Assembly (NCBI GenBank): GCA_035606695.1
Contig: DATNEW010000031.1
Span: 1-64,000 of the forward strand
Length of the DNA: 64,000 nucleotides
Reading direction: 5' to 3'
Origin: Gemmatimonadaceae bacterium
Lineage (GTDB): Bacteria > Gemmatimonadota > Gemmatimonadetes > Gemmatimonadales > Gemmatimonadaceae
Numbering within the stretch: the first letter of the stretch is position 1; each line of letters opens with the position of its first letter. Below the pieces are notes generated by a model, which worked only from the letters and a program-made list of their open reading frames with translations, had not been told where the DNA came from and did no database searches. Positions 1-64,000 of the stretch are shown here, in pieces. Both the position numbers and the translations under genes were made by a program.

Positions 1-414
1 ATCATCTACGACCCGCGCGATCCGACGGGGCAGGGCGGCCGCGTCGACTCGTCGGTGGTGCTCAATGTCGACTGGGCGCCGACGATTCTCGATCTCGCGC
101 ACGTCGAGACGCCATCCGTCATGCAGGGCCAGACGCTCGTACCAATTCTGCATGGAAAGACACCCAGTGGGTGGCGCAGCGACTTCATGTTCGAGATGAT
201 GTATGCCGACCCCGGCATCCGTCGCTCCGTCGGCGTCGTCGGCGGCCGCTACAAGTACTTGAAATACGTCGACCCGACGCCCAATTACGAAGTGCTGTAC
301 GATCTTCAGACGGATCCGCTGGAGACGACGAACCTGGCCCAGGACCCGCGCTATCAGACCATCCTCCAGACGCTCCGGGAACGCTACGCGGAGTTGGCGG
401 CGCGGGCGCACTGA
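1..414 (+). CDS. sulfatase, C-terminal fragment (5' end outside window)
   Basis: Frame 1 is open from the first base to TGA at 412-414, giving about 137 residues. The piece matches the C-terminal part of arylsulfatase-type enzymes of the alkaline phosphatase superfamily. Visible signs are VDWAPTILDLA, then QGQTLVPIL, and near the end YDLQTDPLETTNLA, which is the usual closing DLxxDPxExxNLA motif. These enzymes hydrolyse sulfate esters, usually in the periplasm. The formylglycine Cys/Ser motif and the metal ligands lie upstream of the window, so activity and substrate cannot be judged. The multihaem cytochrome gene follows directly. Confidence 0.85.
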   Translation: MIYDPRDPTGQGGRVDSSVVLNVDWAPTILDLAHVETPSVMQGQTLVPILHGKTPSGWRSDFMFEMMYADPGIRRSVGVVGGRYKYLKYVDPTPNYEVLYDLQTDPLETTNLAQDPRYQTILQTLRERYAELAARAH

Positions 415-433
415 TCGACCGATCGCGCTCGGC

Positions 434-2596
434 GTGGTCGTCGCCGGGGCGCTCGTCGCGGGGATAGTCGGCGTCGCCCTGGCGCGAACTCGCGATCGCG
501 AACTGCCCCGGTACATCGGCGCCGCGGCATGCGCGCGATGTCACGTCGCGGAAACGGTCGGCTGGAAATTGTCGCAGCACTTTGCCGCGATGCAGCCCGC
601 AACGCCGGCCACGGTCCTCGGCCGCTTCGATTCGACGGCCGCGACGTTCGGTGGCATCATGACGACGTTCCTTCGGCGCGGCACCGACTACGTCGTCAAC
701 ACCGAAGGCGAGGACGGCAAGCCGCACGACTATACGATCAAGTACACGTTCGGCGTCGCGCCGCTGCAGCAGTATCTCGTCGAGCTCTCGCATGGACGTC
801 TGCAGCCGTTGCCGACAGCGTGGGACACGCGCCCGGCGTCACACGGTGGACAGCGCTGGTTCTCGCTCGATCCCGGCCCGTGGGTCGCGCACACCGACGA
901 ATTCCATTGGACCTCGCGGCAGCGCAACTGGAATTACATGTGCGCGGATTGTCATTCGACCGGCGTTCGAAAGCGGTACGACGCGTCATCCGACCAATTT
1001 CGTACGACGTGGGCGGAGCTCAACGTCTCGTGCGAAGCGTGTCACGGTCCAGGCTCGGCACATGCGCGGTGGGCGCGATATCCGTCGTGGACGCGGTCGC
1101 TGTTATGGAAGAACGATGGTTTGCCGGCGCAGCTGACGGAGCGGCGTGGAGTCGATTGGGGCATTACGAACGATGGCAGGCCGATTCGTAGCGTCCCGCG
1201 CACCAGCGATCGCGAAATCCAGACATGCGCGCAGTGTCATTCTCGTCGCGTCCAGATCGCGGACGGTTACGCCGCAGGCGATCGCTATCTCGACCACTAC
1301 GTGCCGTCGCTGCTGGTGTCGGGACTTTACTATGCCGACGGGCAACAGCACGACGAGGTGTACAACTATGGCTCGTTTCTCGAGAGCCGCATGTATCACG
1401 CGGGCGTGACGTGCTCTGATTGCCACGATCCACACAGCGCGCGGCCGCGCGCGCCGGGCAACCGTCTCTGTACGCGCTGTCACGTGGCGGCGAAGTACGA
1501 TACGACCGCTCACACGTTTCACGCTCGCGGCGGCGCGGGCGCGGCGTGCGTATCGTGCCATATGCCAGCAACGACGTACATGCAGATCGACCCACGTGCC
1601 GATCACAGCATTCGCGTGCCGAGGCCGGATCTCTCCGTCACGCTCGGCGTGCCGAACGCGTGCAGCAGTTGCCACCGCGACCGTGACGCGCGATGGGCCG
1701 CGAACCAGGTACGGTACTGGTACGGTCACGATGCCTCGGGCTTTCAGCGCTTCGCGGCGAGCTTCGCGGCAGACGAGCGCGGTGCGGCGTTCGCGGGCGA
1801 TTCGCTCGCCGCGGTCGCTCGCGACGCAACCGAGCCGGCCATCGTTCGCGCGTCGGCGCTCGCACGACTTCGCGATCGACCTAGCGCTGCCGCGTTCGGT
1901 GCCGCGCAACTATCGGCTCGTGACACCAATGCGTTGGTACGGCGCGCGGCATTGAGCGTTCTCGAATCGGTTCCGCCGGCGCAACGCATGGCCCTTGCGA
2001 TCCCGCTGTTGGCGGATTCCGTGCGGGCCGTGCGCATCGAGGCGGCATGGGTACTTGCCCCCGCCGCGTCGACGCTGACCGGCGCCGACTCCGCGCGCTT
2101 CGCGGCGGCGGGACAAGACTTTATCTCCAGCCAGCGATACAACGCCGACCGCGCGGAAAATCGATTGACGCTTGGTACCTACTTCGCCGAGCTCGGACGC
2201 TTCGACGAAGCGAGCACCGAGTTGCGCGCGGCGATCTCGCTGTCGCCGGGCCTCGGCGAGGCGTACGCCAATCTCGCCGACGTCCAGCGCGCGCAGCATC
2301 ACGATACCGATGCCGAGGCGACGTTGCGGCGCGGACTCGTCGCCGCGCCGAACGATCCGCGCTTGCACTATGCACTCGGTCTCGCGCTCGCCCGCGCCGG
2401 TCGCGTAGCTGATGCCGTGCAGTCCCTGGCCGTCGCGGCATCGCTCGCGCCAAACGATGCGACGATCGGATTTACCTATGCCGTCGCGCTTCGCGACGCG
2501 CGTCGCGACGCCGACGCGCGTCGCGTGACGCGCCAGCTCGCCTCGCGCTTCCCGAACGACGCACGCATTCAGGCCCTCTTGCGCGATTTGAAATAG
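434..2596 (+). CDS. multihaem (8 x CxxCH) cytochrome c with C-terminal HEAT/TPR region
   Basis: This is a 720-residue periplasmic, membrane-anchored c-type cytochrome. Residues 1-17 form a hydrophobic anchor or signal. Eight CxxCH haem-binding motifs start at residues 33, 170, 200, 265, 327, 346, 372 and 410, an arrangement like the cytochrome c554/multihaem family. Residues about 445-540 are alpha-helical HEAT-like repeats and about 570-715 are TPRs (for example LGTYFAELGRFDEA and LHYALGLALARAGRVADA). The start taken is GTG 434. The frame stays open upstream into the sulfatase gene, so the true start could be earlier. It probably acts in electron transfer or as a haem enzyme with a protein-docking arm. 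The 3' end overlaps the convergent nth-like gene by 28 bp. Confidence 0.85.
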   Translation: MVVAGALVAGIVGVALARTRDRELPRYIGAAACARCHVAETVGWKLSQHFAAMQPATPATVLGRFDSTAATFGGIMTTFLRRGTDYVVNTEGEDGKPHDYTIKYTFGVAPLQQYLVELSHGRLQPLPTAWDTRPASHGGQRWFSLDPGPWVAHTDEFHWTSRQRNWNYMCADCHSTGVRKRYDASSDQFRTTWAELNVSCEACHGPGSAHARWARYPSWTRSLLWKNDGLPAQLTERRGVDWGITNDGRPIRSVPRTSDREIQTCAQCHSRRVQIADGYAAGDRYLDHYVPSLLVSGLYYADGQQHDEVYNYGSFLESRMYHAGVTCSDCHDPHSARPRAPGNRLCTRCHVAAKYDTTAHTFHARGGAGAACVSCHMPATTYMQIDPRADHSIRVPRPDLSVTLGVPNACSSCHRDRDARWAANQVRYWYGHDASGFQRFAASFAADERGAAFAGDSLAAVARDATEPAIVRASALARLRDRPSAAAFGAAQLSARDTNALVRRAALSVLESVPPAQRMALAIPLLADSVRAVRIEAAWVLAPAASTLTGADSARFAAAGQDFISSQRYNADRAENRLTLGTYFAELGRFDEASTELRAAISLSPGLGEAYANLADVQRAQHHDTDAEATLRRGLVAAPNDPRLHYALGLALARAGRVADAVQSLAVAASLAPNDATIGFTYAVALRDARRDADARRVTRQLASRFPNDARIQALLRDLK

Positions 2597-3264
2597 TTGC
2601 ACTCGGCGCGCACCGCGCACGCGCCGCAACGCGGCGCCGAGGTCTTGCAAATGTCCTGGCCATGTCGGCGCAGCAGGAGGTGCGCGTCCATCAGCCACTC
2701 GATGTCGTCGCGCACTTCGCGCGTCGCGGCCTCGGTGACGCTGCGGTACATCGTCGTGTAGTTCTTGTGGTCGGCGCCGTAGCCGATGCGCACCAATGTC
2801 CGCGCGCCGTTCGAGTCGAGCGGCAGCAGCCGCTGCGCCCGCATGAGCAGCAGAATCTTCTCGGCCCCCGGCTCACCGATGCCGTAGATGCGCTGCAGCG
2901 CGCGCTTTGCCTCGCGCAGCGGAAGCGTCAACACAGTGTCGAGTGAGCCGCCGAATTCATCGATCACGAGTGCGGCGGCATCCTGCATGCGCCGCGCACG
3001 CTCCTCGATGCCGACCTTGCCGCCGGCGGCCGCGATCTCGCGCAACACCGACGGCGTCGCCGCGAGGATCGCTTGCGGCGTGAGACCGACGCGTTCGCGC
3101 AAGAGCTCGAACGCGGCAAGGCGCCGCTCGTCCGGCGCGAGATAGGCGACCTTCTCCCAGAGCACCAGCGCGAACGCCGAATCCGCAGGCGGTGGTTCCG
3201 GTCGTCCGTACTCCGCCGTCAGGCGATCGACGACGCGATGCAATCGTGGTGCGCGCGCTGGCAC
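2569..3264 (-). CDS. endonuclease III-like HhH-GPD DNA glycosylase with [4Fe-4S] cluster
   Basis: The 231-residue protein has the endonuclease III fold: a helix-hairpin-helix (YGIGEPGAEKIL), the catalytic-loop aspartate in LDSNGARTLVRIG, and a C-terminal iron-sulfur loop with spacing C-x6-C-x2-C-x5-C (CKTSAPRCGACAVRAEC). Nth normally reads GVGRKTA in the hairpin. Here the position of the catalytic lysine is a proline, while the aspartate is kept. By family knowledge that predicts a monofunctional base-excision glycosylase without AP-lyase activity, as in MutY or MIG relatives. It lacks the MutY C-terminal NUDIX-like domain. The gene is convergent with the cytochrome gene, and the next gene starts only 8 bp away. 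Confidence 0.85.
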   Translation of the reverse strand: MPARAPRLHRVVDRLTAEYGRPEPPPADSAFALVLWEKVAYLAPDERRLAAFELLRERVGLTPQAILAATPSVLREIAAAGGKVGIEERARRMQDAAALVIDEFGGSLDTVLTLPLREAKRALQRIYGIGEPGAEKILLLMRAQRLLPLDSNGARTLVRIGYGADHKNYTTMYRSVTEAATREVRDDIEWLMDAHLLLRRHGQDICKTSAPRCGACAVRAECNYFKSRKRA

Positions 3265-3272
3265 TTGGGTGC

Positions 3273-3725
3273 TTACTTTCGCGCGAGCTCGAGGCGTCCC
3301 GTGAGCGACTGCCCATCGTCGAACTTCGCGATGAATCCGCCCGTCATGCGCTTGCCCTTCAGGTGGAGCACGTTGTGTACGGACGCGACTGTGTGCTTCG
3401 CCCGCGTGAGGCTCTCATACGGACCGTAGTCGAACACGACGCTGTCGCCGCCCGTCGAGATCAAGCGGCCCATGATCGGCGCGCGATTCGGATAGGTGAC
3501 CGAGATCTTGTTGGGGCTGCTGAAATGCACGGCGATCAATGTAATGACGGAATCCGATGTCGCGCGCAGCGAGCGTCCCGACCATACGCCCGTGAGATCG
3601 GACCACGCAATGCTTTTCGTCTGGTGAGAAGTGCCGGATTGTACGGGCGCTTGCGCGGCGAGAGGCGACGTCGACAACGCGAGCGCGTTGAGCGCGATGA
3701 GCGCGGGGGCAAGGGCGAAGCGCAT
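3273..3725 (-). CDS. secreted protein of unknown function, lipocalin-like
   Basis: The product has 150 residues. Residues 1-25 form a signal peptide ending LSTSPLAAQA. The mature part is rich in alternating polar/hydrophobic strands (TGVWSGRSL, GDSVVFDYGPY, GRLELARK), which suggests a small beta-barrel or beta-sandwich; no family is recognised. It ends 8 bp upstream of the nth-like start on the same strand, so the two may be co-transcribed. No cofactor or catalytic motif is visible. Confidence 0.6.
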   Translation of the reverse strand: MRFALAPALIALNALALSTSPLAAQAPVQSGTSHQTKSIAWSDLTGVWSGRSLRATSDSVITLIAVHFSSPNKISVTYPNRAPIMGRLISTGGDSVVFDYGPYESLTRAKHTVASVHNVLHLKGKRMTGGFIAKFDDGQSLTGRLELARK

Positions 3726-3839
3726 GGCCGTGGCTCGAGAGGAAGGTGGTTCATCTTCGGTGCGAGCGGAGCCGGGCGCAAGAGCATAGTCGCTCTCATG
3801 GTCGCTACCGCTCGGCCGATGGCGCTTCTAACGTGACTT

Positions 3840-4082
3840 ATGTCGAACGACCCTCACTTTCCCGACGACAATCTCGGCATCCAGGGAGAGGTACGAAAAA
3901 TCAGCGTCGACGATTCGTCCTGGCACGTGTTCGAGTTCGTTTCTCCGAGGATCCCGCGGCGTCCGCCGGTGCTCGTGTTTCACGCCGTCGGACGCGATGA
4001 AGTCTTCGAGACCGTCGATTATCCCAAGACGTGGCGAACGCTGAGCGATGCCGATCTCCTCGCGCTCGTCAGAAAATCGTGA
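3840..4082 (+). CDS. small protein with YPxxWxxLSDADLLAL tail (paralogue A)
   Basis: This 80-residue protein has no signal peptide and no known domain. It contains W-x-VFEF near residue 29, then VLVFHAVGRDEV, and closes with YPKTWRTLSDADLLALV. The same order of motifs is found in the protein encoded at 4633-4860 on the other strand (W-x-VFE, SLIFDSG, YPNNWFDLSDADLLAL), so the two are homologues flanking the globin gene. The ATG at 3840 has no obvious Shine-Dalgarno sequence. The function is unknown; the conserved W and acidic LSDADLLAL helix suggest a small folded domain. Confidence 0.6.
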   Translation: MSNDPHFPDDNLGIQGEVRKISVDDSSWHVFEFVSPRIPRRPPVLVFHAVGRDEVFETVDYPKTWRTLSDADLLALVRKS

Positions 4083-4106
4083 TCGACGCAGGCGCTCGCG
4101 CGCTCG

Positions 4107-4493
4107 TCATTCGGGCTGATTGCGCATGTGATCGGCCAGCGAGTGCAGCTTCTCCTTCAGGTCGGCGCGCAGCGCCTCGGGCATGTCGTGCTCGTCAAGC
4201 GACCGGTCCATGCACCAGATCCATTCATCGCGCTCGCGGGCGCCGATGGTGAATGGAATGTGGCGCATGCGGAGCCGCGGATGGCCTCGCTGCTGCACGT
4301 AGATCGGCGGGCCGCCCGTCCAGCCCATGAGATAGAGATACAGTTTCTCGCGGGATGCCTTGAGGCTGACTGCGTGCAGGCGGCGAATGGTTGCCGCCTC
4401 TGGAGCGGTGTCCATGAGATCGTAGAAACGATCGACGATGCTGCGAATACCGGCGTCGCCGCCGAGCAGGTCGTATGGGGTTGGTGCGGACAT
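4107..4493 (-). CDS. group II truncated haemoglobin (TrHbO type)
   Basis: The 128-residue length fits a 2-over-2 globin. Seen in order are the B-helix FY pair (Tyr24, the B10 position), the EF/F region QRGHPRLRMRHIPF with proximal histidine at residue 78, and ERDEWIWCM with the group II tryptophan (G8, residue 91). Group II truncated globins bind O2 and act in peroxide or NO chemistry or oxygen sensing in the cytoplasm. The gene lies between the two small paralogues and is preceded by a GTCATCC palindrome, which may separate its promoter from the gene behind it. Confidence 0.92.
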   Translation of the reverse strand: MSAPTPYDLLGGDAGIRSIVDRFYDLMDTAPEAATIRRLHAVSLKASREKLYLYLMGWTGGPPIYVQQRGHPRLRMRHIPFTIGARERDEWIWCMDRSLDEHDMPEALRADLKEKLHSLADHMRNQPE

Positions 4494-4521
4494 ACGCGAA
4501 ATTTACGCGCGGGCGTAGCGT

Positions 4522-4633
4522 GTCATCCCGAGCGAGCGTAGCGGGTCGAGGGACCCCCGTGCGCCGAGGAGATTTCGTCCGTGGGGACGGAGGTCCCTCG
4601 ACTCCAGCGCCGGGCGCCTCCGCTCGGGATGAC
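4522..4633. repeat. GTCATCC palindromic repeat, copy 1
   Basis: The left end GTCATCCCGAGCG pairs with the right end CGCTCGGGATGAC. Inside, GGTCGAGGGACC pairs with GGTCCCTCGACTC. The whole 112 bp can fold into one long imperfect hairpin. The right end touches the stop codon of the small gene at 4633. Four further elements with the same ends occur in this window. Confidence 0.85.
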
Positions 4634-4860
4634 TATTTGAGCTTCACCACCGCACAGAGCGCGAGCAGGTCCGCATCGCTGAGGTCGAACCAGTTGTTCG
4701 GATACGCGTAGATCCGGCGGACGACTGAGCCGGAGTCGAAGATGAGGCTCGATCCGAGATCGGGATGAAGCGAGCCGGGGCCGCGCTCGAAGACCTTCCA
4801 GATATTTCCGTCGCCGCCGCGGATGTCTCGCCAACGGTCGGCCAACGCAGTCTCGTGCAT
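4633..4860 (-). CDS. small protein with YPxxWxxLSDADLLAL tail (paralogue B)
   Basis: This 75-residue cytoplasmic protein is homologous to the 80-residue protein encoded at 3840-4082. Shared features are W-x-VFE at about residue 21, a short strand ending in IFD, and YPNNWFDLSDADLLAL. No known domain, metal motif or signal is seen. The TAG stop abuts a GTCATCC palindrome. It lies 118 bp from, and divergent to, the molybdenum hydroxylase operon, so the two could share a regulatory region. Confidence 0.55.
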   Translation of the reverse strand: MHETALADRWRDIRGGDGNIWKVFERGPGSLHPDLGSSLIFDSGSVVRRIYAYPNNWFDLSDADLLALCAVVKLK

Positions 4861-4978
4861 GGAGTGCAGTGTCCGGTTGAAAGCCCGATGATGGTACCGC
4901 TAAACGTTTGCGCGTCAACGACGGATTTCAGCGACTGAGGCCGCATTGCTGGTCCACTCTGTGCGGCTGCGCCCGCCC

Positions 4979-5470
4979 ATGACGATCGAAATCCAACTGA
5001 CCATCAACGGCGCCGCCCACACTATTGCCGCCGATCCGCGCACGACGCTGCTCGACGCGCTTCGAGAACGACTCCGCCTGACGGGAACGAAGAAAGGATG
5101 CGACGTCGGCCAGTGCGGCGCATGCACGGTGCACGTGAACGGACGCCGCGTGCTGTCCTGTCTGACGCTGTTGGCTTCGGTGCGCGAGCAGGAAGTTCGC
5201 ACGATCGAAGGGCTCGGGAAGAACGGCACGCTGCACCCGATGCAACAGGCCTTCATCGAGTGCGACGGCTTTCAATGCGGCTACTGCACGCCAGGCCAGA
5301 TCATGTCGGCCGTCGCACTGCTCGACGAACCGTGCGGCCCGAGCGACGACGACGTGCGCGAGCTGATGAGCGGCAACGTCTGCCGCTGCGGCGCCTACCC
5401 GAACATCGTCGACGCCATTCAGCAAGTCCGCGGCGCCGCCGTCGACGCAAATTCGAACCGAGCCGGCTGA
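4979..5470 (+). CDS. [2Fe-2S] subunit of a xanthine dehydrogenase-family molybdoenzyme (PaoA/YagT-like)
   Basis: The 163-residue subunit carries two [2Fe-2S] clusters: a plant-type ferredoxin set at Cys41, 46, 49 and 61 and a second set at Cys100, 103, 135 and 137 (CGYCTPGQ and CRCGAYPN). It passes electrons from the Mo centre to FAD. ATG 4979 is chosen because the protein then begins directly with the ferredoxin fold (MTIEIQLTING). No twin-arginine signal is present, unlike E. coli PaoA, so the complex is predicted to be cytoplasmic. It is the first gene of a tight operon, with the next ATG 3 bp after its stop. Confidence 0.93.
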   Translation: MTIEIQLTINGAAHTIAADPRTTLLDALRERLRLTGTKKGCDVGQCGACTVHVNGRRVLSCLTLLASVREQEVRTIEGLGKNGTLHPMQQAFIECDGFQCGYCTPGQIMSAVALLDEPCGPSDDDVRELMSGNVCRCGAYPNIVDAIQQVRGAAVDANSNRAG

Positions 5471-5473
5471 CGC

Positions 5474-6460
5474 ATGCATCCCTTCGAATTCCACGCGGCT
5501 GCCACTGAAGACGAGGCCGTCGCACTGCTCGCTTCGCACGAGAATGCTCGGCTCCTTGCCGGCGGAACGACGCTCGTCGATCTGATGAAGCACGATGTCG
5601 AGCGTCCAGGACATGTCGTCGACATCAACGCCCTCGCGCTCGCCGACGTCACCGAACAGTCCGATGGGTCGCTGCGCATCGGCGCGCTCGTCCGCAACAG
5701 CGATCTCGCGCACCATCCGCTCGTCCGCGAGCGACTCCCGATGCTGTCGCAGGCACTCCTCGCCGGCGCGTCGGGCCAGCTGCGCAACATGGCGACGACC
5801 GGCGGCAACCTGCTTCAGCGGACGCGCTGCTATTACTTCCGCGATGCCGCGAGCCCATGCAACAAACGCGAGCCGGGTGCGGGATGCGCGGCACTCCACG
5901 GATTCAATCGTATTCACGCGATCCTCGGCGGCAGCGAGCATTGCATCGCGACGCATCCGTCCGACATGGCGGTTCCACTCGCCGCGCTCGACGCCGTCGT
6001 GCGCGTGCGCGGTCCAAAAGGAGAGCGTGCGATTCCAATCGCGGAGTTCTATGTCCTGCCCGGCGACCGGCCCGAACGCGAGACGACACTCGCGCGCGGA
6101 GAGCTGATCACGGCCGTGGACATTCCGGCCACGCCGTTCGCCACGCGTTCGGTGTACATCAAGGTTCGCGACCGTGCGTCGTACGCGTTCGCGCTCGCCT
6201 CCGCCGCGGTCGCGCTCGAGCTCGACGGCAAGACGATTCGCGACGCACGCATCGCACTCGGCGGAGTCGGCACGGTGCCGTGGCGGTCGCGCGAAGCCGA
6301 GCAGGCGTTGCGGGGCCAGAAGGCTGGTGGCGAGACGTACATGCGTGCGGCGGTCGCCGCGCTCGAGGGTGCCGCGCCGCACGAGCACAATGCATTCAAG
6401 ATCGAGCTCGCTCGCCGAACGCTGGCGCGCGCACTGGCTCGCGCGGGGGAACTGTCATGA
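5474..6460 (+). CDS. FAD-binding subunit of the molybdoenzyme (PaoB/YagS-like, with [4Fe-4S] insertion)
   Basis: This is a 328-residue CO-dehydrogenase flavoprotein-type subunit. FAD-binding loops are LLAGGTTL (about residues 27-34) and [12 protein letters not shown] (108-119). Four cysteines at 119, 129, 138 and 157 match the extra [4Fe-4S]-binding segment known from PaoB-type subunits and absent from plain xanthine dehydrogenases. It accepts electrons from the 2Fe-2S subunit and hands them to an external acceptor. Its TGA overlaps the ATG of the Mo subunit (ATGA), implying translational coupling and fixed stoichiometry. Confidence 0.93.
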
Positions 6461-8586
6461 GCATCGGTCAGCCGATCAATCGCGCCGACGGCGTGCTCAA
6501 GGTCTGCGGCGAAGCGGTGTACGCCGCCGAGTTCCCGATCGAGAATCTCGCGTACGGCATGCTCATTCAGAGCACGATCGGCGCGGGGCGCATCACGCGC
6601 ATCGACACGAGTGAGGCGGAGCGGGCCGACGGTGCGATCGCCATCCTCACGGCGGACAACGCCGAGAAGCTGCCGAAAAAAGGGAAGGGCGCCTTCAATC
6701 CTCCCGCCGGCCGCATTCTGTCGCTGCTGCAGGATCACAACGTTCACTACAACGGCGAGCCGATTGGCGTCGCGATTGCCGAGACGTTCGAGCAGGCGCG
6801 TCACGCCGCGTCGCTCGTGAGATTCGAGTATGAGAACGGTGAAGTCGAGGCCGACTTCGAATCGGCGCTCGCCAGATCATATCCGTACGCCGATAAGATT
6901 CTCGGCCGCGATCCGCCGCACACGACGCGCGGCGAGATCAGCCGCGGGCTCCGCGACTCGGAGGTGTGCCTCGACGTCGTGTATCGCACGCCGGTCGAGA
7001 CGCACAATCCGATCGAGCCACATGCGACGATCGCGGAGTGGAAGGGCGACGAGCTCACGCTGCACGACTCGACGCAATTCGTCTACGGCGTTCGGCGCGT
7101 CGTCGCCAGGACGCTGGGCATGCCGGAAGAGAAGGTGCACGTCATCTCGCAATTCGCCGGCGGCGCGTTTGGATCGAAAGGCGCCGCATGGTCGCACGTC
7201 GTACTCGCCGCGATGGCGGCGCGGCACGCGAAGCGCCCCGTAAAGATCGTGCTCACTCGCCGGCAGATGTTCGGCATCGTCGGCGCGCGCCCATTCACGA
7301 CTCAGCATTTCGAGATCGGGGCGATGAAGGACGGAACGCTGTGCGCCATGCGCCACACCGCGACCTCGAGTACCTCCAAGCTCGAGGAATGGCTCGAACC
7401 GTCGACGCTCGCCACGCGCGTTCTATACAAGGTGCCGAACCAGAACACGAGCCAGCATCTCGTGAAGCTCAACACCGGCACGCCGACGTTCAATCGCGCC
7501 CCGGGCGAGGCGAGCGGCATGTTCGCGCTCGAATCCGCCATGGACGAGATGGCCGAACGACTCGGCATGGATCCGATCGAGTTCCGTCTGAAGAACTACG
7601 CCGAGGAGGACCCGGAGGAAGAGAAGCCGTGGTCCAGCAAATCGCTGCGCGAATGCTATGCGATCGTCGCCGACGGGTTCGGGTGGAAGCACCGCGACCC
7701 CAAGCCGCGCTCGATGCGCGAGAACGGCGTCCTGATCGGCATGGGCATGGCGTCGTCGACGTATCCCGTCAAGCAGATGCCCGCGTCGGCGATCGCGCGA
7801 CTGACGCCGGACGGGATCGTGGAAATTCGCGCGGCGACGCACGAGATCGGGACGGGAACGCGCACGATCATGCCACAGATTGCCTCCGATGCGCTCGGTA
7901 TTCCGGTCGATCGCATACGACTCGTCCTGGGCGACACGACGCTGCCGGAAAATCCGATCTCGGCGGGCTCGATGACGGCCGCGAGCACGGGCTCGGCGGT
8001 TCACAACGCCGCCGTCGCGCTACGGGGAATGCTCAATGATCTTGGTATTCAAGATCTGGCATCACACCGGCCGAACGCGATTGTCGAAGCAAGGGCCGAT
8101 GCGAAGCCCGGCGAGGATGCCAAGAAGAAATACTCGATGCACGCCTTCGGCGCCGTTTGCGTGGAAGTCCGCGTCGATCCCGATCTCGGGACCGTTCGAT
8201 TGTCACGCGTCGTCGGTGCGTACGGCGGCGGACGTGTACTCAACCCGAAAACGGCGCGCAGCCAGATCATCGGCGGCATCGTCTATGGGATCGGCATGGC
8301 GCTGCTCGAGGACACACTCATCGATCCGCGCAACGGCCGGTACGTGAACGCCGAACTGGACGAGTATCACCTGCCGGTGAATGCCGATGTGCCACACATC
8401 GACGTGACGTTCGTCGACGAAAAGGACGAGCACGTGAACCCGATCGGCGTGAAAGGACTGGGCGAGATCGGAATCACGGGCGTGGCGGCGGCGATCGCGA
8501 ACGCCGTGTACCACGCCACGGGCGTACGTGTGCGGGAGTTGCCGATCACGTTGGACAAGGTGCTGCAGATCGCGCAGTCCCGCTGA
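6457..8586 (+). CDS. molybdopterin-binding subunit of aldehyde/xanthine dehydrogenase family (PaoC/YagR-like)
   Basis: The 709-residue catalytic subunit starts at ATG 6457, overlapping the previous stop by 4 bp. The frame is open for 600 bp further upstream, but that part is antiphase to the FAD subunit gene and not real. Near the C-terminus [12 protein letters not shown] holds the base-catalyst glutamate (about residue 670). GGAFGSKG and the EIGTGTRT stretch fit the Mo-cofactor binding loops. These enzymes hydroxylate aldehydes or N-heterocycles with water as oxygen donor. No cofactor-insertion chaperone (PaoD/XdhC) gene lies nearby. The substrate cannot be read from sequence; broad aldehyde oxidation is the closest analogy. 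Confidence 0.92.
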
Positions 8587-8604
8587 GCAGTCACCGCCGG
8601 CCGG

Positions 8605-9180
8605 TCAGTGCTTCCAGAACCACATCAACGCCGTGCCGGCGGTCGACAGCGCCATCGATCCAATCGCCCAGTTTCGGTGCCGGTTGCGTGAGCTTTGAAC
8701 CTCGCTGAAATCGAACGAGTGCGTCTTCGGCGTGAGCGCGCCGGTGATCGCGAAGCCGGCGTCGGACGCAAGCATGAGCACCGTGTGCGTAATCCGCAGC
8801 CCGCGATTCGATGGATCGTCGCGGGACTCCCACAAGTTCCACGCGCCAGTAATCGTGTTGACGCCGAACAGCGCGCCGATGCCCAACGCCACCGCGGTAT
8901 GCGTCGGCTTGATCCACGACGATGGATTCGCATCGTTGATCAGATTCTGCCCGAGCGAATACTCCGCGGCGAACAGCGGGAGCATCGCATAGCTGCCGTA
9001 GCGGTGGATCGTCAGCCGCGTGTAGTACTGATCGCTGTACGAAATCGCGTGGCGGCGACGCACCGACGGCGTATCCACCACAGCCGCGCTCAGTGCCGTG
9101 TCGATGATGGATGGATGAATCGCCGTCGTATCCAGCGGTGCGCCGACAGCACGAAGCACCAGCAACGCTTCGACGAGCAT
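8605..9180 (-). CDS. four-helix membrane protein of unknown function, partner of Rieske gene
   Basis: The product has 191 residues, with an N-terminal hydrophobic segment and about four membrane helices after residue 60 (YGSYAMLPLFAAEYSLGQ; HTAVALGIGALFGV; RITHTVLMLASDAGF; IGSMALSTAGTALMWF). Several histidines lie at helix ends (HRYGSYA, THTAVA, ITHTV), a pattern that could bind haem, but no signature proves it. ATG 9180 has a good Shine-Dalgarno sequence (GAGGAAACC). The Rieske lipoprotein gene lies 29 bp upstream in the same direction, suggesting a two-protein redox module at the membrane. Confidence 0.6.
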   Translation of the reverse strand: MLVEALLVLRAVGAPLDTTAIHPSIIDTALSAAVVDTPSVRRRHAISYSDQYYTRLTIHRYGSYAMLPLFAAEYSLGQNLINDANPSSWIKPTHTAVALGIGALFGVNTITGAWNLWESRDDPSNRGLRITHTVLMLASDAGFAITGALTPKTHSFDFSEVQSSRNRHRNWAIGSMALSTAGTALMWFWKH

Positions 9181-9209
9181 TGGTTTCCTCGAGAGTGCGC
9201 GTGTTTCGA

Positions 9210-9722
9210 TCAGCTGATCGTCAGCGTGTTGGCGGTCGAGTCGAACGTCGTGGTGTATTGATGCAGACTCGACGTTCGCTGCCCGCCAATCCAGCTGCCG
9301 TTCAAATCAAACGTCGCTCCGTGCACCGGACAGACGAAGCGCGTCCCGAACTGCTGTACGATGCCACCCTGATGCGGACAGACCCGTGACAGCGCGAGGA
9401 ACGACGTCGACGACGTGCGCACAATGGCAACGGGCGCGCCACCGAGCGAAACCATGGCGACTCCGCCGACGTTCGCGAGCGCCGGAAAGTCGTTCACGTT
9501 GACTTGGCTGTTCGCGGGCACGCCGGGCGCCGTGGAATCCGCGCCCCCGCACGCGGCGAGGGCCGCCATCGCCGCGAGAATGCCCGACTGCACGAGAAAC
9601 GTTCGTCGTGCGATACCGTCCTCTGCCGTGGCGTACATGCTCAGCAACTCGGCGGGACGTTTCGACGTGCAATCGCCGCAATCGTGTCCGGCGTTTTCCC
9701 TACCACTCCGACTGCCACTCAT
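9210..9722 (-). CDS. Rieske [2Fe-2S] protein, exported lipoprotein
   Basis: The product has 170 residues. The Rieske ligands are Cys115/His117 (CPHQGG) and Cys131/His134 (CPVHGA). A twin-arginine motif (ARRTFLVQSG, Arg39-40) precedes a hydrophobic stretch and a lipobox ending at Cys58 (ALAAC), so folded export by Tat and lipid anchoring are predicted. The unusual first 28 residues contain two Cys (CGDC). ATG 9638 (MYATAEDG) is a possible later start. It likely donates or accepts electrons next to the four-helix membrane protein encoded downstream. Confidence 0.88.
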   Translation of the reverse strand: MSGSRSGRENAGHDCGDCTSKRPAELLSMYATAEDGIARRTFLVQSGILAAMAALAACGGADSTAPGVPANSQVNVNDFPALANVGGVAMVSLGGAPVAIVRTSSTSFLALSRVCPHQGGIVQQFGTRFVCPVHGATFDLNGSWIGGQRTSSLHQYTTTFDSTANTLTIS

Positions 9723-9782
9723 CTCATTTGCTCCGTGTTCATTGCGGTCTGATCCTGAGACACGCGAGCAATGAGCGTTCCC

Positions 9783-11048
9783 CTACATCGATTTACTTCG
9801 ATTGAGCAGGAACTCGCGTTCGCGTGCGTTGCGCGTCATCGACGCGGCGCGCTCGAATTCCGCGCGCGCTTCTTCCTTTCGCCCGAGCTTCGCGAGCAAA
9901 TCGCCGCGAACGCTGGGTACCAGGTGATAGTCCTTCAACGCCGGTTCGTTCCGAACTCGATCGACGATCGCCAATCCCGCCGCCGGACCGTCAGCCATCG
10001 CCACCGCGACGGCGCGATTGAGCTCCACGACCGGAGACGGCATGAGCTCCGCGAGCTCGCCATACAGCGCGGCGATGCGCTGCCAGTCCGTTGCCTCCGC
10101 CACGCGTGCGCGCGCGTGACACGCGGCAATCGCCGCCTGCAGCGTGTACGGCCCGCGCTCCTGGCCCAGCGACTCGGCGCGTTGCAACGCGGCCAGTCCG
10201 CGGCGCACGAGCAGCCAATCCCACTTCGAGCGGTCCTGGTCGAGCAGAAGAATCGGCTCGCCGCGCGGTCCGACTCGCGCGCGCAATCGCGACGCCTGAA
10301 TTTCCATTAAGGCCACGAGACCGTGCACCTCGGGCTCGTCGGTCGCCAGCTCCGCCAGGACGCGGCCGAGTCGAAGCGCATCTTCGCACAGGCCGGGACG
10401 CACCCAATCTTCGCCCGCCGTTGCCGAATAGCCTTCGTTGAAGATCAGATAGATGACGCCGAGCACCGATGACAAGCGCGTTTCGAGCTCGTCGTCGCGC
10501 GGCACCTCGAACGGCACGCGCGCTTCGTTGAGCGTCTTCTTCGCCCGCACGATGCGTTGCGCGACTGTCGATTCGGTGACCAGAAACGCGCGCGCGATCT
10601 CGTCCGTCGTCAGGCCGCCGAGCAGCCGCAGCGTCAACGCCACGCGCGCTTCGCTCGACAACACCGGATGGCACGTCGTGAAGATGAGCCGCAGCAGATC
10701 GTCGCCGACGTGATCGTCTATTGCTTCGTCGAGTTGCAAAGTCGCTTCCTCGCGCTGGTCCTCGAGCTCCGCGCTCACCTGCGCATGCTTGCGCTCGAGC
10801 ATGGAGTCGCGGCGCAGCAGATCGATCGCCCGCCGCTTCGCCGTCGCCATGAGCCACGCGCCCGGATTGTCCGGTACGCCGGACGCCGGCCAGTTCTCCA
10901 ACGCCGCCACCAACGCGTCCTGCGCCAGGTCTTCCGCCGTGCCGATGTCGCCCGTCATGCGCGTCAAGCGGGCGATCAGCTTCGGCGACTCGATGCGCCA
11001 GACCGCATCGATGGCGCGGTGGGCGTCCGCGGAGTTGGGTCCGTTCAC
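9783..11048 (-). CDS. ECF sigma factor with C-terminal TPR-like domain (ECF42 type)
   Basis: The 421-residue protein has sigma region 2 at about 12-75 (GTAEDLAQDALVAAL, then NPGAWLMATAKRRAIDLLRR), region 4 at about 120-175 (LGGLTTDEIARAFLVTESTVAQRI), and a long C-terminal helical domain typical of the ECF42/DUF6596 group. GTG 11048 is chosen because the sigma fold begins right after it; the frame is open to 11144. No Shine-Dalgarno sequence precedes GTG, but a 21-codon ORF with a good one ends 1 nt before it. ECF42 factors are usually encoded with DGPF/YCII proteins, and one lies at 14837-15268. SRPBCC and DoxX genes precede it. Confidence 0.88.
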   Translation of the reverse strand: MNGPNSADAHRAIDAVWRIESPKLIARLTRMTGDIGTAEDLAQDALVAALENWPASGVPDNPGAWLMATAKRRAIDLLRRDSMLERKHAQVSAELEDQREEATLQLDEAIDDHVGDDLLRLIFTTCHPVLSSEARVALTLRLLGGLTTDEIARAFLVTESTVAQRIVRAKKTLNEARVPFEVPRDDELETRLSSVLGVIYLIFNEGYSATAGEDWVRPGLCEDALRLGRVLAELATDEPEVHGLVALMEIQASRLRARVGPRGEPILLLDQDRSKWDWLLVRRGLAALQRAESLGQERGPYTLQAAIAACHARARVAEATDWQRIAALYGELAELMPSPVVELNRAVAVAMADGPAAGLAIVDRVRNEPALKDYHLVPSVRGDLLAKLGRKEEARAEFERAASMTRNAREREFLLNRSKSM

Positions 11049-11049
11049 G

Positions 11050-11115
11050 TCAGTCGTGCAGGTTGCCGTCGATGATGCACGGCGTGCCGAACCAGTCGGT
11101 GCACACGAGTCGCAT
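11050..11115 (-). CDS. 21-codon upstream ORF coupled to the sigma factor gene
   Basis: ATG 11115 is preceded by GAGGAAACTCTAAC, a good Shine-Dalgarno sequence at normal spacing that begins within the stop codon of the SRPBCC gene. The peptide starts MRLVCTDWFGTPCI and ends with TGA at 11050-11052, one nucleotide before the GTG of the sigma gene. The arrangement looks like a leader peptide or a translational-coupling device. The peptide has two Cys and one Trp and matches nothing I recognise. Coding status is inferred only from the ribosome site and spacing. Confidence 0.4.
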   Translation of the reverse strand: MRLVCTDWFGTPCIIDGNLHD

Positions 11116-11127
11116 GTTAGAGTTTCC

Positions 11128-11682
11128 TCAGTATGCCCTGGCAACCGTGCGCGACGCTTCCTGTTCGCTCAGCCGCTTGAGATCGGCAAGACCACTCTCG
11201 AATTCCTTGCCGACCAATTGGTCCATGTTCACCATCATGCCGAAGGCCTTGAACGCGAAGCTGTTCCGGCCAACCATCGACCAGGTGACGACGACGCCCT
11301 CGTTCGAGGGCTGCAGCGTGAACTCGATACGATTGGTGGCAGCCATCGGCTTGACGAATTCCGCCTTGATCGCGACCAGCTCGTTCCGCCGGCGATCGAC
11401 GATCGTCATGCGCCCCTCGCCGAGCTTCTTGCCAACATAATGAAACACTGATCCCGTGCCGGCGGGCGCACCGGAGTACGTCTTCACGGCGTTCGGGTCG
11501 AGCTTCTCGTAGGGCGACCATGCCGACCACGCGTGAAAGTCGTCGAGATGCGCGAAGATGGATGACGCCGGCGCGGCGATGATTACGCTGCGCTGGATGC
11601 GAAATGCAGACGGGCGTCTGGCGATCGCGATGCAGAGCACCACGAGAACGGCAACGGCGACGAGAAGAATCTTGATGAGCAT
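11128..11682 (-). CDS. SRPBCC (polyketide cyclase-like) protein with N-terminal membrane anchor
   Basis: The product has 184 residues. Residues 1-21 form one membrane helix (MLIKILLVAVAVLVVLCIAIA). The rest is a START/SRPBCC fold: VIIAAPASSIFAHLDDFHAWSAWSPYEK is the standard first strand-helix, followed by GTGSVFHYVG and a long C-terminal helix. Such proteins bind hydrophobic ligands or modify stress signals, and they often accompany ECF sigma genes. The ATG has a GGAG ribosome site. It sits between the DoxX gene and the sigma factor on the same strand, with 12 nt to the small ORF. Confidence 0.85.
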   Translation of the reverse strand: MLIKILLVAVAVLVVLCIAIARRPSAFRIQRSVIIAAPASSIFAHLDDFHAWSAWSPYEKLDPNAVKTYSGAPAGTGSVFHYVGKKLGEGRMTIVDRRRNELVAIKAEFVKPMAATNRIEFTLQPSNEGVVVTWSMVGRNSFAFKAFGMMVNMDQLVGKEFESGLADLKRLSEQEASRTVARAY

Positions 11683-11709
11683 CTTCGACTCCGTGTTAAG
11701 CGTGTGCGT

Positions 11710-12147
11710 TCAGCGTGACGCCAGGGCAGGGCGCCTCGGCGCGCTTACGCCCGGCGTCGCGCGATGAAGATCACTCCAACGTCCGCGAGCGACGACGAAC
11801 GCCACGACCCCGACGACCGCCGGCATGATCGCCATGGCGGCAGGCATCACCGCGATGGTCGAAACGACCGCGCCGATCATGATGATCACCAGTCCCGATG
11901 CCGCGAGCGGTGTGAGATGACGCTTCACGCGAAAGATGCCCGGAAGCACCAGCCCGAACGCGCCGAACACTTCGCACGCGCCGATGAACTTGAGGAAGGC
12001 CGGCGCAAAGATGGGCGACTGCTGCGCGAGCTGCGCGGCCGGCGCCACGAGCTTGAATCCGCCGGCGAAGAGGAACAGCGCGGCGAGCAACGACTGAGCG
12101 ATCCAAAGGCTGACGTTGCGGCGGCGGGCGATTGGTGCGTTTGACAT
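11710..12147 (-). CDS. DoxX-family membrane protein
   Basis: A 145-residue four-helix membrane protein of the DoxX/DoxD type (SLWIAQSLLAALFLFAGGFKL, FLKFIGACEVFGAFGLVLPG, ASGLVIIMIGAVVST, MAIMPAVVGVVAFVVA). Start ATG 12147 has an AGGAG ribosome site; the frame is open 21 codons upstream without one. DoxX proteins are linked to thiol and oxidative stress responses. It precedes the SRPBCC and sigma genes by 27 bp and probably forms one transcription unit with them. Upstream is a GTCATCC palindrome that separates it from the ADOP permease. Confidence 0.87.
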   Translation of the reverse strand: MSNAPIARRRNVSLWIAQSLLAALFLFAGGFKLVAPAAQLAQQSPIFAPAFLKFIGACEVFGAFGLVLPGIFRVKRHLTPLAASGLVIIMIGAVVSTIAVMPAAMAIMPAVVGVVAFVVARGRWSDLHRATPGVSAPRRPALASR

Positions 12148-12223
12148 TGTGTCTCCTGAGAGAGGTTCAATCAGGCGACGAACGAGGCAGCCGGATTTCG
12201 ACATCTGCATCCCGAACGCATTC

Positions 12224-12317
12224 TGTCATCCCGAGCGTCGCGAGGGATCTAACGTCTCGGTAGAAGGATTGGCCTCTCTACCGGGATGCTAGATCCCTCG
12301 CTTCGCTCGGGATGACA
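12224..12317. repeat. GTCATCC palindromic repeat, copy 2
   Basis: The left end TGTCATCCCGAGCG pairs with the right end CGCTCGGGATGACA. The inner arms GAGGGATCTA and TAGATCCCTC also pair, giving a 94-bp hairpin. It lies 5 bp past the stop codon of the ADOP permease and 76 bp upstream of doxX, both on the minus strand, where it could act as a terminator or mRNA stabiliser. Confidence 0.87.
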
Positions 12318-12322
12318 AAGGT

Positions 12323-14773
12323 TCAATCCGACCGCAGCGCCACCGCCGGATCGACGGTGGCGGCGCGGCGCGCCGGCAGCCAGCAGGCCGCGAGCCCAAC
12401 CGCGGAAATCAGCACGGCGACCGCGGCGAGCGTCGTTGGATCGTGCGGCGCAACACCGAACAACAAGCCGCGCAGCAAGCTCGATGTCGCGAGCGCGCCG
12501 ACGAACCCGATCGCCAACCCGATGACGAGCATGCCGCCACCCTCACCGAGGATCATGCGATGCACGCGCGCCGCATCCGCGCCAAGACTCATGCGAATAC
12601 CGATCTCCGCGGTGCGCGAGCTCACCGAGAACGCCAGCACTCCGGCGATCCCAACCATCGCGATCAGCATCGCGAGCGTGCCGAATGAGGCGATGAACAG
12701 CGCGTTCAACTTCCGCGGCGCCACGCTGCCGTCACGCACTTCCTCGAGCGTCGCGACGTTCTCGACGATCTGCTTCGGGTACATCTCGCGAATGGCGCGA
12801 ATGGCCGGTGCATGCAGCAGCGACGGATTCACCTTCGTCCGAACGATGAGCGCCGCGGCGAACGGCATTTCCTGCACGAACGGCTGGAACATCGTCGGCG
12901 TCGCATCGTTGTCGAGGCCACCGTCGCGCGTGTCGCCGACGACCCCTACCACCGTGCGCCAATCCGGCGAGACCGGAATGAACTTCAGCACTTCACCCGT
13001 CCACGCCACGCGCTTGCCGATCGGATCGTCCTTTCCAAATAGCTTCTCGGCGAACGATTTGTTGAGGATGACGACGCGCGGTCCATCGGCGCGATCGGTG
13101 AGCTGGAAGTTGCGTCCCTCGAGCAGCGGAATTCCGGCCGCCTTGAAGTAGTCGGGATCGGCGGTCTTCCAGGTCGCGTGCGGCGTTGCTTCGTTCGGCG
13201 GCGTGGGGCGGCCTTCCGCCTTCACGTCGAGCTGAATGAAAATCGGCTTGAGCGGCACCGCCGACCCGAGCGACGCCACGTCGACTCCCGGCAGCGCCGC
13301 GAGCCGCTGACGCATCCGCTCGTACATCGCGAGCTTCTCCGGAACCGCGATCGCATCGGTCTCGATCGGCACTTCCATCGTCAACACATTCTCGGCGCGC
13401 ACGCCGGTTTCGACCGACTGCAACTTCGTGAGCGTGCGCACGAGCAGCCCGGCCGCGGTGAGCAGAATCATGCACACCGCGAGCTGCGTGACGACGAGCA
13501 CCTGCTGCAGGCGCGCGCGTCCACGACCGCCGGTGCTGCGACGTCCGGCCGCGGCGAGCGGCGCCGCGAGATTGGCTTCGTCACCAATGTGCGGCACGAA
13601 CGACAACACGATCGCCGCCAGCACGCTGATGCCCAGGCTCACCGCGAGCACGACGCCGTCCACGCGAATCTCGTTGGCGCGCGGCGTGAGCTGCGCCGCG
13701 AACGCGACGAGCATCTTGAGTCCGGCAAACGCCACCGCGATGCCGAGCGCACCGCCGATCAGCGCCAGTGCGAGATTCTCCGCGAGCAGCAACTGCCGCA
13801 GCCGCCACGTACCGGCGCCGAGCGCGGCGCGCACGAGCATCTCGCGCTCGCGGCCGACACCGCGCATGAGCGTGAGGTTCGCCACGTTGGCGCAGGCGAT
13901 CAGCAGCACGAATGCCGCGGCGCCCATGAGCAGCCACAGCGTGAGCGACGCACGCTCGTTCACCGCCTGCCGCAGCGGCGAGACGCTGATCGTGTAGTGC
14001 GAGGCCTTTTCGTATGCCTCCGGATGGTCGCTGAACACGTTCGTCGAGATGCGCGAGATCTCGGCACGCGCCTGCTCGACCGTCGCGTTCGGCGCCAGGC
14101 GGGCGAACACTTCCGTCATGCGATGCGTGCGTCCCGTCTTCATCGTCGCGCTGAGATGGTGCGGGCTCGTCACCATGTTCACGAAGATGTCGGTCTTCGC
14201 CGGGTACTGCGGCGCGGGCTGCATGACACCGACGATCGTCGAGCTCATGTCGTTGATGCGCACCGTGCGCCCGACGATCTTCGGATCGGCGCCAAAGTGC
14301 GACACCCAGAACGCATGCGATAACACGGCGACCGACGGCACGCCGGGTCCGTCGTCGCGCGAGTTCGTCGCACGGCCGAAGATCGGCGACAGCCCCATGA
14401 CGTCGAAGTAGTTGCCGCTGACGACGCCCGCCTGCACGTGCACCGGCTCGTCGTCGCCGTTCGTCAGCGTGAACGTCATCTGCGAGAACTCGGCGACGGC
14501 GTTCAGCGTTTTCGACGCCGTGCGGTAGTCGATGATCTCGGGCACGGAGAACAGCGCGTTGCTCACGTTGGCGCCAGGCGCCGACTGTCGCAGATACACC
14601 AGGCGATTGCCTTCGCGATTCGGCAGCGCGCGGAGCAGCGTGCCGCGGAGCAGCGTGAACATCGCGGTGTTCGCGCCAATGCCCAACGCGAGCGTGAGAA
14701 TCACGGCGACGGCGAAGCCGCGCGCCTTGAGCAGGTTGCGCGGCACGCGGCGGAGATCGGACACGAAAGTCAT
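12323..14773 (-). CDS. ADOP-type ABC transporter permease (duplicated MacB/FtsX)
   Basis: The 816 residues contain two copies of the MacB periplasmic core plus FtsX membrane unit. The first helix (about 18-40, AVAVILTLALGIGANTAMF) is followed by a periplasmic region to about 260 and a three-helix FtsX block to about 400. A second periplasmic region reaches about 670, and a final FtsX block ends LPARRAATVDPAVALRSD. This is the acidobacterial duplicated orphan permease type, found without its own ATPase gene; none is present here. Partners are probably MacB-like ATPases encoded elsewhere, exporting peptides or drugs or working as mechanotransmitters. Confidence 0.9.
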   Translation of the reverse strand: MTFVSDLRRVPRNLLKARGFAVAVILTLALGIGANTAMFTLLRGTLLRALPNREGNRLVYLRQSAPGANVSNALFSVPEIIDYRTASKTLNAVAEFSQMTFTLTNGDDEPVHVQAGVVSGNYFDVMGLSPIFGRATNSRDDGPGVPSVAVLSHAFWVSHFGADPKIVGRTVRINDMSSTIVGVMQPAPQYPAKTDIFVNMVTSPHHLSATMKTGRTHRMTEVFARLAPNATVEQARAEISRISTNVFSDHPEAYEKASHYTISVSPLRQAVNERASLTLWLLMGAAAFVLLIACANVANLTLMRGVGREREMLVRAALGAGTWRLRQLLLAENLALALIGGALGIAVAFAGLKMLVAFAAQLTPRANEIRVDGVVLAVSLGISVLAAIVLSFVPHIGDEANLAAPLAAAGRRSTGGRGRARLQQVLVVTQLAVCMILLTAAGLLVRTLTKLQSVETGVRAENVLTMEVPIETDAIAVPEKLAMYERMRQRLAALPGVDVASLGSAVPLKPIFIQLDVKAEGRPTPPNEATPHATWKTADPDYFKAAGIPLLEGRNFQLTDRADGPRVVILNKSFAEKLFGKDDPIGKRVAWTGEVLKFIPVSPDWRTVVGVVGDTRDGGLDNDATPTMFQPFVQEMPFAAALIVRTKVNPSLLHAPAIRAIREMYPKQIVENVATLEEVRDGSVAPRKLNALFIASFGTLAMLIAMVGIAGVLAFSVSSRTAEIGIRMSLGADAARVHRMILGEGGGMLVIGLAIGFVGALATSSLLRGLLFGVAPHDPTTLAAVAVLISAVGLAACWLPARRAATVDPAVALRSD

Positions 14774-14836
14774 GCGGCGGACTCCGATGGAGACATGGAA
14801 GACACGGGAGACAGTGGTCGAATGCGGTGGATGATT

Positions 14837-15268
14837 TCAGCGCTTGGCGTTCGCGGCCATCTGCTCGCCGATCTTGCGTTCCTGCTCGCGCAGCTCCGGC
14901 GTGAGGATCTCGCCGAAATCGTCAGCGTCGAAGATCTGGCGAATCTCGATCACTGATTCGCCTTCGCTCGGATTCGGCGCGCGCTTCACCCGCTCGATCG
15001 CTTCCTCTCTGGACTTGCACTGGAAGATCCAGTAACCGGCGATGAGCTCCGTCGTCTCGACGAACGGGCCGTCGATGACGGTGCGCTTGGCGCCGTTGAA
15101 TCGAACCCGCGCGCCGTTGGAGCTGGGGAACAGGCCCGCCGCGTCGAGGAGCACGCCTTCTTTGACGAGGTCCTCATTGTATTTGCCCATAGCCGCGACG
15201 AGCGCAGTGCTCGGCATCTTGCCGGCTTCGCTGTCGGCGTTCGCTTTGACAATCACCATGAATTTCAT
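14837..15268 (-). CDS. YCII-related DGPF-domain protein
   Basis: A 143-residue alpha/beta ferredoxin-like fold. It begins MKFMVIVKANADSEAG and contains the family signature VIDGPFVETTELIAGYWI (DGPF). The tail EIRQIFDADDFGE..TPEL is also typical. DGPF/YCII proteins are conserved neighbours of ECF42 sigma factors; here the ADOP permease and doxX/SRPBCC genes come between it and the sigma gene on the same strand. The role is unproven; regulation by or of the sigma factor is inferred from context. Confidence 0.9.
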   Translation of the reverse strand: MKFMVIVKANADSEAGKMPSTALVAAMGKYNEDLVKEGVLLDAAGLFPSSNGARVRFNGAKRTVIDGPFVETTELIAGYWIFQCKSREEAIERVKRAPNPSEGESVIEIRQIFDADDFGEILTPELREQERKIGEQMAANAKR

Positions 15269-15374
15269 CGTCGGGTCCTCGGAAGCGCGGGGGTCGGGGA
15301 CGGGGTACCAAAGTAGGCTCTACCGACGCGACGAACGAGGGTGGGGAAATTCGACATGCGTTCGCGGGGGCCGA

Positions 15375-15394
15375 AAAGAAACATTCGTTTCTTT
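15375..15394. promoter_or_regulatory. perfect inverted repeat in divergent promoter region
   Basis: AAAGAAAC-ATTC-GTTTCTTT is an 8-bp perfect dyad with a 4-nt centre, in the 190-bp gap between the divergent DGPF gene and the lipoprotein gene. The AT-rich dyad stands out in GC-rich surroundings and fits an operator for a dimeric repressor; a small hairpin is the alternative. Confidence 0.4.
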
Positions 15395-15458
15395 GGCGCG
15401 GCGCCCCGACCGGACCAATCCTGCGTGACAGGGCACGCCGTTCGCCAGTTAGGCGCGC

Positions 15459-15878
15459 ATGAAAACACACATCGCTTTGTTGCTCCTCGCGGTCGGCGGC
15501 GCGGTCGCCTGCTCGCAAGCGACCAAGACCGACTCGAGCGCGAACGGCAATCTCAACGGCGAGTGGACATACGTGCGCGCCTCAAACGAGCCGCCTGGCT
15601 TTTCGCTCGACGTCACGCTCGAGCTCGACGGAGCGACGGTCGCGGGCAGCGGCACTTGGCAGGGCGAAGCGATGCCCGGCGGTGTGGTGAACGCCAGCGG
15701 CAGCGCGACGGGCAATCACGTGTCGATCGATCTCGCCCTCGTGCGCAACGCGACGGGGACGAACCTCGGCAGCTCGGCGGAGCACTTCGACGGCGCGTTC
15801 ACGTCGAACGACGATCTCGAAGGCACGAAGACCATCGACGGCGTGACGAGCCCGATGCATTTGCACCGGAAGAGCTGA
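15459..15878 (+). CDS. small lipoprotein of unknown function
   Basis: The product has 139 residues. The signal peptide ends in a lipobox (LAVGGAVAC, Cys18). The mature part begins with a Ser/Asn-rich linker, then GEWTYVRASNEPPGFSLDVTLELDG and GSGTWQGEAMPGG, a run of short beta strands typical of small periplasmic beta-sandwich or lipocalin-like proteins. No family is recognised. It is divergent from the DGPF gene and convergent with the transglycosylase gene, whose stop lies 22 bp away. Confidence 0.65.
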   Translation: MKTHIALLLLAVGGAVACSQATKTDSSANGNLNGEWTYVRASNEPPGFSLDVTLELDGATVAGSGTWQGEAMPGGVVNASGSATGNHVSIDLALVRNATGTNLGSSAEHFDGAFTSNDDLEGTKTIDGVTSPMHLHRKS

Positions 15879-15900
15879 CGCGCTGCACAGTCCTTCACAG

Positions 15901-16890
15901 TCAGCGTTTCGTCTTGTGTACTACCCGCTTCGTCGTCTTCTTCGCCTGCCGGTGCACCACCGGCTTCTCCTTCACGACACGCCTCTTTCTCGACGCCACC
16001 CGCCTCGGCTCCGCGCGCACCGGCACCTTCTCGGCGACCGCTTCCGTCGCCGACGGAGCCGTCACCGAGATGCCGTACTGCTCGGGATCATTTCCAACCT
16101 TCGCCGCCGCGATCAACTTCGGCACGTAGTCCTGCGTCTCCTTCGGCAGCACCGGCAGAATCTTGAAGAAATCCTCATCGGTCCCCGTGTCCCTGCCGGT
16201 GACGCGACGCAGCGCGCGCAGCACCGTACCTTCGCCCGAGTTGTACGCCGCCGCGGCGAGATACCACGAGCCGAACCGATCGTGCAGCGCCGACAGATAC
16301 TCCACCGCGGCGTCCGTCGCGCGCGCCGGATCGCGGCGTTCGTCCACGCCGCCGCGCACGGTCAAACCGAACCGGCGCGCGGTCGCGCTCATGAACTGCC
16401 ACAATCCCACCGCGTGCACCGGCGACTTCGCGTTCGGGTTGAACTCCGATTCGATCATCGCGAGATAGATGAGATCCTTCGGCATCTTCTTCGCGGCGAG
16501 CTTGTCGGTGATCATCGTCGAGTACTTGCCCATGCGTCCAAGCGCTTTGGAAAAGTCGGCGCTCATCGACGTCGAGAGCCTGTTCACCCAGAAGTCCACG
16601 CGGCTGTGATCGATGTTCAGGTCGAGCCCGCCGGCCGACGCGACGACCGTCGGCTTCGTGATCTCCGTCGCCCTGCTGAGCTTGGCGAGCAGCGACGCCG
16701 AGTCGGCGGGGTTGGACGCAGCGAGTGCCGCGCCCACGGTGGTGTGCGGCAGAAACGCCGTGCGATGAATGGTGCCCGCCGCGATCGCACCCCCGAGCAC
16801 GATGATGCCGGCTTTGATACCAAAGCGGGCAACAGCGTCCTTGGCGGTCGCAACCAAGCGGTGGCGGCCTGAGGCGCAAGTTGTTGACAT
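15901..16890 (-). CDS. lytic transglycosylase (SLT domain, MltD/Slt-like)
   Basis: The product has 329 residues. After a membrane segment at about 22-45, the SLT domain covers about 125-260. The catalytic Glu147 lies in AMIESEFNPNAKSP, and GLWQFMSATARRFGL and AAAAYNSGEGTV are the standard second and third motifs. The enzyme cleaves peptidoglycan glycan strands to 1,6-anhydromuramyl products in the periplasm. The last 45 residues are Lys/Arg/Val-rich, perhaps a wall- or DNA-binding tail; no LysM domain is present. ATG 16890 has no clear ribosome site, and two inverted repeats lie just upstream. Confidence 0.9.
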   Translation of the reverse strand: MSTTCASGRHRLVATAKDAVARFGIKAGIIVLGGAIAAGTIHRTAFLPHTTVGAALAASNPADSASLLAKLSRATEITKPTVVASAGGLDLNIDHSRVDFWVNRLSTSMSADFSKALGRMGKYSTMITDKLAAKKMPKDLIYLAMIESEFNPNAKSPVHAVGLWQFMSATARRFGLTVRGGVDERRDPARATDAAVEYLSALHDRFGSWYLAAAAYNSGEGTVLRALRRVTGRDTGTDEDFFKILPVLPKETQDYVPKLIAAAKVGNDPEQYGISVTAPSATEAVAEKVPVRAEPRRVASRKRRVVKEKPVVHRQAKKTTKRVVHKTKR

Positions 16891-16907
16891 GATTTAACTT
16901 ACGCAGA

Positions 16908-16960
16908 AAGTCGTGCGCCCGGCAGACTTGTATTTTGGAAACTAGTCCAAATTAGACTAG
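16908..16960 (-). promoter_or_regulatory. two inverted repeats upstream of the transglycosylase gene
   Basis: The region 18-70 bp before the ATG of the transglycosylase gene holds two dyads. CTAGTC-7 nt-GACTAG at 16942-16947/16955-16960 is perfect and AT-rich. AAGTC/GACTT at 16908-16912/16925-16929 has an inner GCA/TGC pairing. The first suits an operator, the second a 5'-UTR hairpin. Confidence 0.4.
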
Positions 16961-16976
16961 CAAGCTCAGCGGCAAC

Positions 16977-18065
16977 TCAGCGAGCTCGGCTGGGTGCAAT
17001 CTTGTCGAACGGCACGTTGCCGATCGCGTACGAGCTCCAATCCTTGTAGTCGAAGTGCCACCACTCGGTGGGATTCACCGTGAAGCCTTCGTGCTCCATG
17101 ACGCGCCGCAAGAGCGCGCGATGCCACCGTTGGAGCGAGGTGCCGCCCGGATAATTCGCGTACGCGCGATCCGTGCTTTCGTCGTACGTGCTCGGCATCT
17201 CGACCGGTTGGCCGTTCGGCAACTCGTACAAGGTGAGATCCACCGCCTCACCGCGATTGTGCCGCGAGCCCTGCGCGGGATTCGCGACGAGCCACCGCTT
17301 GTCGGCCGGCGTTGCGTCCCAGAACATCTTCGTCACGTACCACGGACGATACGCATCGTGAATCAGCAGGCCGTAGCCGAGCGGCGCGAGCAGTCGATTC
17401 GCGCGCGCGACGGCTTCGGCGGCCGGCCGCTGCATGAACGCGCGCGCTTCGGTATAGAAGCGAGTGCCGAGGAAGTTGTTGGTCGTCGCGTAGCGGATCT
17501 CGAGCTTGATCGACGGATCGAGGCTCGTGAGCTCGACCAGGTCCGGTGCGCGAAAATTTCCGTGCTCCGCCGGTGGCGATGCGGCAAGCGCCTCGACACG
17601 CAGTTCTTCGACGGGACGCACGGGCGTCACGCGCAGCTGATTGGTTCCCGGCCGCGGCTCGATGTCGCGGCGCGGAATGGTCGTGCTGCCGATGCTCATC
17701 CAGCGCGCGCGTCCCGATACATCGCGCACGAACGTGATGCGATCCGCGGATACGCCGAGCAGCGACTGAGTCAGCGCGCGGTCGGCGGTGAATGCGTCGT
17801 TCGATTGTGGGGCGAGCGGCGTCATGTGCCGCGTCGTGTCGGCGATCCACAAGCGCCCCGAGTCCTCGAGCACCAGGCGTTCGCCGGTCGGCGCGTCGTA
17901 TTCGCCGATCAATCCGAGCCAGGCACGCGGCGGCGCGTCGGGCATTTCGCCGGGCAGGAGCCAGGCGGCCTGCCCGGCGGGCGGTATAGGGTACGACGGG
18001 GTCGCGCTTCGGCGACAGGCAGCGACCGCAAGGAGAAGTATTAGAGAACGCTTATTGATCGTCAT
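16977..18065 (-). CDS. D-alanyl-D-alanine dipeptidase (VanX/M15D family), lipoprotein
   Basis: The product has 362 residues. A lipobox at Cys17 (LAVAAC) predicts membrane anchoring. The peptidase domain occupies about 175-362: SRHNRGEAVD supplies zinc ligands His269 and Asp276, and EWWHFDY supplies catalytic Glu334 and zinc ligand His337, matching VanX spacing (H-x6-D, E-x2-H). It cleaves D-Ala-D-Ala or related dipeptides, probably in peptidoglycan turnover, since no vanH/vanA genes are nearby. Residues about 35-170 form an extra N-terminal domain of unknown function. Its ATG overlaps the stop of the DUF3618 gene by 4 bp. Confidence 0.9.
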   Translation of the reverse strand: MTINKRSLILLLAVAACRRSATPSYPIPPAGQAAWLLPGEMPDAPPRAWLGLIGEYDAPTGERLVLEDSGRLWIADTTRHMTPLAPQSNDAFTADRALTQSLLGVSADRITFVRDVSGRARWMSIGSTTIPRRDIEPRPGTNQLRVTPVRPVEELRVEALAASPPAEHGNFRAPDLVELTSLDPSIKLEIRYATTNNFLGTRFYTEARAFMQRPAAEAVARANRLLAPLGYGLLIHDAYRPWYVTKMFWDATPADKRWLVANPAQGSRHNRGEAVDLTLYELPNGQPVEMPSTYDESTDRAYANYPGGTSLQRWHRALLRRVMEHEGFTVNPTEWWHFDYKDWSSYAIGNVPFDKIAPSRAR

Positions 18066-18547
18066 CCGGGTGGCAGATGCCGGCGCGCCTGGTCGCGTGT
18101 CACGCCGAGCAGGCCGAGCACTTCGTCGAGTCCCTGGTTCAGAAGATCGTGAACCGCCGACGCCGCGTCGGCGCGAAGTCCGCCGCTGGACTCCTCGGTT
18201 TCCGGCTCGGGCGTTTGCGCGTCGTCACTGCCGGAGAATCTATCCACGATGGCGTCCTTGGCGGCAACGGCGCCGCCGGCGATCGCCGGGCCGGCGCTTT
18301 TCGCGCCTTCGAGTGCCGCGCTCGCGGCTTTCTTGTCCGCGCCCGTGAGTCCGATCGCCAGGCCGGCGCCGACGGCGAGACCGATCGCGATCCACGGATA
18401 CTCGCGCGCGTAGTGCAGCGGATTGACGGCTTCCTTCGCGCGCTCGACACGTTGCGACACCGTGTCCTTCAATTCATCGGCCGTCTCCGCGAGACGGGCG
18501 CGTGTATCCATGATCTCGTTGCGAGCCTGCTCGATGTCCGGCGACAT
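18062..18547 (-). CDS. DUF3618 membrane protein
   Basis: The product has 161 residues from ATG 18547, which has a GAGGA ribosome site; the longer open frame upstream lacks one. It starts [26 protein letters not shown], the DUF3618 signature, followed by [25 protein letters not shown] and one membrane helix ([16 protein letters not shown]). The C-terminal half is Ala/Gly- and acid-rich. These small proteins are usually found with envelope or stress genes (ElaB/YqjD-like ribosome hibernation anchors are a distant analogy). It is translationally coupled to the vanX-like gene by an ATGA overlap. Confidence 0.85.
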
Positions 18548-18638
18548 GGGTTCCTCGGGGTTGCTTCGTTGCTTCACTGCTTCCGCTCGGTTGCAGAAGT
18601 CGCGCCGATGGCGCTCCACACCGCCTCTACATTTCGCC

Positions 18639-19643
18639 ATGGCAGTCTTCTCGGTGCTGGATCTCGCGCCGATCGTTCAAGGTGGAACGGCGGCGGAAGC
18701 GTTTCATAGATCGGTGGATCTTGCGCGGCACGCGGAGCAGTGGGGCTATCGCCGGTTCTGGCTGGCGGAGCATCACAGCATGCCGGGCGTCGCGAGTGCG
18801 GCGACGTCGGTGGTGATCGCGCACGTAGCCGCTGGGACGTCGACGATTCGCGTGGGCGCCGGCGGCATCATGCTGCCGAATCATTCGCCGCTGTTGATCG
18901 CCGAGCAGTTCGGCACGCTCGAGTCGCTTTATCCGGGGCGCATCGATCTCGCGCTCGGGCGGGCACCCGGCTCGGATCAACTCACGGCGATCGCGCTGCG
19001 CCGTACGAACGCGGCCGCCGACGCATTTCCCCAGGACGTCGCCGAGTTGATCGCGTACTTTCGCGAACCCGAGCAGGGGCAGGAAGTCGTGGCGGTGCCG
19101 GGCGCGGGATTGCGCGTGCCGATCTGGATTCTTGGATCGAGCATGTTCGGCGCGCAGCTGGCTGCGTACATGGGATTGCCGTTCGCGTTTGCGTCGCACT
19201 TCGCGCCGGCGTACCTCATGCCGGCGATCGAGACGTATCGCAGCCGCTTTCAGCCGTCGGAGTTTCTCGAGCGGCCCTACCTGATGCTCGGCGCGTCGGT
19301 CATCGCGGCCGATTCAGATGCCGAGGCGCGGCGGTTGTTCACGTCGTTTCAGCAGTCGTTCATCAGTATGCGGCGCGGCCGGCCAATCCAGTTTCCGCCG
19401 CCGGTCGACGAGCTGAAGATTCAATTGTCGCCGTTGGAGCGCGCGCAGTTCGAGCCAATCCTTGGGAACGCAATCGTCGGGTCACCCCTGACAATTCGTG
19501 CGCGAGTCGACAAATTCATCGACGAGACCGGTGCGAACGAGCTCATCATCTCGTCGCAGATCTACGACCATGCTGCGCGATTACGGTCGTATGAAATCGT
19601 CTCCGAGCTCCAGGGTGACGACGCCCCGTCTCGAACGGTGTGA
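18639..19643 (+). CDS. LLM-class flavin-dependent oxidoreductase (luciferase-like)
   Basis: The 334-residue TIM-barrel protein matches the bacterial luciferase family, MsnO8-like branch: [12 protein letters not shown] at the start, [14 protein letters not shown] at about 40, [15 protein letters not shown] at about 70, and [13 protein letters not shown] at about 105. It would use reduced FMN (or F420) to oxidise an unknown small molecule. ATG 18639 is chosen because the conserved first strand starts there; the frame is open 216 bp upstream through the divergent DUF3618 gene. The stop overlaps a GTG, but the following lipoprotein more likely starts at ATG 19661. Confidence 0.88.
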
Positions 19644-19660
19644 CTGGAGAGAGCGTGACC

Positions 19661-20461
19661 ATGCCTCGTGTGATTCGATTCGCCGTCGCCGCAACCGTCA
19701 CGACATTGCTGGGCGCGATGGCGTGCTCGAATGGCGACCGCTCGGTGACCGAGCCGTCGAATCAGCTCGATGTGGCGGCGCTGCTCGCCGCGGCGGCGAG
19801 CGGTGAGCCGTCGGCCTATCCGACGGGCGCGCCGGCGATCGCGCTGCCCGTCCCGTCGACCGCGGTGCTGGGAGGCTGCACGTACTCGGCGGCCAATCAG
19901 CGTTTCGACTGCGCGCCGCGAACGATCCTCGGGCTCACGTACAAGAGCTCGTATTATCTGCTCGCGGCCGACGGTACTTCGCTGTCGACGCCAGACGCGA
20001 GCAAGGTCGCGGCGCTCCGCACGGTGTTCGACGTCACGGGCACCATCATTTCGGCGTCGGCCGTCGCCGGGGTGAAGGACTCGATGTCGGTCAATCACCA
20101 CGACGACCTGACGCTCTCCGGTCTGCTCACGGGCAACCGCACGGAGAATGGCACGTCGACCGATCACGACTTCATCGTGTTCGACATCAATGGAACGCGC
20201 ACGACGGACAAGATCGACACCAACGGCCGCACGACGAACCTCGTGCTCACCACCGGCAGCCGCTATCCGACGTCCGGCACGATCGCAACGGACGCGACGA
20301 CCACGGCGAACTTCGGATCGACGCCGACGTCCTTCACCATTCACTCGGCGCTCACGTTCAACGGCACGAGCACGGTGACGCTGGTGACGACGATCGATGA
20401 TGAGTCGACGCCGGTGACGTGCCACATCGACCTGGTGAACTTCACGACGACCTGCAGCTGA
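19661..20461 (+). CDS. lipoprotein of unknown function, tandem paralogue 1
   Basis: The product has 266 residues. ATG 19661 has a GGAGAG ribosome site. The signal peptide ends in a lipobox (LLGAMAC). The mature part is Thr/Ser-rich and beta-strand-rich. CTYSAANQRFDCAP recurs as CTYSPANQRFDCAP in the next gene, and both proteins close with TCHIDL/TCRIDL followed by a final Cys, suggesting two conserved disulfides. The two are clearly a tandem duplication. No enzyme motif is visible; a surface or periplasmic structural role is the most that can be said. Confidence 0.75.
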   Translation: MPRVIRFAVAATVTTLLGAMACSNGDRSVTEPSNQLDVAALLAAAASGEPSAYPTGAPAIALPVPSTAVLGGCTYSAANQRFDCAPRTILGLTYKSSYYLLAADGTSLSTPDASKVAALRTVFDVTGTIISASAVAGVKDSMSVNHHDDLTLSGLLTGNRTENGTSTDHDFIVFDINGTRTTDKIDTNGRTTNLVLTTGSRYPTSGTIATDATTTANFGSTPTSFTIHSALTFNGTSTVTLVTTIDDESTPVTCHIDLVNFTTTCS

Positions 20462-20535
20462 GACCGTCGCCGAGTTCGGCGGTACGACGGCGGTACGACG
20501 GCGCGCGCGCACGTCCTTTGAATAGAAACGAAGCC

Positions 20536-21324
20536 ATGAAACAGCTTCGCTTTCTTCCGATCGCGGCCTCGGCAGTTCTCGCCGCCGCGTGCAGCGCGAC
20601 GAACGACACCTCGCCGAACGACAAGACGCTGGACATCAATACCGTGCTGACGCAGGTGTCGGCGGGCGATCCATCGACGTTCGCGGGCGTGCGGACCGCG
20701 TTTGCGCTCCCCACGGTGGCGACAACGGCGACGCTTCCGACCTCCTGCACGTACTCGCCGGCCAATCAGCGGTTCGACTGCGCGCCGGTCAAGATTGGCT
20801 CATTGACCTTCACGACGTCGTACTATGTGCTCGACGCAGCCGGCGGCTCGCTCACCACGACGAATGCGACGCTGGCCGCGGCCGTCCGCGTGATCACCGA
20901 CGTGACCGGGTTGGTCGACGTGACCTCCACGGGAAGCGTCAACGTCACGGTGAACAAGCACAGCGATCTCACAATGAGCGGACTGATTTCAGGTCCGCGC
21001 GTGTTGAATGGCACGTCGACCGAGCATGATTTGCTCGCGACGTCTGGTTCGGTCTCGACGTCGACGACGATCGATCTCACGAGCACCACGTCGAACGTCG
21101 TGCTGCCGTCGGCGACGACGAGCAACTGGCCTCAATCGGGTTCGATCACGAGCGACCTTGCCGACGCCACGAAGATCGGATCGCTGCCCGCCGTGCCGAC
21201 ATCCATGCATTCGGTGATCACGTTCAATGGCACGAGCATCGTGACGTTCATGTCGACGATCGCGGGTACAACGCAGACGTGCCGGATCGATCTGTCGGGC
21301 AATACGGCTGCGTCGTGTGTGTAG
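20536..21324 (+). CDS. lipoprotein of unknown function, tandem paralogue 2
   Basis: The product has 262 residues. The lipobox is VLAAACS near residue 19. It is homologous to the preceding gene along its whole length: a DINTVL.QVSAGDPS segment, CTYSPANQRFDCAP, SYYVLDAAGGSL, NKHSDLTMSGLISG, NGTSTEHD, and the closing TCRIDLSG...SCV. The proteins differ most in the Thr-rich linkers. It lies 74 bp after its paralogue and converges on the MATE exporter gene. Function unknown. Confidence 0.75.
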   Translation: MKQLRFLPIAASAVLAAACSATNDTSPNDKTLDINTVLTQVSAGDPSTFAGVRTAFALPTVATTATLPTSCTYSPANQRFDCAPVKIGSLTFTTSYYVLDAAGGSLTTTNATLAAAVRVITDVTGLVDVTSTGSVNVTVNKHSDLTMSGLISGPRVLNGTSTEHDLLATSGSVSTSTTIDLTSTTSNVVLPSATTSNWPQSGSITSDLADATKIGSLPAVPTSMHSVITFNGTSIVTFMSTIAGTTQTCRIDLSGNTAASCV

Positions 21325-21343
21325 CTGAGGAACGCAGAGCGCA

Positions 21344-22768
21344 CTACGCGCTCCGCATTCCTTCCTCGGTGAGGATCTCGTTCGACACGGCGCGAACGAG
21401 ATCGTCGCCGGGGTCGGTCAGGCGCTTCCGCTTCCAGTCGCCGCGCGCGTAAACCGCCATCGTGATCAGGGCGATGACCACGTTCGAGATCGGAAACGCC
21501 CACCAGATGCCGTGCGCGCCCATGGTGGTGTGTTCGGCGAAGACGTAAGCGAGCGGGAACTGGAGCACCCACTGCGACACGAGCGTGAGGATCATCGTCA
21601 CGACCATGTTGCCCGAGGCGCGCAACACGCCGGTGAGCGAAAACTGCGCGCCGAGGAATCCCCACGACAGCGCCATCGTGCGAAGAAAGACGGTGCCTTC
21701 GCGAATGACGTTTGGATCGCCCGGCACGAAGAACGCCACGAGCCGCGGGGCGAAGAAGAACGCGATGACGCCCATGACCTCGAGCACGCCGAAGCCAAGC
21801 GTGGCGCCCAGTCGGCCGATGCGCGCCGCGCGATCGATGTTGCCGGCGCCGATGTTCTGCCCGACGAGCGCGGACACGGCCATCGAGAGTCCCATCGCGG
21901 GAATCATCACGACTTGGAGAATCGTCGAGCCGACGCCGTACGACGCGACGGTGAGCGTGCCGAAGCTGGTGATCAGAAACGTCAGGACGGTCAGGCCCAA
22001 GGCGCGCGCCGATTGCTCGATCGAGGCGGGAAAGCCGAGTGTGAATGCGCGGCGGACGTAGGACATGTCGGGGATGAAGTCGCGCCAGACGAGATGCACG
22101 CCGTATCGCCCGCCGAGCAACACGCCGAGTCCAACGAGCGCCGCCAGACTCTGCGTGCAGAACGTTGCGATCGCGGCGCCCATGACGCCGTAAGCCGGAA
22201 TCGGTCCCCAGCCGAAGATGAACGGCGGATCGAGAATGAAGTTGAGAATGACCGTGCCCAGGACGATGTACACGGGCAGCTTGGCTTCGCCGACGCCGCG
22301 CATGATCGACTGGAACATGAAGAAGAAGAAGTTGAACACGAGGCCGACGAACGACACGCGCATGAATCCGCGCGCGCCGGGGAACACGTCGGGCGCAACG
22401 CCCATGAGATGCAGCAGTCCCGGCGCGGCGATGTAGCCGGCGGCGCCGAGGACCACGGAGATCACGACGACGGTGACGAGCGTCTGCGCGGCGACGTGAT
22501 CGACCATCTCCTGATTGCGCGCGCCGAAGTACTGTGCGGTGAGCGTCGAGCCGGCGATCGCGAAGCCGGCGCCGAGTCCGACGGTCAGAAACATCACCGG
22601 CGTTGAGACGGAAACAGCGGCGACCGCGGTGCCGCCGAGCCGTCCGACCCAAAACGCATCGATGAGTTGATACGCTGCCTGCAGCACGTTCGCGAGCGCG
22701 ATCGGCACGGCGAGCGTGAGCAGCGATTTGAGAATTGGCCCTTCGAGCAGCCGGCTTGGGTGCGCCAT
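21344..22768 (-). CDS. MATE-family multidrug/metabolite exporter
   Basis: A 474-residue, 12-helix antiporter with two MATE halves. LLTLAVPIALANVLQAAYQLIDAFWVGRLGGTAVAAV is the classical N-terminal motif, seen here in pieces at residues about 14-50, and the second half repeats LGFPASIEQSARALG...GVGSTILQVVMIPAMGLSMA at about 260-310. It expels cationic or organic compounds using Na+ or H+. ATG 22768 is used; the open frame extends to a GTG at 22813. It is divergent from the wrbA gene. Confidence 0.9.
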   Translation of the reverse strand: MAHPSRLLEGPILKSLLTLAVPIALANVLQAAYQLIDAFWVGRLGGTAVAAVSVSTPVMFLTVGLGAGFAIAGSTLTAQYFGARNQEMVDHVAAQTLVTVVVISVVLGAAGYIAAPGLLHLMGVAPDVFPGARGFMRVSFVGLVFNFFFFMFQSIMRGVGEAKLPVYIVLGTVILNFILDPPFIFGWGPIPAYGVMGAAIATFCTQSLAALVGLGVLLGGRYGVHLVWRDFIPDMSYVRRAFTLGFPASIEQSARALGLTVLTFLITSFGTLTVASYGVGSTILQVVMIPAMGLSMAVSALVGQNIGAGNIDRAARIGRLGATLGFGVLEVMGVIAFFFAPRLVAFFVPGDPNVIREGTVFLRTMALSWGFLGAQFSLTGVLRASGNMVVTMILTLVSQWVLQFPLAYVFAEHTTMGAHGIWWAFPISNVVIALITMAVYARGDWKRKRLTDPGDDLVRAVSNEILTEEGMRSA

Positions 22769-22873
22769 GCCGAACAGTAAATGCTCGCTGCGTGCCGCAA
22801 AGGTCGCCGCCACGCCGGGATGTTTCTTGCAACGCGCCGGCTCGCCTACGGCTTACATCAACACGAGAGGAGC

Positions 22874-23476
22874 ATGGCAACGGTGGCAACCGTACGACTC
22901 GCGGTGATCTTTTACAGCACTTACGGCACCAATCATCAGATGGCGGAGATCGCGGCCGAAGCGGCACGGGCGGCGGGTGCGGAAGTGCGTTTGCTCAAAG
23001 TGAAGGAGACGGCGCCCGACGAAGTGGTGAAGGGTCAGGATGCATGGCGGGCCCAGGCGGAAAAGAGCGCGCATCTTCCCGAGCCGACCTACGCCGACAT
23101 GGAGTGGGCGAACGCGTATCTGTTCAGCGCTCCGACGCGATATGGTGTCTCAGCGAGTCAGCTGCGCGCGTTCATCGACACGCTCGGCCCGATCTGGGCG
23201 CAGGGCAAGCTGGCCAACAAGGCGGTGTCGGCGATGACGAGCGCGCAGAATACGCACGGCGGCCAGGAATCGACGATTCTTGGATTGTACACGACGATGA
23301 TGCACTGGGGTGCGATCATCGTGGCGCCGGGATATACGGATCCGATCTACTACAAGTCGGGCGGCAATCCGTACGGTGTGAGTGTGAACGCGGGCTCGAT
23401 CACGGACGATCAGAAGGAGGCGATTCGCGCGCAGGCGCGCCGGTTGGTGGAGTTTGCGGGGAAGATCGCGTCGTAG
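22874..23476 (+). CDS. wrbA: NAD(P)H:quinone oxidoreductase, WrbA family
   Basis: A 200-residue flavodoxin-fold protein. [23 protein letters not shown] is the FMN phosphate-binding loop, seen in the usual place at residues about 9-31. [18 protein letters not shown] and the later [19 protein letters not shown] and YGVSVNAGS are WrbA signatures. It reduces quinones by two electrons to limit redox cycling. ATG 22874 has a strong AGAGGAG ribosome site. It is convergent with the M19 dipeptidase gene and divergent from the MATE exporter. Confidence 0.92.
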
Positions 23477-23499
23477 TCAGCCTCGCGAGGAGGACGGGA

Positions 23500-24819
23500 T
23501 CACGCCTTCGGCTTCACCCCTCGATCCAACTCCTCGATCGTCGCGATCGACGGCTTCCTCGTCTTCTTCAACCGCGCCGACACTTGTTCCGCCTGCTGGA
23601 GCACGCGCAGGATGTTCCCGCTCGAGAGCTTGGCGAGATCCGCGTCGCTCCAGCCGCGGCGCGCAAGCTCCGCGAACAGCGTCGGATACTTCGAGACATC
23701 CTCGAGCCCGACGACGTTGTCGGTGATGCCGTCGAAGTCGCTGCCGATGCCGACGTGATCGACGCCGGCGACCTTGCGCACGTGGTCGATCATGTCGGCG
23801 ACCTGCGCAACGGTCGCTTGCGGGCGCGGATGCGACGCGCGCCATGCATCCACCTCGCGCTTCGCCGCCGCGGCGTCATTCGGATAACGCTTGCCCGCCG
23901 CCGCGGACACGGCCGCCAGTGCATCGGCGTCGGCCTTCACCGCCGCGGACACGAACTCGGTGACGAACGGTACCATCACGACGCCGCCGTTCTTCGGGAG
24001 GCGCGCGAGAATCGAGTCGGGGACGTTGCGCGGATGATCGACCAGCGCGCGGGCGCCGGAGTGTGAGAAGATCACCGGCGCCTCGGACACGTCGAGCGCG
24101 GCACTCATCGTCCCTGGCGACACGTGCGACAGATCGACCAGCATGCCGAGCCGGTTCATCTCGCGCACGACTTCGCGTCCGAAGGGTGTGAGCCCGCCGT
24201 GCTTCGGTGCGTCGAGCGCCGCGTCCGCCCAGTCGAGCGTGACGTTGTGCGTGAGCGTCATGTAGCGGGCGCCGAGCGCGTAGTACTGGCGCAGGAGGGC
24301 GAGGGAATTCTCGATCGCGTGTCCGCCCTCGAGTCCGAGCAGCGAGCCGATCGTGCCTCGCTTGAAGTTGGCGCGCACGGCGTCGGCGGTGAGCGCCCAC
24401 TGCAGCTCGGGATGGTTCGCGATCACGGCGCGGGCGATGTCGATCTGCTCGAGCTGCACGCGCGCGTAGCCGGGCGTGCTCGCGACGTCGCCGTTGCGCC
24501 GGTACGCGCGATCGGTCGGCTCGCCGGGAATGTAGATCGACCAGAATTGCGCGCCGACATGTCCTTGCCTGAGGCGCGGAATGTCGGTCATGCCAGGTGT
24601 GTGTTTCGAGATGTCATATGCCTCGACGTCTCCGGGATGCACGCTGTCCTCGCGAATGCGCCAGGGGAGGTCGTTGTGGCCGTCCATGACGGGCGCGCGG
24701 CGAAGCACGCTGAGCGCGCGGGCCATGTTGGGATCGGTCGATTGAGCGGCGGCGTCGGCGGGAGCGGTCGAGAAAGACACGGCGAAAGCGAGAAAGAGAA
24801 TGGCGCGAAGCGGCGGCAT
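23500..24819 (-). CDS. membrane dipeptidase (peptidase family M19), exported
   Basis: A 439-residue protein whose signal peptide ends near residue 24 (ADAAAQS). Renal-dipeptidase motifs appear in order: VMDGHNDLPWR (zinc His and Asp), LGLEGGHAIEN (bridging Glu), MLVDLSHVSPGT (His), VIFSHSGARA (His), and HVGIGSDFDGI (Asp). It hydrolyses dipeptides, often with D-residues, using a binuclear zinc site, so wall-peptide recycling is likely. ATG 24819 is preferred to GTG 24831. Neither has a clear ribosome site. Confidence 0.92.
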   Translation of the reverse strand: MPPLRAILFLAFAVSFSTAPADAAAQSTDPNMARALSVLRRAPVMDGHNDLPWRIREDSVHPGDVEAYDISKHTPGMTDIPRLRQGHVGAQFWSIYIPGEPTDRAYRRNGDVASTPGYARVQLEQIDIARAVIANHPELQWALTADAVRANFKRGTIGSLLGLEGGHAIENSLALLRQYYALGARYMTLTHNVTLDWADAALDAPKHGGLTPFGREVVREMNRLGMLVDLSHVSPGTMSAALDVSEAPVIFSHSGARALVDHPRNVPDSILARLPKNGGVVMVPFVTEFVSAAVKADADALAAVSAAAGKRYPNDAAAAKREVDAWRASHPRPQATVAQVADMIDHVRKVAGVDHVGIGSDFDGITDNVVGLEDVSKYPTLFAELARRGWSDADLAKLSSGNILRVLQQAEQVSARLKKTRKPSIATIEELDRGVKPKA

Positions 24820-25039
24820 GGTCTGGGGCACGGATGAGAGGGAGTTACAAGGTACGAACGCGACGCGGTTGTCGGAAAAAGTTCCCGGCCAAAGTTCCCG
24901 GTCGGGGATTCGCGTACAGTCTCATAATGATGCGGCTCGATTCGCTGCACCGGGAACCGGCCCCGTGCAGCCCGAGTTCATGGGCGAACGCGCACGATGG
25001 TCCCCGCCTCTCTCAATGTATTGCTTTGGAGCCACTTCG

Positions 25040-25723
25040 ATGAATTCCTCGCGTCGGCTACTGCTTGCTCTAGCCGCGGCCGCGTCGGTGCTGACGGGTC
25101 TTGCCGCCTGTGCCAACGACGCCACCGCTCCCAGCGCTTCACAACCGCGTTCGGGGTTCGGTGTCCCGAGTGCCGCGCACCGCGACATCGCGGGTGAGGA
25201 CGATCCCAACTTTCTGAACATCGCCTCCACCGCGCCGTCCATCGCCAATCCCGTGATCACGTTCACGGCGACCAAGGGGCGGGACACCGTGGTGAAGATG
25301 TACTTCCGCGCGCGGGCGTCCGGCCACGGACACGACTCGACAGTGTTCGCCGCGTTCAAGGTGCCGGCGAAGGCGCTCGCGTATCGGCCCGACGGCACGC
25401 CGATCCTCGACGGACAGTCCGTCACGATCACGATGACGCTGGTCGATTCGGTGCACGGCATCATCGACTTTCAGCCGTCGGGCCTGCGGTTCTCCACCAA
25501 GAATCCAGCGACGCTGCGCATCAGCTTCGCCGATGATGATCCCGACCTGAATCAGGACGGCACCGTCAATGCCGTCGATCTCGCGCTCGCGGCCAACTTG
25601 CACATGATCTGCCGCGAATCGCCCGATTCACAGTGGTTCCGTATTCCGAGCACGCTCTTCCCGGAAACCGGCGAAGTCGAAGGCATCATCTACGGCTTCT
25701 CGGGCTACTCCATCGAGTTCTGA
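25040..25723 (+). CDS. secreted lipoprotein with dockerin-like calcium loop
   Basis: The product has 227 residues. The signal peptide ends in a lipobox (VLTGLAAC, about residue 24). A beta-rich domain (NPVITFTATKGRDTVVKMYFRAR) is followed at about 170-190 by DLNQDGTVNAVDLALAA, which fits a calcium-binding dockerin/EF-hand loop (D-x-N-x-DG-x-V-x-x-x-D). Only one loop is visible, so it is not a full dockerin pair. It precedes the sigma-54 activator gene by 8 bp. Function unknown; adhesion or complex formation at the surface is a guess. Confidence 0.6.
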   Translation: MNSSRRLLLALAAAASVLTGLAACANDATAPSASQPRSGFGVPSAAHRDIAGEDDPNFLNIASTAPSIANPVITFTATKGRDTVVKMYFRARASGHGHDSTVFAAFKVPAKALAYRPDGTPILDGQSVTITMTLVDSVHGIIDFQPSGLRFSTKNPATLRISFADDDPDLNQDGTVNAVDLALAANLHMICRESPDSQWFRIPSTLFPETGEVEGIIYGFSGYSIEF

Positions 25724-25731
25724 GGTTTCGC

Positions 25732-27150
25732 GTGCCGACTCTGCTGGTCCTCAAGCTGAGCGATTCGTTCTCCGCGCTGTGGCCAACCCTCGCGCGCGAG
25801 TGCGAGCTCGAGCTCGAGGTCACCGCGTCGGTCGAGCGCTTCGACACGGCGCGCGACGCGGTCGGCGTCGTGGCCGGCGGCGGCGAGGAACATCGCTTCG
25901 AACAGATCTTTCGCGATCTCGCGCCGTGCGACATGGCGATCGCGGCGGTCGGGGCGGAACGCGATCGACGGATCGCCGTCGCGGCGATTCGCGGCGGCGC
26001 GTCAGACTTCTTCTCGCTCGCGGACGATCTCGACCTGCTGCGCTCGTGGCTGCACGACCAGTGCGAGCGGTTGCACACGCGGCACCGCCGCACCGAGTTC
26101 GCCGAGAATCAGCGGAGCAAGTACCGCTTCGACGGAATTCTGGGTGAGAGCCAGTCGCTGGTGTCGGCGCTCGATCGTGCGGCGCGCATCATTCCGCACC
26201 CGAACGTCACGGTGCTCATCACGGGTGAGACGGGCACAGGAAAGGAACTGCTCGCGCGCGCGCTGCACTACAACGGGCCTCGGCGCGAAGCACCGTTCGT
26301 CGACATCAACTGCGCGGCGATCCCCGAGCATCTGCTCGAAAGCGAGTTGTTCGGCCACGAGAAAGGCGCGTTCACCGACGCGTCGGCCACCAAGCCCGGC
26401 CTGTTCGAGCTCGCGAACGGCGGTACGCTGTTTCTCGACGAGATTGGCCATCTGCCCGCGACGCTCCAGGGCAAATTGCTGCGCGTGTTGCAGGAGCGGC
26501 AGATTCGCCGTGTCGGCGCGACGAAATCAATTCATATTGACGTCAAAGTAATTGCGGCGACGCACGTCAACCTGTCGGCCGCGGTGAAGCGCGGAGAGTT
26601 TCGCGAAGATCTCTTCTATCGATTGAACGTGGTGCCGCTCGAACTGCCCCCTCTGCGTGCGCGCGTCGAGGACATCGTGCCGCTGGCGCGGCACTTTCTG
26701 AAGACGTTCGCGGCAGAGTACAACGTGCCGGCGCCGCAGCTGTCGTCGGCCGCCGAGCGGGTGCTGCGGCAGCGCCGCTGGCCGGGCAACGTGCGCGAGC
26801 TGCGGAATTGCATCGAGCGCGCGGTGCTGCTGTGCGACGGCCGCCAGCTCAGTCCCGCGGACGTCGAGGCGGATGCCGTCACCGAGGTGCGCGAAGAGAA
26901 CGGCATTCCATTTCCCGCGCCGCTCAACACTGTCATCGTCGCCGTGGTGCGCGAGATGCTCGAGCTCTGCGGCGGCAACAAGAGCGAAGCCGCGCGGCGG
27001 CTCGCCATTTCGCGCACGCGCTTTCAACGATTGCTCGATCACGGCGACACCGACATTCCGCCGGACGACGAGGCGGAATCCGCTGAGGAAAGCGCGGGAC
27101 TCAAGCTCGTCGCGGCGCATCCCGCCATCGGCGCGCGAGGCGCGCGGTGA
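25732..27150 (+). CDS. sigma-54-dependent transcriptional activator, Fis-type HTH
   Basis: A 472-residue NtrC-type activator. Residues about 1-115 resemble a degenerate receiver (AAIRGGASDFFSLADDLDLL). The AAA+ domain spans about 134-365, with GETGTGKE Walker A (165-172), GAFTDA in place of GAFTGA (212-217), and GTLFLDEI Walker B (231-238). A Fis helix-turn-helix closes the protein (GGNKSEAARRLAISRTRFQRL, near 425). GTG 25732 is chosen for its TGAGGT ribosome site. Its stop overlaps the start of the TPR gene. The aspartate in the sigma-contact loop occurs in some natural activators but could change activity. Confidence 0.9.
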   Translation: MPTLLVLKLSDSFSALWPTLARECELELEVTASVERFDTARDAVGVVAGGGEEHRFEQIFRDLAPCDMAIAAVGAERDRRIAVAAIRGGASDFFSLADDLDLLRSWLHDQCERLHTRHRRTEFAENQRSKYRFDGILGESQSLVSALDRAARIIPHPNVTVLITGETGTGKELLARALHYNGPRREAPFVDINCAAIPEHLLESELFGHEKGAFTDASATKPGLFELANGGTLFLDEIGHLPATLQGKLLRVLQERQIRRVGATKSIHIDVKVIAATHVNLSAAVKRGEFREDLFYRLNVVPLELPPLRARVEDIVPLARHFLKTFAAEYNVPAPQLSSAAERVLRQRRWPGNVRELRNCIERAVLLCDGRQLSPADVEADAVTEVREENGIPFPAPLNTVIVAVVREMLELCGGNKSEAARRLAISRTRFQRLLDHGDTDIPPDDEAESAEESAGLKLVAAHPAIGARGAR

Positions 27151-28073
27151 CGGTCGTGCCGTCGATGGAGAGTGCGCCGGCGTACACGAACGGCCGCGCG
27201 GACGAACTGATTCGCTCGGGGCGTTCGCGCGAAGCCCGTGAGCTGTTGAGCGGCAGCCTTCCGTCCATCGAGCGGCGCGGCGATCGTGCCGCGCTCCGGC
27301 AAGCGGTCAATTTGCTCGGTGCAGCCAGTTTTGAAACGGGCGAGCTTGGCGATGCGGAAGTCGCGTTCAATCGCGCGCTGGAGCTCGGGCGCAGCGACAA
27401 CGACGACCTCCTCGTCGCGCGCGCTACCAACAACCTTGGCGCCATCGCCAATGTGCGCGGAGAACGCGAGCAGGCCATCGCCATGTACTCGCTTGCCATC
27501 GCGGCGTATCAGCGCCTGGGCCAACCGCGCGGACTCGCGTCGGCCTATCACAACATGGCGATCACGTTTCGCCACATCGGGCTGCTCGAGCGTGCCGACG
27601 AGTACGAGCGGCGCGCGATCGAGTTCGCGATGGAGGCGGAGAATCCGCACATTCTCTCGCTGGCGCGCATCGGCCGCGCGGAGTTGAGTCTTCTGCGCGG
27701 CGACGCACGCCTGGCCGAGGCGACGGCGCTGCTGGTCGCGCGCGAGTTCGCGTCGCGATCCGACCCGCACCAGCAGGCGAACGCGCTGCGGGTGGTCGGA
27801 GCCGCGCGCACGGCGCTCGGCGATCTCGATGGCGCGCGCCGCGCACTCGACGACGGTCTGACGCTCGCGCGCGAGCATTCCGCGGCGCTGGCCGAGGCGG
27901 AGCTGCTACGGGCAAGGGCCGAGCTCAACTGCTGGCTGCATGACCGCGCCGCCGCCCGCGCGGACGCGTCCGAGGCGATTCGCATCTTCGATCGGCTGGC
28001 TGCCCGTGAGGATAGTGATAAACTGGCGCGCTGGCTCGCCGCGGTCGAACAACAGGTGAACGGGCAGTGCTGA
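27147..28073 (+). CDS. tetratricopeptide-repeat protein coupled to the sigma-54 activator
   Basis: A 308-residue soluble, all-helical protein with about six TPRs, for example LLGAASFETGELGDAEVAFNRAL, ATNNLGAIANVRGEREQAIAMY and AYHNMAITFRHIGLLERADEY. Its GTG overlaps the activator stop codon by 4 bp (GTGA), so the two are probably made together. TPR proteins of this kind often bind and tune regulators or sense partners. No enzyme motif is present. The glycosyltransferase gene follows after 75 bp. Confidence 0.85.
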   Translation: MTVVPSMESAPAYTNGRADELIRSGRSREARELLSGSLPSIERRGDRAALRQAVNLLGAASFETGELGDAEVAFNRALELGRSDNDDLLVARATNNLGAIANVRGEREQAIAMYSLAIAAYQRLGQPRGLASAYHNMAITFRHIGLLERADEYERRAIEFAMEAENPHILSLARIGRAELSLLRGDARLAEATALLVAREFASRSDPHQQANALRVVGAARTALGDLDGARRALDDGLTLAREHSAALAEAELLRARAELNCWLHDRAAARADASEAIRIFDRLAAREDSDKLARWLAAVEQQVNGQC

Positions 28074-28148
28074 GCCGGGGCGGGTTCCGATAGATCATCG
28101 GGGCTTGCAGCGCATTTGGTGTCTGCTTCGTACCAAAGCAGGGGCACC

Positions 28149-28970
28149 ATGGCAAACCCGGCATTCCATCTCTCGGATTTCGACGCGCCCGACTTGTCGA
28201 GCGCGCCGCTCGCGACACCTCGCGTCGCGTTGACGGTCGTCGTTCCGACCCTCAACGCGGCGCCGCGTCTGGCGGCGGCACTCCAATCCGTCTCATTCGC
28301 CGACGAGATCATCGTCGTCGACGCCGGATCGAGCGACGACACCCTGGGCGTCGCCCGCGCGCATGGCGCACAGGTGATGTCGATCGGCCGAACGACGATC
28401 GGCATGCAGCGGAACGCAGGGATTGCGGCGGCGCGCAACGCGTGGATTCTCGCGCTCGATTCCGACGAAGTGGTGACCGAGGAGCTGCGTGCATCGCTGG
28501 CACGCGTGTGCGCGGATCAGTCGCCGATCGGCCGCGCGTACAAGGTGCGCTCGCGCAACTGGCATCTGGGGCGCGAGCTGCGGCACGGGCCGTGGGGCCG
28601 CGACTGGAAGGTGCGCGTCTTCTCGCGCGACGCGCGCTTCAACGCGGCGCGCGTCCACGAGCGGATTCAGTCCTCCGCGCCCGTCGCGGCGCTCGATGGC
28701 GCGCTGCTGCACTGGCCGTACGATGATCTCGCGCACCAGATCGTGAAGATCGCGCAATACGCCAAATGGAGCGCCGAGGACATGCGCGCGCATGGACGGC
28801 ACGCGCATGTCCGCGATATCATCGCGCGGCCGATCTGGCGCTTCGTGCGCGATTATGTGCTGTTCAGCGGGTGGCGCGACGGTGTGGCGGGGTTCGTCGT
28901 TTCGGTCGCGAGCGCGTTTTCGGTGTTTCTCAAATACGCGTCGCTGTGGTTCTCGAGCGAGGCAGTATGA
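28149..28970 (+). CDS. family 2 glycosyltransferase (WaaE/KdtX-like)
   Basis: The product has 273 residues. The GT-A fold starts with LTVVVPTLNAAPRLAAAL (residues about 30-47), continues with DEIIVVDAGSSDDT, and has the metal-binding ALDSDEVV. The pattern DWKVRVFSRDARFNAARVHERI is shared with LPS-core beta-glucosyltransferases. A C-terminal hydrophobic stretch (FVVSVASAFSVFLKY) suggests membrane association. It likely adds a sugar to LPS core or another envelope glycan. ATG 28149 is preferred to the TTG 33 bp upstream. A GTCATCC palindrome follows the stop. Confidence 0.88.
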   Translation: MANPAFHLSDFDAPDLSSAPLATPRVALTVVVPTLNAAPRLAAALQSVSFADEIIVVDAGSSDDTLGVARAHGAQVMSIGRTTIGMQRNAGIAAARNAWILALDSDEVVTEELRASLARVCADQSPIGRAYKVRSRNWHLGRELRHGPWGRDWKVRVFSRDARFNAARVHERIQSSAPVAALDGALLHWPYDDLAHQIVKIAQYAKWSAEDMRAHGRHAHVRDIIARPIWRFVRDYVLFSGWRDGVAGFVVSVASAFSVFLKYASLWFSSEAV

Positions 28971-28978
28971 GAAACGAT

Positions 28979-29071
28979 TGTCATCCTGAAAAGCGTAGCG
29001 ACGAAGGACCCCTTTCTTTCGAGGAGAGCTCTCCTCGGTGAAAGGGGTCCTTCGCTATGCTCAGGATGACA
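28979..29071. repeat. GTCATCC palindromic repeat, copy 3
   Basis: TGTCATCCTGA at the left pairs with TCAGGATGACA at the right, and AAGGACCCCTTTC pairs with GAAAGGGGTCCTT inside. The 93-bp hairpin sits exactly between the convergent ends of the glycosyltransferase and Ig-like lipoprotein genes, where it could terminate both transcripts. Confidence 0.88.
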
Positions 29072-29078
29072 GCATCGC

Positions 29079-29783
29079 CTAGAGTCCCACCACCTTGAAC
29101 GTGACGCTCCCGAGACCGGCGACACTCGCGGTCACCGTCGACGTACCGGCTTTCGCCGGCGTGACGAAGTTGACCGACGCGTTGCCGCTCAATCCGGTCG
29201 TCGAGGTCGGGGTGCTCAGCGTTCCGCCGCTCGCGCTCCACGTCACCGCCACGCCGGGTGCGGCATTGCCGAACTTGTCGGTCGCGCGCGCGACGAGCAG
29301 CAGCGCGGCGCCGGAAACGACAGCGCTGGAATCCGCGGTGACTTTGAGGAGCTGCGTCGGCTTGCCGCCGATCGCCGTGACGGTGACGGCGACCGTCGCA
29401 CCCGTGATACCAGCGGACAACGCGTTCGTGCGCGCGGTGTCGCCAATGGTCCACGTCACCACCGCGGCTCCCGAAGCGTCCGTGGTGCTCGACGGCGCCG
29501 ACACCGACCCGCCGCCGGACGAGACCGTCCACGTCACCGCGGTGCCGGAAACGGGTGTGTTGTTCTGAGTCACGTGCACCTTCACCTGCAGCACCGACGT
29601 CACGAGAACGGTGTCGCCGATCAAGCCGGTGTCGGCCGTGATCGTCAATCCGCTCGAGGACGTCGAGCTGCCGGGGGTCGACGGCGTTGACGGCGTGGTG
29701 GGGAGCTCGCCGGTGCTGTCCTTGTGGCACGCTGCCGTCAGAGCAACGGCGGCCAGCGAGAAGAGCAGGGTGGGTGTGCGCAT
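29079..29783 (-). CDS. lipoprotein with bacterial Ig-like (invasin-type) domains
   Basis: The product has 234 residues from ATG 29783. The lipobox is VALTAAC. A Ser/Thr/Pro-rich linker (residues about 25-50) leads to two Ig-like units: LQVKVHVTQNNTPVSGTAVTWTVSSGGGSV and ATDKFGNAAPGVAVTWSASGGTLS, each followed by the G-x-A-x-V strand typical of Big_1/invasin repeats. It is probably a surface-exposed adhesin-like or structural lipoprotein. The gene is convergent with the glycosyltransferase gene and divergent from tex. Confidence 0.85.
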   Translation of the reverse strand: MRTPTLLFSLAAVALTAACHKDSTGELPTTPSTPSTPGSSTSSSGLTITADTGLIGDTVLVTSVLQVKVHVTQNNTPVSGTAVTWTVSSGGGSVSAPSSTTDASGAAVVTWTIGDTARTNALSAGITGATVAVTVTAIGGKPTQLLKVTADSSAVVSGAALLLVARATDKFGNAAPGVAVTWSASGGTLSTPTSTTGLSGNASVNFVTPAKAGTSTVTASVAGLGSVTFKVVGL

Positions 29784-29874
29784 ATGCATGAGACACACAT
29801 TAAGGCGAACGCCCCCACAATCAACTATCTTCGTGACTCGCTAAGAGGAATTGACCGTCTCCCCACTCCAGTCG

Positions 29875-32130
29875 ATGTCGCTGCACGAAGTCGTTTCCAC
29901 GATCGCCCGCGAGCTGTCGCTCGCCCAGCCCCAGGTCGCCGGCGCGCTCGCGTTGTTCGACGAAGGCAACACGCTCCCCTTCATCGCCCGCTATCGGAAG
30001 GAAGCCACAGGCGGACTCGACGAAATCCAATTGCGCGACGTCCGAGATCGCGCGCAGTACCTTCGCGAGCTCGGCGAACGCCGGACCGCCATTCTCGACA
30101 GCATCGCGGACCAGGGCAAGCTCGACGACGCGCTGAAGGCGCGCATCGAAGCGGCCGCCACGAAGCAAGCGCTCGAGGATTTATATCTTCCATACAAGCC
30201 CAAGCGGCGCACGCGTGCGACGATCGCGCGCGAACGCGGACTCGAACCGCTCGCGGAGCTCGTGTGGACGGGCGAGCTCACAGTCGACGCGTTGACCGAG
30301 CGCGCTCGCGAATTCGTCGACGCGGCAAGCGAAGTCCCTGACGTCGAACACGCGCTCGCCGGTGCACGCGACATTCTCGCCGAGCGCATCGCGGACGATG
30401 CGAGCCTCCGCGGCCGTGTGCGCGACGTGACGCGTGCCGAAGGCGTCGTTCGCGCGCGCGTGACCACGGCCAAAGCGAACGAAGTTTCCAAATTCCAGGA
30501 TTATTACGAGTTCTCTCAACCGCTCGAGGACCTGCCGTCGCATCGCGTGCTCGCCATTCGGCGCGGCGAGGCGGAGGGCTTTCTCCTCTGGTCCGTTGAT
30601 GCGCCTGCCGAGCGCATTGTCGCGGACATCGAGCAGCAGCGTTGCGCGCGGCATGCCGCGGCGGATCAAATGCGGCTCGTCGCGCAGGATGCGTACAAGC
30701 GGCTGATCGCGCCCGCGGTCGAAGTCGATTTGCGGCTCGAGCTCAAAACGCGCGCCGACGAAGAGGCGATCGCGATCTTCGGACGGAATCTCGAGCAGTT
30801 GCTGCTCGCACCGCCGGCGGGCGAGCGCGTCGTGATCGGCCTCGATCCGGGATTCCGCACGGGCGTCAAGGTCGCGGTGGCGTCGAAGACCGGCGCGGTC
30901 GCGGCGACGGATACATTCTTTCTCCATCAGCCCGATCGATTCACCCAATCGCTGTTGGCCTACGTCGCGCGGTTCGACCCCGATCTGATTTCGATCGGCA
31001 ACGGCACGGCGTCGCGGGAGACGGAGACACTCGTGCGCGACATTCTCGCCGAGCGGCGGTTGTCGCGCCCGCAGGTGGTCGTCGTCAACGAATCGGGCGC
31101 CTCCGTCTACTCGGCGTCCGAGCTGGCGCGCGACGAGCTGCCCGATCTCGACGTGTCGCTGCGCGGCGCGGTGTCGATCGCGCGGCGGCTGCAGGATCCG
31201 CTCGCGGAATTGGTGAAGATCGATCCCAAGTCGATCGGCGTCGGGCAGTATCAGCACGACGTGTCGCAGCCGCGGCTCAAGGCGCGGTTGGACGAAGTCG
31301 TTGAGAGTTGTGTAAATCGCGTCGGGGTCGAAGTGAACACCGCGTCGGTCGCGCTGTTGTCGTACGTGGCGGGCGTCGGTCCGTCACTCGCCGCGAACAT
31401 CGTGAAGGCGCGCGACGAGCGCGGCGGATTCACCTCGCGTCGCGATCTCGCGAAAGTGCCTCGGTTGGGCGCGAAGGCGTTCGAGCAGGCCGCCGGATTT
31501 CTCCGCGTGCGTGGCGGCGCGCATCCGCTCGACGCGTCGGCGGTGCATCCCGAGCGGTACCCGCTCGTCGAGGCGATCGCCGCGGACGTCGGTACGCCGC
31601 TGGCGGAGTTGATCGGCAACGAGCCGCAGCTTGGACGCGTGAAGCTCGAGCGTTACGTCTCGAGCGAAGTCGGACTTCCCACGCTTCAGGATATTCTCAC
31701 GGAGCTGCGCAAGCCGGGACGCGATCCGCGCGAGGCGTTCGAGCCGCCGGCGTTCCGCGCCGACGTGACGGAGCCGAAGCATCTCGTCGAGGGAATGGAG
31801 CTCGAGGGCGTCGTCACGAACATCGTGGCGTTCGGCGCGTTCGTCGACGTCGGCGTGCATCAGGACGGTCTCGTGCACGTGTCGCAGCTCGCGGATCGTT
31901 ACGTGAGCGATCCGAACGCCGTGGTGAGCGTCGGACAGAAGGTGAAGGTGCGCGTGATGTCGGTGGATCTCGAGCGGAGTCGCATTGCGCTCACGATGAA
32001 GCGAGGCGCTGCCGCGTCGGAGCAACGGCCGGCCGCGAGAGCGCAAAAGCCCGAGAAACCGCACAGGCCGCCTGTCGCACCAATTCCTCGCTCGGGCACT
32101 GTCGCGCCGAACGGGATGCGCTTCAAGTAG
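29875..32130 (+). CDS. tex: Tex, RNA-binding transcription accessory protein
   Basis: The 751 residues match the whole of Tex: the helical N-terminus with ALFDEGNTLPFIARYRKEATGGLDE, the YqgF/RuvX-like nuclease fold from about 321 (VIGLDPGFRTGVKVAV), helix-hairpin-helix repeats about 497-550 (VAGVGPSLAANIVKARDERGG), and a C-terminal S1 domain about 641-712 (FGAFVDVGVHQDGLVHVSQLA). Tex binds nucleic acid at the ribosome or RNA polymerase and affects expression and stress tolerance. ATG 29875 starts at the conserved first helix; TTG 29851 sits too close to its GAGGA. The 3' end overlaps the convergent DUF2339 gene by 8 bp. Confidence 0.96.
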   Translation: MSLHEVVSTIARELSLAQPQVAGALALFDEGNTLPFIARYRKEATGGLDEIQLRDVRDRAQYLRELGERRTAILDSIADQGKLDDALKARIEAAATKQALEDLYLPYKPKRRTRATIARERGLEPLAELVWTGELTVDALTERAREFVDAASEVPDVEHALAGARDILAERIADDASLRGRVRDVTRAEGVVRARVTTAKANEVSKFQDYYEFSQPLEDLPSHRVLAIRRGEAEGFLLWSVDAPAERIVADIEQQRCARHAAADQMRLVAQDAYKRLIAPAVEVDLRLELKTRADEEAIAIFGRNLEQLLLAPPAGERVVIGLDPGFRTGVKVAVASKTGAVAATDTFFLHQPDRFTQSLLAYVARFDPDLISIGNGTASRETETLVRDILAERRLSRPQVVVVNESGASVYSASELARDELPDLDVSLRGAVSIARRLQDPLAELVKIDPKSIGVGQYQHDVSQPRLKARLDEVVESCVNRVGVEVNTASVALLSYVAGVGPSLAANIVKARDERGGFTSRRDLAKVPRLGAKAFEQAAGFLRVRGGAHPLDASAVHPERYPLVEAIAADVGTPLAELIGNEPQLGRVKLERYVSSEVGLPTLQDILTELRKPGRDPREAFEPPAFRADVTEPKHLVEGMELEGVVTNIVAFGAFVDVGVHQDGLVHVSQLADRYVSDPNAVVSVGQKVKVRVMSVDLERSRIALTMKRGAAASEQRPAARAQKPEKPHRPPVAPIPRSGTVAPNGMRFK

Positions 32131-34066
32131 CGGCGGCCGTCGTTCCCCCGGGGCGTCGATACCAGTACGCGATGCCGAGCAGGAACACGCTGGTGACGAG
32201 GTACGCGGCGATGCGCGCGCCGAAATCGAAGTACGTGCTCGCGCCGTAGCACGCCGTCGCCGCCGCGGCGAGCGCCAGACCGAGTCCGGTCTGGCGCAAT
32301 CGCGCGCGATGCCGCGCTCGGCCGATCGCGACGCTCGCCACCGCGGTCGCGGCGAAGTAGACGACCAGCAGCAGCGCGGCGGTGCTTGGACTGTACGCCA
32401 TCGCGAGCTCGATCAGCGCCCAGACGAATGCCCACAACCACGGCGCGGTCGTGACCGCTCGCAGCAGCAGCCGCAGCTCGGCGGCGTAGGTCCACTCAGC
32501 GCGGCCGGCGAGCGACTCGCGCGTCGCCGTTCGCAGCAATGGCCAGAAGCGTGAGATCGCGATGAATCCGATCAACACGGCGAGCGCGCAGGTCGACGGC
32601 TCGGTGGTGAACGGCGTGAACTGGTACGGCCGCCGAAACATGAGCAGCACGACGGTGCGAAGCGCCGTTCCGATGAGGAATACGCCGCCGACGACCACCC
32701 ACGTGCGACTCGGCCGCGGCTTGTGCAATGCGAGAAGCAACAACGACAGCGCGACGCATGCGGCGATTCGGCCGAGTGGTTTTTCGATGGGCGCGACGAG
32801 GACGGCCATGATTGCCGTTGCGCTCGTCGCGAACGCCGACGCATCGCGCAACGAGCCGACGCGCCGGCGCCACGTGAAGATCAGCGCGAGCACGGTCGCC
32901 GCGGCGAACGCGGGCCACAACCCATGCTCGAACATGACCGCGTCCGCGGCGCGAATCGCGAACGCGAACGGCAACACCGCGGCGTCGAACCAATCGAGAA
33001 CGACCGGATCGTTTCGCGTGCGGCGAATCACTGTCGACTGCGGAGCGTCGGCGTGATAGTCGAGCAGCAACAGCCACATCGCGAGTCCACCGATGATGAC
33101 CCCGGCGAGCGTCTCCGATGCGGTGGCCGGTCCGTTGCCAAGACTCGCGATGAGCGCGAGCAGCGCCATCCAGCGCAGCACGCCTCGCACGCGCGTCGCC
33201 GGTGCAACGATCGCGACACCGAAGGTCGCGACCACGAACGGGAACGAGAATGCCGTCACGAACTCCGGCATTCCCGAACGTTCGGCGACGGTCGCCGCGG
33301 CGATCGCGTACAGCGCGCTCACGGCATACACGGCGCGCCAGCCGATCGCCCAGTCGCGCTTCCCGATCGCGAAGCAGCCGGGAATGAGCACGAGAATGCC
33401 GTAGCCCAAGAGCGCGTATTCGTTCGCCACGCCGTCGGACGTTACGAACGGCGCGATCGCGGCGCCGGCGAATGCCGCGCACCAGAGCGGCTCATCGTTT
33501 TCGGTATGCGCGAAATACGCGAGCATCCACGACACCACGGCCGCGCCAACGAACGCCGCAGCCGACGGAACGATGTGCAGCCCCGGCCCGGCGCCATACG
33601 CGCACACGTGCACGATCGCGAGCGACAGTCCGAGCAGCGTCGAGCCGAACGACCGCTCGCGGCGGCGCAATCGAAAACCCCAGCCGCCAATCGCCGCGGC
33701 AACGACGAGACCGAGCACCAAGCGCGCGGTTGGACCGAGCTGCAGATACCTGTGCGCTATCGCCCAGCTGAGGAACGTTCCGACCGCCGCCACGGCCGCG
33801 AGCACCGCGATGACGAGCATGCCGTACCGGCCGAGCAGACTCTCGACATCATCGGATCGAAAGCGGCGCGTCGCGGGCGCGGCGGTGAACGGCGGAGGTG
33901 GCGGAATAAGCGGCCGGGCAGCCGTACTTCGTGAGGGCGCGCCCGTCCCGCGCAGCGCCGCCAGTTCCGCCGCGACCATCGCGAGCGTTTCCTCGAGTCG
34001 TGCGACGCGCTCCTCCAGCGAGGGGTGATCGCCGTCGGAGGGTGGCGGACCGGGCGGAAACGTCAC
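32123..34066 (-). CDS. DUF2339 polytopic membrane protein
   Basis: A 647-residue protein starting at GTG 34066. Residues about 15-40 are a short coiled coil (SLEERVARLEETLAMVAAELAALRG), followed by a Pro-rich linker and many membrane helices from about 82 to the end (LLGRYGMLVIAVLAAVAAVGTFLSWA starts the DUF2339 core). The topology, coiled coil plus about 18 helices, is typical for this family, whose function is unknown. It may be linked to cell envelope homeostasis. The gene runs convergent to tex with an 8-bp overlap. Confidence 0.85.
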   Translation of the reverse strand: MTFPPGPPPSDGDHPSLEERVARLEETLAMVAAELAALRGTGAPSRSTAARPLIPPPPPFTAAPATRRFRSDDVESLLGRYGMLVIAVLAAVAAVGTFLSWAIAHRYLQLGPTARLVLGLVVAAAIGGWGFRLRRRERSFGSTLLGLSLAIVHVCAYGAGPGLHIVPSAAAFVGAAVVSWMLAYFAHTENDEPLWCAAFAGAAIAPFVTSDGVANEYALLGYGILVLIPGCFAIGKRDWAIGWRAVYAVSALYAIAAATVAERSGMPEFVTAFSFPFVVATFGVAIVAPATRVRGVLRWMALLALIASLGNGPATASETLAGVIIGGLAMWLLLLDYHADAPQSTVIRRTRNDPVVLDWFDAAVLPFAFAIRAADAVMFEHGLWPAFAAATVLALIFTWRRRVGSLRDASAFATSATAIMAVLVAPIEKPLGRIAACVALSLLLLALHKPRPSRTWVVVGGVFLIGTALRTVVLLMFRRPYQFTPFTTEPSTCALAVLIGFIAISRFWPLLRTATRESLAGRAEWTYAAELRLLLRAVTTAPWLWAFVWALIELAMAYSPSTAALLLVVYFAATAVASVAIGRARHRARLRQTGLGLALAAAATACYGASTYFDFGARIAAYLVTSVFLLGIAYWYRRPGGTTAAAT

Positions 34067-34099
34067 GATGGAATGCGTGTCAACGCGCGGTTGGACGGA

Positions 34100-34606
34100 T
34101 CAGGTATCGGCCGTGGGGCCGTAGATCGACGGCAGCGGCACGTCGTTGAGCCGGAGATACACGCTCAACTGTCCGCGATGATGAATGATGTGATTCATCA
34201 GCAGCGTCCGTATCACCGCCGCGCGCGGCATCGCGAAGATGACGTTACCGCCGTTGCTGAGCGTCCAGGTCGTGCCCAGATCCTTGTCCTGAAGTGACTG
34301 TAATGCGGCGCGCGACTTCGCGACGTTCTCATCGAACAACGCCAGCAGCTCTTCGCGCGTACGTTCGGTGGCGGCATTGGCGCGCGTGCTGGTCTGTGCG
34401 GCGGCGCCGAAGTCGCGGCCTTCCTGTTTCACGATCATCTCGCCGAATCCGGCCAGATTGGCGAGATGGAACGCCAGCGCCCCCATCGCCGTCGACTTCG
34501 TGTGAGGCTTCCAATCGCTCTTGTCGAGCGGAACGCGTTCCAACAGGGACCGGGTGGTGCGCATCTCCTGGTCGAACTCGGGGACGATGGTATCGGCGAA
34601 GGCCAT
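34100..34606 (-). CDS. DinB-family protein (putative metal-dependent transferase fold)
   Basis: A 168-residue four-helix bundle of the DinB/YfiT type. The three metal-binding histidines are visible as HLANLAGFGE (residue about 47) and NHIIHHRGQLSVYL (about 139-143). Start MAFADTIVPEFDQEMRTTRSLLERVP is the usual first helix. Members with intact histidines act as thiol-S-transferases or maleylpyruvate isomerase relatives; others have unknown stress roles. It lies 33 bp upstream of the DUF2339 gene on the same strand. Confidence 0.9.
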   Translation of the reverse strand: MAFADTIVPEFDQEMRTTRSLLERVPLDKSDWKPHTKSTAMGALAFHLANLAGFGEMIVKQEGRDFGAAAQTSTRANAATERTREELLALFDENVAKSRAALQSLQDKDLGTTWTLSNGGNVIFAMPRAAVIRTLLMNHIIHHRGQLSVYLRLNDVPLPSIYGPTADT

Positions 34607-34846
34607 GGTGGGTCTGGGTTTAGGTGAGATTCAATAGAACGACCGTACCAAACGAAATCCAGATCTTCGTGCAGCGATGTGAAGCTATTCCCGTCTGAGT
34701 CGTCTTGTGGGGATTGTTGACACTTCTCGCTGTGATTGCGCGTAGGCTCCGCAGACGAGCGATCCCAACTCCCGCCGTACGACTCGTTCAACCGCCCCGT
34801 CTACCGACCCGAGCCCACTGTGCGCTACATGGTGTACCTACATCAT

Positions 34847-37800
34847 ATGATGAAACGTATCCTGCTTCGCGAGCTCACCGGAGTGTCGCGCCTGTTGTCG
34901 CGCCCGTTCTCGCGCCGGTTGTCGCATCTGTCCGCCGCGGCCCTCCTGCTCCTCGCCGCCGCCGCCGTCTCGCCGGCCGCCGCACAGATCGGCACCACCA
35001 CACAGATCATCACCGGTCACGTGGTCGGGCCGGACAGCCAGCCGATCAACGGGGCGCGCATCGACATCACGTCGATCGAGACGGGGGTCATCAAGCACAC
35101 CACCACGCATTCCGACGGCCGGTTCTCCATGCTGTTCCGCGACGGAGGCGCGTCGTACACGGTGCGCATCACGTACATCGGACTCGCGCCGGCCACCGTA
35201 ACGCTCACCCGGCAGGCTGACGAAGACCGGCTGGTCGCCGAGGTGAAGTTGGCGAAGACCGTGCAGCAGCTCGCCGCGGTGCAGGTGCGTGCAAACGCGA
35301 ATCGACCAGGCGCTCCGCCGGCGTCGGGCGCAGGCGCCACCGGATTCGGTCTTCCGCCGGAATTGATTCAGCGAATGCCGGTGCTCGCCGGCGACCTTGC
35401 CGCCATCGCCGCGCTCGCGCCAGGCGTCGTCCCCACCTCGGCGACCGATTCCACCCCGGCGTCATTCTCTGTCGCCGGCCAGCCGCCGGCGCAGAACAAC
35501 GTGACGGTGGACGGCAGCTCGTTCCTCTTTGGCTCGCTCCCGCAGGATGCGGTGCGCGCGGTGCGCGTCATCACGAACGTCTACGACGTGAGCCGCGGCC
35601 AGTTCACCGGCGGCCAGATCACCACCACCACGAAGAGCGGCACGTCGTTGTTCCAGGGCACGACGACGGTGAACCTGCAGCAGCCGTCGCTGCAATTCCC
35701 GACATCGACGTCGCCGACGTTCGGCCAGAAATACACGCAAACCACCGGCAGCTTCGGCGTCGGCGGTCCGGTCGGCGATCACGACGTCTTCTACTTCGGT
35801 TCGCTCCAGTACGATCGCAAATCCGATGCGGTCGCGTCGCTGCTCGACGCCAGCTCGGGCGCGCTCGCCAACCTCGGCGCGAATGTCGACTCGGTGTCGC
35901 GGTTCCGTCAGATCGTCGCGCGCAATGGCCTCGGCAATCTTGGCAGTGCTCCGACGACGCGTCTCTCCACGACGCTGAGCAGCCTCGCGCGCGTCGACTG
36001 GGACATCAACGAGTCGCACTCGCTGATGCTCCGCGGCGACTATCGCCATCTCGGTCAGGATGCGACGCGCATCTCGCCGCTGGCGTTGCCGCAGACCGGC
36101 GGCAGCACGTCGTCCGACGGTGGCGGCGCCATGGCGACGCTGACCTCGAGCCTCGGCAATTTCATCAATGAAGGGCGAATTTACGCATCACAGGATCATC
36201 AATCGGCGGCGGCGTTTCTCGCCGGGCCGGCGGGTGTGGTGACGGTGGCGTCGGGCGCGGAGACCTCGAACACGACGGCGGGCGTCACGACGCTGCAGTT
36301 CGGCGGCAGCCCGGCGTTGCCGCGCTCGACGACCAACCGCCTCGTCGAAGCGTCCGACGAGCTCTCGTGGCTGGTCGGCGACCACCGCCTGAAACTCGGT
36401 GGATTGCTGAACGTGTCGCGGTCGACCATCGGCGCGATCAACAATCGCTTCGGCACGTTCATCTACAATTCGCTCGCCGATTTCGACGCGGGGCATCCCG
36501 CGCTGTTCGCGCGCACGTTGTCCGGCGCCGATCAATCGGCGGGCAGCAACAACGGCGCTCTCTACCTCGGCGACGCGTACCGCCACTCGGCGACTTTACA
36601 GTTTGTGTATGGCGTGCGCGCCGAGGCGACGCGGTTGCCGAATGCGCCGGCGGACAATCCGGCGGTGTCGCAGGCGTTCGGCCGCTCGACGAGCGATTGG
36701 CCGACCGACTTCGCGATCACACCGCGCTTCGGCTTTACCTATCTGATCTGGAATGACGCCGGCTTGCCGGCTGGTTCGATTCGCGGCGGCATCGGCGAAT
36801 TCCGCGGGACGATTCCCTCGCCGCTCGTGGCGGCGGCGCGCAACGGGACGGGCGTCGTCGGCTCGCAGACGCAGCTGCTCTGTGTCGGCTCGGCGGTGCC
36901 GGTGCCGAACTGGTCGGCCTATCTGGCCGATGCGGGAACGATTCCCGACACGTGCGCCGGCTCCGGTTCGTCGACGTTCGGATCGGTTCAGCCGAACGTG
37001 ATTCTGCTCGACAAGAGTTTCGGCGCGCCGGACGTCTGGCGTGCGTCGCTCGGATTCACGAAGCGCATCGGCACGTTCTCGAGCATCGGCATGGACGGTC
37101 TGTTCGCGTACGGCATCAACTCGCCGTTCGGCGAAGACATCAACCTGCCCGCGCCGAGTTTCGTGTTGGCGGGCGAAGGCGGTCGTCCGGTGTTTGCCCA
37201 GGCGAACGCGATCGTGCCCGGCACCGGCACGGCCAGTCCGCTCGTGCGTCCGCACAGCGCGTTCGGTCCCGTCATCTCGCTTGGCTCGGGCCTCAAGTCG
37301 CGAACCGGCCAGGTAACGACGAGCGTGACGATTCCCGGCGTGCACTCGGGCCTGATCACGTTTGCGTATACATGGAATCGTGTCCTCGATCAGTCGGACG
37401 GCTTCGCGCTCGGCTCCTATGTGCCGAATACCGCCGGCAACCCGAACACGATCGAGTGGGGCACGAGCGATCTCGAACGGCGGCATCAGGTGATCGCGAC
37501 CTCGCTCATTCCGTTCTCGCATGGGATCGACTTCACGGTGATCGGCCGCTTGTTGAGCGGCGCGCGCTACACGCCGTCGGTCAACGGCGACGTGAATGGC
37601 GACGGACAGCGCAACGATCGCGCGTTCGTGCCGGGCGCGGGATCGTCGCTCTCCTCCGACATTGACAAGCTGATCGCGACGACGGACGATCGCGCGGCGG
37701 ATTGCATTCGATCGCAGGAAGGGCGAATCGCGTCGCGCAACTCGTGCACGACGCCGTGGACGCCGCAGCTCGACTTCCAGGTGAACTGGCAGCCGCGCGC

Positions 37801-38518
37801 GCGTGTGTTCGACGATCGGCTGACGGTGTCGCTCGTCGCCACGAACACGCTGGCCGGCGTCGACCGCGTGCTGCACGGCGACAACCTGCACGGTTGGGGA
37901 CAGCCGGTGTTCCCGGATCGCACGCTGCTGTCGATTGCCGGCTTCGACCAGCAGTCGCGCCAGTACCTTTACAAGGTGAACGGTCACTTCGGCTCGCCGA
38001 CGGGCGCGGGCAGCGCGTTCCTCGTGCCGTTCCAGCTTGGCCTGCGCGGCCAGGTGAAGGTGGGCAGCGACCCGGTGAAGGTGCAGCTCAAAGCCGTGAC
38101 CGGCGGCGCCAATGGCGGCAAGGCGACGCTCGCCGAAGTGAAGGAGCGCATCTCGAAGGGGCTGCCGACACCGGTCAAGTCACTGGTCGAGCAGGCGGAC
38201 TCGCTCAAGCTCAACCTCACGCGCGATCAACGGGTGAAGCTCAACGCGATCTCGACGAAGTTCTCGCAGCAGGCCGACTCGATCATCACCGTGATCGCGC
38301 AGCTGCTGGTCGATGCGGGCGACCATCCCGACCTGGGCGCGCTCGCGCCGAAGATTCAGCCGGCGAACATCTTCATTCTCAAGGCGCTGCAGCAGTCGGT
38401 GAAGGATGCGCAGAATACATTGACGCCCGAGCAGTGGGCGAAGGTGCCGGAGCGCATCCGATTGCCGCTGTCCGCGCCGCCGCCATCGCAGCAGCAGCAA
38501 CGGCCGCCGGCAGACTAA
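34847..38518 (+). CDS. TonB-dependent receptor (Oar-like) with C-terminal LTXXQ helical domain
   Basis: The product has 1223 residues. The signal peptide ends near AAAAVSPAAAQ (about 43). A carboxypeptidase-regulatory-like domain follows (ITGHVVGPDSQPINGARIDITS, about 50-125), then a plug-like domain (DLAAIAALAPGV, NVTVDGSSF, RGQFTGGQITTTTKSG) and a long beta-barrel. After the last strand, about 1105-1223 is helical with two LTxxQ motifs (LTRDQRVKL and LTPEQWAKV) and a Gln/Pro tail, resembling Spy/CpxP chaperones; this fusion is unusual. ATG 34847 is used; the next ATG is 3 nt on. A TTGACA lies at 34717-34722, without a clear -10 box. Confidence 0.85.
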   Translation: MMKRILLRELTGVSRLLSRPFSRRLSHLSAAALLLLAAAAVSPAAAQIGTTTQIITGHVVGPDSQPINGARIDITSIETGVIKHTTTHSDGRFSMLFRDGGASYTVRITYIGLAPATVTLTRQADEDRLVAEVKLAKTVQQLAAVQVRANANRPGAPPASGAGATGFGLPPELIQRMPVLAGDLAAIAALAPGVVPTSATDSTPASFSVAGQPPAQNNVTVDGSSFLFGSLPQDAVRAVRVITNVYDVSRGQFTGGQITTTTKSGTSLFQGTTTVNLQQPSLQFPTSTSPTFGQKYTQTTGSFGVGGPVGDHDVFYFGSLQYDRKSDAVASLLDASSGALANLGANVDSVSRFRQIVARNGLGNLGSAPTTRLSTTLSSLARVDWDINESHSLMLRGDYRHLGQDATRISPLALPQTGGSTSSDGGGAMATLTSSLGNFINEGRIYASQDHQSAAAFLAGPAGVVTVASGAETSNTTAGVTTLQFGGSPALPRSTTNRLVEASDELSWLVGDHRLKLGGLLNVSRSTIGAINNRFGTFIYNSLADFDAGHPALFARTLSGADQSAGSNNGALYLGDAYRHSATLQFVYGVRAEATRLPNAPADNPAVSQAFGRSTSDWPTDFAITPRFGFTYLIWNDAGLPAGSIRGGIGEFRGTIPSPLVAAARNGTGVVGSQTQLLCVGSAVPVPNWSAYLADAGTIPDTCAGSGSSTFGSVQPNVILLDKSFGAPDVWRASLGFTKRIGTFSSIGMDGLFAYGINSPFGEDINLPAPSFVLAGEGGRPVFAQANAIVPGTGTASPLVRPHSAFGPVISLGSGLKSRTGQVTTSVTIPGVHSGLITFAYTWNRVLDQSDGFALGSYVPNTAGNPNTIEWGTSDLERRHQVIATSLIPFSHGIDFTVIGRLLSGARYTPSVNGDVNGDGQRNDRAFVPGAGSSLSSDIDKLIATTDDRAADCIRSQEGRIASRNSCTTPWTPQLDFQVNWQPRARVFDDRLTVSLVATNTLAGVDRVLHGDNLHGWGQPVFPDRTLLSIAGFDQQSRQYLYKVNGHFGSPTGAGSAFLVPFQLGLRGQVKVGSDPVKVQLKAVTGGANGGKATLAEVKERISKGLPTPVKSLVEQADSLKLNLTRDQRVKLNAISTKFSQQADSIITVIAQLLVDAGDHPDLGALAPKIQPANIFILKALQQSVKDAQNTLTPEQWAKVPERIRLPLSAPPPSQQQQRPPAD

Positions 38519-38519
38519 G

Positions 38520-38653
38520 TGTCATCCTGAGCGAAGGCGCGCAGCGCCGGCGTCGAAGGATCCCCTTCTCAGCGGAGCGCTGCACATAGCTCCTCCGCCG
38601 GGACGGGGGTCCCTCGACTCCCCTTCGCTGCGCTCAGGGTCGCTCGGGATGAC
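38520..38653. repeat. GTCATCC palindromic repeat, copy 4
   Basis: The left end TGTCATCCTGAGCGAAGG faces the right end CCTTCGCTGCGCTCAGG followed by CGCTCGGGATGAC. The 134-bp element begins 2 bp after the receptor stop codon and ends 21 bp before glnS. The right side carries two overlapping versions of the end sequence, so it may be a compound of two element variants. Confidence 0.85.
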
Positions 38654-38674
38654 GCGCGCGTTACCTTTGATGGT

Positions 38675-40363
38675 ATGTCCTCCCCCGCTCCCGCCCCCGA
38701 AACCAAGCACCGCGACTTCATCCGCGAGATGGTCGCCGAAGATGTAGCAACCAACCGGTTCGGGCGGCGGATTGCCACGCGCTTTCCGCCCGAGCCGAAT
38801 GGTTTTCCGCACATCGGTCACGTCAAAGCCATCTGCCTGAACTTCGGCATCAAGCAGGAGTTCGACGGGCGCTGCAACCTGCGGTTCGACGACACCAATC
38901 CCGAGACGGAGGACATCAAGTACGTCGAGGCCATCAAGAACGACATTCGCTGGCTCGGCTTCGAGTGGGACGAGGAGCTGTACGCGAGCGATTACTTCGA
39001 GCAGCTGTACGACTTCGCGGTGATGCTGATCGAAAAGGGCAGCGCGTACGTCGACTCGCAGAGCGACGTCGAGATCCGCGAGAATCGCGGCACGGTGACG
39101 TCGCCGGGCACCAATAGCCCGTATCGCGATCGCAGCGTGGCCGAGAATCTCGACCTGCTCGAGCGCATGCGCGCCGGCGAGTTTCCCGATGGCGCGCACG
39201 TGCTCCGCGGCAAGATCGATATGTCGCACAACAACATGTTGATGCGCGACCCCATCCTGATTCGCATTCGCCATGCGCCTCATTACCGCCGCGGCGACGC
39301 GTGGTGCATCTATCCGCTCTACGACTTCGCGCATCCGCTCAGCGATGCCATCGAAGGCATCACGCACTCGCTCTGCTCGCTCGAGTTCAAGGACAACAAC
39401 GACGTCTACCGCTGGCTCGTGCACGAGACGGAGTTCGAGCATCCGCCCGAGCAGACGGAGTTCTCGCGGCTGTCGCTCGAGTACACCGTCATGAGCAAGC
39501 GCAAACTGCTGCGCATCGTGAACGAGGGGCTGGTCTCCGGTTGGGACGATCCGCGCATGCCCACGATCTCGGGCCTGCGCCGGCGCGGCGTCACGCCCGA
39601 AGGGCTGCGTACGTTCGCCGAAGCGGCGGGCGTCTCGCGGAAGCCGCAGCGCACCGAGCTCGCCACGTTCGAGCACGCCGTGCGCAACGATCTCAACATG
39701 CGCGTGCCGCGCGTGATGTGCGTCGTCAATCCGCTGAAGGTCGTGCTCACGAACTATCCGGAGGGGCAGGTCGAGGAGCTCGAGGCTTCATACTATCCTC
39801 ATGACGTGCCGCTCACCGGCTCGCGCCCGGTGCCGTTCTCTCGCGAACTGTACATCGAGCGCGACGACTTCATGGAGAATCCGCCGAAGAAGTTCTATCG
39901 GCTGGCGCCGGGCCGCGAAGTTCGGCTGCGCTACGGCTACTTCATCACGTGCACGGACGTCGTGAAGGACGCGAACGGCGAGGTCATCGAATTGCGCTGC
40001 ACGTACGACCCGGCGACGCGCGGCGGCGACTCCCCCGACGGCCGAAAGGTGCAGGGCACCATTCACTGGGTGTCCGCGGCGCGCGCGCTCGACTGCGAGC
40101 TGCGTTTGTACGATCGCTTGTTCGCGATTCCCGATCCCGACGACGTCGAAGACTTCATGGCCGCGTTGAATCCGGAATCGCTGACCGTCGTGCGCGGCGC
40201 GAAAATCGAGCCGAGCGTCGGGAACGATGCCGCGGGAACGCGCTATCAGTTCGAGCGCACGGGCTACTTCGTCTCCGACACCGTCGACTCCAAGCCCGAC
40301 GCGCTCGTCTTCAATCGAACGGTCACCCTCCGCGACACGTGGGCCAAGATCAAGGACAAATGA
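38675..40363 (+). CDS. glnS: glutaminyl-tRNA synthetase
   Basis: A 562-residue class I synthetase. The HIGH motif is PHIGHVKA (His46 to His49). The Gln-specific LRFDDTNPETED follows, and the KMSKS loop is VMSKR at 272-276. The C-terminal beta-barrel anticodon-binding part has GTIHWVSAARALDCELRLYDRLF. It charges tRNA-Gln directly, so this organism need not depend on the Glu-tRNA amidotransferase route for Gln. Start ATG 38675 gives the usual N-terminal extension before FIREMVAEDV. The stop overlaps the start of the TraB-like gene (ATGA). Confidence 0.96.
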   Translation: MSSPAPAPETKHRDFIREMVAEDVATNRFGRRIATRFPPEPNGFPHIGHVKAICLNFGIKQEFDGRCNLRFDDTNPETEDIKYVEAIKNDIRWLGFEWDEELYASDYFEQLYDFAVMLIEKGSAYVDSQSDVEIRENRGTVTSPGTNSPYRDRSVAENLDLLERMRAGEFPDGAHVLRGKIDMSHNNMLMRDPILIRIRHAPHYRRGDAWCIYPLYDFAHPLSDAIEGITHSLCSLEFKDNNDVYRWLVHETEFEHPPEQTEFSRLSLEYTVMSKRKLLRIVNEGLVSGWDDPRMPTISGLRRRGVTPEGLRTFAEAAGVSRKPQRTELATFEHAVRNDLNMRVPRVMCVVNPLKVVLTNYPEGQVEELEASYYPHDVPLTGSRPVPFSRELYIERDDFMENPPKKFYRLAPGREVRLRYGYFITCTDVVKDANGEVIELRCTYDPATRGGDSPDGRKVQGTIHWVSAARALDCELRLYDRLFAIPDPDDVEDFMAALNPESLTVVRGAKIEPSVGNDAAGTRYQFERTGYFVSDTVDSKPDALVFNRTVTLRDTWAKIKDK

Positions 40364-41241
40364 TGCACCGCCTGCTTGCCCGACTCGGTCGTTTCGCGCT
40401 CGCCATCGTCGTCGCGCTGCCGCTGCACGCCCAGACGCCTGCCGGCAAGCACATCATGTATCGCGTGCATGGCCCGAACGGCGCGACGGTCTACCTGCTC
40501 GGCTCCGTTCACCTGCTGACGCCCGAGGCGGGAAAGCTGCCGCCGATCGTCGACACCGCGTTCGCGCACGCGCAGACTATCGCCTTCGAGACGAGCCTCG
40601 ACTCCGTCGTCGCGCGCGCGCCCGAGATGGTCGCGCTCGCACGCGTCGCGCCCGGTTCGTCGCTCCGCACGATGTTGTCGCCCGCGGCCGCGACGAAAAC
40701 CGATTCGCTGCTCCATCTCTACGGCATGTCGCTCGATCAGGTCGCGATGTTCAAGCCCTGGTTCGTGTCATTGCTCATGACGTCGCTGACGATGCAGAAG
40801 GCCGGCTTCCAGGCCGACTATGGCGTCGACATGCAGCTCGACAAGCGCGCGAAGCAGGCCGGCAAGCCGGTCATCGGCCTCGAGGGCGTCGATCTGCAGC
40901 TGCACTTGTTCGACAACCTGTCCGCCGCGCAACAGGAGCGCATGCTCGTCGCGTCGAAGGGACCCGACGCCGCCGTGGCCGAAATGACGTCGCTCAAGGA
41001 TGCGTGGCTCGCCGGCGATGCCGCGCGGCTCGACAGCATGCTCAATGCGTCGGCGGAGATGTCGCCCGAGATGCTGGACGTCATGGTCGTGCGACGCAAT
41101 CGCAGCTGGATTCCCGAGATCGAATCGTTGATCAAGGGAAAGACCGACGCGCTCGTGGTCGTGGGCGCGGCGCATCTCGTCGGCAAGACTGGCATCGTAC
41201 AAATGCTTCGCGACAAAGGCTACACGGTCGAGCAGATCTAG
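40360..41241 (+). CDS. TraB/GumN-family exported protein
   Basis: A 293-residue protein with a signal peptide ending about residue 25 (ALPLHAQ). The TraB/GumN signature is split as usual: VYLLGSVHLLTPEAGKLP near the start and ALVVVGAAHLVGKTGIVQMLRDKGY near the end, each bringing a conserved GxxH. The fold relates to Tiki metalloproteases and erythromycin-esterase-like proteins; activity in bacteria is mostly unproven. ATG 40360 overlaps the glnS stop; a second ATG follows at 40363. Confidence 0.88.
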   Translation: MMHRLLARLGRFALAIVVALPLHAQTPAGKHIMYRVHGPNGATVYLLGSVHLLTPEAGKLPPIVDTAFAHAQTIAFETSLDSVVARAPEMVALARVAPGSSLRTMLSPAAATKTDSLLHLYGMSLDQVAMFKPWFVSLLMTSLTMQKAGFQADYGVDMQLDKRAKQAGKPVIGLEGVDLQLHLFDNLSAAQQERMLVASKGPDAAVAEMTSLKDAWLAGDAARLDSMLNASAEMSPEMLDVMVVRRNRSWIPEIESLIKGKTDALVVVGAAHLVGKTGIVQMLRDKGYTVEQI

Positions 41242-41303
41242 CCGCAGATCAGGCGCGGAACGCACTGGACGGCGCTCGACCGAACCGCCAGCTTCCCCGC
41301 GCC

Positions 41304-41975
41304 ATGCTCCCTCTCATCGGCATTCTCATCGTCGTCGTCGGATTCGCGTTTCGCGTGAATCCGCTGCTCGTCGTCGTCACGGCGGCCGTCGCGACGGGCC
41401 TCGCGGCGCATCACGGACTCGTCGACGTGATCACCGCGTTCGGCAAAGCGTTCGTCGACAGCCGCTCGGTGCCCGTGGTCTGGCTCGCGCTGCCGGTGAT
41501 CGGCTTACTCGAGCACGCCGGACTCAAGGAACGCGCGCGCATCGTCATCTCGCGCATTCACGCGGCGACGACCGGCCGGTTGTTGCTCGCCTACCTCGTC
41601 ATCCGGCAGATCACGGCCGCGCTCGGGCTCACTTCGCTCGGCGGCCATCCGCAAATGGTGCGGCCGCTCATCGCGCCGATGGCCGAAGCGGCCGCCGAGA
41701 ATCAGTTTGGCGAGTTGAGCGACGAGACGCGGAATCACATTCGCGCGCACGCCGCGGCCGTCGACAATATCGGCGTGTTCTTCGGGGAAGACATCTTCAT
41801 CGCGATCGGATCGATCCTCCTGATTCGCGGGTTTCTCGATCAGAACGGTATTCACGTCGAGCCGCAGGATCTCGCCGTGTGGTCGATTCCCACGGCCATC
41901 GCCGCGCTGATCATTCACGGCGTGCGGCTCATGCTCCTGGATCGCCGGCTGCGTGCGCAGGCGGGCGGTAAATGA
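41304..41975 (+). CDS. DUF969 membrane protein (subunit of a putative transporter)
   Basis: A 223-residue protein with about six membrane helices (LPLIGILIVVVGFAFRVNPLLVVVTAAVATGLA; VPVVWLALPVIGLLEHAGL; LGGHPQMVRPLIAPMAEAAAE; IFIAIGSILLIRGFL). The order and the AVDNIGVFFGEDIFIAIGS stretch match DUF969. Members pair with DUF979 and together resemble the two halves of an ion-transporter-type permease. The next gene starts in its stop codon (ATGA). DUF969/DUF979 genes are often near pyroglutamyl peptidase in other bacteria, but none is in this window. Confidence 0.88.
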   Translation: MLPLIGILIVVVGFAFRVNPLLVVVTAAVATGLAAHHGLVDVITAFGKAFVDSRSVPVVWLALPVIGLLEHAGLKERARIVISRIHAATTGRLLLAYLVIRQITAALGLTSLGGHPQMVRPLIAPMAEAAAENQFGELSDETRNHIRAHAAAVDNIGVFFGEDIFIAIGSILLIRGFLDQNGIHVEPQDLAVWSIPTAIAALIIHGVRLMLLDRRLRAQAGGK

Positions 41976-42928
41976 TCACGCTCGAGTTCATCAACGTGCT
42001 GATGGGGATGATGCTCGCCGGCGTCGCCGTCGCGAACCTGCGCGATCGTAGGAACGCCAAACGCTACAACAACGCGGCGTTCTGGGGACTGTGGGCGTTC
42101 ACGTTCTTCTTCGGGTCGTACGTTCCCAATTTCGTGAATGGGCTCGTGGTCATCGCGATGACGCTCGTGATGGCGATCGGCAAGTTGAGCGGCGCGCCGC
42201 CCGAGTCGGCGACAAAAGAGGAGCGCACGGCGAGCGCGAAGCGCTTCGGCAATTGGCTGTTCGTGCCCGCGTTGACGATTCCGGCCGTGACCCTCGCCGG
42301 CACGTTCGGGTTCAAGCACGTCGTCATCCACGGCACGCCCCTCGTCGACCCGAAGCAGGTCACGCTGATCTCGCTCGGCGTGGCGACGGTGGTGGCGCTG
42401 ATCGTCGGGATCATCATGCTTCGGCCGCCGCTCTCCACGCCGATGAACGAAGGGCGGCGTTTGATGGACGCCGTCGGTTGGGCGGCCGTGCTTCCGCAAG
42501 TGCTCGCCGCACTCGGTGCAATGTTCGCGCTGGCCGGTGTCGGACCGATCGTCGCGCAGATCATCGATCGCTGGATTCCACTCAACACCGCGTTCGCCGC
42601 CGTGGCGGCATACGCGATCGGCATGGCGGTCTTCACGACCATCATGGGCAACGCGTTCGCGGCATTTCCCGTCATGACGGCGGGCATCGGGCTGCCGCTC
42701 ATCGCGCACAAGTTCGGCGGCGACGTCATCATCATGTGCGCCGTCGGGATGCTCTCCGGATACTGCGGCACACTCTCGACGCCGATGGCCGCCAACTTCA
42801 ACATCGTGCCCGCGGCGCTGCTCGAGCTGCCCGATCAAAACGCCGTCATCAAAGTGCAAATTCCAACCGCGATCGTGCTGCTGGCGGCCAACATCGCGAT
42901 CATGTACGTATGCGTCTATCACCGATGA
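41972..42928 (+). CDS. DUF979 membrane protein (partner of DUF969)
   Basis: A 318-residue, about nine-helix membrane protein. FINVLMGMMLAGVAVANLRDR begins the family domain; GSYVPNFVNGLVVIAMTLVMAIGKL, GNAFAAFPVMTAGIGLPLIAHKFGGD and GMLSGYCGTLSTPMAANFNIVPAALLE are the most conserved parts, the last looking like a re-entrant substrate loop. It overlaps DUF969 upstream and DUF2891 downstream by 4 bp each, so the three proteins are probably made in a fixed ratio. The substrate is unknown. Confidence 0.9.
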   Translation: MITLEFINVLMGMMLAGVAVANLRDRRNAKRYNNAAFWGLWAFTFFFGSYVPNFVNGLVVIAMTLVMAIGKLSGAPPESATKEERTASAKRFGNWLFVPALTIPAVTLAGTFGFKHVVIHGTPLVDPKQVTLISLGVATVVALIVGIIMLRPPLSTPMNEGRRLMDAVGWAAVLPQVLAALGAMFALAGVGPIVAQIIDRWIPLNTAFAAVAAYAIGMAVFTTIMGNAFAAFPVMTAGIGLPLIAHKFGGDVIIMCAVGMLSGYCGTLSTPMAANFNIVPAALLELPDQNAVIKVQIPTAIVLLAANIAIMYVCVYHR

Positions 42929-43932
42929 CCCTCGACAAGACCATCGCCTCGCGCTTCGCGTCGCTCGCGCTCGCCCACGTGCAGCGCGAGTATCCGAACA
43001 AGCTCGATCACGTGCTCAACGGCCCCGAAGATCTCCGTGCGCCGAGCGTGCTGCATCCGATCTTTTATGGCAGCTTCGATTGGCACTCGAACGTGCACGG
43101 CTATTGGCTGCTTGCCACGGTGTATCGCGAGGTTCCCGATCTCCCGGAGTGCGCGCGCATTCGCGAGCTCTTCGACGCGCAATTCACGACGGAGGCCGTC
43201 GCGGCGGAAGTGGCGTATTTGCAGCGGCCGAATCGCGGAACGTTCGAGCGGCCCTATGGTTGGGCGTGGCTCCTCATGCTCAGCGCCGAGCTGCTACGCC
43301 ATTCCTCGCCGGAGGCGTCGCGCTGGTCGGAGACGATGCAGCCGCTGGCCGACGCGTTCGCCGATCGCTTTCGCGCGTTTCTGCCGAAGGCGCTCTATCC
43401 GATTCGCGTCGGCACGCACTTCAACACCGCGTTCGCGCTGGCATTGGCGCACGAGTACGCAACCGTCACCGCCGACGAATCATTCGTCGGTCTGCTGCGC
43501 GACAAGGCGACGGCGTGGTACGGCAACGATGTCGATGCCCAAGCGTGGGAACCTGGCGGCGACGATTTCCTCTCCTCCGCGCTCATCGAGGCCGAGTGCA
43601 TGCGCCGGCTCGTCGACGCCGCAACGTGGTCACGCTGGTTCGACCGATTCTTGCCGCGCGTTGCGCAGCGGCAGCCGGCGACGCTCTTCGAGCCCGTGAC
43701 CGTTTCCGATCGCACCGACGGCAAGATCGCGCATCTCGACGGATTGAATCTGAGCCGCGCGTGGTGCTGGCGAAGCATTGCGCCTCGCCTGGACGACGCG
43801 CGTCGCGCGATCGCGCTCGAGACGGCGGAGCGACACTTGAACGCGAGCCTGCCGCACGTCGCGGGCGACTACGCCGGCGAACACTGGCTCGCGACGTTCG
43901 CGCTGCTGGCGCTACGCATCAACGAATCTTGA
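42925..43932 (+). CDS. DUF2891 soluble protein (putative (alpha/alpha) barrel enzyme)
   Basis: A 335-residue cytoplasmic protein. HPIFYGSFDWHSNVHGYWLLA is the hallmark of DUF2891, followed by FERPYGWAWLLMLSAEL, RVGTHFNTAFALALA, WEPGGDDFLSSALIEAE and the closing HWLATFALLAL. The repeated helix-loop pattern and conserved aromatic, His and Asp residues fit an (alpha/alpha) toroid like glycan-active enzymes; this is inference. It is translationally coupled to the DUF969/DUF979 permease, so it may process the transported compound. The end overlaps the convergent sco1 gene by 14 bp. Confidence 0.87.
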   Translation: MTLDKTIASRFASLALAHVQREYPNKLDHVLNGPEDLRAPSVLHPIFYGSFDWHSNVHGYWLLATVYREVPDLPECARIRELFDAQFTTEAVAAEVAYLQRPNRGTFERPYGWAWLLMLSAELLRHSSPEASRWSETMQPLADAFADRFRAFLPKALYPIRVGTHFNTAFALALAHEYATVTADESFVGLLRDKATAWYGNDVDAQAWEPGGDDFLSSALIEAECMRRLVDAATWSRWFDRFLPRVAQRQPATLFEPVTVSDRTDGKIAHLDGLNLSRAWCWRSIAPRLDDARRAIALETAERHLNASLPHVAGDYAGEHWLATFALLALRINES

Positions 43933-44545
43933 TCAGCCGCGGCAGATCGTTCGTCCAATCGTCGACCGTGAATCCGCCCGGATACTCCGTGCGCAAGCTA
44001 TCGTCCGACGAGTAGGCGAGCACCTGCGCGGCGTGGCCCATTCCATAGTTCATCGGGCCAGCTTCGCCGGGTTTCATGATCTCCATCGACGCCGCGGGCA
44101 GCCCGAGGTTGTGCGCGATGGCGTTCACCGAATCGAGTGGCCCGCGCAGACCGATGAACCGCTTGTCGAAGTTGTCGAGCCAACTACGCAGGCGTTCCGG
44201 CGTATCGCGATTCGGATCCGTCGTCACGAATACCACGCGTACCCGTCCCTGATCCTCAGGCGACAGCTTCTTCATCGCCGCCGCGATGTTGTTCATGTGC
44301 ATGGGGCACACGTCGGGACAGTTCGTGTAGCCGAAGTACAGGAGCGTCGCCGTGCCGCGCGTTTGCTGTACGAAGTCGAACGGACGGCCCTGCGTGTCGT
44401 AGAGTGTGAAATCGACCTTGCCGCGCGCCGGAACGTACCGGACCCCGCGCAGGGCGCCGATCTCGGACTCGCGCGTCTCGCAGGCCGTGGCTGCGCTCAA
44501 TGCCGCGACGGAAAGCACCAGCACCGATGTTCTAAGAATTCTCAT
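43919..44545 (-). CDS. Sco1/SenC-family copper chaperone, lipoprotein
   Basis: A 208-residue protein with a lipobox at Cys22 (LSAATAC). The thioredoxin fold holds the copper-binding Cys76-x3-Cys80 (TNCPDVCPMH) and His171 (MGHAAQVLAY). VVFVTTDPNRDTPERLRSWLDNF is a family hallmark. It delivers copper to the CuA site of cytochrome oxidase or acts as a periplasmic thiol reductase. No oxidase gene is in the window. Its ATG overlaps the stop of the DUF1611 gene by 4 bp. Confidence 0.93.
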   Translation of the reverse strand: MRILRTSVLVLSVAALSAATACETRESEIGALRGVRYVPARGKVDFTLYDTQGRPFDFVQQTRGTATLLYFGYTNCPDVCPMHMNNIAAAMKKLSPEDQGRVRVVFVTTDPNRDTPERLRSWLDNFDKRFIGLRGPLDSVNAIAHNLGLPAASMEIMKPGEAGPMNYGMGHAAQVLAYSSDDSLRTEYPGGFTVDDWTNDLPRLIKIR

Positions 44546-45609
44546 CGCACCGCTCCAGCGCCAACCGCGCGCCGCTCGGCGTCGAACGCCAGGACGGCAT
44601 CCACCAACGGCGCTGCGTCGAATCGAACCGGATCAGTCGTCGGCAATCCTGTCTCCTCGGTCACGCGATCGATCTCCGCGCGCGCGTCGCGCTCGCTCAT
44701 GTCCACCGTGTTCAGCGAGATACCGATCGTCTTCGCGGGACGCAGCGGATGCGCCATCGCCTCGTGCAACGCGATCACCTCGCCGAGCGGTGGAATTGGA
44801 AGCCACGCGTTGTGGCGAAACGTTTTTCGTGTCGGCTGATCGCACGCGATCAACGCGTGCGGCAAGCTGCCGTGCAGCAGCCCGAGCGACACGCCGGAGT
44901 ATCCGGGATGCAGAATGGATCCTTGGCCTTCCACGAGCACGATGTCCGATGTCCTCGCGGCTTCGAGAGTGAGCGATTCCGCGGCGCCCGCGATGAAATC
45001 GGCGACGACGGCATCGACACATATCCCCCAGCCGTCGATGAAAATCCCCGTTTGTCCCGTCGGCGCGAACGTGGCACGCGTGCCGCGCGATCGCATCGCA
45101 TCGCGAAGCTGGAGCATGACCGTCATCTTGCCGATGTTCGCGTCAGTGCCGACGGCGAGAACGACCGTCTGCTCGATCTCCCGCACACGGCCGCCGCCGA
45201 CCGGCAAGTCGGCAGGCGGCCGGCGAACGTCGCGAACCTCGACCTTGAATTGGCGGGCCAGGGGCCCGAGCTCCGGATCGTCGGCGACGAACGTGTGCAG
45301 CCCGTTCCAGATCGCGAGACCACGTTCGATCGAGCGCGCGATTGCCGAGCGCGCTTCGGCCGGCAGTCCGCCGCCGTTCACCGCGATTCCGACCATCAGT
45401 GCATCGGCGCCGCGCGCGACGCCTTCATCGATGCTCGCGACAACGGGGATGTCGCCGCCATAGCCGAGGACGTCCTGAACGCGCTGGCCGGCGCGCGTGC
45501 TGTCGAGCACCGCCGCGACATGGCCGGCGGAATATCGAATCACGGAGTTGCCGGTCTTGGACGCGGGCGTGCCGAACTGGCCTTCGGAGAAGATGAGATA
45601 GCGGGGCAT
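44542..45609 (-). CDS. DUF1611 protein (DgcN-like D-glutamate N-acetyltransferase family)
   Basis: A 355-residue protein. After an N-terminal Rossmann-like domain (DIPVVASIDEGVARGADALMVGIA), a P-loop-like motif VGTDANIGKMT (about 165) begins the second domain, with FAPTGQTGIFIDGWGICVDAVVADF and VLVEGQGSILHPGYSG further on. These are signature features of DUF1611. Members named DgcN have been reported to acetylate D-glutamate before epimerisation by DgcA; no dgcA-like enolase gene is in this window. ATG 45609 is preferred to the frame opening at 45621. Translationally coupled to sco1, which is an odd pairing. Confidence 0.87.
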   Translation of the reverse strand: MPRYLIFSEGQFGTPASKTGNSVIRYSAGHVAAVLDSTRAGQRVQDVLGYGGDIPVVASIDEGVARGADALMVGIAVNGGGLPAEARSAIARSIERGLAIWNGLHTFVADDPELGPLARQFKVEVRDVRRPPADLPVGGGRVREIEQTVVLAVGTDANIGKMTVMLQLRDAMRSRGTRATFAPTGQTGIFIDGWGICVDAVVADFIAGAAESLTLEAARTSDIVLVEGQGSILHPGYSGVSLGLLHGSLPHALIACDQPTRKTFRHNAWLPIPPLGEVIALHEAMAHPLRPAKTIGISLNTVDMSERDARAEIDRVTEETGLPTTDPVRFDAAPLVDAVLAFDAERRAVGAGAVR

Positions 45610-45678
45610 GCCATAAATCAAAGCCGCACCGCCCTCGCGTGCAAAACGTCGGCTCAGCGACCCTCAGTCATTCGCGCG

Positions 45679-46443
45679 TCATCGGACGGGCGCCTTTGGC
45701 GTGTCGAACACCGTGCCGTTCGACGCGTGGGGAAGCAACACGCCCTTCGCGTCGAGCGCGATCGTCCGAAATCGATCGGCCGCATCCGGCGGGATGTGCG
45801 CGCGAGCGAAGAGGATCACCGCGAAGAGATCCGCGCCCGGCAACGATCCGCCGAATCCCAACACCGAGCGAATGCCGTAGCGTTCGACGAATTGGGCCTG
45901 CGCCGGGATGTAGGGACTGTCCGCGGCTTCCTCGACGTGAAAGACGCCGTACGTCTTGCCTTCCGTGTTGCGCAACAGGTCCGGCGACGGCCGGATGACG
46001 TCGTCCAGGTCGAGTCCAAATTGCCGAATGAGCTGTGCAATCATCGGCGCGCGCGAGACGATCTGCGCGCTTGGGAGCGGAATGGCCTGATGTGCGTGCG
46101 AAAGGTGGCGATGATTCCATGCCTCTTCGTCGCCGACGGTGGCGAGTAGTGCGAGGCACCGCATCGTATCGGTTTCGGCGATCGATGGGCCGTCCGCCGA
46201 TCGCAACGCGCGGCGCGCGAACCGCTGCAGCTCGGGCGGCAAACCGCCGAACGGATGCACTTTGTACATCCGAACGAGCGCGCATGCGCGACCGCCGTCG
46301 GAGCTCACCAGCTCATTATAAAAGTACCGGCAGATTTTCCGGCCGGCGGATTCCATGCTCGGCTCACTTCGGCCACACTCGCGAACATCCAGACTGCACT
46401 TCAGCATTTCGCGCAAACCAAACTGCGTCACATCCACCGCCAC
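45679..46443 (-). CDS. protein of unknown function, GAF-like C-terminal half
   Basis: A 254-residue cytoplasmic protein. The first part contains RKICRYFYNELVSSDGGRACALVRMYKVHPFGGLPPELQRFA, read in pieces; a central linker carries WNHRHLSHAHQAIPL. The second half has FVERYGIRSVLGFGGSLPGADLFAVILFARAHIP, which resembles the closing strands of a GAF-type sensor domain. No catalytic motif is seen. GTG 46443 has a strong GGAGG ribosome site 5 nt before it. The gene is divergent from the MEDS kinase, 195 bp away, so a shared sensory role is plausible. Confidence 0.6.
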   Translation of the reverse strand: MAVDVTQFGLREMLKCSLDVRECGRSEPSMESAGRKICRYFYNELVSSDGGRACALVRMYKVHPFGGLPPELQRFARRALRSADGPSIAETDTMRCLALLATVGDEEAWNHRHLSHAHQAIPLPSAQIVSRAPMIAQLIRQFGLDLDDVIRPSPDLLRNTEGKTYGVFHVEEAADSPYIPAQAQFVERYGIRSVLGFGGSLPGADLFAVILFARAHIPPDAADRFRTIALDAKGVLLPHASNGTVFDTPKAPVR

Positions 46444-46638
46444 TCATCCTCCAGGGTGCAATCGCTCGCACACGTTCGCGAGATTCGGGCCAATGGCCGA
46501 GGCCGTCATGAAGACGGGAGTGGCCTCCTTTCTATGGGAGACAATTGCTCCCGGGCAAAGAAACGCGGATATTCAATAATGCACTCGGGGCATCGCTTTG
46601 CGCTCCGCGCGTGCGCGTTTCGAGCGAGGTAGGTCGCA

Positions 46639-48063
46639 ATGGCATCTGCCGCGCACTCCCACGCGGTCCAGTTCTACGAGAGCGATGAATTCCTGGTCGA
46701 GACCGTGGCGAACTTTCTCGCCGACGGCTTTCGCGCCGGCCGCCCCGCGGTCGTTATCGCCACTGACGAGCATCGACAATCACTTGCCGTCGCGCTGAGC
46801 GCGCGCGGCTACGACGTCGGCGACCTGGGCCGGCGCGGCATGTCGCGTTTTCTCGACGCGCAGGAAATGCTGAATTCGCTCCTGGTAAACGGCATGCCGG
46901 ACCGGGCGCGTTTCGAGAATACCGTGGGCCGGCTCGTTCGCGACGTCGCGGCGCAAACCCGCCGGGAGCCGTGCGCTTACGGCGAAATGGTCAGTGTGCT
47001 GTGGGACGAGGACAAACGCGACGCGGCTCTGGCGCTCGAGGATCTCTGGAATGCATTCGCGCAGCGCGAGCGGTTCGAGCTTCTCTGCGGCTACGGCATG
47101 GGCGGCTTCGGCGATGCCGAGGACGCGGCCGCGTTCAAGCGTGTCTGCGACGCGCATACGCACGTGCACCCGACCGAGATGTACGGCGCGCGCGACGAGC
47201 GTGAACGCCTCGCGGAAATATCGCAGCTGCAGCAGCGCGCCCGCGCGCTCGAGGCGGAGCTGGTCCGTCGCGTGCAACTCGAACAGGAACGCGAAGAACT
47301 GCTGGCCCGCGAACGCGCGGCGCGCGCCGAAGCCGAGCAGGCGCGCATCGTCGCCGAGCAGGCGAATCGGGCGAAGAGCCAGTTCCTCGCGGTGATGAGC
47401 CATGAGCTGCGTACGCCGCTGAACGCCATCGGCGGCTACACGGAGCTGCTCGACATGGGCATTCACGGCGCCGTGAGCGAGGCGCAGCGCGACGCGCTCG
47501 AGCGCATTCAGCGCAGCCAGCGGCATCTGCTCGGGCTCATCAATCAGGTGCTGAACTACGCGCGCCTCGAGTCGGGGAATGTGCGCTATAACGTGTGCGA
47601 CGTTCCGCTGTGCGAGGTCGCGCGGACCGTCGAGTCGCTGATTCTGCCGCAACTCAGCGCCAAGCGGCTGCAGTTCGAGTTCAAGACCTGCCGCCCCGAA
47701 CCGGTCGCGCGGGCGGACGTCGAAAAGGTGCAGCAGATTCTGCTCAACCTGCTCGCGAACGCGGTGCGCTTCACCGATGAGGGAGGGCGAATCGGCCTCG
47801 AGTACACCGTCACGGCGCAGAACGTGGTCGCCGAGATTCGCGATACCGGCATCGGCATTCCGCCGGAAAAGCACGAGGCCGTGTTCGAGCCGTTCGTGCA
47901 GGTCGACACCAACTACACGCGCTCGCGCGACGGGGTCGGGCTCGGCCTATCCATTAGCCGAGATCTGGCGCGCGGTATGGGTGGCGACATCACGCTCTCG
48001 AGCGGGCTGGGTGCGGGCTCGAGGTTCTCGCTGACCCTGCCGCGCGCCGCGACGGCTCGCTAA
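46639..48063 (+). CDS. MEDS-domain sensor histidine kinase
   Basis: A 474-residue soluble kinase. Residues about 1-170 are a MEDS domain (HAVQFYESDEFLVETVANFLADGF, ATDEHRQSLAVALSARGYD, ALALEDLWNAF), a ligand-sensing module shared with DcmR. A coiled coil (about 195-240) leads to HisKA with phospho-acceptor His255 (AVMSHELRTPLNA) and an HATPase domain (NLLANAVRFTDEGG, RDTGIGIPPE, GVGLGLSIS). No membrane segment is present, so an intracellular signal is sensed. No response regulator gene is adjacent. Confidence 0.93.
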   Translation: MASAAHSHAVQFYESDEFLVETVANFLADGFRAGRPAVVIATDEHRQSLAVALSARGYDVGDLGRRGMSRFLDAQEMLNSLLVNGMPDRARFENTVGRLVRDVAAQTRREPCAYGEMVSVLWDEDKRDAALALEDLWNAFAQRERFELLCGYGMGGFGDAEDAAAFKRVCDAHTHVHPTEMYGARDERERLAEISQLQQRARALEAELVRRVQLEQEREELLARERAARAEAEQARIVAEQANRAKSQFLAVMSHELRTPLNAIGGYTELLDMGIHGAVSEAQRDALERIQRSQRHLLGLINQVLNYARLESGNVRYNVCDVPLCEVARTVESLILPQLSAKRLQFEFKTCRPEPVARADVEKVQQILLNLLANAVRFTDEGGRIGLEYTVTAQNVVAEIRDTGIGIPPEKHEAVFEPFVQVDTNYTRSRDGVGLGLSISRDLARGMGGDITLSSGLGAGSRFSLTLPRAATAR

Positions 48064-48140
48064 AGTCGCCGCGCTCATCTCGCCATCGCGCGTGGCGCAG
48101 ACATATCTTTGAGCCGGTCACATCCACGCTCGAGGATTCC

Positions 48141-49703
48141 ATGTCGCTCATCAAACGTGCGGTCGCCCTGATTGCGGTCGCCGCACCCGCCTGTCTTTTC
48201 GCGCAGACCTCGCATCGCGCCGCTGCTCCCGCCACCAAAGTTGGACCGCCTCACGGGACGGTGATCGTCGTCGGCGGCGGCTCGATGGGGCCGGAGGTCT
48301 ACAACGCATTCATTCAGGCCGCGGGCGGTCCGAATGCGCTCATCGTGCTCGTGCCCACCGCGGGCGGCGACACGGCATACGCGCAGAACTATTCGGGCAC
48401 GCGCGGTTGGCGCGCCGCCGGAGCCAGGAATCTCTACGTGCTGCACACCACGAACCGCACGCTCGCGGATGCCGACAGCTTCGTGAAGGTGCTCGACAAG
48501 GCGGGCGGCGTGTGGTTCGACGGCGGCCGGCAGTTCCATCTCGTGGATTCGTACGCCGGTACCAAGACGGAGAAAGCGTTCAACGACGTGCTGGCGCGCG
48601 GCGGCGTGATCGCCGGTTCGTCGGCCGGCGCATCGATTCTCGGCGACTTCCTCGTACGCGGCGCGCCGTCGAACAACAACATGATCATGGACGACCCCAG
48701 CCACGAGAAGGGCTTTGCGTATCTGCGCGGCGTGGGAATCGACCAGCACGTCGTGGCGCGCGAGCGATTGGCCGATCTCGCCGACTCGATCGTGCCGAAG
48801 TACCCGAACCTGCTCGCGATCTCCGAGGACGAGGGGACGGCGTGGCTCGTCAAGGGCGACACCGCGCGGATCATCGGGCGCAACAAGGCGTTCGTCTACA
48901 ACGCCAAGGACAAGAACGACGCCGGGAAGCCGTTCATCACGCTGTATCCGGGCGACCGCTTCAATCTGGCGACGCGGCGAGTGATGCACCGCGCGTCGAG
49001 TGACGCGCCATTCAAGATTGCTTATATCGATTCGCTCTTTAAGAAATACTCGGACACCGCCTCGGGCGCGACGGTGCTCGTCGCGCAGAACGGCGAGGTG
49101 TTCGCCGACAAGTCGTACGGCATTCCCCCGCAAGCGAAGTACATGCCCACGACCACCGTGCCCGAGTTCTCGCTCGAGGGACTCGGCAGCATCATCAACG
49201 GGATCTGCGATCAGCTGGCGACGCAGCGCACCACGGCCGCCGCGACGACGGACAGCGCCGCGCCGGCGGCCACGCCGGGGGCCACGCAGGCCGGCCGGGG
49301 ACGCGGCGGACGCGGCGGGCCGCCGATGACCGCGCTGCAGTCGTGCGTCGCGCGCGGCGTCTCGACGCCGATCGGCATGCACAAGACCAACGCCACGGCC
49401 GACGGCCGGATCATGTCCGACGTGGACGAGCTCTATCGCCTCTCGCTCGGCCTCGAGAATCCGCGGACCTACGCGCGCGATACCACCGTCCATTTCAATG
49501 AAGGCCAGGGCTGGACCAGCGACACCTACAAGGGCGTGGCGCGCTTCACGGCGTACGGAACGCCGGACGGCAAGCGCAACGCCTACGTTCGCATTCCGTC
49601 CAAGCATGCGACGATCATCGTGTTGACGAACGACGAACACGCCGACGCGAAGGCGATTGCCGACGGGATTACCGATCGCCTGGTAGGCCGCGCGACGAGA
49701 TAG
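48141..49703 (+). CDS. exported cyanophycinase-like (S51) protein fused to degenerate beta-lactamase-like domain
   Basis: A 520-residue protein with a signal peptide ending near FAQTSH (about 24). Residues about 37-285 are an S51 peptidase like cyanophycinase: GTVIVVGGGSMGPEV, nucleophile Ser161 in GSSAGASILGDF, and GVGIDQHVVARERLADL. From about 294, YSDTASGATVLVAQNGEVFADKSYG followed by LGLENPRTY and the closing YVRIPSKHATIIVLTNDEHAD match class C beta-lactamase/S12 proteins. The SxxK segment is missing and replaced by a Gly/Arg-rich low-complexity stretch near 380-390. Cyanophycinases cleave beta-Asp-Arg dipeptides; the second domain is probably non-catalytic. Confidence 0.85.
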   Translation: MSLIKRAVALIAVAAPACLFAQTSHRAAAPATKVGPPHGTVIVVGGGSMGPEVYNAFIQAAGGPNALIVLVPTAGGDTAYAQNYSGTRGWRAAGARNLYVLHTTNRTLADADSFVKVLDKAGGVWFDGGRQFHLVDSYAGTKTEKAFNDVLARGGVIAGSSAGASILGDFLVRGAPSNNNMIMDDPSHEKGFAYLRGVGIDQHVVARERLADLADSIVPKYPNLLAISEDEGTAWLVKGDTARIIGRNKAFVYNAKDKNDAGKPFITLYPGDRFNLATRRVMHRASSDAPFKIAYIDSLFKKYSDTASGATVLVAQNGEVFADKSYGIPPQAKYMPTTTVPEFSLEGLGSIINGICDQLATQRTTAAATTDSAAPAATPGATQAGRGRGGRGGPPMTALQSCVARGVSTPIGMHKTNATADGRIMSDVDELYRLSLGLENPRTYARDTTVHFNEGQGWTSDTYKGVARFTAYGTPDGKRNAYVRIPSKHATIIVLTNDEHADAKAIADGITDRLVGRATR

Positions 49704-49740
49704 CTGTTTCGGTCGTACGCCAGGACGCCGAAGTCCGCAC

Positions 49741-51654
<1,914 letters not shown>

Positions 51655-51708
51655 TCCGCGAAGGCGGACTGACACATTTTCCCGTCACCGCGCGTAGACT
51701 ACGCAGAG

Positions 51709-52758
51709 ATGTTCTCCACCTGCCTTTTCTGCAACCGCTCCCTCGGCGCGAACGAGACGTTCGAAACTTTCCCGGTGGGAAAGCGCCTGGCTTTTGACGC
51801 GGCGAAGGGGCGCCTGTGGGTCGTGTGCCCAAGCTGTGAGCGATGGAACCTTTCGCCGCTCGAGGAGCGCTGGGACACCATCGAGGAAGCCGAGCGGCTG
51901 TATCGCGACACGCGAACGCGCGTTGCCACCGACAACATCGGGCTCGCCAGGCTGCGCGGTGGTACGACGCTCGTTCGCATCGGCGAGCCGCTGCGTCCGG
52001 AGTTCGCGGCGTGGCGCTATGGCGACCAATTCGGCCGCCGCCGCCGTAATCAACTTCTCATCGCCGGCGGTGCCGTCGCGGCGGTTGGGGGACTCATGAT
52101 CGGCGGCGCGGTCGCCGGTGTGAGTATCGCCGGATTCGGCGGCGTCGCGACCAACCTGACACGATTTCTGGTCCAGGGCGGCGCCGAGCAAGTCGTCGCG
52201 AAAATCCCGACCGATGCACACGGCGTTGTTCACGTTCGCCGCCGCCACTTGGGCGAGACGACGATCGATCGCACCCCCGCCGGCGAGATGGCGCTGCATC
52301 TTCGCTTCAAGAACGGCAGCGCCGATTTCGTCGGCCGCGAAGCGGAGAAGGTTGCCGCGATCGTGATTCCCAAGGTGAATCGCTTCGGCGGGAAGAAGGA
52401 GACGATCACGCAGGCGGTCGCGGAGATCGAGCAGCGCGGCGGGTCCGAGGGCTATCTCGACTCGCTCACGCGCATTGGGCGCACGCTCACGCGGCCGTCG
52501 GTGCCGAGTGGCAAGCGCTGGAACGCCTCGCGCGACGGCCGCCAGGCGATGAAGAGCGGCCTGTTCGCGCTGCCGCGCGAATACTCGCTCGCGCTCGAGA
52601 TGGCGCTGCACGAAGAGGCGGAACGTCGCGCGATGCAGGGCGAGCTCAACGAGCTCGAGACGGCGTGGCGCGAGGCCGAGGAGATCGCCGGCATCGCGGA
52701 CTCGCTGCTGGTGCCCGCGGACGTGAACGAGGCCTTCGAGAAGTTGAAGGGCCGGTAG
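51709..52758 (+). CDS. zinc-ribbon-like protein of unknown function with glycine-rich hydrophobic segment
   Basis: A 349-residue protein. The N-terminal CLFCNRSLG and VVCPSCERWN form a four-Cys zinc-ribbon-like module (residues 5-46). A Gly/Ala-rich hydrophobic segment (about 116-150, [20 protein letters not shown]) could cross or associate with a membrane. The C-terminal third is charged and helical, with LALEMALHEEAERRAMQGELNELETAW. No domain family is recognised. It is separated by 36 bp from the next, unrelated secreted protein. Confidence 0.6.
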   Translation: MFSTCLFCNRSLGANETFETFPVGKRLAFDAAKGRLWVVCPSCERWNLSPLEERWDTIEEAERLYRDTRTRVATDNIGLARLRGGTTLVRIGEPLRPEFAAWRYGDQFGRRRRNQLLIAGGAVAAVGGLMIGGAVAGVSIAGFGGVATNLTRFLVQGGAEQVVAKIPTDAHGVVHVRRRHLGETTIDRTPAGEMALHLRFKNGSADFVGREAEKVAAIVIPKVNRFGGKKETITQAVAEIEQRGGSEGYLDSLTRIGRTLTRPSVPSGKRWNASRDGRQAMKSGLFALPREYSLALEMALHEEAERRAMQGELNELETAWREAEEIAGIADSLLVPADVNEAFEKLKGR

Positions 52759-52794
52759 CGTTATCTTCCACCATCCGCTCACTGTGGAGGAGTC

Positions 52795-53208
52795 ATGCAT
52801 TCTCGTTTGCTCTCGTGGGTATCGGGCGCGGCTCTCGTGCTCGCGGTCAGCGCGGCCGCGCAGGCGCAGCAAGTCACCAGCAAGCCGTGCAAGGACGGCA
52901 CGCCGTCCACCGCGACGGGCCGCGGAGCGTGCTCGGGCCATGGCGGCGTAGACGGCCAGAAGCTCAAGGCCGAGAACAAAGCCGCGAACGACGCGAAGCA
53001 CATCGACAACAAGATCGACAAGGCCGACGCGAAGATGGCCAAGGGCGCCGCGAAACCCGGCAAAGGCGACGCGAAGATCGCGAAGGCTGAATCGAAGGCC
53101 GACAAGGCCGAGGCGAAGCTGGTGAAATGCACCGACGGCACGTCGAGCAAGGGCGGTCGCGGCGCGTGCTCGGGTCACGGCGGCATCGCGAGGGGATTAA
53201 AGAAGTAG
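52795..53208 (+). CDS. secreted DUF3761-type protein with duplicated CxDGT...GACSGHGG motif
   Basis: A 137-residue protein. The signal peptide ends AAAQAQQ (about 26). Two copies of the motif flank the protein: CKDGT...GRGACSGHGGV at 32-52 and CTDGT...GRGACSGHGGI near 112-131. Between them is a 55-residue Lys/Ala/Asp-rich segment (NKIDKADAKMAKG, KAESKADKAEAK), likely a long helix. Single-copy CxDGT...CSGHGG modules are typical of DUF3761. Duplication around a charged linker is unusual. Each module has two Cys and a His, so a disulfide or metal site is possible. Confidence 0.75.
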   Translation: MHSRLLSWVSGAALVLAVSAAAQAQQVTSKPCKDGTPSTATGRGACSGHGGVDGQKLKAENKAANDAKHIDNKIDKADAKMAKGAAKPGKGDAKIAKAESKADKAEAKLVKCTDGTSSKGGRGACSGHGGIARGLKK

Positions 53209-53265
53209 TATTAGTATTCTAGAAATACGATCGATCACGGATCGATGACGATCGCGAAAACATTC

Positions 53266-53297
53266 GACCGCCGGTTCTCCAACGGAGACCGGCGGTC
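53266..53297. terminator. hairpin after the DUF3761 gene
   Basis: GACCGCCGGT pairs perfectly with ACCGGCGGTC, with an inner CTCC/GGAG pair, a bulged T and an AAC loop. It lies 58 bp past the stop codon at 53206-53208. No U-tract follows, so it is terminator-like or an mRNA-protecting hairpin rather than a classic intrinsic terminator. Confidence 0.5.
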
Positions 53298-53314
53298 CCC
53301 AGGTATGATCGGCC

Positions 53315-53889
53315 ATGCGCACGCCACGCCCAATCGTTCTCGCCGCCGCGCGACAGATTCAGGACCCGGACGAGCTGCGCGAGCATTTTCACCTGCAGCG
53401 CATGACGCTCCTTGCGCACTCGTACGGCCCGCTGCTCGCCGCGAGCTACGCGTTGGCGCACCCGCACAACGTCGCTCGCATTCGGTGCGCCAGGCCTGCC
53501 GAGAATACTGGTCCATCGGCATGCTGCCGCGCCTGGCCGAGCCCGAACGCTCGCTTCCACTTGTAAAGTCGGACCTCTGCGGCTCCGACGTGTCCGGAAT
53601 CCAGTACGGAAACCGGATTGGAAACCGCGTGATCATGGCCTCGTATGGTGATCGGGACCTCAGGCCTCGGCTCGCGACGCTCGACGTTCCGCTGCTGGTG
53701 GTGCACGGTGAACAGGAGTCGATCCCGATGGACCTCGTCCAAGAGTGGGTGACGTCGATGCCGCACGGTCGCGCGTCGCTCCTCGAGGTTCCGCGGGCGG
53801 CCCACTTCACCTACGCCGAGCGGCCGGACGTCGTGTGGCCCGCGGTCGAGAAATTCTTGTCTGACACTCGTGGAGGGGGGACGAAATGA
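53315..53889 (+). pseudogene. broken alpha/beta hydrolase (proline iminopeptidase-like)
   Basis: Two pieces of one gene lie in different frames. Frame 2 (from 53315 to about 53480) gives TPRPIVLAAARQIQDPDELREHF and the nucleophile elbow LLAHSYGPLLAASYALAHP. Frame 1 (from about 53490 to TGA 53887-53889) gives REYWSIGMLPRLAEPERSLP, PLLVVHGEQESIPMDLV and RAAHFTYAERPDV with the catalytic-acid and His regions. The first 80 or so residues and a middle block of roughly 60-100 residues are missing compared with intact relatives. The end overlaps the ATG of the next gene. Probably non-functional. Confidence 0.75.
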
Positions 53890-54134
53890 TCTGGATGATC
53901 ATCGTGGGAATCATCGCCGGATTTCTCGCCGGCAAGGTGATGAACGGGTCCGGCTACGGCATCCTGATGGACCTCCTGCTCGGCGTCGCCGGCGGTATCG
54001 TTGGCGGATTCGTGCTGGGTCTCGTCGGCATCGGCGCGCGCGGACTCATTGGCTCCATTCTGGTCGCGACGTTCGGCGCGGTGCTGCTGATCTGGATCGT
54101 TCGGCAATTCCGGGCCAATCGCGGAACCATCTGA
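53886..54134 (+). CDS. GlsB/YeaQ/YmgE-family stress membrane protein
   Basis: An 82-residue protein of three membrane helices: MIWMIIVGIIAGFLAGKVM, GILMDLLLGVAGGIVGGFVLGLVG and LIGSILVATFGAVLLIWI. This is the transglycosylase-associated/GlsB pattern. Such proteins rise under general and envelope stress, but their mechanism is unknown. The ATG overlaps the stop of the broken hydrolase frame (ATGA). It is the first intact member of a same-strand group with a membrane-bound LuxR-type regulator and DUF4199. Confidence 0.88.
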   Translation: MIWMIIVGIIAGFLAGKVMNGSGYGILMDLLLGVAGGIVGGFVLGLVGIGARGLIGSILVATFGAVLLIWIVRQFRANRGTI

Positions 54135-54157
54135 TCGGCCGGTTTCGATTGGACGAA

Positions 54158-54189
54158 ATCCCCCAGCGTGGCATGCCACTCTGGGGGAT
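54158..54189. promoter_or_regulatory. 32-bp near-perfect palindrome before the LuxR-type gene
   Basis: ATCCCCCAG-C-GTGGCATGCCAC-T-CTGGGGGAT: the outer 9-bp arms and the inner 12-bp palindrome are perfect, with one mismatched pair between them. It lies 30 bp upstream of ATG 54220 and 24 bp past the GlsB stop. It could be an operator (possibly for the LuxR-type protein itself) or an attenuating hairpin; no U-tract follows. Confidence 0.55.
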
Positions 54190-54219
54190 CGTTGCATTTG
54201 GAGGCATATTCGGGGCGTC

Positions 54220-54660
54220 ATGTGGCGAACCATCCTGCTCTATGGCTTCCTCGGCGGCGTGCTCATCGTAGCGCTCGACCTCACCGAGTATCGCTTTCTG
54301 GTCGTCGAGCACTCGCTCGAGATCTACGGCGGCATTGTTGCCGCCGTCTTCGCGGCGCTCGGCATCTGGTTGGGGCTCAAGATGACCGGGCGCAAAACGG
54401 AAAAGGAAATCGTCGTCGTGCGCGAGACGACGCCGTTCGTCATGAACCAGGCGCGACTCGAGCAGTTGGGCATCACGCCGCGCGAACACGAGATTCTCAC
54501 GCACATCGCGGCGGGTTTGAGCAACCGCGAGATCGCCGAAAAGCTGTTCGTGAGCGAGAATACCGTGAAGACGCATTCCAGCCGTCTGTTCGACAAGCTC
54601 AACGCCCGCCGGCGTACCCAGGCCGTTCAGATCGCGAAAGAGCACGGTCTCATCGCCTGA
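54220..54660 (+). CDS. membrane-anchored LuxR-type HTH regulator
   Basis: A 146-residue protein. Two membrane helices come first (TILLYGFLGGVLIVALDL, IYGGIVAAVFAALGIWLGL). A short linker leads to a LuxR/GerE DNA-binding domain (about 82-146): GITPREHEILTHIAAGLSNREIAEKLFVSENTVKTHSSRLFDKL, read in pieces. No receiver domain is present, so the membrane part may be the sensor or tether. ATG 54220 has a TTGGAGG site upstream. Followed by a DUF4199 gene, a pairing also seen in other phyla. Confidence 0.87.
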   Translation: MWRTILLYGFLGGVLIVALDLTEYRFLVVEHSLEIYGGIVAAVFAALGIWLGLKMTGRKTEKEIVVVRETTPFVMNQARLEQLGITPREHEILTHIAAGLSNREIAEKLFVSENTVKTHSSRLFDKLNARRRTQAVQIAKEHGLIA

Positions 54661-54661
54661 A

Positions 54662-54697
54662 CGGGTGATTTTTCGGCGTTTTCGCCAAAATCACCCG
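54662..54697. promoter_or_regulatory. hairpin between the LuxR-type and DUF4199 genes
   Basis: CGGGTGATTTT pairs perfectly with AAAATCACCCG over 11 bp, and a nested GGCG-TTTT-CGCC makes a second stem inside. It begins 2 bp after the LuxR-type stop codon, and GGGTGA is repeated just after it. It may be a terminator, attenuator or operator between two genes of one group. Confidence 0.55.
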
Positions 54698-54759
54698 AAT
54701 GGGTGACGCGGAAATTCGCTCGTGATTGCAGGATGCCGTCGTCCCTAACCCCTCATCCA

Positions 54760-55305
54760 ATGAAAAAAATCGTTTGGACGTTCGGCCTGATCTCCGGCGC
54801 GGTCATGGCGGTGTTCATGATGGCAACGATGCCCTTCATCGACGACCTCGGACACGGAAGTCTGGGTTGGCTCGTCGGTTATGCCGGCATGGTCGCGGCC
54901 TTCCTGCTGATCTACTTCGGCGTACGTTCGTATCGCGACAACGTACTTGGCGGAACGATCGGCTTCGGACGCGCGTTCGGCACCGGTCTGCTCATCGCCG
55001 TGATCGCCAGTCTGTGCTACGTCGCGACCTGGGAAGTGATCTATTACAAGTTCATGCCGAACTTCTATGCGAAGTATGGGCAGTCGATGGTCGAGCAGGC
55101 GCGCAAGGACGGAAAGAGTGACGCCGAAGTCGCAAAGATCCGCGCCAACATGGACACGATGGTCCAGCGCGTCGAGAATCCGCTCTTCGTGACCGCCGCC
55201 ACGTTCGCCGAGCCGTTTCCGGTGGGCTTCATCTTCGCGCTCGTGTCGGCGGGCGTGCTGCGCCGCAAGCGCCGCGAGCACGGTGCCGAACTGGCGGTGG
55301 CTTGA
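54760..55305 (+). CDS. DUF4199 membrane protein
   Basis: A 181-residue protein with four membrane helices: KIVWTFGLISGAVMAVFMMATM, GWLVGYAGMVAAFLLIYFGVRSYRD, IGFGRAFGTGLLIAVIASLCYVATW, and FPVGFIFALVSAGVLRRK. YFGVRSYRDNVLGGTIGFGRAF is the DUF4199 core. The soluble loop between helices 3 and 4 is helical and charged (YGQSMVEQARKDGKSDAEVAKI). Function unknown; the adjacent membrane LuxR-type gene makes it a candidate regulated target or partner. ATG 54760 starts at the first helix. Confidence 0.87.
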   Translation: MKKIVWTFGLISGAVMAVFMMATMPFIDDLGHGSLGWLVGYAGMVAAFLLIYFGVRSYRDNVLGGTIGFGRAFGTGLLIAVIASLCYVATWEVIYYKFMPNFYAKYGQSMVEQARKDGKSDAEVAKIRANMDTMVQRVENPLFVTAATFAEPFPVGFIFALVSAGVLRRKRREHGAELAVA

Positions 55306-55307
55306 CC

Positions 55308-55673
55308 ATGGAACGCGTACTTGGTGTCGGCGGCGTGTTCTTCCGCGCGCGCGATCCGAAGGCCTTGGCGGCGTGGTACGAGCAGCATCTCGGCATTCCG
55401 AAGGTGCCCGACAGCACCGGCGGAGAGCCGTGGCAGACGGAAGCGGGAGTAACGGCCTTCTCGCCGTTCGCGCAAACCTCGAAGTATTTCGGCCGCGATG
55501 AACAGCAGTGGATGCTCAACTTCCGCGTGCGCGACCTCGCGGCGATGGTCGCGCAGCTGCGCGCCGCGAACATCGAGGTGTCGGAGCCGGAGTCGTATCC
55601 GAATCTTGGCAGTTTCGCCCGGACGCACGATCCGGAGGGGAATCCGATCGAGTTGTGGGAGCCGGACGCGTAG
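55308..55673 (+). CDS. VOC-superfamily (glyoxalase-like) protein
   Basis: A 121-residue protein with two beta-alpha-beta-beta-beta modules: VLGVGGVFFRARDPKALAAWYEQHLGI and QWMLNFRVRDLAAMVAQLRAANIEV, closing with ARTHDPEGNPIELWEPD. Metal-binding Glu and other residues fit a vicinal oxygen chelate enzyme. The small size suggests a dimer. Whether it is a glyoxalase, a dioxygenase relative or a binding protein is open. ATG 55308 lies 2 nt after the DUF4199 stop. Confidence 0.88.
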   Translation: MERVLGVGGVFFRARDPKALAAWYEQHLGIPKVPDSTGGEPWQTEAGVTAFSPFAQTSKYFGRDEQQWMLNFRVRDLAAMVAQLRAANIEVSEPESYPNLGSFARTHDPEGNPIELWEPDA

Positions 55674-55681
55674 GGGCGCAC

Positions 55682-55841
55682 TGTCATCCTCGCGAGCGCA
55701 CAATCCAACTGTCATCCTTGCGAGCGCGCAATCCGACTGTCATCCTCGCGAGCGCAGCGAGTCGAGGATCTGCTCTTGTGAACGCCGTTCCCACGAGCAG
55801 ATCCTCGACTCCCCTCGCTTCGCTCAGGTCGCGAGGATGAC
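55682..55841. repeat. GTCATCC palindromic repeat, copy 5, with three tandem left ends
   Basis: TGTCATCCTCGCGAGCGC-type left ends occur at 55682, 55710 and 55739, spaced 28 and 29 bp. The single right end is GGTCGCGAGGATGAC (to 55841). Inner arms GTCGAGGATCTGCTC and GAGCAGATCCTCGAC pair perfectly. It lies between the convergent VOC and ADOP genes. Confidence 0.87.
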
Positions 55842-55849
55842 TGGTGGTC

Positions 55850-58291
55850 TCACTCCACCCGCATCGCCACCAGCGGATCCACCGCCGCCGCCCGTCGCGC
55901 CGGCAGCCAGCTCGCCAGCAACGCCACCACCACCAGCGACAACGCCACCGCCACGAACGTCAGCACGTCAACGGCCTGCACGCCGAACAACATGCTGCGA
56001 ATGAGACGCGTCAACGCGAACGCCGCGGCGAGCCCAAGCCCCACGCCGAGCACGGTGAGCGTAAGCCCTTCGCCGAGCACGAGCCGGAGCACGCGCTCCC
56101 GACTCGCGCCGAGCGCGATGCGAATGCCGATCTCGCGCGCGCGCTGCGCGACGGTGTACGAGATCACACCGTAAATCCCGATCGCCGCCAGCGCGAGCGC
56201 GATGATCGCGAACGCGGAGAGCAGCAGCATGTAGAAGCGCGGCTGCGCGACGGAATCGGCCACGACGTGCGACATCGTGTTCATGCCCACGACCGGCAGG
56301 CGCGGATCGATCTGCGCGACCTGTCTGCGCACGGCCGCCTCCAGCGTGTTCGCTTGCGCCTGCGTACGCACGACGACCGACACGAGCCCGCCCGGAAGCG
56401 CGTTGAATGGAACGTAGACTTCCGGAAACGCGTCGGTCGACAACCCGCGCTGCTTCACGTCGCCGACGATGCCGACGATCTCGCCGGTCACGCCATTGGT
56501 GTCGCCCGGTGTCAGCGGCTCGTTGTAGCCGATGCCGAGGATGATGTGCTTTCCGACCGGGCTCACCCTTCCGAAGTAGGCGCGCGCGAACTCCGCGTTC
56601 ACCACGAGCGCGCCGGGCGCATCGCGACGATTTTCCGCCTCGGTGAAGAAGCGTCCCTGCTTCAGCGTCATGCCCATCGCGTCGAAGAACGCCGGCGACG
56701 TCGCGTGCACTTCCGTGATGGTACGGTGCATAGGGTCCTTCACCGGCTCGCCGACGACGTCGAAGTTCGTCATCGTCAGCGAGCGGGCGAGCGGGCGCCC
56801 CGCCGTGACGCCGATCGCCTGCGTTCCCGGAAGCGCGCGGATGCGCGCCATCACGTCGTTCGCGATCGCGATGCGCGAGGCATCCGTGGCGTACTTCGCC
56901 GGCGGCAGCGGCAGATCGAACGTCACCACGTTCTCGGTGCGGAAACCCAGGTCGACGTGCAGCAGTGTTACAAAACTCTTGATGAGCAAGCCCGCGCCAA
57001 CGAGCAGCACGACGGCCAGCGCCAATTCGGCGACGACGAGGGCGCTTCGCATGCGATGCACGCCGCCCTTGCTCGAGCCGCGAACGCTCTCGCGCAGCAT
57101 CGACGCGATGTCGGGCCGCGCGGTATAGAGCGCCGGTACGAGCCCGAACACGATGCCCGTGACGACGGCGACGAGCGCCGTCACGCCGAGCGCGCGTCCA
57201 TTCACCGATACATCCTGCAGGCGAGGCAGGAGGCGCGGACCAAAGCTCACGAGTATGGTCACCGCCCACGTCGCGAGCGCGACACCAATCGCCGCGCCGG
57301 CGAGTGAGAGCAGGAGACTTTCGGTCACGAGCTGCCGCACGATACGCGACGTGCCGGCGCCGAGCGCGGTCCGCACCGCCATCTCACTCGAGCGCGAGGA
57401 CGCGCGCACCAGCAGCAAGTTGGCGACGTTCGCGCAGGCGATCAGCAATACGAACGCAACCGCGCCAAGCAGCGAGAACAGCGTGGGCCGCAGGTTGCCG
57501 ACGAGCTGCTCCTGAATGGGCATCACGTCGGCGCCGAACTCCGAGTCCAGTTGCGGGAATTGCTCTCCCAATCGCTTGGCGATCGTTTTTACCTCGTCGC
57601 GCGCGCGCGCGATCGAGACACCCGGCTTCACCCGTGCGAGCGCGAAGAATGAGTGCATGCCGCGCATGCTCGCGTCCGCGGACGGCTGATACACCTTCGG
57701 TGTCCACACATCGCTCGGCTGCGGATAGCTCGCCGTGCTCGGCGCCACGCCGATGATCGTCGCCGGCCGCTCGTCGAGCATGATAGTTTGCCCGATCACC
57801 GACGGGCTGCTCGCGAAGCGAGAGCGCCAGAGCTTCTCCGAGATCACGACGACGTTCGGAACGCCGGGGGCTCCCTCGTTCGACGCGAAGAATCGTCCGC
57901 GCACGGGCGCGAGGCCGAGCACCGAGAAAAAGCTGGGACCGACGACGAGGCGATCGAGACGCACGGGATCGCCGGACGTCGTTGCGAAGTTCGTGAAGCC
58001 GACACTGAACTGCGCCATGTCGGTGAACGTCGTCGCCAGATCCTTGTAGTCGAGATAGTCGGACGGCGACAACGGAAACGGCTTTCCGTCGCGGCCGGTG
58101 GACTGAAGGCGCACGAGCTCCTGCGGCGCGCGAAACGGCAGCGGCTCGAGGAGCACGCCGTCGACGATGGAGTACACGGCGGTCGTTGCGCCGATAGCCA
58201 GCGCGAGCGTCGCCACGGCGATGATCGTAAAGCCCGGCGCGCGCAACAGCTTGCGGCCCGCGTAGCGAAGATCCTGCAGAATGGTGTCCAT
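55850..58291 (-). CDS. ADOP-type ABC transporter permease (second copy)
   Basis: An 813-residue duplicated MacB/FtsX permease. It begins MDTILQDLRYAGRKLLRAPGF followed by helix FTIIAVATLALAIGATTAVYS. Periplasmic cores cover about 55-265 and 440-665, each followed by a three-helix FtsX block; the tail is LPARRAAAVDPLVAMRVE, close to that of the permease at 12323-14773. There is no ATPase gene nearby. A perfect dyad (GTCACG/CGTGAC) lies 10-26 bp before the ATG, a likely operator. Confidence 0.9.
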   Translation of the reverse strand: MDTILQDLRYAGRKLLRAPGFTIIAVATLALAIGATTAVYSIVDGVLLEPLPFRAPQELVRLQSTGRDGKPFPLSPSDYLDYKDLATTFTDMAQFSVGFTNFATTSGDPVRLDRLVVGPSFFSVLGLAPVRGRFFASNEGAPGVPNVVVISEKLWRSRFASSPSVIGQTIMLDERPATIIGVAPSTASYPQPSDVWTPKVYQPSADASMRGMHSFFALARVKPGVSIARARDEVKTIAKRLGEQFPQLDSEFGADVMPIQEQLVGNLRPTLFSLLGAVAFVLLIACANVANLLLVRASSRSSEMAVRTALGAGTSRIVRQLVTESLLLSLAGAAIGVALATWAVTILVSFGPRLLPRLQDVSVNGRALGVTALVAVVTGIVFGLVPALYTARPDIASMLRESVRGSSKGGVHRMRSALVVAELALAVVLLVGAGLLIKSFVTLLHVDLGFRTENVVTFDLPLPPAKYATDASRIAIANDVMARIRALPGTQAIGVTAGRPLARSLTMTNFDVVGEPVKDPMHRTITEVHATSPAFFDAMGMTLKQGRFFTEAENRRDAPGALVVNAEFARAYFGRVSPVGKHIILGIGYNEPLTPGDTNGVTGEIVGIVGDVKQRGLSTDAFPEVYVPFNALPGGLVSVVVRTQAQANTLEAAVRRQVAQIDPRLPVVGMNTMSHVVADSVAQPRFYMLLLSAFAIIALALAAIGIYGVISYTVAQRAREIGIRIALGASRERVLRLVLGEGLTLTVLGVGLGLAAAFALTRLIRSMLFGVQAVDVLTFVAVALSLVVVALLASWLPARRAAAVDPLVAMRVE

Positions 58292-58300
58292 GTCGCCTCA

Positions 58301-58317
58301 GTCACGGAGAACGTGAC
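58301..58317. promoter_or_regulatory. dyad upstream of ADOP permease start
   Basis: GTCACG-GAGAA-CGTGAC is a perfect 6-bp dyad with a 5-nt spacer, 10 bp upstream of the permease start codon. Position and symmetry suit an operator for a dimeric repressor, such as the PadR-like regulators often linked to ADOP genes. No regulator gene is next to it. Confidence 0.35.
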
Positions 58318-58438
58318 GAAAGTTGCCTGCCGGCGCGATCCGGTGGTGTGCGGGCGGTGTCAGGGCGTTGTGAGGATGCCGGCGAGGGTGGCGGAAATTT
58401 CTGTAACTCGCGGGCGCGGCCGGTCGTAGTGCTGGCGT

Positions 58439-58825
58439 ATGTCCAAGCTCGATCACATTCGGCGCTCGCGCGCCGTGCCATTGACGCTCGTTCCCCTCCT
58501 CGCCGCCACCGTTGGCGCGCGCTGCGCGGGCGATTCGGTCGCCTATGATCCGTGCGAGCCCCAAAGCTACGCGCAGGTCGCGTGCGATTCCGCCGTCGTG
58601 CACCATGGGTATTACTACGGTGGCGCGTGGTATCCGCGGGTTTATCCGTACGCCGGGCTGTATTACTTGACGCGATACAACGGCTACGTCTCCAGCGGCG
58701 GAGCACTCCGCACCATCTCGCCGACGGTCTACGCGCCGAGTCGCAGCGCACCGGCCGCGCGCCCGAGTGTGGTGCGCGGCGGATTCGGCGGCATCGGTGA
58801 AGGTCACGCGTTCGCGGGAAGCTGA
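58439..58825 (+). CDS. YgiB-like (DUF1190) exported protein
   Basis: A 128-residue protein. RRSRAVPLTLVPLLAATVGARC forms an N-terminal hydrophobic segment resembling YgiB, although the residue before Cys is Arg, so it is not a clean lipobox. The middle is Tyr/Gly-rich (HHGYYYGGAWYPRVYPYAGLYY). The C-terminus has VVRGGFGGIGEGHA, matching the RGGFG motif of DUF1190. The next gene is a YgiC homologue 8 bp away, the same order as in E. coli, which supports the assignment. Confidence 0.65.
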   Translation: MSKLDHIRRSRAVPLTLVPLLAATVGARCAGDSVAYDPCEPQSYAQVACDSAVVHHGYYYGGAWYPRVYPYAGLYYLTRYNGYVSSGGALRTISPTVYAPSRSAPAARPSVVRGGFGGIGEGHAFAGS

Positions 58826-58833
58826 CACCAATC

Positions 58834-59973
58834 ATGAAACGCATCGTCTGTGAACCGCGCGCGAACTGGCGCGAGACCGTCGAGGCGCGGGGCCTCAAGT
58901 GGCATACGGGCGCCGAGCCGTACTGGAGTGAGTCGGCGTACTATCAATTCACCACCGACGAGATCGACGCCGTCGAACGCGCGACGAACGAATTGCACGA
59001 GCGCTGCCTCGAGGCGGTGCAGCACGTCATCGACGAAGAGCGGTACGCCGAGCTCAAGATCCCCGAGCACGCAATTCCGCTCATCGAGCAGTCGTGGGAA
59101 GACGAGCCGCCGTCGATCTACGGGCGCTTTGATCTGGCGTACGGCTCCGGCGGTCCTCCCGTCATGCTCGAGTACAACGCCGACACGCCGACCTCGCTGC
59201 TCGAAGCCTCGGTGATTCAGTGGGACTGGCTCGAGCAGTGTCATTCGGGCGCCGATCAATTCAATTCGCTGCACGAACGATTGGTCGCGGTGTGGCGTGA
59301 GATGATTCCGTATCTGACGTCACGCAGCGCGCTCGGTCCGCTCGTCCATTTCTCGTCGATGGACGACGTCGAAGACGGAATGACCGCGGCGTATCTCGCC
59401 GAGACGGCGGTGCAGGCGGGATTGCGCGCGCAGCTCGTAGGCATCAGCGACATCGGCTGGGATCCGGACGCGCGCGAGTTCGCCGACCTGTCGAACGAGA
59501 CGATCGACACGCTGTTCAAGCTCTACCCGTGGGAATGGCTCGTCCACGAACCGTTCGCGCAGCACATTCCACGGACGAAGACGCGCTTCATCGAGCCGGC
59601 GTGGAAGATGGTCCTGTCGAACAAGGGCATTCTCGCGATTCTGTGGGATCTGTTTCCGGGCCACGCGAATCTCTTACCCGCGTATCTCGACGAGCCGCAC
59701 GGCATGTTCGAGTATGTGAAAAAGCCGCTGCTGTCGCGCGAAGGCGCGAACGTCACGGTGCACACGATGAAGGAGCATCTCGAGTCGACGGGTGAGTATG
59801 GCGCCGAGGGCTACGTGTTTCAGCAGCTCGCGCCGATTCCCGAGCTCGACGGCAAGCGTCCGGTGCTCGGCAGCTGGATCATCGGGCAGGAGGCCGGGGG
59901 CCTGGGTGTACGCGAGGCGGATGGCTGGGTGACGGGCAATACGTCGCGCTTTGTGCCGCATCTTTTTCGGTAG
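58834..59973 (+). CDS. glutathionylspermidine synthase-family ATP-grasp ligase (YgiC/YjfC-like)
   Basis: A 379-residue ATP-grasp ligase covering the whole family domain. FDLAYGSGGPPVMLEYNADTPTSLLEA (about 105-131) holds metal- and substrate-binding residues, and PAWKMVLSNKGILAILWDL, GFEYVKKPLLSREGANV-type strands and EGYVFQQLAP are typical of the synthetase domain. YgiC-type proteins are thought to join an amine to a carboxyl peptide substrate, but true glutathionylspermidine synthesis is not shown for them. Probably co-transcribed with the ygiB-like gene. Confidence 0.92.
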   Translation: MKRIVCEPRANWRETVEARGLKWHTGAEPYWSESAYYQFTTDEIDAVERATNELHERCLEAVQHVIDEERYAELKIPEHAIPLIEQSWEDEPPSIYGRFDLAYGSGGPPVMLEYNADTPTSLLEASVIQWDWLEQCHSGADQFNSLHERLVAVWREMIPYLTSRSALGPLVHFSSMDDVEDGMTAAYLAETAVQAGLRAQLVGISDIGWDPDAREFADLSNETIDTLFKLYPWEWLVHEPFAQHIPRTKTRFIEPAWKMVLSNKGILAILWDLFPGHANLLPAYLDEPHGMFEYVKKPLLSREGANVTVHTMKEHLESTGEYGAEGYVFQQLAPIPELDGKRPVLGSWIIGQEAGGLGVREADGWVTGNTSRFVPHLFR

Positions 59974-59994
59974 GCCGAGGCCTGAAAGCGAAGC

Positions 59995-60080
59995 GCCGGG
60001 GATGTCTGGAGGCGAGGCGTGGCAATAGTGCCCGGCAGTATCGGCACTATTGCACTCGCTCGCCGGAAGACATCCCCGGC
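59995..60080. repeat. 86-bp nested inverted repeat
   Basis: The outer arms GCCGGGGATGTCT and AGACATCCCCGGC are perfect over 13 bp. An inner stem pairs GCAATAGTGCC with GGCACTATTGC, and GGCGAG with CTCGCC lies between. A 10-nt loop is left. The element fills the gap between the convergent ygiC-like and Spy-like genes. It does not share sequence with the GTCATCC repeats. It may be a bidirectional terminator or a small mobile (MITE/REP-like) element. Confidence 0.75.
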
Positions 60081-60111
60081 CCTGAGCGTTTCGGCGAGAG
60101 AACGCCGAGAA

Positions 60112-60603
60112 CTAAATCACACCAGGCGGCCTCGGACCACGACCACGCATGCCCGGACCGCGCTCTGCTTCACGTTTCTTGAGTTCGGCGACGTTCGCAT
60201 CGAACTGCGCGTACTGATCGCTCGTCAGAATCCCGCGAAGCGCCGCGATCTGCTGGTCGCGCCGCGCCTCCATCTCGGTACGCTGCTTCTCCATCAACTG
60301 CCGCAGCGTCGCCGTGTCACCCTTCTCGCGCGCGTCACGCATCTGCTCGAACGTCGAGTTGCCCTGACCACGCTGCGCCTGCATCTCCTCGCGCTGTGCC
60401 TTGCGCATGTCTTCGAGCTTCGCCTTCTGCGCGTCGCTCAGCGTGATGTTCTGCAGCAACGCACCGTCCATCATCATTCCTTGACCGCCACGACCACCCG
60501 GACCACGACCGCGCCCCGCCGGCGGTTCACCGCCGCCCTGCGCCTGCAGCGCAGTCGCGCCGGTGAGAGCGGCAAACGCCGCCACTAATGCAATCGTTCG
60601 CAT
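60112..60603 (-). CDS. Spy/CpxP-like LTXXQ periplasmic protein
   Basis: A 163-residue protein. The signal peptide ends ATALQAQG (about 22). A Gly/Arg-rich stretch follows, then helices with ITLSDAQKAKLEDM and ILTSDQYAQF, the two LTxxQ-type motifs, and a C-terminal Gly/Arg/Pro tail. Spy-type proteins are ATP-independent periplasmic chaperones or metal-stress sensors. Start ATG 60603 has a GGAG ribosome site; the frame is open 15 nt further. The TonB-type receptor at 34847-38518 ends in a similar domain. Confidence 0.85.
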   Translation of the reverse strand: MRTIALVAAFAALTGATALQAQGGGEPPAGRGRGPGGRGGQGMMMDGALLQNITLSDAQKAKLEDMRKAQREEMQAQRGQGNSTFEQMRDAREKGDTATLRQLMEKQRTEMEARRDQQIAALRGILTSDQYAQFDANVAELKKREAERGPGMRGRGPRPPGVI

Positions 60604-60791
60604 GAATGCTCCAACCAAATTGTCGTGCAGCGGCGCCGTGACGTCGCTACCTCGCTACGTCGCGGACTATCGCCGCCACCTCATGGAGATTCGACGCGAC
60701 CAACGCGCGGTTGTTAACTCGGCCGAAACCGCAGCGTTCGCTTCGCCGATATGCTCCATACTCAACGACACCACGACAGCCTGGAACCCGC

Positions 60792-61485
60792 ATGGATCAC
60801 CGCGACGTCGGACGCTACTGGGATGAGAACGCCGACAGCTGGACCTCGCTGGCGTGCGCCGGCTACGACATCTATCGCGACCTCGTCAACACGCCCGCCT
60901 TCTTCGACATGCTGCCCGACGTCCGCGGCGCGATTCATCGCCTACGCCATCGCCGAGGAGCGCCGCGCACCGCTCGGCATCGACTATCAAGTCGCGAGCG
61001 CCGTCGAGCTCCCGTTCGACGACGAGACGTTCGACGCCGCGACGGCGTTCATGTCGCTGATGGACATTCCCGAGAACGATCGCGCGATGCGCGAGGCGTA
61101 TCGCGTGCTGAAGCCGGGCGGCTTCCTGCAGTTCTCGATCACGCACCCGTGCTTCAATACCGTGTTCACGCGAGCCGTCACCGATGCGGATCACCACAAG
61201 ATCGCGGCGCAGGTAAGCAACTATTTTCAGAACGTCGACGGCGATGTCGCCGAGTTTCTGTTCAGCGCCGCACCACGCGAAGTGCGCGCCGGCATGCGGC
61301 CATTCCGTATTCCACGCTTTGCGCGCACTTTGAGTCAGTGGATCAATCTCGTGCTCGATACGGGGTTCACGATCGAGCGCGTGGGCGAGCCCTATCCGAG
61401 CGACGACGCTGTTCGCACGCAGCCGCGGCTGGAGCGGGCGCGCGTCGTCGCCGACTTCCTACAAATTCGTGCGAGGAAAGCGTAA
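60792..61485 (+). pseudogene. broken class I SAM methyltransferase
   Basis: ATG 60792 opens a typical N-terminus (MDHRDVGRYWDENADSW, NTPAFFDMLPDVRG) in frame 3. The rest of the enzyme is in frame 1 from about 60930: FIAYAIAEERRAPLGIDY, ELPFDDETFDAATAFMSLMD, YRVLKPGGFLQFSITHP and a full C-terminus to TAA 61483-61485. The junction lacks about 30 residues, including the SAM-binding motif I (the LDIGCGEG-type loop), and the frame changes. The protein is therefore probably dead, unless the gap is an assembly error. Confidence 0.8.
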
Positions 61486-62514
61486 GTGCATCGAACGGTT
61501 CGAACGCTGTTTCTGTTGCTGATTGGATTGGCAGCCGGCGCGACAGTCGGAGCGCAGGCACCGACACTCCGCGTCGAGCGAACATCCGACGACGTCGTAC
61601 TCACCCTCGGTCCGATCGTGCTGCCGGCGCATGCGGGCCACGACGGCGTCGATCAACCACCGCCGCTCACCGTCGCATTCGGCGCCGACGGCTGGATCAT
61701 GGGATACTCGGTGGAGCTCGTCGACACGAGCGGCAAGGCGATCCCCCGCGTCGTGTTGCATCATGTAAACGTGATCGTGCCCGCGAAACGCGAGTTGTTC
61801 AGCGACATCATGCTCCGCATCGCGGCGGCGAGCGCCGAGACGTCGCCGGTGGCGATGCCGAGTGTGATCGGCTATCGCGTGCGTCCGAGCGATTCGCTGC
61901 TGGTCTCGGCGATGTTTCACAATCCCACGCCGGAATCGTACGTCGCGACGCTGCGCATTCGCTTCCGCTTCAAGAGTGCGCACAGCTTCGTCAAGGCCGT
62001 CGGCATCTATCCGTTCTATCTCGACGTGATGCCGCCCGCGGGATCGCACTCGTTCGACGTGCCGGCGGGCCACTCCGAGCACTACTGGGAAGGAAAGCCG
62101 TCCGTCGAGGGACGCATTCTTGGCGTGAGCGGCCACCTGCACAAATACGGCACGCTGCTCAAGCTCGAGGATCGCACGACGGGCGATCTGATGTGGCAAG
62201 TGAAGCCCGAGACGGATTCGACGGGCGACATCTCCGCGATTCCGATCGCGAGCTTCCTGTCGCACCTGGGACTCAAGATCTATCCCGATCACGTGTATCG
62301 GTTGACCGCGGTGTACGACAATCCAACGGGCGCCACGATCGTCGACGACGGCATGGGCGCACTCGGCGGCGTGTTCGTTCCGTCGCGCGGCACGGCGTGG
62401 CCCGGCATCGATCGCGAGAGCGCCGATTACAAAACGGACTACCGGCTAACTTATCGGCTCGACGGCATGCAGATGCACGGCATGATGAACCATCAACCTC
62501 CGGAACATCCGTGA
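61486..62514 (+). CDS. exported His-rich protein, possibly PHM-like copper monooxygenase fold
   Basis: A 342-residue protein starting at GTG 61486 with a GAGGAAAGC ribosome site inside the end of the broken methyltransferase. The signal peptide ends near TVGAQAP (23). Several histidine clusters suggest metal binding: LHHVNVIVPAKRELF (about 92), AGHSEHYWEG (about 194) and GHLHKYGTLLKLED (about 214), with HGMMNHQ at the C-terminus. H-H and H-x-H patterns in beta-sandwich strands recall peptidylglycine monooxygenase-type domains. That match is by eye and low in certainty. The downstream hydrolase start overlaps or follows by 5 bp. Confidence 0.55.
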   Translation: MHRTVRTLFLLLIGLAAGATVGAQAPTLRVERTSDDVVLTLGPIVLPAHAGHDGVDQPPPLTVAFGADGWIMGYSVELVDTSGKAIPRVVLHHVNVIVPAKRELFSDIMLRIAAASAETSPVAMPSVIGYRVRPSDSLLVSAMFHNPTPESYVATLRIRFRFKSAHSFVKAVGIYPFYLDVMPPAGSHSFDVPAGHSEHYWEGKPSVEGRILGVSGHLHKYGTLLKLEDRTTGDLMWQVKPETDSTGDISAIPIASFLSHLGLKIYPDHVYRLTAVYDNPTGATIVDDGMGALGGVFVPSRGTAWPGIDRESADYKTDYRLTYRLDGMQMHGMMNHQPPEHP

Positions 62515-62519
62515 CGCCC

Positions 62520-63377
62520 ATGCGCAGTGTGTTCGTGCTGCTGTTGTCCGCCGCCACGCTCGGCGCGCAGGAGATTCCGCGCGCGATCTCCACCGATCCC
62601 GTGCACGACAAGCAGCATCCCGCGCGCATGGAGGTGTTGCACGTTCCGTCGGGCGGTGTGGAGATCAACGGCGTCGCGTATCTCGCGGCGGGCGCCGGCG
62701 CGCATCCCACGCTCGTCCTCGCGCACGGACTGCCGGGCAACGAGAAAAATCTCGACCTCGCGCAGGCGGTGCGGCGTGCCGGATGGAACGCGATCACGTT
62801 CAACTATCGCGGCTCGTGGGGAAGTCCCGGCTCGTTTCGGTTCGCGCAGACGTTCGAGGACATGAACGCGGTGCTCGCCTTCGTTCGCGATCCGGCGAAC
62901 GCGCGAAAGCTCGGCATCGATACGAGGCGGCTGGTGATCGCGGGCCACAGCATGGGTGGGATGGTCACCGTGCACACCGCGGCGCACGACCGCGGCTTGA
63001 AAGGCGCGATACTCATTTCCGCCGCCGACATGGGCCGGGCCGATCAGCAGCCTCGCGACTCCGTGATCAAGCACATGGAAGGGGACATGGAGACGCTGGC
63101 CGGCACGACGCCAACGCAGATGGCCGATGAGATGCGCGCGAACGGGGCCTCGTGGCGATTCGCGCGAGCGGCGAATGGCCTGGCGCATGTGCCGCTGCTG
63201 GTCCTGACGTCGGATGATGGACTGGCCCCGGCGAACGACTCGCTCGTCGCGGCGGTGCGCGCCGCGGGCAATAAACGGGTGACGACGCTGCATGTCGCGA
63301 CCGACCATTCGTGGTCGGATCGGCGCATTGCGCTCGAGGCCGCCGTGGTTCGCTGGCTGGACGCGCTGCCGCACTGA
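62520..63377 (+). CDS. exported alpha/beta hydrolase
   Basis: A 285-residue protein with a signal peptide ending ATLGAQE (about 17). The alpha/beta-hydrolase core shows the oxyanion segment LVLAHGLPGNEKN, nucleophile Ser in VIAGHSMGGMVTVH, acid region LTSDDGLAPAND and His in ATDHSWSDRR. It is probably a periplasmic esterase or lipase-like enzyme; the substrate is not evident. ATG 62520 is used; GTG 62511, which overlaps the previous stop (GTGA), is also possible and would add 3 residues. It follows the His-rich protein in the same unit. Confidence 0.87.
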   Translation: MRSVFVLLLSAATLGAQEIPRAISTDPVHDKQHPARMEVLHVPSGGVEINGVAYLAAGAGAHPTLVLAHGLPGNEKNLDLAQAVRRAGWNAITFNYRGSWGSPGSFRFAQTFEDMNAVLAFVRDPANARKLGIDTRRLVIAGHSMGGMVTVHTAAHDRGLKGAILISAADMGRADQQPRDSVIKHMEGDMETLAGTTPTQMADEMRANGASWRFARAANGLAHVPLLVLTSDDGLAPANDSLVAAVRAAGNKRVTTLHVATDHSWSDRRIALEAAVVRWLDALPH

Positions 63378-63715
63378 GCGGCGTTCGGGCGTTCACCTCG
63401 CCAAAAAAAGTCAATAGTCGCGCTCGGTTCCTAATTCCGGGATGGCTCGTCTAGAACTGGGAGACGGGCGTTTCCGGCGTCTTCAGTGGCGGCGAAACAG
63501 GGCTTTGCAGTATGGCAGCACTATGACGCCATTATTTCGCAGAACAAAGAAGCGAGACCAGCCGTAAAATATTGTCATATAAGGGTTTACCTCGTGTCTT
63601 CGATCGATTAGATTCACTGATCCAAGACAACGAATGGATCATTCGACGGGGGAGCCAGTATACCCTCGTAAGACATCGCGCGCTCTCATCGCTGCGCCTG
63701 CGCCAGGAGGCCCAA
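63378..63715 (+). other. 338-bp non-coding gap, AT-richer, no gene seen
   Basis: No convincing ORF, tRNA or known riboswitch was recognised here. The region is AT-richer than its surroundings, especially 63530-63630, and contains TATAAG at 63578-63583 as a possible -10 box without a clear -35. CAGGAGG at 63702-63708 is the ribosome site of the next gene. It probably holds the promoter and a long leader for that gene. Confidence 0.5.
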
Positions 63716-64000
63716 ATGGCACGACGCAAACTGTTTTCGAATCTGCTCATCGGTAGCACCGCCGTGCTCTTCGGCGGCGCCAAGCTCATCCCTGGTGCCG
63801 ACCACTCGGGCCCGGTGCTCACGGCCGCGACGGCCATCGTTACGGGTAAGCCCGCGACGACCTCGGCCGCGCCCGCTTCGCCGGCGAGCTCGCTCGCGAT
63901 GGAGACGGAGACCGCGCTGAACCTGCTGTCGCCGCTCGTGCCCAAGCTCAGCAGTCCGTCGGCGCTCCAGGATGCGTTCAAGGCCTACTTCGCCTACCGC
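63716..64000 (+). CDS. exported protein, 3' end outside window (possibly murein L,D-transpeptidase-like)
   Basis: The first 95 residues are visible from ATG 63716, with a strong CAGGAGG ribosome site. MARRKLFSNLLIGSTAVLFGG is a signal peptide or membrane anchor, seen with its basic start; an Ala/Pro/Ser-rich linker follows (TTSAAPASPASS), then a helix SALQDAFKAYFAYR. The last part resembles the lead-in to murein L,D-transpeptidase catalytic-domain proteins, but the catalytic Cys region is beyond the window. The function is only a suggestion. Confidence 0.6.
   Translation, partial: MARRKLFSNLLIGSTAVLFGGAKLIPGADHSGPVLTAATAIVTGKPATTSAAPASPASSLAMETETALNLLSPLVPKLSSPSALQDAFKAYFAYR

Follow-up and report, generated by a model that had tools for sequence, protein, structure and literature searches.

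Domain layout of the receptor gene

The window, a stretch of 64,000 nucleotides from a Gemmatimonadaceae bacterium (contig DATNEW010000031.1), carries on its plus strand a reading frame at 34847-38518 that is open throughout and encodes a protein of 1223 amino acids with a signal-peptide-like N-terminus. Its features, together with those of a stand-alone gene elsewhere in the window, are given below with the evidence for each assignment.

34847 to 34984, plus strand: signal peptide, aa 1-46, read from the sequence (SAAALLLLAAAAVSPAAAQ)
35003 to 35248, plus strand: N-terminal extension, a CarboxypepD_reg beta-sandwich, aa 53-134 (Pfam PF13620, E 9.3e-12; AF2 strands at residues 7-88 of the mature protein)
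35345 to 35680, plus strand: plug-like domain, aa ~167-278 (family profile against TbpA structures, E 3e-5; weak Pfam Plug match, E 0.16; AF2)
35732 to 38065, plus strand: beta-barrel, aa ~296-1073 (Pfam OMP_b-brl_4, E 6.5e-32, aa 375-979; AF2 strands; Foldseek)
38030 to 38065, plus strand: last barrel strand, aa 1062-1073 (AF2 model of the mature protein)
38066 to 38128, plus strand: barrel-to-tail linker, aa 1074-1094, ~21 residues (homologue alignment; Gly-rich and longer in many homologues)
38129 to 38473, plus strand: C-terminal LTXXQ/Spy-family helical domain, aa 1095-1209, ~115 residues (AF2; tail-profile match at 38132-38470; profile-profile match to stand-alone LTXXQ proteins)
38216 to 38230, plus strand: first LTxxQ motif, LTRDQ, aa 1124-1128, opening the first long helix (sequence; nearly invariant Q across 39 tails)
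38420 to 38434, plus strand: second LTxxQ motif, LTPEQ, aa 1192-1196, followed by W-A-K-V-P (sequence; conservation in 39 tails)
38474 to 38515, plus strand: disordered Pro/Gln C-terminus of 14 residues (AF2 pLDDT below 50, mature residues 1163-1177)
60112 to 60618, minus strand: stand-alone secreted LTXXQ (Spy/CpxP-type) protein, outside the receptor locus (Pfam LTXXQ 31.6 bits, over the cut-off; tail profile E 8e-4)

The CarboxypepD_reg model PF13620 scored 45.6 bits at aa 55-127 against a cut-off of 32.3, so that the N-terminal extension of the Oar subclass is present. A profile of 36 full-length homologues matched the N-terminal, plug-side part of structures of TbpA (transferrin-binding protein A), and this match together with the AF2 model identifies the plug domain of the same subclass, with Pfam Plug alone remaining below its cut-off. 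A LxxVxV-like stretch precedes the plug in the consensus of the receptor family and represents a candidate TonB box. The genome of the receptor holds ten TonB_C matches over the cut-off. In NCBIfam, the sole match to the receptor was a weak SusC N-terminal one.

For the mature receptor, AF2 predicted an N-terminal beta-sandwich, a plug, a barrel and, past the last strand, a helical domain (mean pLDDT 81.6, pTM 0.80). When the whole receptor model was compared with the PDB using Foldseek, all 50 of the 50 matches listed were TonB-dependent receptors or SusC-type transporters, with a best E-value of 1.6e-35. The predicted layout and the Foldseek matches thus indicate a barrel of the TonB-receptor type with an Oar layout, and a tail that forms a separate folded domain.

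The last strand in the AF2 model leaves about 150 residues behind it, instead of the roughly 118 counted in the preliminary description. The occurrence of LTRDQ and LTPEQ in a helical context and the Gln/Pro end, both pointed out there, agree with the predicted helices and the disordered terminus. Modelled with 39 homologous tails, the tail was all helical with a mean pLDDT of 96.6 and a pTM of 0.85, and each LTxxQ motif starts a helix; the structure prediction that had been proposed as a check accordingly gave a domain that is neither disordered nor part of the barrel. In the alignment of the 39 tails, columns Q34, Q102 and L98 of the two motifs are nearly invariant. Within and behind the second motif, L and Q are conserved in 97% of the tails, W in 82% and P in 95%.

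Relationship of the tail to LTXXQ proteins

The Pfam LTXXQ model (PF07813) scored the whole receptor at 18.9 bits (aa 1121-1199), below its cut-off of 24.3, and the tail alone at 24.4 bits, just above it. Individually, 25 of the 39 homologous tails matched PF07813 (best 2.8e-9), and among 98 relatives the model exceeded its cut-off in more than 15 ORFs of 1195-1456 aa. A single-sequence hhalign comparison of the tail with Spy yielded a weak match (28% probability), and the relationship was therefore examined with a family profile. When aligned with a profile of 31 stand-alone LTXXQ proteins, among them Spy and CpxP of E. coli, the tail profile reached a probability of 98.5% (E 3e-15), the alignment covering 90 columns and placing both motifs in register. 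As controls, the column-reversed profile gave 1.3% and none of 20 column shuffles exceeded 3.1%.

These sequence comparisons firmly support homology of the tail to the stand-alone LTXXQ/Spy/CpxP proteins, and we consider the layout, a TonB-receptor-type barrel with a C-terminal LTXXQ domain, together with this homology to be nearly certain. The original reading of the gene as a TonB-type receptor with such a domain is borne out by the Foldseek matches of the barrel, the AF2 fold of the tail and the profile homology. The result is relevant to annotation because Pfam scores the tail of this receptor at or below threshold. The stand-alone LTXXQ gene reported for the window does exist; it runs on the minus strand at 60112-60618 and not at 60112-60603.

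In a Foldseek search of the PDB with the tail, CnrX, a Ni/Co sensor of the Spy/CnrX kind, occurred repeatedly among the 20 best matches, which also included the LTXXQ relative STV of Salmonella. Every E-value was above 0.7, so the likeness in fold to CnrX and STV is suggestive only. By sequence, the Salmonella VirG-like protein (STV) was the sole PDB match to span the domain (E 0.012); other sequence matches were set aside as mostly composition-driven helical ones. A PHROGs search with the tail found nothing.

Distribution, inheritance and gene neighbourhoods

The tailed layout is standard in a large family of Gemmatimonadota receptors. All matches of receptor homologues in genome contigs came from this phylum, and the sole convincing tail match among PLSDB plasmids was in Gemmatirosa. 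Sixty receptor ends were drawn from a homologue list ranked by whole-protein similarity, and the tail lies in the same frame as the barrel in all 59 assessable cases, a count that, owing to this ranking, covers the core family and not every distant barrel; the 60th end is interrupted by the end of its contig. The expectation that homologous receptors share the tail and conserve its LTxxQ motifs therefore holds. At E <= 1e-5 the tail profile was found in at least 260 of the 395 genomes from the phylum, with scoring confined to the best candidates.

In the genome of the window, eight receptor ORFs and one M56 peptidase matched the profile, and the stand-alone LTXXQ gene gave a weak match. Among ORFs with the tail profile, the M56 fusion was the one tail-bearing protein other than receptors. 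The other short ORFs with this profile proved to be receptor fragments at contig ends or frame breaks, and long non-receptor LTXXQ ORFs to be stand-alone secreted proteins with spurious upstream frames. At L273:1021-2103 and L271:2030-3802, stand-alone proteins contain two tandem LTXXQ domains. An in-frame TGA interrupts the tailed receptor gene at L133:7217-10894 (genome G029), which is either a pseudogene or an assembly error.

That a normal receptor ends with its last barrel strand, as stated in the preliminary description, is confirmed by Bacteroidota relatives (Rufibacter, Spirosoma, Parabacteroides) and by a distant paralogue from the same genome, all of which stop exactly there. The tail-less proteins end in QLGARYSL, QIGVRYKF or QLQLKYTF, whereas the Gemmatimonadota receptors read QARYTLG and continue. 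In 36 receptors, 25-65 aa, often Gly-rich, separate the last strand from the conserved tail core. Across 630 pairs, tail identity correlates with barrel identity (r = 0.89; mean identity 31% for the tail and 44% for the barrel), and in eight close pairs omega of the tail was 0.18-0.53. The correlated divergence and the omega values indicate that the tail has been inherited with the barrel and kept by purifying selection.

Several further gene arrangements were observed. A secreted family of ~420 aa without a Pfam match, perhaps a beta-propeller partner, adjoins one subfamily of tailed receptors (L089:11867-15706, L090:4670-5974 and 13 other neighbourhoods; 15 of 47 in total), and in L089 at least three copies stand side by side. 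At L155:4974-9515 the gene of a tailed receptor is preceded, at a distance of 40 bases, by that of a PDZ-domain protein, next to which an ECF sigma factor-like gene lies. At L133:11127-12732 and L141:15066-16734, tailed receptors adjoin three consecutive genes, for an ECF sigma factor, a small protein and an LTXXQ protein that is likewise small and has a hydrophobic N-terminal segment, an order that recalls cnrH/cnrY/cnrX. Many M56 peptidases of Gemmatimonadaceae (L097-L125) carry HEAT-like repeats towards their C-terminus and then close with a conserved Trp-Pro sequence such as GPWPWPWPEPRPFP. Within the window itself, 19706-20461 and 20536-21324 encode adjacent, similar-looking predicted lipoproteins, the first of them without a Pfam match.

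Possible functions and comparison with known systems

By topology, both termini of the barrel are expected on the periplasmic side, which would place the tail at the periplasmic opening of the barrel, in line with the earlier proposal of a domain held in the periplasm by the barrel. There it would hang on its flexible linker and act like a tethered Spy, keeping a polypeptide at the pore, either barrel cargo or a protein partner. Spy, a dimeric chaperone of cradle-like shape, binds clients that are unfolded (PMC8144458), and Oar of Myxococcus is needed for export of the protease PopC, a whole protein (PMC6434023). Taken together, these two observations make a polypeptide-binding domain at an Oar-like pore plausible, and we therefore favour a binding module. 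By analogy with these systems, the likeliest function of the tail would be to bind a polypeptide or a partner at the mouth of the barrel, a tentative assignment to which we give somewhat less than an even chance. Against a binding module, export by the tailed barrels themselves is only an analogy with Myxococcus Oar, and the tails vary more than the barrels in the identity comparison. The client-binding surface of Spy is strongly basic, and the weakly positive net charge of the tails (mean +1.7) likewise counts against this reading. A putative chaperone- or sensor-like role, as first suggested for the tail, is reasonable. The explanation as a whole, an Oar-like protein of TonB-receptor fold ending in a tethered Spy/CpxP-family domain that would bind protein at the pore, is in our judgement evenly balanced between holding and failing. 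A Spy-type domain past the barrel throughout the phylum would provide receptors with a built-in periplasmic binding module, and it prompts the questions whether the barrel exports or imports polypeptides and whether the tail serves as chaperone, docking site or signal transmitter.

As the main alternative, the tail might report the state of the receptor to inner-membrane regulators with related LTXXQ domains, i.e., BlaR1-type M56 proteases or CnrX-like anchored proteins beside ECF sigma factors, and would then correspond, at the opposite terminus, to the N-terminal signalling domain of FecA/FpvA. Known regulatory receptors do have periplasmic signalling domains (PMC11658791). In the genome of the window, an operon of overlapping genes on another contig combines these elements:

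L089:6068-11843 (G000:C26, ~140 kb): BlaI-type repressor (PF03965, E 4e-25), BlaR1-type M56 peptidase (PF05569, E 4e-35) ending in the tail domain (E 2e-11), and tailed receptor

Three members of the secreted ~420-aa family then follow. A matching operon in a genome of the same genus encodes BlaI, an M56 protein with LTxxQ-like repeats in place of the tail domain, and a tailed receptor, and tailed receptors in G029 and G035 have an ECF sigma factor gene as a neighbour, along with genes for a small protein and for a small LTXXQ protein whose N-terminus includes a hydrophobic segment. These few cases hint at a relay that would link receptor tails to regulators of the inner membrane. However, no M56-tail fusion appeared among matches from the 147 other family genomes, in which M56 proteins mostly end in HEAT-like repeats; as a general feature it was rejected, having been found in this genome only. 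A separate LTXXQ gene occurs in 3 of 47 receptor neighbourhoods against a rough estimate of 1 expected, and inspection of the neighbourhood of the window's receptor, where DinB-family and glutaminyl-tRNA-synthetase-like genes lie, revealed no adjoining regulator gene. A signalling function of the tail is doubtful. The broader proposal that receptor tails might pair across the periplasm with LTXXQ domains of M56 or CnrX-like regulators, giving Gemmatimonadota an outer-to-inner-membrane route with many receptors per cell, appears improbable; if true, it would constitute a previously unknown signalling route.

A structural contribution, be it receptor dimerisation, OmpA-like periplasmic anchoring or aid to folding and insertion of the long barrel, would fit a tail that the family shares throughout and that has been passed on vertically together with the barrel. 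Spy-type proteins dimerise (PMC8144458), and a last strand that is internal and not C-terminal might need help in assembly. Nonetheless, tail-less relatives exist, and the linker of 25-65 residues is variable and often Gly-rich, which fits a flexible tether better than a rigid contact; we regard a structural role as rather unlikely. A metal-sensing domain of the CnrX/ZraP type is suggested by CnrX being the most frequent recurring match in the fold search, but neither His nor Cys exceeds 8% of sequences in any column of the 39-tail alignment, so the ligands of CnrX are missing and metal sensing has very little probability. If the motifs had arisen by chance in a C-terminal extension that is disordered or decaying, a single-protein Pfam score below or at the cut-off would be accounted for, yet this reading is refuted by the high-confidence fold, the phylum-wide conservation, the purifying selection and the controlled profile-profile homology, which leave it a negligible probability.

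In the open-access literature, we found no description of an LTXXQ or any other folded domain past such a barrel; searches for Gemmatimonadetes with receptor C-terminal domains gave no match, and those for LTXXQ with TonB no relevant paper. The tailed-receptor layout is, as far as we could find, undescribed. Its presentation as new can stand to this extent, although it is not peculiar to the present gene. OmpA and other barrels carry a C-terminal periplasmic domain past the last strand, so that the placement of the domain is shared with the tailed receptor; their barrel and domain are unrelated to those of the receptor. With Spy/CpxP (PF07813) the tail shares two LTxxQ motifs in register, a predicted all-helical domain and profile homology. 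Spy and CpxP are free in the periplasm, whereas the tail is tethered to an outer-membrane barrel, is only weakly basic and has an additional N-P ahead of the first motif and an additional W-A-K-V-P behind the second. The periplasmic metal sensors CnrX/ZraP may resemble the tail in fold, at weak Foldseek E-values, but conserved metal ligands of their kind (His/Met/Glu) are absent from it.

Receptors of the FecA/FpvA type also combine a TonB-receptor barrel with an extra periplasmic domain (PMC11658791). Their domain is N-terminal, as is the signalling domain of regulatory receptors (PMC11658791), and of a different fold, while the tail is C-terminal and helical. The extra domains described on TonB-dependent receptors are N-terminal ones (PMC6434023, PMC11658791), and a survey of 34,893 TonB-dependent transporters classed them by five N-terminal architectures (PMC6434023). 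Such a survey may have missed the tailed receptors, because their barrel matches OMP_b-brl_4 and not PF00593. With the Oar subclass, typified by Oar of Myxococcus xanthus (PMC6434023), the receptor shares the CarboxypepD_reg extension, the plug and the large barrel of TonB-receptor fold; the receptor differs in its folded domain past the barrel.
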